Below are positions 1 to 14,555 of a stretch of DNA of 14,555 nt, in pieces. Source of the stretch: Bacteroidales bacterium (GTDB lineage: Bacteria > Bacteroidota > Bacteroidia > Bacteroidales > UBA10428); assembly GCA_016926235.1 (NCBI GenBank), contig JAFGOZ010000286.1, positions 1 through 14,555 on the forward strand, given 5' to 3'. The position numbers were made by a program, and so were the translations under genes. The first letter of the stretch is position 1, and every line of letters begins with the position of its first letter. The notes beneath the pieces are model-generated. The model was not told where the DNA came from. It saw only the letters and a list, made by a program, of their open reading frames with translations, and did not search any database.

Positions 1-128
1 GATACGCGTGTACCTTTCAGTAGCAAGTCAATGTTACCTTCAAAAAATAGTTCTTCTGGTGCATGTTTTAATTCATGGACACTGAATTTACCTTTATATA
101 AGGTATAATCGAATGACATACTGTCCAT
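1..128 (-). CDS. Unrecognised protein, N-terminal fragment cut by window edge
   Basis: The minus strand is open from an ATG at 128 to the left edge of the window, giving 42 residues that begin MDSMSFDYTLYKGKFSVHEL and continue through a hydrophilic, charged stretch (KHAPEELFFEGNIDLLLKG). A second in-frame ATG at 119 (residue 4) could equally be the start. There is no signal peptide or membrane segment in the visible part. I do not recognise the family. The composition reads like real protein rather than a chance frame, and it lies in mobile-looking DNA next to an ArdC-like gene, so it may be an accessory gene. The region upstream of the start has no Shine-Dalgarno sequence, as usual in this phylum. 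Confidence 0.5.
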   Translation of the reverse strand, partial: MDSMSFDYTLYKGKFSVHELKHAPEELFFEGNIDLLLKGTRV

Positions 129-400
129 GTCGTTTGGTTTTTATTAAGGAAACAATTTATACAGGATAAAGGTAATATACGAATTAACAATTAAAAGTTT
201 TCAACCTGCTAATAGTCCTTACCCGTTTAGGGATCGTTATGTCTGGTTGTTCTTATAATATCCTATTTTCTACCCACCCACCCTTTTAATGGAATAAAGC
301 CTTTACTGGTGGTTAAAGCCGATTTACGGTTATTTCGCTTCACTTCGCTTCATAACCATAAAACCGCTTTCTCCTATTTTTCGGAAAGCAAAGAAATAAA

Positions 401-427
401 TCAGGCCAGGTGGTAATCCTGGCCTGA
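401..427 (-). terminator. Hairpin terminator, probably minus strand
   Basis: A perfect 10-bp inverted repeat, TCAGGCCAGG (401-410) and CCTGGCCTGA (418-427), encloses a 7-base loop. Read on the minus strand it is followed at once by the T-rich run TTTATTTCTTT, the layout of an intrinsic terminator. It lies 110 bases beyond the stop of the transposase-like remnant on the same strand, which would be a natural partner. The plus-strand side is less T-rich but could still work in both directions. Confidence 0.55.
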
Positions 428-537
428 ACAATTTCTTTTTGTTTTCGGCTTTATAACTGTTTTTGACCCATTGAAAAACCTATTTCTGTTGGTATAACCA
501 TAATGGCAAGTTTTGATATTATCCCACCGGTGAGCAT

Positions 538-669
538 TCACCCTTTAGCCTCCAAAAGAAATTGCAACAAAATACCTTGTGCAATGACGGCTATTTCTTC
601 ATTTTATTTTTCAGAGGTATAGCCCCTGACGGTTTTATAAAAATTCTCCACCCTGAATGGTAAGAAAAA
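538..669 (-). pseudogene. Possible decayed transposase C-terminal fragment
   Basis: One minus-strand frame from 669 to the stop at 538 reads FFLPFRVENFYKTVRGYTSEK, a TAA stop at 606-604, then NEEIAVIAQGILLQFLLEAK. The pattern of an RVENFYK-type motif followed by a hydrophobic helix resembles the end of DDE transposases of insertion sequences, where a conserved E sits in the last catalytic region and a helix rich in I, A, Q, G and L follows. The frame is closed upstream by a TGA (672-670), so only about 43 codons survive with one internal stop. A terminator-like hairpin lies beyond it on the same strand. The family match is from memory of motif style, without any search, so the call is tentative. 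Confidence 0.3.
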
Positions 670-731
670 TCAACATGAAATTGATTTTTCTCTACTATTC
701 ACTTGTTGGGGTAGTAATTTTTATAAAAGTC
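628..731. repeat. 104-bp nested imperfect inverted repeat upstream of the ArdC-like gene
   Basis: The outer arms TTTTATAAAAATT (633-645) and AATTTTTATAAAA (716-728) are perfect complements over 13 bp. The inner arms AGAAAAATCAA (663-673) and TTGATTTTTCT (681-691) are perfect over 11 bp around a 7-base loop. GAC (628-630) and GTC (729-731) extend the outer stem past a two-base bulge. Between the stems a less regular segment (ACCC on one side, GGGG on the other) adds partial pairing. As single-stranded DNA or RNA this would fold into one long hairpin. Confidence 0.65.
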
Positions 732-877
732 ATTGCAAAGGTATTTCTGTCGCACAACCAGAACATTACGGCTAAAGGGCGAAAACTCACCAACGGGATG
801 TGATCTAATGTAAAACCTGCCCTTATGGTTATGATCTTTTTAAATATGGCATCAGAGCTCAAATCTACCGCAAGGAT

Positions 878-1921
878 ATGATTTCAGACAGAGTACAAAC
901 ACTAATTCAAATAGCTATGAATAACAATTTTTTAAACCGGCAGAGTGTACATAGCAAATCCAACAAGATTTACGACACTATTACAAATGCAATGATTGAA
1001 CTACTGGAAAGTTTAAAAACAAATCCGGAACGATGGGAAAAACCCTGGATACTTTCTGAAAACGGCAGCGGTGCACATAATGCAATATCCAAACGTTCTT
1101 ATTCCGGAGTAAATCAGCTGTTTTTATCTTATCTATGTTTAAACCACAATTATAAATTTAACCGATGGTTAACCTTTAATCAGGTCCATGATCTGGGAGG
1201 CAAAGTGAAAAAGGATGAAAAAGCCTCAATTATTGTATTCACAAAGAAAATTCTCATTAATGAAACTGAAGAAAGTAAAAACCTGGCAGAAGAAGGATCA
1301 ACAGTTGAAAGCTCAAAAACTCGGTACAAATTCCTACTTAATTATTACAATGTTTTTAATGTCGACCAATGTGAAGGAATTGGAGAAGCCTTTTATTTGC
1401 CGTATACAAAGGAAATAGAAGAACTTCACCCGGTTGAAGTAAATGAAGAAATTATCAGAAAATGTGGCGCTGACATTCAATTCTCAGAACAGGATAAAGC
1501 TTTTTATACTTTAGGCCTTGATATTATCAGCATGCCCCTGAGATCACAATTCAAAAGCGTTTCTGGTTTTTATCAAACCATTTTTCATGAAACAGGCCAC
1601 TGGACAGGCCACCCAAGCAGGTTGAACAGGAAACTCTTTAATATGTTCGGCTCTGAGGATTACGCAAGAGAAGAATTAACCGCTGAATTGTGCAGTGTTT
1701 TTATTAACTCTCTTAGTGGTATTGATATTCAAATAAAGCAATCCGCTTCCTATATTGATTCATGGCTAAAGGCAATAAAAATCGATAAAACTGCCTTTAT
1801 CCGTTCTGCCATGCAGGCCCAAACAGCGGCCAATTATATTCTGGAACGCTCCGGGATGCAATACCTAAAAAATCAACCTCAGGAAGAAGTCAAAGCTGAA
1901 CCTGAAACGGTTGCCGCATAA
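878..1921 (+). CDS. ArdC-like antirestriction protein with zincin metallopeptidase domain
   Basis: A 347-residue cytoplasmic protein with two parts. Residues about 28-160 match the ArdC-type single-stranded-DNA-binding domain (IYDTITNAMIELLE at 31-44, then NRWLTFNQVHDLGGKVKKDEKA and a YYNVFNVDQC strand-turn). Residues about 195-320 form a polyvalent zincin-type metallopeptidase with HETGH at 237-241 followed by WTGH, and a downstream YAREELTAEL helix (262-271) likely to supply the third metal ligand. ArdC-type proteins of conjugative plasmids bind single-stranded DNA and protect incoming DNA from restriction; the role of the peptidase domain is not settled. Family length is usually about 290-320, so the first 13 residues may be spurious: an ATG at 917 (residue 14) is an alternative start. 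The AAGGA next to the 878 ATG lies too close to act as a normal ribosome site. A terminator follows. This marks the region as conjugative or island DNA. Confidence 0.85.
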   Translation: MISDRVQTLIQIAMNNNFLNRQSVHSKSNKIYDTITNAMIELLESLKTNPERWEKPWILSENGSGAHNAISKRSYSGVNQLFLSYLCLNHNYKFNRWLTFNQVHDLGGKVKKDEKASIIVFTKKILINETEESKNLAEEGSTVESSKTRYKFLLNYYNVFNVDQCEGIGEAFYLPYTKEIEELHPVEVNEEIIRKCGADIQFSEQDKAFYTLGLDIISMPLRSQFKSVSGFYQTIFHETGHWTGHPSRLNRKLFNMFGSEDYAREELTAELCSVFINSLSGIDIQIKQSASYIDSWLKAIKIDKTAFIRSAMQAQTAANYILERSGMQYLKNQPQEEVKAEPETVAA

Positions 1922-1927
1922 AACTAA

Positions 1928-1953
1928 CAAAGGCCCCAGAAATGGGGCTTTTT
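1928..1953 (+). terminator. Intrinsic terminator after the ArdC-like gene
   Basis: The stem GCCCCA (1933-1938) pairs with TGGGGC (1943-1948) across a GAAA tetraloop, with weaker A-T and G-T extension on both sides, followed by a T run (1949-1953). It begins about 7 bases after the stop codon and isolates the ArdC-like gene from the gene at 2216. Confidence 0.85.
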
Positions 1954-2189
1954 CAAAACTATATAAAAACATAACAATATTTTTAAGTCATGAACTCTTT
2001 AAATAATGAATTAGCAGGCTTCACCGAAACTGAAATCTTTTGTAAATATTCTGTCATAGGAATAACTGTCCACATTTTAGCGGGACTTGGTATCCGAGAT
2101 TACAGGAATATGCAAAATCGATATATGTGATTAATATCAACTAATTTTTTTCTTCAATGGAATAATCTATGAGAAATTATAAAATACCT

Positions 2190-2197
2190 TAGTTTTG
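2190..2197 (+). promoter_or_regulatory. Candidate -7 promoter element for the AlbA_2/ATP-binding gene
   Basis: TAGTTTTG is an exact match to the Bacteroidota -7 consensus TAnnTTTG and ends 18 bases before the ATG at 2216, which would give a short A/T-rich leader. No convincing TTTG -33 element is present upstream. Chance matches in A/T-rich DNA are common, so this is suggestive only. Confidence 0.4.
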
Positions 2198-2215
2198 TTT
2201 TTAACTAATTAAATT

Positions 2216-3730
2216 ATGCCTCTTCCCATTAATATATCGGAACTTCTCAAAGGTCGAATCATAGAACACGACCGCATCGAGTTCAAAGAAGGTTGGAATC
2301 CTGATTCAATCTATCGTTCTGTTTGTGCCTTTGCAAATGATATTGAAAATATTGGGGGCGGTTACATCATTGTTGGAGTTGAGGATGAAAACGGAATGGC
2401 TAAGCGTCCTGTAAAAGGCTTGCCAATAGAACAACTCGATGCCATTCAAAAACAAATGATAGGGTTCAATAATCTAATCAAGCCAGTTTACACACCCAAA
2501 CTTTCTATCGAGGAAGTGGACAACAAACAAATTATTGTTCTTTGGGTTCCGGGCGGTGCAAACCGTCCATACGAGGTTCCGGAACAAATAACAGCCAAAG
2601 AAAAGAAATTCTTTTATTACATCCGTAAGTACTCCAATTCGGTCAAAGCGAATCAGCAAGAACAACAAGAGCTAATAAGCCTTGCTAATCAAATACCGTT
2701 CGATGATAGGGCAAATATACAAGCCTCGCTCAATGATATTTCAACAACTTTAATTCGCGACCATTTACGCATTACAAAAAGTCGTTTACACGAGTTTTCC
2801 GAATCGCTATCTAAAGCCGATTTGTTGGGTCAAATGGATTTGGTTTCGGGTCCACCCGAAATGCTTTTTCCCCGGAATGTTGCCCTGATGCTGTTCTCAG
2901 AGAGTCCTGAAAAATTCTTCCCCTATACCCGTATCGAAATTGTAGAGTTCCCTAATGGTGCTGACGACCCTGAATTTAATGAACGCCCACCCTTTACTGG
3001 CCCTGTTCAACAACAAATTACAAAAGTTCTCGACTTTTTTAAAACGAATATACTTCAGGAAAAAATCATCAAACAACCCGACAAAGCTGAAGCAGTCCGA
3101 ATTTGGAATTATCCGTTAGAAGCCTTGGAAGAAGCTATTGCAAATGCAATTTACCATCGCGATTACCAGGTACGCGAACCCGTTGAGGTTCGCATTTATC
3201 CTGATTCAATCTGTATCTTAAATTACGGTGGTCCCGACCGCTCTATCAAATCCGATGCTTTCAAAATCGGTCCAGTGAAACCACGTCGTTATCGCAACCG
3301 TCGTTTAGGTGATTTCCTTAAAGAACTAGACCTTACCGAAGGCAAAGCCACCGGTATTCCTCGAATTAAAAAAGCTTTGAAAGAAAACGGCTCTCCCGAA
3401 CCTTTATTCGACTTCGATGAAGACCGAACTTTCTTTGAAGTTGATTTCTATATTCATCCGGCTTTTAAGGAAGATATTGCTGTACTGAAGGTGAAAACTA
3501 AACGTCAGGATAATAAGATAGCTCCCGATTTTAAACTAAATGAAAGTTCGGAGAAAGTCGTAAACCTGATTCGGAATAACTCTTACATAACTGCGTCAGA
3601 ATTGGCAATTTCTATTGGAATCACAAGCCGTGCAATAGAAAAAATAATCGGAAGTCTTAAAGAATCTGGACTATTGGAACGCAAAGGTTCTCGAAAAGGA
3701 GGATATTGGGTAATTAATAGTTCGGAATAA
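2216..3730 (+). CDS. Schlafen/AlbA_2-domain, RecG-like ATP-binding transcriptional regulator
   Basis: A 504-residue cytoplasmic protein of the broad AlbA_2/divergent AAA_4 family. Residues about 10-145 are the AlbA_2 (Schlafen-type) domain, with the IEFKEGW motif (21-27) and the glycine-rich GGGYIIVGVEDENG segment (47-60). Residues about 300-415 resemble the GHKL-like C-terminal domain of 'RecG-like' helicase homologues, with EAIANAIYHRDY (306-317) and EGKATGIPRI (375-384). The C-terminus (about 443-500) is a winged helix: ITASELAISIGITSRAIEKIIGSLKESGLLERKG. Proteins of this type are usually called ATP-dependent DNA helicases or transcriptional regulators, but there are no helicase motor motifs here. 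The biochemical role is unknown, and some relatives sit in defence islands. The start fits the -7 box 18 bases upstream. The stop lies in the first unit of a four-fold 12-bp repeat. Confidence 0.8.
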   Translation: MPLPINISELLKGRIIEHDRIEFKEGWNPDSIYRSVCAFANDIENIGGGYIIVGVEDENGMAKRPVKGLPIEQLDAIQKQMIGFNNLIKPVYTPKLSIEEVDNKQIIVLWVPGGANRPYEVPEQITAKEKKFFYYIRKYSNSVKANQQEQQELISLANQIPFDDRANIQASLNDISTTLIRDHLRITKSRLHEFSESLSKADLLGQMDLVSGPPEMLFPRNVALMLFSESPEKFFPYTRIEIVEFPNGADDPEFNERPPFTGPVQQQITKVLDFFKTNILQEKIIKQPDKAEAVRIWNYPLEALEEAIANAIYHRDYQVREPVEVRIYPDSICILNYGGPDRSIKSDAFKIGPVKPRRYRNRRLGDFLKELDLTEGKATGIPRIKKALKENGSPEPLFDFDEDRTFFEVDFYIHPAFKEDIAVLKVKTKRQDNKIAPDFKLNESSEKVVNLIRNNSYITASELAISIGITSRAIEKIIGSLKESGLLERKGSRKGGYWVINSSE

Positions 3731-3766
3731 AGTTCGGAATAAAGTTCGGAATAAAGTTCGGAATAA
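3719..3766 (+). repeat. Four tandem 12-bp units, each containing an in-frame stop codon
   Basis: The unit AGTTCGGAATAA is present four times without a mismatch (3719-3730, 3731-3742, 3743-3754, 3755-3766), followed by a partial AGTT. The first copy encodes the last three residues (SSE) and the stop of the upstream gene. Because the unit is a multiple of three, the later copies repeat the same Ser-Ser-Glu-stop reading. A similar AGTTCGGAGAAA sits within the gene near 3546. This looks like slippage expansion of the gene's end. Confidence 0.95.
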
Positions 3767-3808
3767 AGTTATATAAAGGTTTTAATCCCACGCCCTGATG
3801 TCTTTCTG

Positions 3809-3832
3809 CCGATGGTTGAAACACTTCATCGG
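3809..3832. other. Hairpin between the two convergent genes
   Basis: CCGATG (3809-3814) pairs with CATCGG (3827-3832) around a 12-base loop, with an alternative partner in CCCTGATG (3793-3800). A second small stem AGCCG/CGGCT lies at 3838-3852. The position, just past the stop of the LuxR-type gene on the minus strand and after the AlbA_2-type gene on the plus strand, suits transcription termination. Neither strand shows a clear T run, so an intrinsic terminator is not established. Confidence 0.3.
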
Positions 3833-3856
3833 GCTTCAGCCGGTCAGCGGCTTTCT

Positions 3857-4615
3857 CTAAATGATGGCGTTTTTGACGGCAAAATCAATTGCTTCGGTAA
3901 TATTTCTCACTTCCAGTTTCTTAAAAATATTGCTTTTATGAAATTTCACCGTATTAAGATCTTTACAAAGTCTATCTGCAATTTCCTTCGATGTGTATCC
4001 TAAGGCACTAAGTTTCAGAATAGTTTTTTCATTGTCAGGAAGGATTATTGGATCCTGAAGATTGAATTTCTTTTGTTTGAACGAATAAATATATTTTACC
4101 GGTTCATTGAGCATTTGTATATAAACATTACCTGGTTTTAAATTTACTGATAAAGAAACAAGACAAACAGCCAGCCACATTTCTCCTGAAGTAAGAATAT
4201 GAAATGGTACAAGCTTATGATTTACCAGAAAGATATTGCCATTCTTGTATTTAACCCTGAAATCATATGAAATAAAGCAATGAGTTCTCCGGTTAATTGG
4301 TAAATTATAGAAAAAATCAAATCCTTTTTCGTTAATCTCAAGCAACATATTCAAATCCTCTGCGATCACTATCTTTTCAAAGTAATTGTACCCCATTGTT
4401 TTTACCTTTTCACGATCATAACCGCATAAAAAAAGAGGATGTTCCGATACATAAGCAAACTCTTTTTTATAGTAATCAACAACATAAATGCTCAGGTTCA
4501 GAACTTTTGAAAGAATGATTGATGCTTCCAGCAAAGCATCAGTCTGCTTGTAATCTAATTCCTTACTATTGCTAAAGCCTTTAACGGGTTTAAAAAAATC
4601 ATTAATACGTGCCAT
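3857..4615 (-). CDS. PAS-like/LuxR-type HTH transcriptional regulator
   Basis: A 252-residue cytoplasmic DNA-binding protein. The C-terminal part (about 192-250) is a LuxR/GerE four-helix domain: ILPDNEKTILKLSALGYTSK, the helix-turn EIADRLCKDL, and the recognition helix NTVKFHKSNIFKKLEV (221-236). The N-terminal half (about 36-140) has the look of a PAS-type sensor (LNLSIYVVDYYKKEFAYVSE, then FLCGYDREKVKTMG and FRVKYKNGNIFLVNHKLVPF); the ligand is not apparent. There is no receiver domain with a phosphorylatable Asp and no membrane segment. This PAS plus HTH layout is frequent in Bacteroidota. The gene diverges from the MauE-like gene across 341 bp holding three palindromes of LuxR-operator shape, one overlapping a -7 element reading toward this gene, which suggests autoregulation and control of the neighbour. 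Whether it activates or represses cannot be read from the sequence. Confidence 0.85.
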   Translation of the reverse strand: MARINDFFKPVKGFSNSKELDYKQTDALLEASIILSKVLNLSIYVVDYYKKEFAYVSEHPLFLCGYDREKVKTMGYNYFEKIVIAEDLNMLLEINEKGFDFFYNLPINRRTHCFISYDFRVKYKNGNIFLVNHKLVPFHILTSGEMWLAVCLVSLSVNLKPGNVYIQMLNEPVKYIYSFKQKKFNLQDPIILPDNEKTILKLSALGYTSKEIADRLCKDLNTVKFHKSNIFKKLEVRNITEAIDFAVKNAII

Positions 4616-4677
4616 TAACGTAATTTTATTACAAACCCAAGCTAAGAATTCGAATCTTAAAAAGCAAGCTTTTTAGT

Positions 4678-4706
4678 CAAAACTACCCGCACGGGTAGTA
4701 GTTTTG
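4678..4706. promoter_or_regulatory. Palindromic operator 1 overlapping divergent -7 elements
   Basis: The core CTACCCGCACGGGTAG (4683-4698) is a perfect 6-bp inverted repeat with a 4-base spacer. It is flanked on the left by TAGTTTTG read on the minus strand (4685-4678), and on the right by TAGTTTTG read on the plus strand (4699-4706). Both match the -7 consensus TAnnTTTG exactly, and neither has a good -33 element. The minus-strand one would start the LuxR-type gene with a leader of about 55 bases. A bound regulator would cover both promoters. Another palindrome, AAAAAGCAAGCTTTTT (4659-4674), lies just to the left. Confidence 0.65.
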
Positions 4707-4817
4707 AACGTTGGGCAGGGTGTTGTTTTGTGGTTACCCCAAGTAGCAAAGGCTTGACATTCACCGCGTTTCTGGGCTGTACCACGGCGTTTCGATGATC
4801 GTTTTATGTTAATAAAA

Positions 4818-4833
4818 CTACCTTATCGGGTAG
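4818..4833. promoter_or_regulatory. Palindromic operator 2
   Basis: CTACCTTATCGGGTAG repeats the operator pattern with one mismatch in the left half. Pairing extends outward (AAAACTACC at 4814-4822 with GGTAGTTTT at 4829-4837). Its centre is 33 bp from that of the third copy, about three helical turns, so dimers on the two sites would lie on nearly the same face of the DNA. Confidence 0.65.
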
Positions 4834-4850
4834 TTTTAATATCTGAAAAT

Positions 4851-4866
4851 CTACCCTATCGGGTAA
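4851..4866. promoter_or_regulatory. Palindromic operator 3
   Basis: CTACCCTATCGGGTAA has a perfect left half and five of six bases in the right half, and shares the TATC spacer with the second copy. It ends 24 bases before a candidate -7 element at 4890-4897, so it occupies the place where a -33 element would be. That geometry is typical of activators that contact RNA polymerase. Confidence 0.65.
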
Positions 4867-4889
4867 TAGATATGCATTTCTTTATTGCT

Positions 4890-4897
4890 TAATATTG
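4890..4897 (+). promoter_or_regulatory. Candidate -7 element for the MauE-like gene
   Basis: TAATATTG matches TAnnTTTG at five of its six fixed positions. A start site about six bases further on would give a leader of about 55 bases before the ATG at 4957. No TTTG-like -33 element is present; the third palindrome lies there instead. The call depends on the operator geometry. Confidence 0.35.
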
Positions 4898-4956
4898 ATC
4901 AGTGTTGGTTACCGTTTTCTGCTCGTTGACGTGCGAAGCAATAATTTATAACTTAT

Positions 4957-6447
4957 ATGCAAAAGTTTCTGTCAACCCGCCGCTCTGTGATTATACAGAC
5001 AGTCTCATACCTGTACATACTGCTTTTTGTATACGCAGCCATAAGCAAGTTATTGGAGTTCGAGGATTTCAGGGTACAGCTGGCACAGTCACCCATGCTA
5101 AGTGCTTATGCCGGGTCTATAACATGGGTGGTACCTTTAATTGAAATTATCACGGCAATTCTATTGTTCTTTAGTAAAACCAAGCATTGGGGATTTCTAT
5201 GTGCTTTCGTCATTATGGTCATGTTCAGTGCCTATATTTTTATTATTCTTAATTACAGCGTTTTTGTCCCATGCTCATGTGGCGGTATCATCGAACAGTT
5301 GAACTGGACTGAGCACCTGGTATTTAATTTGTTTTTTGTATTACTTGCCATCACAGGCTGGCTGCTTACAAGACCAATAAAGAAATTACAGGGAAGCGTC
5401 CTTAAAACAACGCTTATTCTTGTTTCCCTCGGTGTTGTTGGCGTCTTAACCGTAACAATGCTCTATCTTTCTTCGGAGCGCATTATTTACCGTGAAAATC
5501 CTTTTATAAGGCGCTATTCTCACGATGTGATCAAATCCGGTGAGATCGATCTGGATGGCAATGCCTACTATTTTGCCGGCGATGAGGCCGGTATCATTTA
5601 CCTCGGAAATTACAGCAGCCCTTTAAGGGTTTCCTTATTAGACACCGCACTTCAGAATCCGGTCGTAAGAACCATCAGGGTAAGAGAGGCCGATTTGCCG
5701 TCCAAGGCTTCCCAGATTAGAGTAAACCCTCCTGATTTTTATCTTATCGACGGGCAAATTTCAAGGATACTCAAAGGAAACACAGCTGACTGGAAAGTTA
5801 CCCGGCGTTGGGACGGAAACCTCCGGTTTTCTAACTACCGGTTGATTTCGGATAATAAAATGGCTTTCAGGGCCTTTTTGCCCGGAACTTTCAGGCAAGC
5901 GCTGGGGTATTTGCAGCTTGCAGACTCTTTGCCTTACACGCTGCAACCGGATTTACTCGAAAAACAACTGGACGGTAATTTTGACGTGGACGGAATCCTG
6001 TGTTACGACAGTCATTCCAAGCAGGTTGTTTATACATATTATTACCACAATGCCTATCTGATAACCGACAGCGTGCTGAACTGGCTGGCCGCGGGAAATA
6101 CAATCGACACCATTACACGTGCGCAGTTGGTGATTGACTCCAGCCGGCTTCAGCGCGCTTTGGTATCCTCGCTGATGGTAAATGCTTCGGCTTTTGCCAC
6201 AGACGGGTTGCTCTATGTCCGGTCTAAAATAAAAGGTCGTTATCAACCCGAAAAAACATGGAAACAAACCGGAACCATTGATGTGTATGATCTCAGTACC
6301 GGTAATTACCGCACAAGCTTTTATGTATATCACGCATCCGGGGAACCGGTAAGGCAATTCTTTGTCATTGGGAAAAGTTTCTATGGTTTTGCAGGCAACA
6401 TTCTGGTACGATACAATTTAGAAAGAATGCTTAAAAGCAATGAATAA
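4957..6447 (+). CDS. MauE/DoxX-like redox membrane protein with large C-terminal extracytoplasmic domain
   Basis: A 496-residue inner-membrane protein. Residues 1-140 form a four-helix MauE/DoxX-like module (helices about 11-31, 55-72, 78-100 and 118-137) with the paired cysteines VPCSCGG (C106, C108) at the end of the third helix. This CxC position is characteristic of MauE-type proteins, which work in disulfide or thiol chemistry for exported partners. A fifth helix (about 148-170) anchors a domain of about 320 residues (175-496), probably periplasmic and rich in beta-strand-like segments (GEIDLDGNAYYFAGDEAG, FYLIDGQISRIL, TIDVYDLSTGNYRTSFYVY), which I do not recognise; it could be propeller-like. 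Typical MauE proteins are only about 130-180 residues, so this is a long fusion form. The gene lies 80 bases upstream of a small four-cysteine exported protein, a plausible substrate or partner, and downstream of three palindromes facing the LuxR-type gene. Confidence 0.75.
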   Translation: MQKFLSTRRSVIIQTVSYLYILLFVYAAISKLLEFEDFRVQLAQSPMLSAYAGSITWVVPLIEIITAILLFFSKTKHWGFLCAFVIMVMFSAYIFIILNYSVFVPCSCGGIIEQLNWTEHLVFNLFFVLLAITGWLLTRPIKKLQGSVLKTTLILVSLGVVGVLTVTMLYLSSERIIYRENPFIRRYSHDVIKSGEIDLDGNAYYFAGDEAGIIYLGNYSSPLRVSLLDTALQNPVVRTIRVREADLPSKASQIRVNPPDFYLIDGQISRILKGNTADWKVTRRWDGNLRFSNYRLISDNKMAFRAFLPGTFRQALGYLQLADSLPYTLQPDLLEKQLDGNFDVDGILCYDSHSKQVVYTYYYHNAYLITDSVLNWLAAGNTIDTITRAQLVIDSSRLQRALVSSLMVNASAFATDGLLYVRSKIKGRYQPEKTWKQTGTIDVYDLSTGNYRTSFYVYHASGEPVRQFFVIGKSFYGFAGNILVRYNLERMLKSNE

Positions 6448-6455
6448 TAAAGAAA

Positions 6456-6467
6456 AATCGCGCGATT
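6456..6467. other. 12-bp perfect palindrome in the gap between the MauE-like and small-peptide genes
   Basis: AATCGCGCGATT is self-complementary over 12 bases and lies just after the stop at 6447. A small stem AGGT/ACCT follows (about 6476-6488). It has no loop, so it would serve as a protein site rather than an RNA hairpin. It is unrelated in sequence to the three upstream operators. Confidence 0.3.
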
Positions 6468-6527
6468 GCAGGAGAAGGTCGAAAACCTGTATAAAAGAGT
6501 AGACCGTAACTATAATTCGTAAACATC

Positions 6528-6818
6528 ATGAAAAGCAGATTTAAAAAACTGCTGCCTGTCATGGTTATGGCAGTAGCAGTAGCAGGCGCTTTTTCGACCC
6601 ATGCTATGGATAAAAGAGCGGAGCGGGCCGATCTTGTTAATGGATATATTAAGTTAAACTCCATGGGAACTTCGTGCCAGGCAGAAAGTTCAACAGTTTG
6701 CACAACTGAGAATACCGGAGAGCAATGTAAAGTTGGATATTCTTCTTCAGGGGATGATTTATTCCTGATTGAAGCTGGCAGATGTATACAGCCGCTGTAC
6801 CGGCCGGCAAATAATTAA
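6528..6818 (+). CDS. Small exported four-cysteine protein, DUF6520-like
   Basis: A 96-residue protein with a clear Sec signal peptide: basic start MKSRFKK, hydrophobic core LLPVMVMAVAVAGAF, and a likely cut after THA at residue 26. The mature part of about 70 residues has four cysteines (C50, C58, C67, C86), an even number suited to two disulfides, within GTSCQAESSTVCTTENTGEQC and GRCIQPLYRP. Size, signal and cysteine spacing recall the DUF6520 family of Bacteroidota, whose function is unknown; I assign it by resemblance only. It follows the MauE-like redox protein in the same orientation with an 80-base gap, consistent with an operon in which the membrane protein oxidises or reduces it. It has no lipobox. 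Alternatives are a secreted signal peptide, a toxin or a surface adhesin. A strong terminator follows. Confidence 0.7.
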   Translation: MKSRFKKLLPVMVMAVAVAGAFSTHAMDKRAERADLVNGYIKLNSMGTSCQAESSTVCTTENTGEQCKVGYSSSGDDLFLIEAGRCIQPLYRPANN

Positions 6819-6839
6819 TCCCTGAATCCTGACGCATTA

Positions 6840-6872
6840 AAAGGAAGTGACCTGCCAGTGGTCACTTCCTTT
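6840..6872. terminator. Bidirectional terminator between convergent operons
   Basis: AAAGGAAGTGACC (6840-6852) pairs perfectly with GGTCACTTCCTTT (6860-6872) over 13 bp around the loop TGCCAGT. The A-rich left flank and T-rich right flank provide a short U tract in each direction. It sits 22 bases after the stop of the small exported protein and 25 bases past the stop of the S9 peptidase gene. Confidence 0.85.
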
Positions 6873-6896
6873 CAGCAACAGCAGTGTCAAAGAATA

Positions 6897-9515
6897 CTAC
6901 GGCATCCAGCTTTGTTTTTCCCCTCCTTTCAGAAAATGCCCGAACCATTGATGTACCTTTATGGTCAGGTCTTTTTTGTTAGCGAGATCATTGAAAGCAT
7001 GGCCCTCATTAGGATAAATGAGCATTGTATTCTGCTTGCCCAATCTTTTCATGGCAAAATGAAATGCCATGGTCTGCGTATAGTGGACATGATAGTCCTT
7101 CCCTCCTGTGTACAGTAAAAATGGAATTCGGATGTTTTGTGCATGGTATTGCGGTGAATTATCCAGGTAACCCTGGTAATCTTCAAAGAGTGATTTCTTC
7201 ATTCGCAATTGAGAATCTTCGTACTGATAAAATCTTGAAGTTGTTCCCTCTATATTAAAGTAATCCGTTGGAAAGTCAGAAATACCGGCCCCGGCAATTG
7301 CCGTGGCAAATAAACGGGTTTGTGTAATGGTGAACATCGTTTCATACCCGCCAAACGACTGGCCCATGAGCCCAATCTTTGCAGGGTTTACCGGAGCGCT
7401 TTCCATGGCTGCCTTAGTTCCTGAAATAATACAGTCTGACGCCGAAAAACCCGGTTCCCCTGTCTCATATTCAATATCAGGCAGAAAAACAAAATAGCCG
7501 TCCGCTGTCAGATTGGCCGGATTAAATCCTATCGGATTGTAATAGGTAGGAGTGATGTACTGATGCCAATAATGTGATTGCTTTTCGTAAACATGCACCA
7601 CCATGGGATAAAGGGAGTCTTGCCGGTAATCCATAGGATAGTATAGAATACCGGTAAGTTTCTTCCCGTTTTTATTGTGATACGTGATCCTTTTTCGTTC
7701 ATGCCAATGGTAATCTTTATAATGCGGATTGCTTTGAAAGATCTGTATTAAAGTGTCCGTAGCGGCATCATAGAGCATGAGCCGCGGAGGTATATCATAG
7801 TTTTCAACAGTGAAGCCAAGGACTTTATTGTTTAAGGATATCTTTGGCCATCGTGTATAACATGGTTCCATCATAATATATACCATGCTGCCATCAGCCT
7901 TTTTACAGGCATATCCGATAGTATCTCCCTTCCTGACCCGAAAAAGCATTACTGCTTCATTCAAGTATTCTCCTCTCTTGTTTCTCATGTCAGACTGGCT
8001 TCTTGTGATATTATCGATCAACCTGAACTGCGTTCCGTTTTCACGTCCCCGTGTGACTCGCTCGCAAGGGGTATTGCCTGTGGAAATTTTCCATAGATCG
8101 TACCGATCGTACATAAATACCGCTTCATCGTCCTGCATCCATAATTCCTGCGAATATGTTAAAATATCTTCTGTGCCTTTTATACCGGAAACCTTTTCCA
8201 GCTTTTCGGTAAGGTTATCATGCAGGTCTTTCCGGGTATCGTAACACCACCGATGCCTATCTTTAAAATACAGCACATATCTTCCCGAAGGGCTTATATT
8301 TAAACTTCCGACTGTGTTTACAAGTTTCTTTATCAGCAATTTTTTTTCGCCGCTTTCCATATCCATTATGTAAACATCGAAAGTATCTATCAAAGGATCA
8401 TTTTTTAGCCTGTACTGAGCAGGATTATAAATCAGCACATAGTCTTTGCTCATACCATAGAACGCTTCAGGAGTGTTTTGATCGGTCACCTGTATATATT
8501 TGTTACCGGCAGGGTCCCACATGCTTATTTTGGGTATATTATAGCTCCATACCGACATCCTTTGCCTTACATAAGGATCGTCCGTTCTCCATATTTCCGG
8601 GATATCCATGTCTGTTATCGTCTTTTCAGGTTTGTGGGCAAAGAAAATCCGCTTTCCGTCAGGCGAAAACTCCAGCGGATATCTCCCGAGCGAAACAAGG
8701 ATATGCTCCCGGGGGAACTTTCCTGTTTCAACCGGGTTTAAATACCTGCTTTTTTCCTTATTTAAATCGTAATATCCCACTAACCCCACATCTGTTGTGT
8801 CCCGTAAATTTTGAACAGGTCCCAGGATAAAGGCCAGAAAATTCCCTGATGAATGCCATGTGAGTTCCAGAACCTGCCTGTTATGCGGAATTGGGACACT
8901 TCTTACTGGATAGCCTTTTCTCAGACTGAAGATATTAATTTTGTCAGCATCCGTTCCGGATGAAAGCACGCAAATCCCTTCGGAAACCGGGTTATAACAG
9001 TATGCTGAAACCCCGGTAAGAGACAGGGAATCATTATTCTGCAAAGACCTTAATAGTAACCTTTCAGAAGACTTATGGAATACCAAAAGGTATTGTTCGT
9101 TATTACTTATCTGAAATCCGGTGCCGGAAGGAAAAACCTCCTCCCGGTCCGAATTCAGGAACATTAAATAACTTCGTTCGTTTTGATTATAGCTGGCAAT
9201 CGAATCGCCCAAAAATTTCAGACTGCCTGCATGATCCATCACATACTTTTTATTTCCGTGTGTTTGTTGAATAATCAGTGTTTCTGATTCCGTATTATAC
9301 AGGCTATAGCCTATCCAGCTTCCTTCTGCTGAAAGTCCGTTGTTCTCCAGGTTGCACCATTTATTATATTCAGTCGGGGTTATCGCTTTTTGCTTATTAT
9401 TCGACTGCGACCAACCGGTATACGGTAACAGGCATACGATACATGCCATAAGCATGTACCACCATATACATGAAAGATACTTCATAGTGTTGCCGGAATT
9501 AAATGGGTTACTCAT
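6897..9515 (-). CDS. Secreted S9 (prolyl oligopeptidase) family peptidase
   Basis: An 872-residue exported serine peptidase. The C-terminal alpha/beta-hydrolase domain (about 600-865) carries the nucleophile elbow GQSFGG with Ser720, the acid in LLYTGGKDYHVH (Asp807), and the His in YPNEGHAFND (His839), in the canonical order Ser-Asp-His. The preceding 550 residues form a propeller-like gate with blades such as LEFSPDGKRIFFAHK and LNISPSGRYVLYF. Members cleave short peptides, often after proline, but specificity cannot be read here. The ATG at 9515 starts one base after the SusD stop (TAA-A-ATG), which suggests translational coupling. An in-frame ATG at 9485 (residue 11) gives a cleaner signal peptide, MKYLSCIWWYMLMACIV through GWSQ, and may be the true start. 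Last gene of a SusC-SusD-peptidase operon, suggesting peptide rather than glycan use. Confidence 0.88.
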   Translation of the reverse strand: MSNPFNSGNTMKYLSCIWWYMLMACIVCLLPYTGWSQSNNKQKAITPTEYNKWCNLENNGLSAEGSWIGYSLYNTESETLIIQQTHGNKKYVMDHAGSLKFLGDSIASYNQNERSYLMFLNSDREEVFPSGTGFQISNNEQYLLVFHKSSERLLLRSLQNNDSLSLTGVSAYCYNPVSEGICVLSSGTDADKINIFSLRKGYPVRSVPIPHNRQVLELTWHSSGNFLAFILGPVQNLRDTTDVGLVGYYDLNKEKSRYLNPVETGKFPREHILVSLGRYPLEFSPDGKRIFFAHKPEKTITDMDIPEIWRTDDPYVRQRMSVWSYNIPKISMWDPAGNKYIQVTDQNTPEAFYGMSKDYVLIYNPAQYRLKNDPLIDTFDVYIMDMESGEKKLLIKKLVNTVGSLNISPSGRYVLYFKDRHRWCYDTRKDLHDNLTEKLEKVSGIKGTEDILTYSQELWMQDDEAVFMYDRYDLWKISTGNTPCERVTRGRENGTQFRLIDNITRSQSDMRNKRGEYLNEAVMLFRVRKGDTIGYACKKADGSMVYIMMEPCYTRWPKISLNNKVLGFTVENYDIPPRLMLYDAATDTLIQIFQSNPHYKDYHWHERKRITYHNKNGKKLTGILYYPMDYRQDSLYPMVVHVYEKQSHYWHQYITPTYYNPIGFNPANLTADGYFVFLPDIEYETGEPGFSASDCIISGTKAAMESAPVNPAKIGLMGQSFGGYETMFTITQTRLFATAIAGAGISDFPTDYFNIEGTTSRFYQYEDSQLRMKKSLFEDYQGYLDNSPQYHAQNIRIPFLLYTGGKDYHVHYTQTMAFHFAMKRLGKQNTMLIYPNEGHAFNDLANKKDLTIKVHQWFGHFLKGGEKQSWMP

Positions 9516-9516
9516 T

Positions 9517-10938
9517 TTAATTGTATCCCGGGTTTTGCGGATTTAGTGAGGGATTAAGCAATAACTCATTTTCAGGGATCGGCAGTAACCTGTCCGTAGT
9601 GTTCCAACCGGGTTTTAAGGGACTCAGTACCTGATCCAGTTTTCCAGTCCGCTTTAAATCAAAAAAACAATGCCCAATTTCGGTAAACAATTCATGTCTG
9701 CGTTCACGGTAAATCGCTTCGAGCAGCTCTTCACGGTTTGTGGCCAAAGTTCCATCCAAACCGGCGCGATCCCTGATGATATTCAGATCCCGGCATGCCT
9801 CTGTTAAATTCTCCAGTTGCGCGTACGCCTCGGCCCTTACCAGGTAAAGCTCTCCCAGACGAAAGAGAATGGTATATTCTTTAGAAGGATTCGTATTATT
9901 TTTTTCTTTATACTTATAGGAATGATACCACAATTGCGTCCCATCGCTTACCCCTTTTACCCAATGCGTCATTCTCAGATCAGAAGGTTCAAAACTTTCT
10001 GCCAGATTAGGTGTTAGGGCAACATATGGCGGAGGGGCTGTTGTAAATATGAATGACTGGCCTTCATGAGTGTTTCCATTGGTATATTTTGCTGCCCATT
10101 GCCAAAGGGTGGTTGTACTCTCTTTTAAAAACACTTTGTCCAGATCGGTTTCCCATGTATACAGGCCGGTTTGATTTATCACATAAGATGCTGCGTCAAC
10201 GGCATTCTGCCACTCCTGCCGGTATAGGTATACCCTTGCCAACAGGGCCATCACCACCGCTTTGTTCGGACGTGTGCGGTCAGCCGACTGGTAATTGTCA
10301 TCCAGCAGGGTTACTGCGGTTGTTAAATCATTTATCATCAGGGTGTAAGCTTCGCTTTCAGGTTGTCGTTTTGCATCTTTGTTCTGCTGATAGTCGGTTG
10401 TGGTGATGTAAGGGATATCTCCAAACAGGTTAACCAGGTAAAAATGCAAAAGGGCTCTCACAAAAAGCGCTTCCCCGGTAAGCTGTCCTTTCACATCATC
10501 AGTCAGATTTCTGGAAGCGTCTGCCTTTTCCACGAGGCTGTTGGTACTGTATATCAAATAATATGCATTATTCCACCAGGAGCTTACAAAAGGCTCCGAA
10601 GGCAGAAGGGAATTGGTATAATAATTTGTTTGTGCTGTTGAGGTACCATAATAATCCAGTTCACCGGCATACAAACTCATAAAATAGCTCATATCGTGCA
10701 GCATCCCCTGGTCTCTCATACGGGCATAGATGGCCAACATGGCTGAATGTGCCGTAGAAGCATCTTCAAAAACCTCCCCGGCAGTCAGCTGGGAAGAAGG
10801 AATGTCTACTTCCACAAAGCTTTCGCAGGCATTATATTGCAGGAACAAAAAAAACAGCAAGCTAACACGAAAAAGAAAAGCAAATCCCTTATGGGGCTTT
10901 TTTCCGGAAGAATGAAAACAGTATTGAGATAATTGCAT
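9517..10938 (-). CDS. SusD/RagB-family outer-membrane lipoprotein
   Basis: A 473-residue surface lipoprotein that would cap its SusC partner and bind substrate. The N-terminus has a hydrophobic segment (FRVSLLFFLFLQYNAC) ending at Cys38, the probable lipidation site, followed by acidic residues (ESFVEVD) of the kind that direct Bacteroidota lipoproteins to the cell surface. The N-terminal SusD region (about 45-230) shows the usual helices: AHSAMLAIYARM, LTGEALFVRALLHFYLVNLFGDIPY and VVMALLARVYLYRQEWQNAVDAASYVI. The C-terminal RagB/SusD region has LFRLGELYLVRAEAYAQLE, IYRERRHELFTEIGHCFFDLKR and the closing LLPIPENELLLNP. Length is normal. It lies 18 bases after the SusC stop and ends one base before the S9 peptidase ATG. 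The peptidase neighbour suggests an oligopeptide ligand; this is inference, as SusD sequence does not show specificity. Confidence 0.92.
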   Translation of the reverse strand: MQLSQYCFHSSGKKPHKGFAFLFRVSLLFFLFLQYNACESFVEVDIPSSQLTAGEVFEDASTAHSAMLAIYARMRDQGMLHDMSYFMSLYAGELDYYGTSTAQTNYYTNSLLPSEPFVSSWWNNAYYLIYSTNSLVEKADASRNLTDDVKGQLTGEALFVRALLHFYLVNLFGDIPYITTTDYQQNKDAKRQPESEAYTLMINDLTTAVTLLDDNYQSADRTRPNKAVVMALLARVYLYRQEWQNAVDAASYVINQTGLYTWETDLDKVFLKESTTTLWQWAAKYTNGNTHEGQSFIFTTAPPPYVALTPNLAESFEPSDLRMTHWVKGVSDGTQLWYHSYKYKEKNNTNPSKEYTILFRLGELYLVRAEAYAQLENLTEACRDLNIIRDRAGLDGTLATNREELLEAIYRERRHELFTEIGHCFFDLKRTGKLDQVLSPLKPGWNTTDRLLPIPENELLLNPSLNPQNPGYN

Positions 10939-10956
10939 AGGATTAAGTTTTAACGA

Positions 10957-13956
10957 TTAAAATGACATTTGTATCCCGGTTGTTATAACTCTCAGAGGAG
11001 GGAGGCTGTTTGGATAAACAGATTCCGGATCAAAACCTTCATAAGAAGTAAGTGTGAGCAGGTTTTGGCCCCGTAAGAAAACACTGAACCGGATATTTTT
11101 TAACACTGCTTCGGGAAGCGAATAAGTCAATGAGATATTTTTCAGCCGGATATAAGAAGCGTCTTCGATTACTGCATCACTTTGCTGGTAATTCGTGTAC
11201 CGGTTGTATACATCGGTATTTATCCCCGTTGTATAGGGCTGATAAGTAACACGGTCTCCCGGTTCCTGCCAGTGATTCGTAACACAGACGGGCTGATTGG
11301 CCATTGTCCCGGGAACCCCCGTAATATAAAGGAAAGAATAATTCTGCTGCCTGACAAGCTGGAATAAAAAGTCCAGTTGAAATCTCCCGATCTTAAAGCT
11401 GTTTTGTATTCCTCCGAAAAACTCCGGGTTCATATCCTCTGTCATTTCACGGTCATCCTCACGGGTAAGGGCTCCGTCATCATTATAATCCTTGAATGTA
11501 TACAACCCGGTTTCCGGATCAAGGCCCTGGTAACTATACACTTTTTTAATATTCAAAGGTTTTCCTACCACATAAGTATTGGCATAGGTAGAGCCTTCGA
11601 GCCCCGGAAATGATACGAGTTTATTTCGCGGGAAACTGATATTGAATGTCGTGTTCCACGAGAAATTACGCTGTTGCAGGTTCATGCTTCGAAACGTAAG
11701 CTCCCAGCCTGTATTTTCCACAGTGGCATTCAGATTTGCCTGGATCGAGGAGAATCCGGTTGTCCCCGGTAATGGAATGCCCACTAGTTGACCGGAAGAA
11801 CGATTCCGGTACCAGGAAGCCGTAAAGTAGAAACGGGCATTAAAAAAACCGGTTTCAAGCCCGAATTCCAGCTTTTTGTTCGTTTCCCAGCCAAAAATCG
11901 GGTTAAAAAGGCGCGAAGGTTCTATTACCGATACACCTCCATAGGTATTGCCGCTGACCGTATAGGTGTCGATATACTGGTAATCACCTATCTGGTCGCT
12001 CCCACTGGTTCCGTAGCTACCACGCAGTTTCCCGAAACTCAAAAAGGGAATGGCATTTTTTACAAATTCTTCATCTGAAAATAGCCAGGCAAATCCCACG
12101 GCACCGAAATTGGCAAATTGCCTGCCGGGACCAAACCGGCTTGAACCGTCCCTTCTGCCTGTTAAGTTCAGGATATACCGCTCTTTATATGAAAAATTAA
12201 TCCTCCCGAAAACAGCGTTGTATTTATATGCTGTTTTATTGTCAGCATAAATATATATTTCGTTGGCTGCAGCCAGGTTTTCAATAAGACTGTTACTGGA
12301 AAAACCATATCCCTGGTTTACCAGTTGCGTGGAAGTTAACTTTTGAAAGGTACTTCCTGCCAAAACTTTTATCCTGAAATCTCCCAACTCTGTTTCATAG
12401 GTTAACTGGGGCTCTGTAATCCACGATTCACGGTATACATTATTCTTATATACGGCAGAATATTCACTTGTGGCGTTCCATACAGGATCGTACATTGTTG
12501 AAGGCATGGTCTGCAGGTCCATAAACTTTGTGCTGGTATAGCCCATGCTGTTTTTAAGGCTAAATCCCTTAAACAATTCATAAGATAATTGTATGTTGCT
12601 TACCAGGTCGTAACTATCGGACCGGTATTTACTCTCCATTGAGGCCAGCGGGTTTTCCCATGTGCTTGATTCCCAGTTAAGGCTCCCGTCCTCATTATAT
12701 AAGGCGGGGGCATTGGGAGGCAGCTTGTATATTTGCGAAGCGTAGACTACAGTTGCCGGCAGATTGTTTTGCTGTACGGTATAACCCGAAGACATGTGAA
12801 CTGTGAACCTTTGATTGGGACTTGTGTGCGATAAGCTTGTATGTACCCCTGCCTTGTTATAGACGAAGGTTTTTGGATATACCGTTGTCTCCCTGTGATA
12901 ACTGCCGCTTATTAAGTACGTGGTATTATCATTTCCACCGGAGATTGTGCCCCTGATGTCGTTTATTTCTGAAGTTCCCCCGATCAGCACATCCTCCCAG
13001 TTGGTATAACGGTTTTTGTCCCAGGTGCCATTTACATCATACGCATTGACCGGGTATTCCGTATAGCCGTCATTGGCATAAGCTTCTTCGCGCATTTTAA
13101 CATATTCGGGGGTTTTCATCAAATCCAGGTAGGTTTTAACCCATCCCTGGCCATAGGAGTAATCCATGTTAAGCAGCGTTTTTCCCTTTTGCCCCTGCCT
13201 TGTGGTTATAAGCACCACTCCGTTAGCTCCCCTGGAACCATAGATAGCCGTGGCATCTGCATCTTTCAACACCTCAATACTTTCAATGGAAGATGGGTCT
13301 ATGCTGGTTAACGGATCGATATCCCCGGAAATGGCACTATTCGTATAGGAAGAGCCGACAGCTCCTGAAGAATACGGTACTCCATCGATAATATACAGGG
13401 GATCGTTTCCATCTGAACGAAGACTGTTTTGACCACGGATACGGATTTGAAGCCCGCTGCCCGGAAGACCGGAATTCTGTGCTATATATACCCCGGCCAT
13501 GCGTCCCTGTACCGCGGAAAGCACATTGCTCACCGGCTGGTTTTCTATTTCTTTGGCGGCTATTTTAACGATACTCCCGGTACTTTCCCTTTCCTTTACA
13601 TTGTAATATCCTGCATTTATGGTTATCTCTGAAAGGGTAATCACTTCTTCGCGCAGGTGAATGTCAATTTGTAATTGTCCGTTTACAGCAACCTCCTGTG
13701 TTTCAAATCCGATATATGAAAACGAAAGTACGGCATCGGGCGGAACATTTTTAAGTATATAATGGCCGTCTTTGTCGGTGGCCGTTCCGGTGACAGCGCC
13801 TTTAACAAGCACATAAACGCCCGGTAGCGGCTCACCTGGTTCATCGGTAACAATACCGGTGACAGTTAACTTTTGGGCATTGACAATTGCAATAATGCCC
13901 ATAAGTAAAATCAATAACAACAGTTTCTTTGAAAAATTATATTTGTGTTCTTTCAT
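10957..13956 (-). CDS. SusC/RagA-family TonB-dependent outer-membrane transporter
   Basis: A 999-residue TonB-dependent beta-barrel. It has a signal peptide (MKEHKYNFSKKLLLLILLMG through NAQ, residues 1-28) and a carboxypeptidase-regulatory-like domain (about 31-103: VTGIVTDEPGEPLPGVYV, DGHYILKNVPPDAVLSFSYI). The plug (about 110-255) has VQGRMAGVYI, IRIRGQNSLR, PLYIIDGVPY and the SusC signature IEVLKDADATAIYGSRGANG. A long 22-strand-type barrel follows, ending in an aromatic residue (TTGIQMSF), as outer-membrane insertion requires. There is no N-terminal STN domain, so it is not expected to signal through an anti-sigma FecR protein, and no sigma/FecR pair is nearby. The start has an A-rich leader (CCCAAAAAACTATG) typical of the phylum. 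First gene of the operon with the SusD-like and S9 peptidase genes; substrate unknown, probably peptides. Confidence 0.93.
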   Translation of the reverse strand: MKEHKYNFSKKLLLLILLMGIIAIVNAQKLTVTGIVTDEPGEPLPGVYVLVKGAVTGTATDKDGHYILKNVPPDAVLSFSYIGFETQEVAVNGQLQIDIHLREEVITLSEITINAGYYNVKERESTGSIVKIAAKEIENQPVSNVLSAVQGRMAGVYIAQNSGLPGSGLQIRIRGQNSLRSDGNDPLYIIDGVPYSSGAVGSSYTNSAISGDIDPLTSIDPSSIESIEVLKDADATAIYGSRGANGVVLITTRQGQKGKTLLNMDYSYGQGWVKTYLDLMKTPEYVKMREEAYANDGYTEYPVNAYDVNGTWDKNRYTNWEDVLIGGTSEINDIRGTISGGNDNTTYLISGSYHRETTVYPKTFVYNKAGVHTSLSHTSPNQRFTVHMSSGYTVQQNNLPATVVYASQIYKLPPNAPALYNEDGSLNWESSTWENPLASMESKYRSDSYDLVSNIQLSYELFKGFSLKNSMGYTSTKFMDLQTMPSTMYDPVWNATSEYSAVYKNNVYRESWITEPQLTYETELGDFRIKVLAGSTFQKLTSTQLVNQGYGFSSNSLIENLAAANEIYIYADNKTAYKYNAVFGRINFSYKERYILNLTGRRDGSSRFGPGRQFANFGAVGFAWLFSDEEFVKNAIPFLSFGKLRGSYGTSGSDQIGDYQYIDTYTVSGNTYGGVSVIEPSRLFNPIFGWETNKKLEFGLETGFFNARFYFTASWYRNRSSGQLVGIPLPGTTGFSSIQANLNATVENTGWELTFRSMNLQQRNFSWNTTFNISFPRNKLVSFPGLEGSTYANTYVVGKPLNIKKVYSYQGLDPETGLYTFKDYNDDGALTREDDREMTEDMNPEFFGGIQNSFKIGRFQLDFLFQLVRQQNYSFLYITGVPGTMANQPVCVTNHWQEPGDRVTYQPYTTGINTDVYNRYTNYQQSDAVIEDASYIRLKNISLTYSLPEAVLKNIRFSVFLRGQNLLTLTSYEGFDPESVYPNSLPPLRVITTGIQMSF

Positions 13957-14555
13957 AGTTTTTTGGGTATTAGGTTTTTAAATTGCGGTTAATACAAATG
14001 AAGGGCTGAAGATTGTAAGCAGAAGGTGGAAAGCAGGTTGAATGTACGGGAGTCAGGCCACAACATGGAAATTACCAACCAACTGTGACCCTCTCCCGTA
14101 ACGCCTATTTATAAACCCTTATCTTTTGGCCCCCTGTATCTATGGGGGATGATGGAAAACAGGACATGCAGGCCGGCAGCCTGTGTAATGTGAGATTTTT
14201 CTCATAAACCGTACAGTTAATTAAAATTTTACAAGATTGATTAGTAAGCCTTCTGTCTGTGGTTTATGCCGGTTGCAGGACACAGCAACCATCTCAATAT
14301 GCGGTAAAAATGACACAAAAAAAGAAGGCGCGAACGATTGTCATTAATCCTTAAAACAGGCTCGGCAAGGGGCCTTGTCACAAGAATAAGACAATGTCCG
14401 CGCCCCTATATGTTGAGGGGCGCTTCCATTATTCGACCTTGTGACTTTGAATTTTGCCGATTCGTTTTAAAGGTCAAAAAAGCGCTATGTTATTTCCGTA
14501 TCGAAATATGAGATACAAAAATACTATTTCAGTTTAATGTTGCTATGTCTTCATC
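13957..14555. other. Gene-free region upstream of the SusC-like gene
   Basis: No protein-coding or RNA gene is supported in these 599 bases. The stretch contains an inverted pair ACGGGAG/CTCCCGT near 14045-14092, CCCCC/GGGGG (14130-14134, 14144-14148), CAGGC/GCCTG (14169-14183), TGAGA-TTTT-TCTCA (14191-14204) and a large imperfect inverted repeat (14351-14470). Reading toward the SusC-like gene, CAAAAATA (14516-14523) gives TATTTTTG on the minus strand, an exact TAnnTTTG match that would imply a leader of about 550 bases. A weaker TTCATTTG (14002-13995) would give a short one. The promoter is therefore unresolved. Confidence 0.55.
14351..14470. repeat. 120-bp imperfect inverted repeat with GC-rich core hairpin
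   Basis: Five complementary blocks occur in mirrored order: TTAAAAC (14351-14357) with GTTTTAA (14464-14470); TCGGCAA (14362-14368) with TTGCCGA (14454-14460); GTCACAAG (14377-14384) with CTTGTGAC (14438-14445); AATAA (14385-14389) with TTATT (14429-14433); and the core GCGCCCCT (14400-14407) with AGGGGCGC (14416-14423) around an 8-base loop. The blocks are separated by mismatched bulges. Such a structure could be an RNA leader, a mobile repeat or a recombination site; nothing in it names a family. Confidence 0.7.

Follow-up and report, generated by a model that had tools for sequence, protein, structure and literature searches.

Three palindromes between a PAS-LuxR regulator gene and a MauE-DUF6520 module of Bacteroidota are very probably operators of the regulator

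Features of the locus

The window, that is, the whole stretch of DNA analyzed (14,555 bp), carries a luxR-type regulator gene divergent from a gene for a MauE/DoxX-type membrane protein, and three copies of a palindrome lie between the two (Table 1). When CTACCC-N4-GGGTAG (16-mer) was sought across the window with up to two mismatches, matches were identified at 4683 to 4698 (no mismatches), 4818 to 4833 (one), and 4851 to 4866 (one) and nowhere else. The expected mean was 0.25 matches, and not one dinucleotide shuffle out of 200 reached three copies. An earlier note made from the sequence alone had reported these three copies with zero or one mismatch and a distance of 33 bp between copies 2 and 3, and both observations were reproduced; copies 1 and 2 are 135 bp apart. 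A position weight matrix derived from the boxes of other loci gave its three highest scores in the window to the same copies (19 to 24 bits). The next-best score, 9.5 bits at 3497, fell within coding sequence, and no box was found before the S9-SusD-SusC operon. The better unit is the 18-mer ACTACNC-N4-GNGTAGT, of which copy 3 is the weakest example in the window. The C before the right half-site, previously described as invariant, occurs in all three window copies but does not hold in the family, where this position is mostly A or T (symmetrized matrix). Neither Rfam nor tRNA scanning of the window gave a match.

Table 1. Positions of genes, boxes, and candidate promoter elements at the divergent locus
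Feature	Position	Strand	Remarks
LuxR-type regulator, 252 aa	3857..4615	-	PAS-like sensor fold (about 40-155) and C-terminal GerE domain (194-246)
Exact -7 match, TAGTTTTG	4678..4685	-	Overlaps copy 1, reads towards luxR; candidate element
Box copy 1, ACTACCCGCACGGGTAGT	4682..4699		0 mismatches to ACTACNC-N4-GNGTAGT; luxR side of the divergent region
Exact -7 match, TAGTTTTG	4699..4706	+	Overlaps copy 1, reads towards MauE; candidate element
Box copy 2, ACTACCTTATCGGGTAGT	4817..4834		1 mismatch to the 18-mer; forms a tandem pair with copy 3 (33 bp away) and is its distal box relative to MauE
Box copy 3, TCTACCCTATCGGGTAAT	4850..4867		Differs at 2 positions from the 18-mer and at 1 from the 16-mer; proximal box, putatively activating
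-7-like element, TAATATTG	4890..4897	+	Differs from TAnnTTTG at 1 position; lies 31 bp from the copy 3 center; putative MauE operon promoter
MauE/DoxX-type membrane protein, 496 aa	4957..6447	+	C-terminal part without assignment; putative target
DUF6520 small protein, 96 aa	6528..6818	+	Downstream of MauE, same operon; putative target

The regulator carries a GerE domain (PF00196, 51.5 bits against a cut-off of 23.5) that is present in 34/34 members of its family. By sequence the PAS domain is weak (PAS_3 in 3 of the 34 members); the AF2 model (pLDDT 91) matched 3clo, VqmA, and PAS/LOV structures, which identifies the layout of a one-component, VqmA-like PAS-LuxR protein. The PAS-like domain may sense a ligand. 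Pfam searches at an E value of ≤0.001 found no receiver domain in the window regulator and no autoinducer-binding family in this protein or the 34 members. Across 395 sampled Bacteroidota genomes, the regulator family was identified in 19 (E value, ≤1e-40).

The window joins this LuxR and its boxes to the MauE-DUF6520 module, which together with a convergent S9 peptidase gene forms a module of its own; SusD and SusC genes follow in the window. Searches of the 395 genomes yielded 30 MauE loci (one per genome), 21 of them full-length, and among these 21 a DUF6520-like gene and an S9-like gene were each present in 18. Neither this LuxR nor the box (≤2 mismatches) was found beside the MauE relatives elsewhere (0/30 stretches of 3 to 4.5 kb). 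Eight genes located upstream of MauE relatives comprised five encoding an AraC-type HTH above the Pfam cut-off, one below it, one HTH_3, and one DUF932. A second linked LuxR-MauE pair is suggested by relatives from one source with 85% (LuxR) and 76% (MauE) identity; the longest contig is given as 36,079 bp for both, and by these equal figures the pairing does not seem to be unique.

Several other features were observed in the window. By eye, the start of the DUF6520 product resembles a signal peptide, and the protein contains four cysteines; the MauE-DUF6520-S9-SusD-SusC region (4957 to 13956) looks like a Bacteroidota module. A 12-bp unit, AGTTCGGAATAA, is repeated in 4.3 perfect tandem copies at 3719 to 3770, across the stop codon of an AlbA/Schlafen-type gene (2216 to 3730). 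The ArdC-type anti-restriction protein encoded at 878 to 1921 has a zincin-like domain, and its presence hints that the left side of the contig belongs to a mobile element.

Conservation of the box beside homologous luxR genes

A LuxR profile was made with 34 homologues out of 120 among the matches listed. The profile search of Bacteroidota genomes confirmed 524 relatives, from which the best 80 of 524 loci were kept. Another 18 loci from the phylum sample (L143 to L152 and L174 to L181) brought the set to 98, with L153 (without LuxR) and L173 (from the genome of L035) left out; dereplication at <75% LuxR identity reduced the 98 loci to 47. Within about 500 bp of luxR, the window pattern was found in 22 of the 47 dereplicated loci at ≤2 mismatches, where 29 permuted half-sites gave 1.03 on average and 4 at most. 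At ≤1 mismatch it was found in 10/47 (0.07 for permuted half-sites), and exact copies were present in 3/47 (0 for permuted half-sites). The earlier note had named a lack of conservation next to homologous regulators as grounds for rejecting its operator proposal, and on this point the proposal withstood the comparison.

The generalized 18-mer at ≤1 mismatch was likewise identified in 22/47 loci, compared with a mean of 0.05 and a maximum of 1 in 59 permutations, a figure to be read knowing that this box was derived from the very loci it scores; the window-only pattern was not tuned on them and gives the cleaner figure. At either threshold 25/47 dereplicated loci carried no box near luxR, and in some loci a box lay about 1 to 3 kb from luxR, before a receptor operon. 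Only the 4-bp spacer was conserved, with spacers of 0 to 3 and 5 to 10 bp near luxR in zero or one locus each. A de novo ranking of 6-mer palindromes with spacers of 0 to 14 placed overlapping forms of the box in the first four positions by enrichment; this ranking used the 80 whole loci without dereplication, and near-copies from Prevotella contribute to it. The same change was present in both arms (ACTATCC..GGATAGT) at L013:8750 and L022:7925, as expected if a dimer reads the two halves alike.

Distance between boxes and -7 elements

The -7 consensus of sigma-ABfr is given as TAnnTTTG in PMC7366714. As previously noted, copy 1 overlaps exact matches to this consensus on both strands, with TAGTTTTG at both of its edges, and the -7-like element proposed downstream of copy 3 is present in the imperfect form listed in Table 1. 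Across the 46 boxes of the dereplicated loci, TAnnTTTG started exactly 30 bp from the box center in 18/92 flanks, while no other offset exceeded 3. With one mismatch to TAnnTTTG, the count at offset 30 was 26/92, compared with a mean of 0.92 at other offsets. An exact -7 was absent at offset 30 from 74/92 flanks, a number in which each box contributes two flanks, one or both of which may be no promoter. Offset 5, which places the -7 over the box edge, accounted for 2/92 flanks. In the fuller, redundant set, offset 30 was seen in 34/215 flanks and a second peak of 13 at offset 68, which equals 30 plus a tandem spacing of 38 bp; 14/16 tandem box pairs in the dereplicated loci were 37 to 39 bp apart.

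If the -7 is centered seven bases before the start, the box center would fall near -41 and the box would cover the -33 region, as for a class-II activator. The preferred offset of 30 corresponds to this position (overlap with the upstream promoter element, about -41) when transcription starts are placed by this rule. Allowing ≤2 mismatches in the box and a -7 element at 29 to 31 bp, 85 promoters were tabulated in the 98 loci, a redundant set. These read into genes for OMP_b-brl_3 (n = 27), FeeM-like (n = 11), ThiF (n = 8), and alpha/beta hydrolase (n = 6) proteins and one small conserved gene; a further 21 precede unassigned genes, 11 have no gene called, and none of the 85 reads into luxR. 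The tabulated promoters place offset 30, an activator position, before partner genes and never before luxR.

Measured against the family, the window pair deviates in its spacing (33 rather than 37 to 39 bp) and in its imperfect -7 at offset 31, and it lies outside the criteria of the 85-promoter table. Copy 3 nevertheless nearly fits the family geometry before MauE-DUF6520. Neither flank of copy 1 carries a -7 at offset 30.

Genomic distribution of exact boxes

Exact 18-mers were searched for in whole genomes. In 19 luxR-bearing genomes, which came from 20 of the 80 loci chosen after their boxes were known, 13 sites were identified in 11 genomes, with 10 assigned to the luxR locus by coordinates. 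The remaining three were one in coding sequence, one terminator-like, and one intergenic with TATTTTTA at offset 30. A further 18 luxR-bearing genomes, the rest of the phylum sample, contained eight sites in five genomes, all within the luxR locus. By comparison, a single site, in one genome, was found among 50 genomes chosen from the 376 of that sample in which no family member was detected at an E value of ≤1e-40. Exact sites were therefore found in 16/37 luxR-bearing genomes and 1/50 without a detected member (Fisher P = 1.3e-6, with genomes treated as unrelated and kinship ignored). The reversed pattern, used as a control, was matched at 7 places in the first 19 luxR-bearing genomes, at 3 in the further 18, and at 18 among the 50 without a detected member. 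As 18/21 exact sites of luxR-bearing genomes are held by the luxR locus, the box marks a local circuit, not a broad regulon. A genome scan of the kind proposed earlier as a way to find a regulon showed exact sites to be concentrated in luxR-bearing genomes, and there at the luxR locus, but revealed no wide regulon.

Viral contigs gave six exact matches to the 18-mer ACTACCCNATCGGGTAGT. No LuxR relative was found in them and tblastn with six window proteins was empty in those stretches, and the matches were taken as chance. A plasmid search returned nine records, all with <60% identity, including one from Riemerella in which LuxR adjoins ThiF. The Riemerella anatipestifer record L100, labeled a plasmid, has this LuxR-ThiF arrangement, and the genes around it, mnmG and gldH among them, are of chromosome type.

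Proposed function of the palindromes

Considered as a whole, the data are best explained, with a probability that we put at about 0.77, if the palindromes are dimer operators of the adjacent PAS-LuxR, a member of a Bacteroidota-wide family that would read ACTACNC-N4-GNGTAGT, and if copies 2 and 3 activate MauE-DUF6520. The operator assignment of the three palindromes on its own is very probable. PAS-LuxR dimers would bind all three, and copies 2 and 3, as a pair in tandem, would activate the MauE-DUF6520 operon. Centered about 41 bp before the presumed start, copy 3 would cover -33 and help RNA polymerase at the weak -7 by class-II activation, with copy 2 adding a second dimer. For copy 1, feedback on luxR or a role as an upstream site is probable.

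The earlier note, which had proposed the palindromes as the regulator's own operator set, therefore appears right in substance. Its suggestion that the MauE operon is activated from copies 2 and 3 agrees, small deviations aside, with the 30-bp geometry seen elsewhere and is the likelier output. Its other suggestion, repression or autoregulation of luxR at copy 1, drew on the TAGTTTTG overlap and is not supported by the family, given the rarity of such overlaps at offset 5 and the lack of tabulated promoters reading into luxR. The same overlap on both strands would favor a general repressor model, in which the LuxR dimer occludes promoters, copy 1 covering the -7 elements of both strands and copies 2 and 3 blocking MauE. 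However, a -7 at offset 30 is far commoner than one at offset 5, which suits activation and makes this model unlikely.

Less likely again is that an unlinked regulator other than this LuxR reads the boxes, with the LuxR gene just a frequent neighbor. The link to LuxR was drawn from sequence, several loci have the box about 1 to 3 kb from luxR before the receptor operon, and the presence of LuxR in all loci follows by construction from their having been fetched by it. Against this, exact sites are concentrated in genomes with LuxR, and no further gene family recurs in more than 39 of the loci. Most improbable is that the palindromes act as intrinsic terminators or form RNA hairpins, with GC-rich arms and flanking A/T tracts. 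Copies 1 and 2 do match AAAACTACC..GGTAGTTTT or nearly so, and one exact genomic match off the luxR locus (L099) is intergenic, with a T-run after it. Yet the fixed half-site letters and single conserved spacer length, the placement of boxes in divergent regions before genes, often in pairs and at a preferred distance to a -7, and the dependence of exact sites on the presence of the regulator all argue against hairpins, as does the absence of an Rfam match in the window.

FeeM/LuxI-fold partners and a candidate signaling circuit

Where a locus has both luxR and a gene for a FeeM/LuxI-fold acyltransferase, the box lies between them in 21/23 cases, and this luxR-box-acyltransferase arrangement is a candidate autoinduction circuit. 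The exceptions, L006 and L062, have synthase and LuxR with no box between, and the 12.6 kb around a second FeeM-like gene in genome G107 (L153) contain no LuxR and no box; these three cases count against a strict link. Fold comparison assigned the FeeM-like partner proteins a FeeM/LuxI-type GNAT fold, whereas searching solved structures with a sequence profile of the same family gave no match. Against PF21926 two members scored 20.7 and 17.1 bits, below the curated cut-off of 27, and a third had no match at an E value of ≤0.01. Beside luxR in L148, L149, and L151, similar-looking runs of small genes (100 to 140 aa) adjoin LuxR and the FeeM-like gene; L148 also has a 392-aa gene without a Pfam match, and L149 an AraC-type gene after the synthase.

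A cognate synthase is present beside some relatives. None was seen in the window (best tblastn E value for 12 FeeM-like proteins, 0.38), and the window LuxR therefore looks like a solo. A wider reading, which we offer tentatively and hold to be possible rather than probable, is that the box serves as the 'lux box' in a signaling system, so far undescribed, that spans the Bacteroidota. This could comprise a PAS-LuxR receptor, a divergent FeeM/LuxI-fold N-acyl synthase under positive feedback, a ThiF/TcdA-like adenylating enzyme that might cyclize the N-acyl amino acid, and an OMP_b-brl_3 receptor in the outer membrane. The window regulator would then be a solo rewired to the MauE-DUF6520 module, which has other regulators nearby elsewhere, and would respond to a signal from another source within the cell or from neighbors.

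LuxI/LuxR-type signaling is not generally known from Bacteroidota. The larger interest lies outside the window, in an operator code, promoter geometry, and target list for a so far uncharacterized family of regulators found across the phylum, and in a candidate small-molecule autoinduction circuit. An acyl-type signaling system of Bacteroidota's own could be tested with one synthase, one receptor, and the 18-bp box. Among the matches listed for the open-licence literature (titles and abstract openings, with the box sequence not a query), no description of the box or of a LuxR-FeeM-ThiF locus was found.

Comparison with known systems

The GerE DNA-binding domain is common to the window regulator and NarL-type response regulators, from which it differs in having no detectable receiver domain. 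The best match in both sequence and fold was 3clo, a LuxR-domain protein of Bacteroides thetaiotaomicron (NP_811094.1) whose entry title names no function; it has the same two-domain layout and shares 21 to 22% identity. The partner acyltransferases differ from the N-acyl amino acid synthase FeeM (PDB 2g0b) in sharing 12 to 16% identity with it and scoring below the Pfam cut-off, and their genes lie outside the window.

In the acyl-homoserine lactone circuits of LuxI/LuxR, the lux box is located near -42.5. The present locus resembles these circuits in its palindromic box in a divergent region beside the receptor gene and, among relatives, in the LuxI/FeeM-fold acyltransferase across it. Unlike them, it has a PAS-like sensor in which no Pfam autoinducer-binding domain was found, a different box sequence and promoter type, and no synthase in the window.

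VqmA, as described in PMC8284805, binds a short palindrome and activates vqmR, reading GG-N6-CC or GG-N9-CC. The window box differs in sequence from these sites, the proteins share 13 to 17% identity, and the ligand of VqmA is DPO. With the VqmA-vqmR and VqmA-qtip systems of Vibrio cholerae and phage VP882, in which VqmA is a quorum-sensing receptor, the window regulator nonetheless has in common the combination of PAS and LuxR-type DNA-binding domains in a one-component protein, and VqmA chains were its best full-length fold matches after 3clo.
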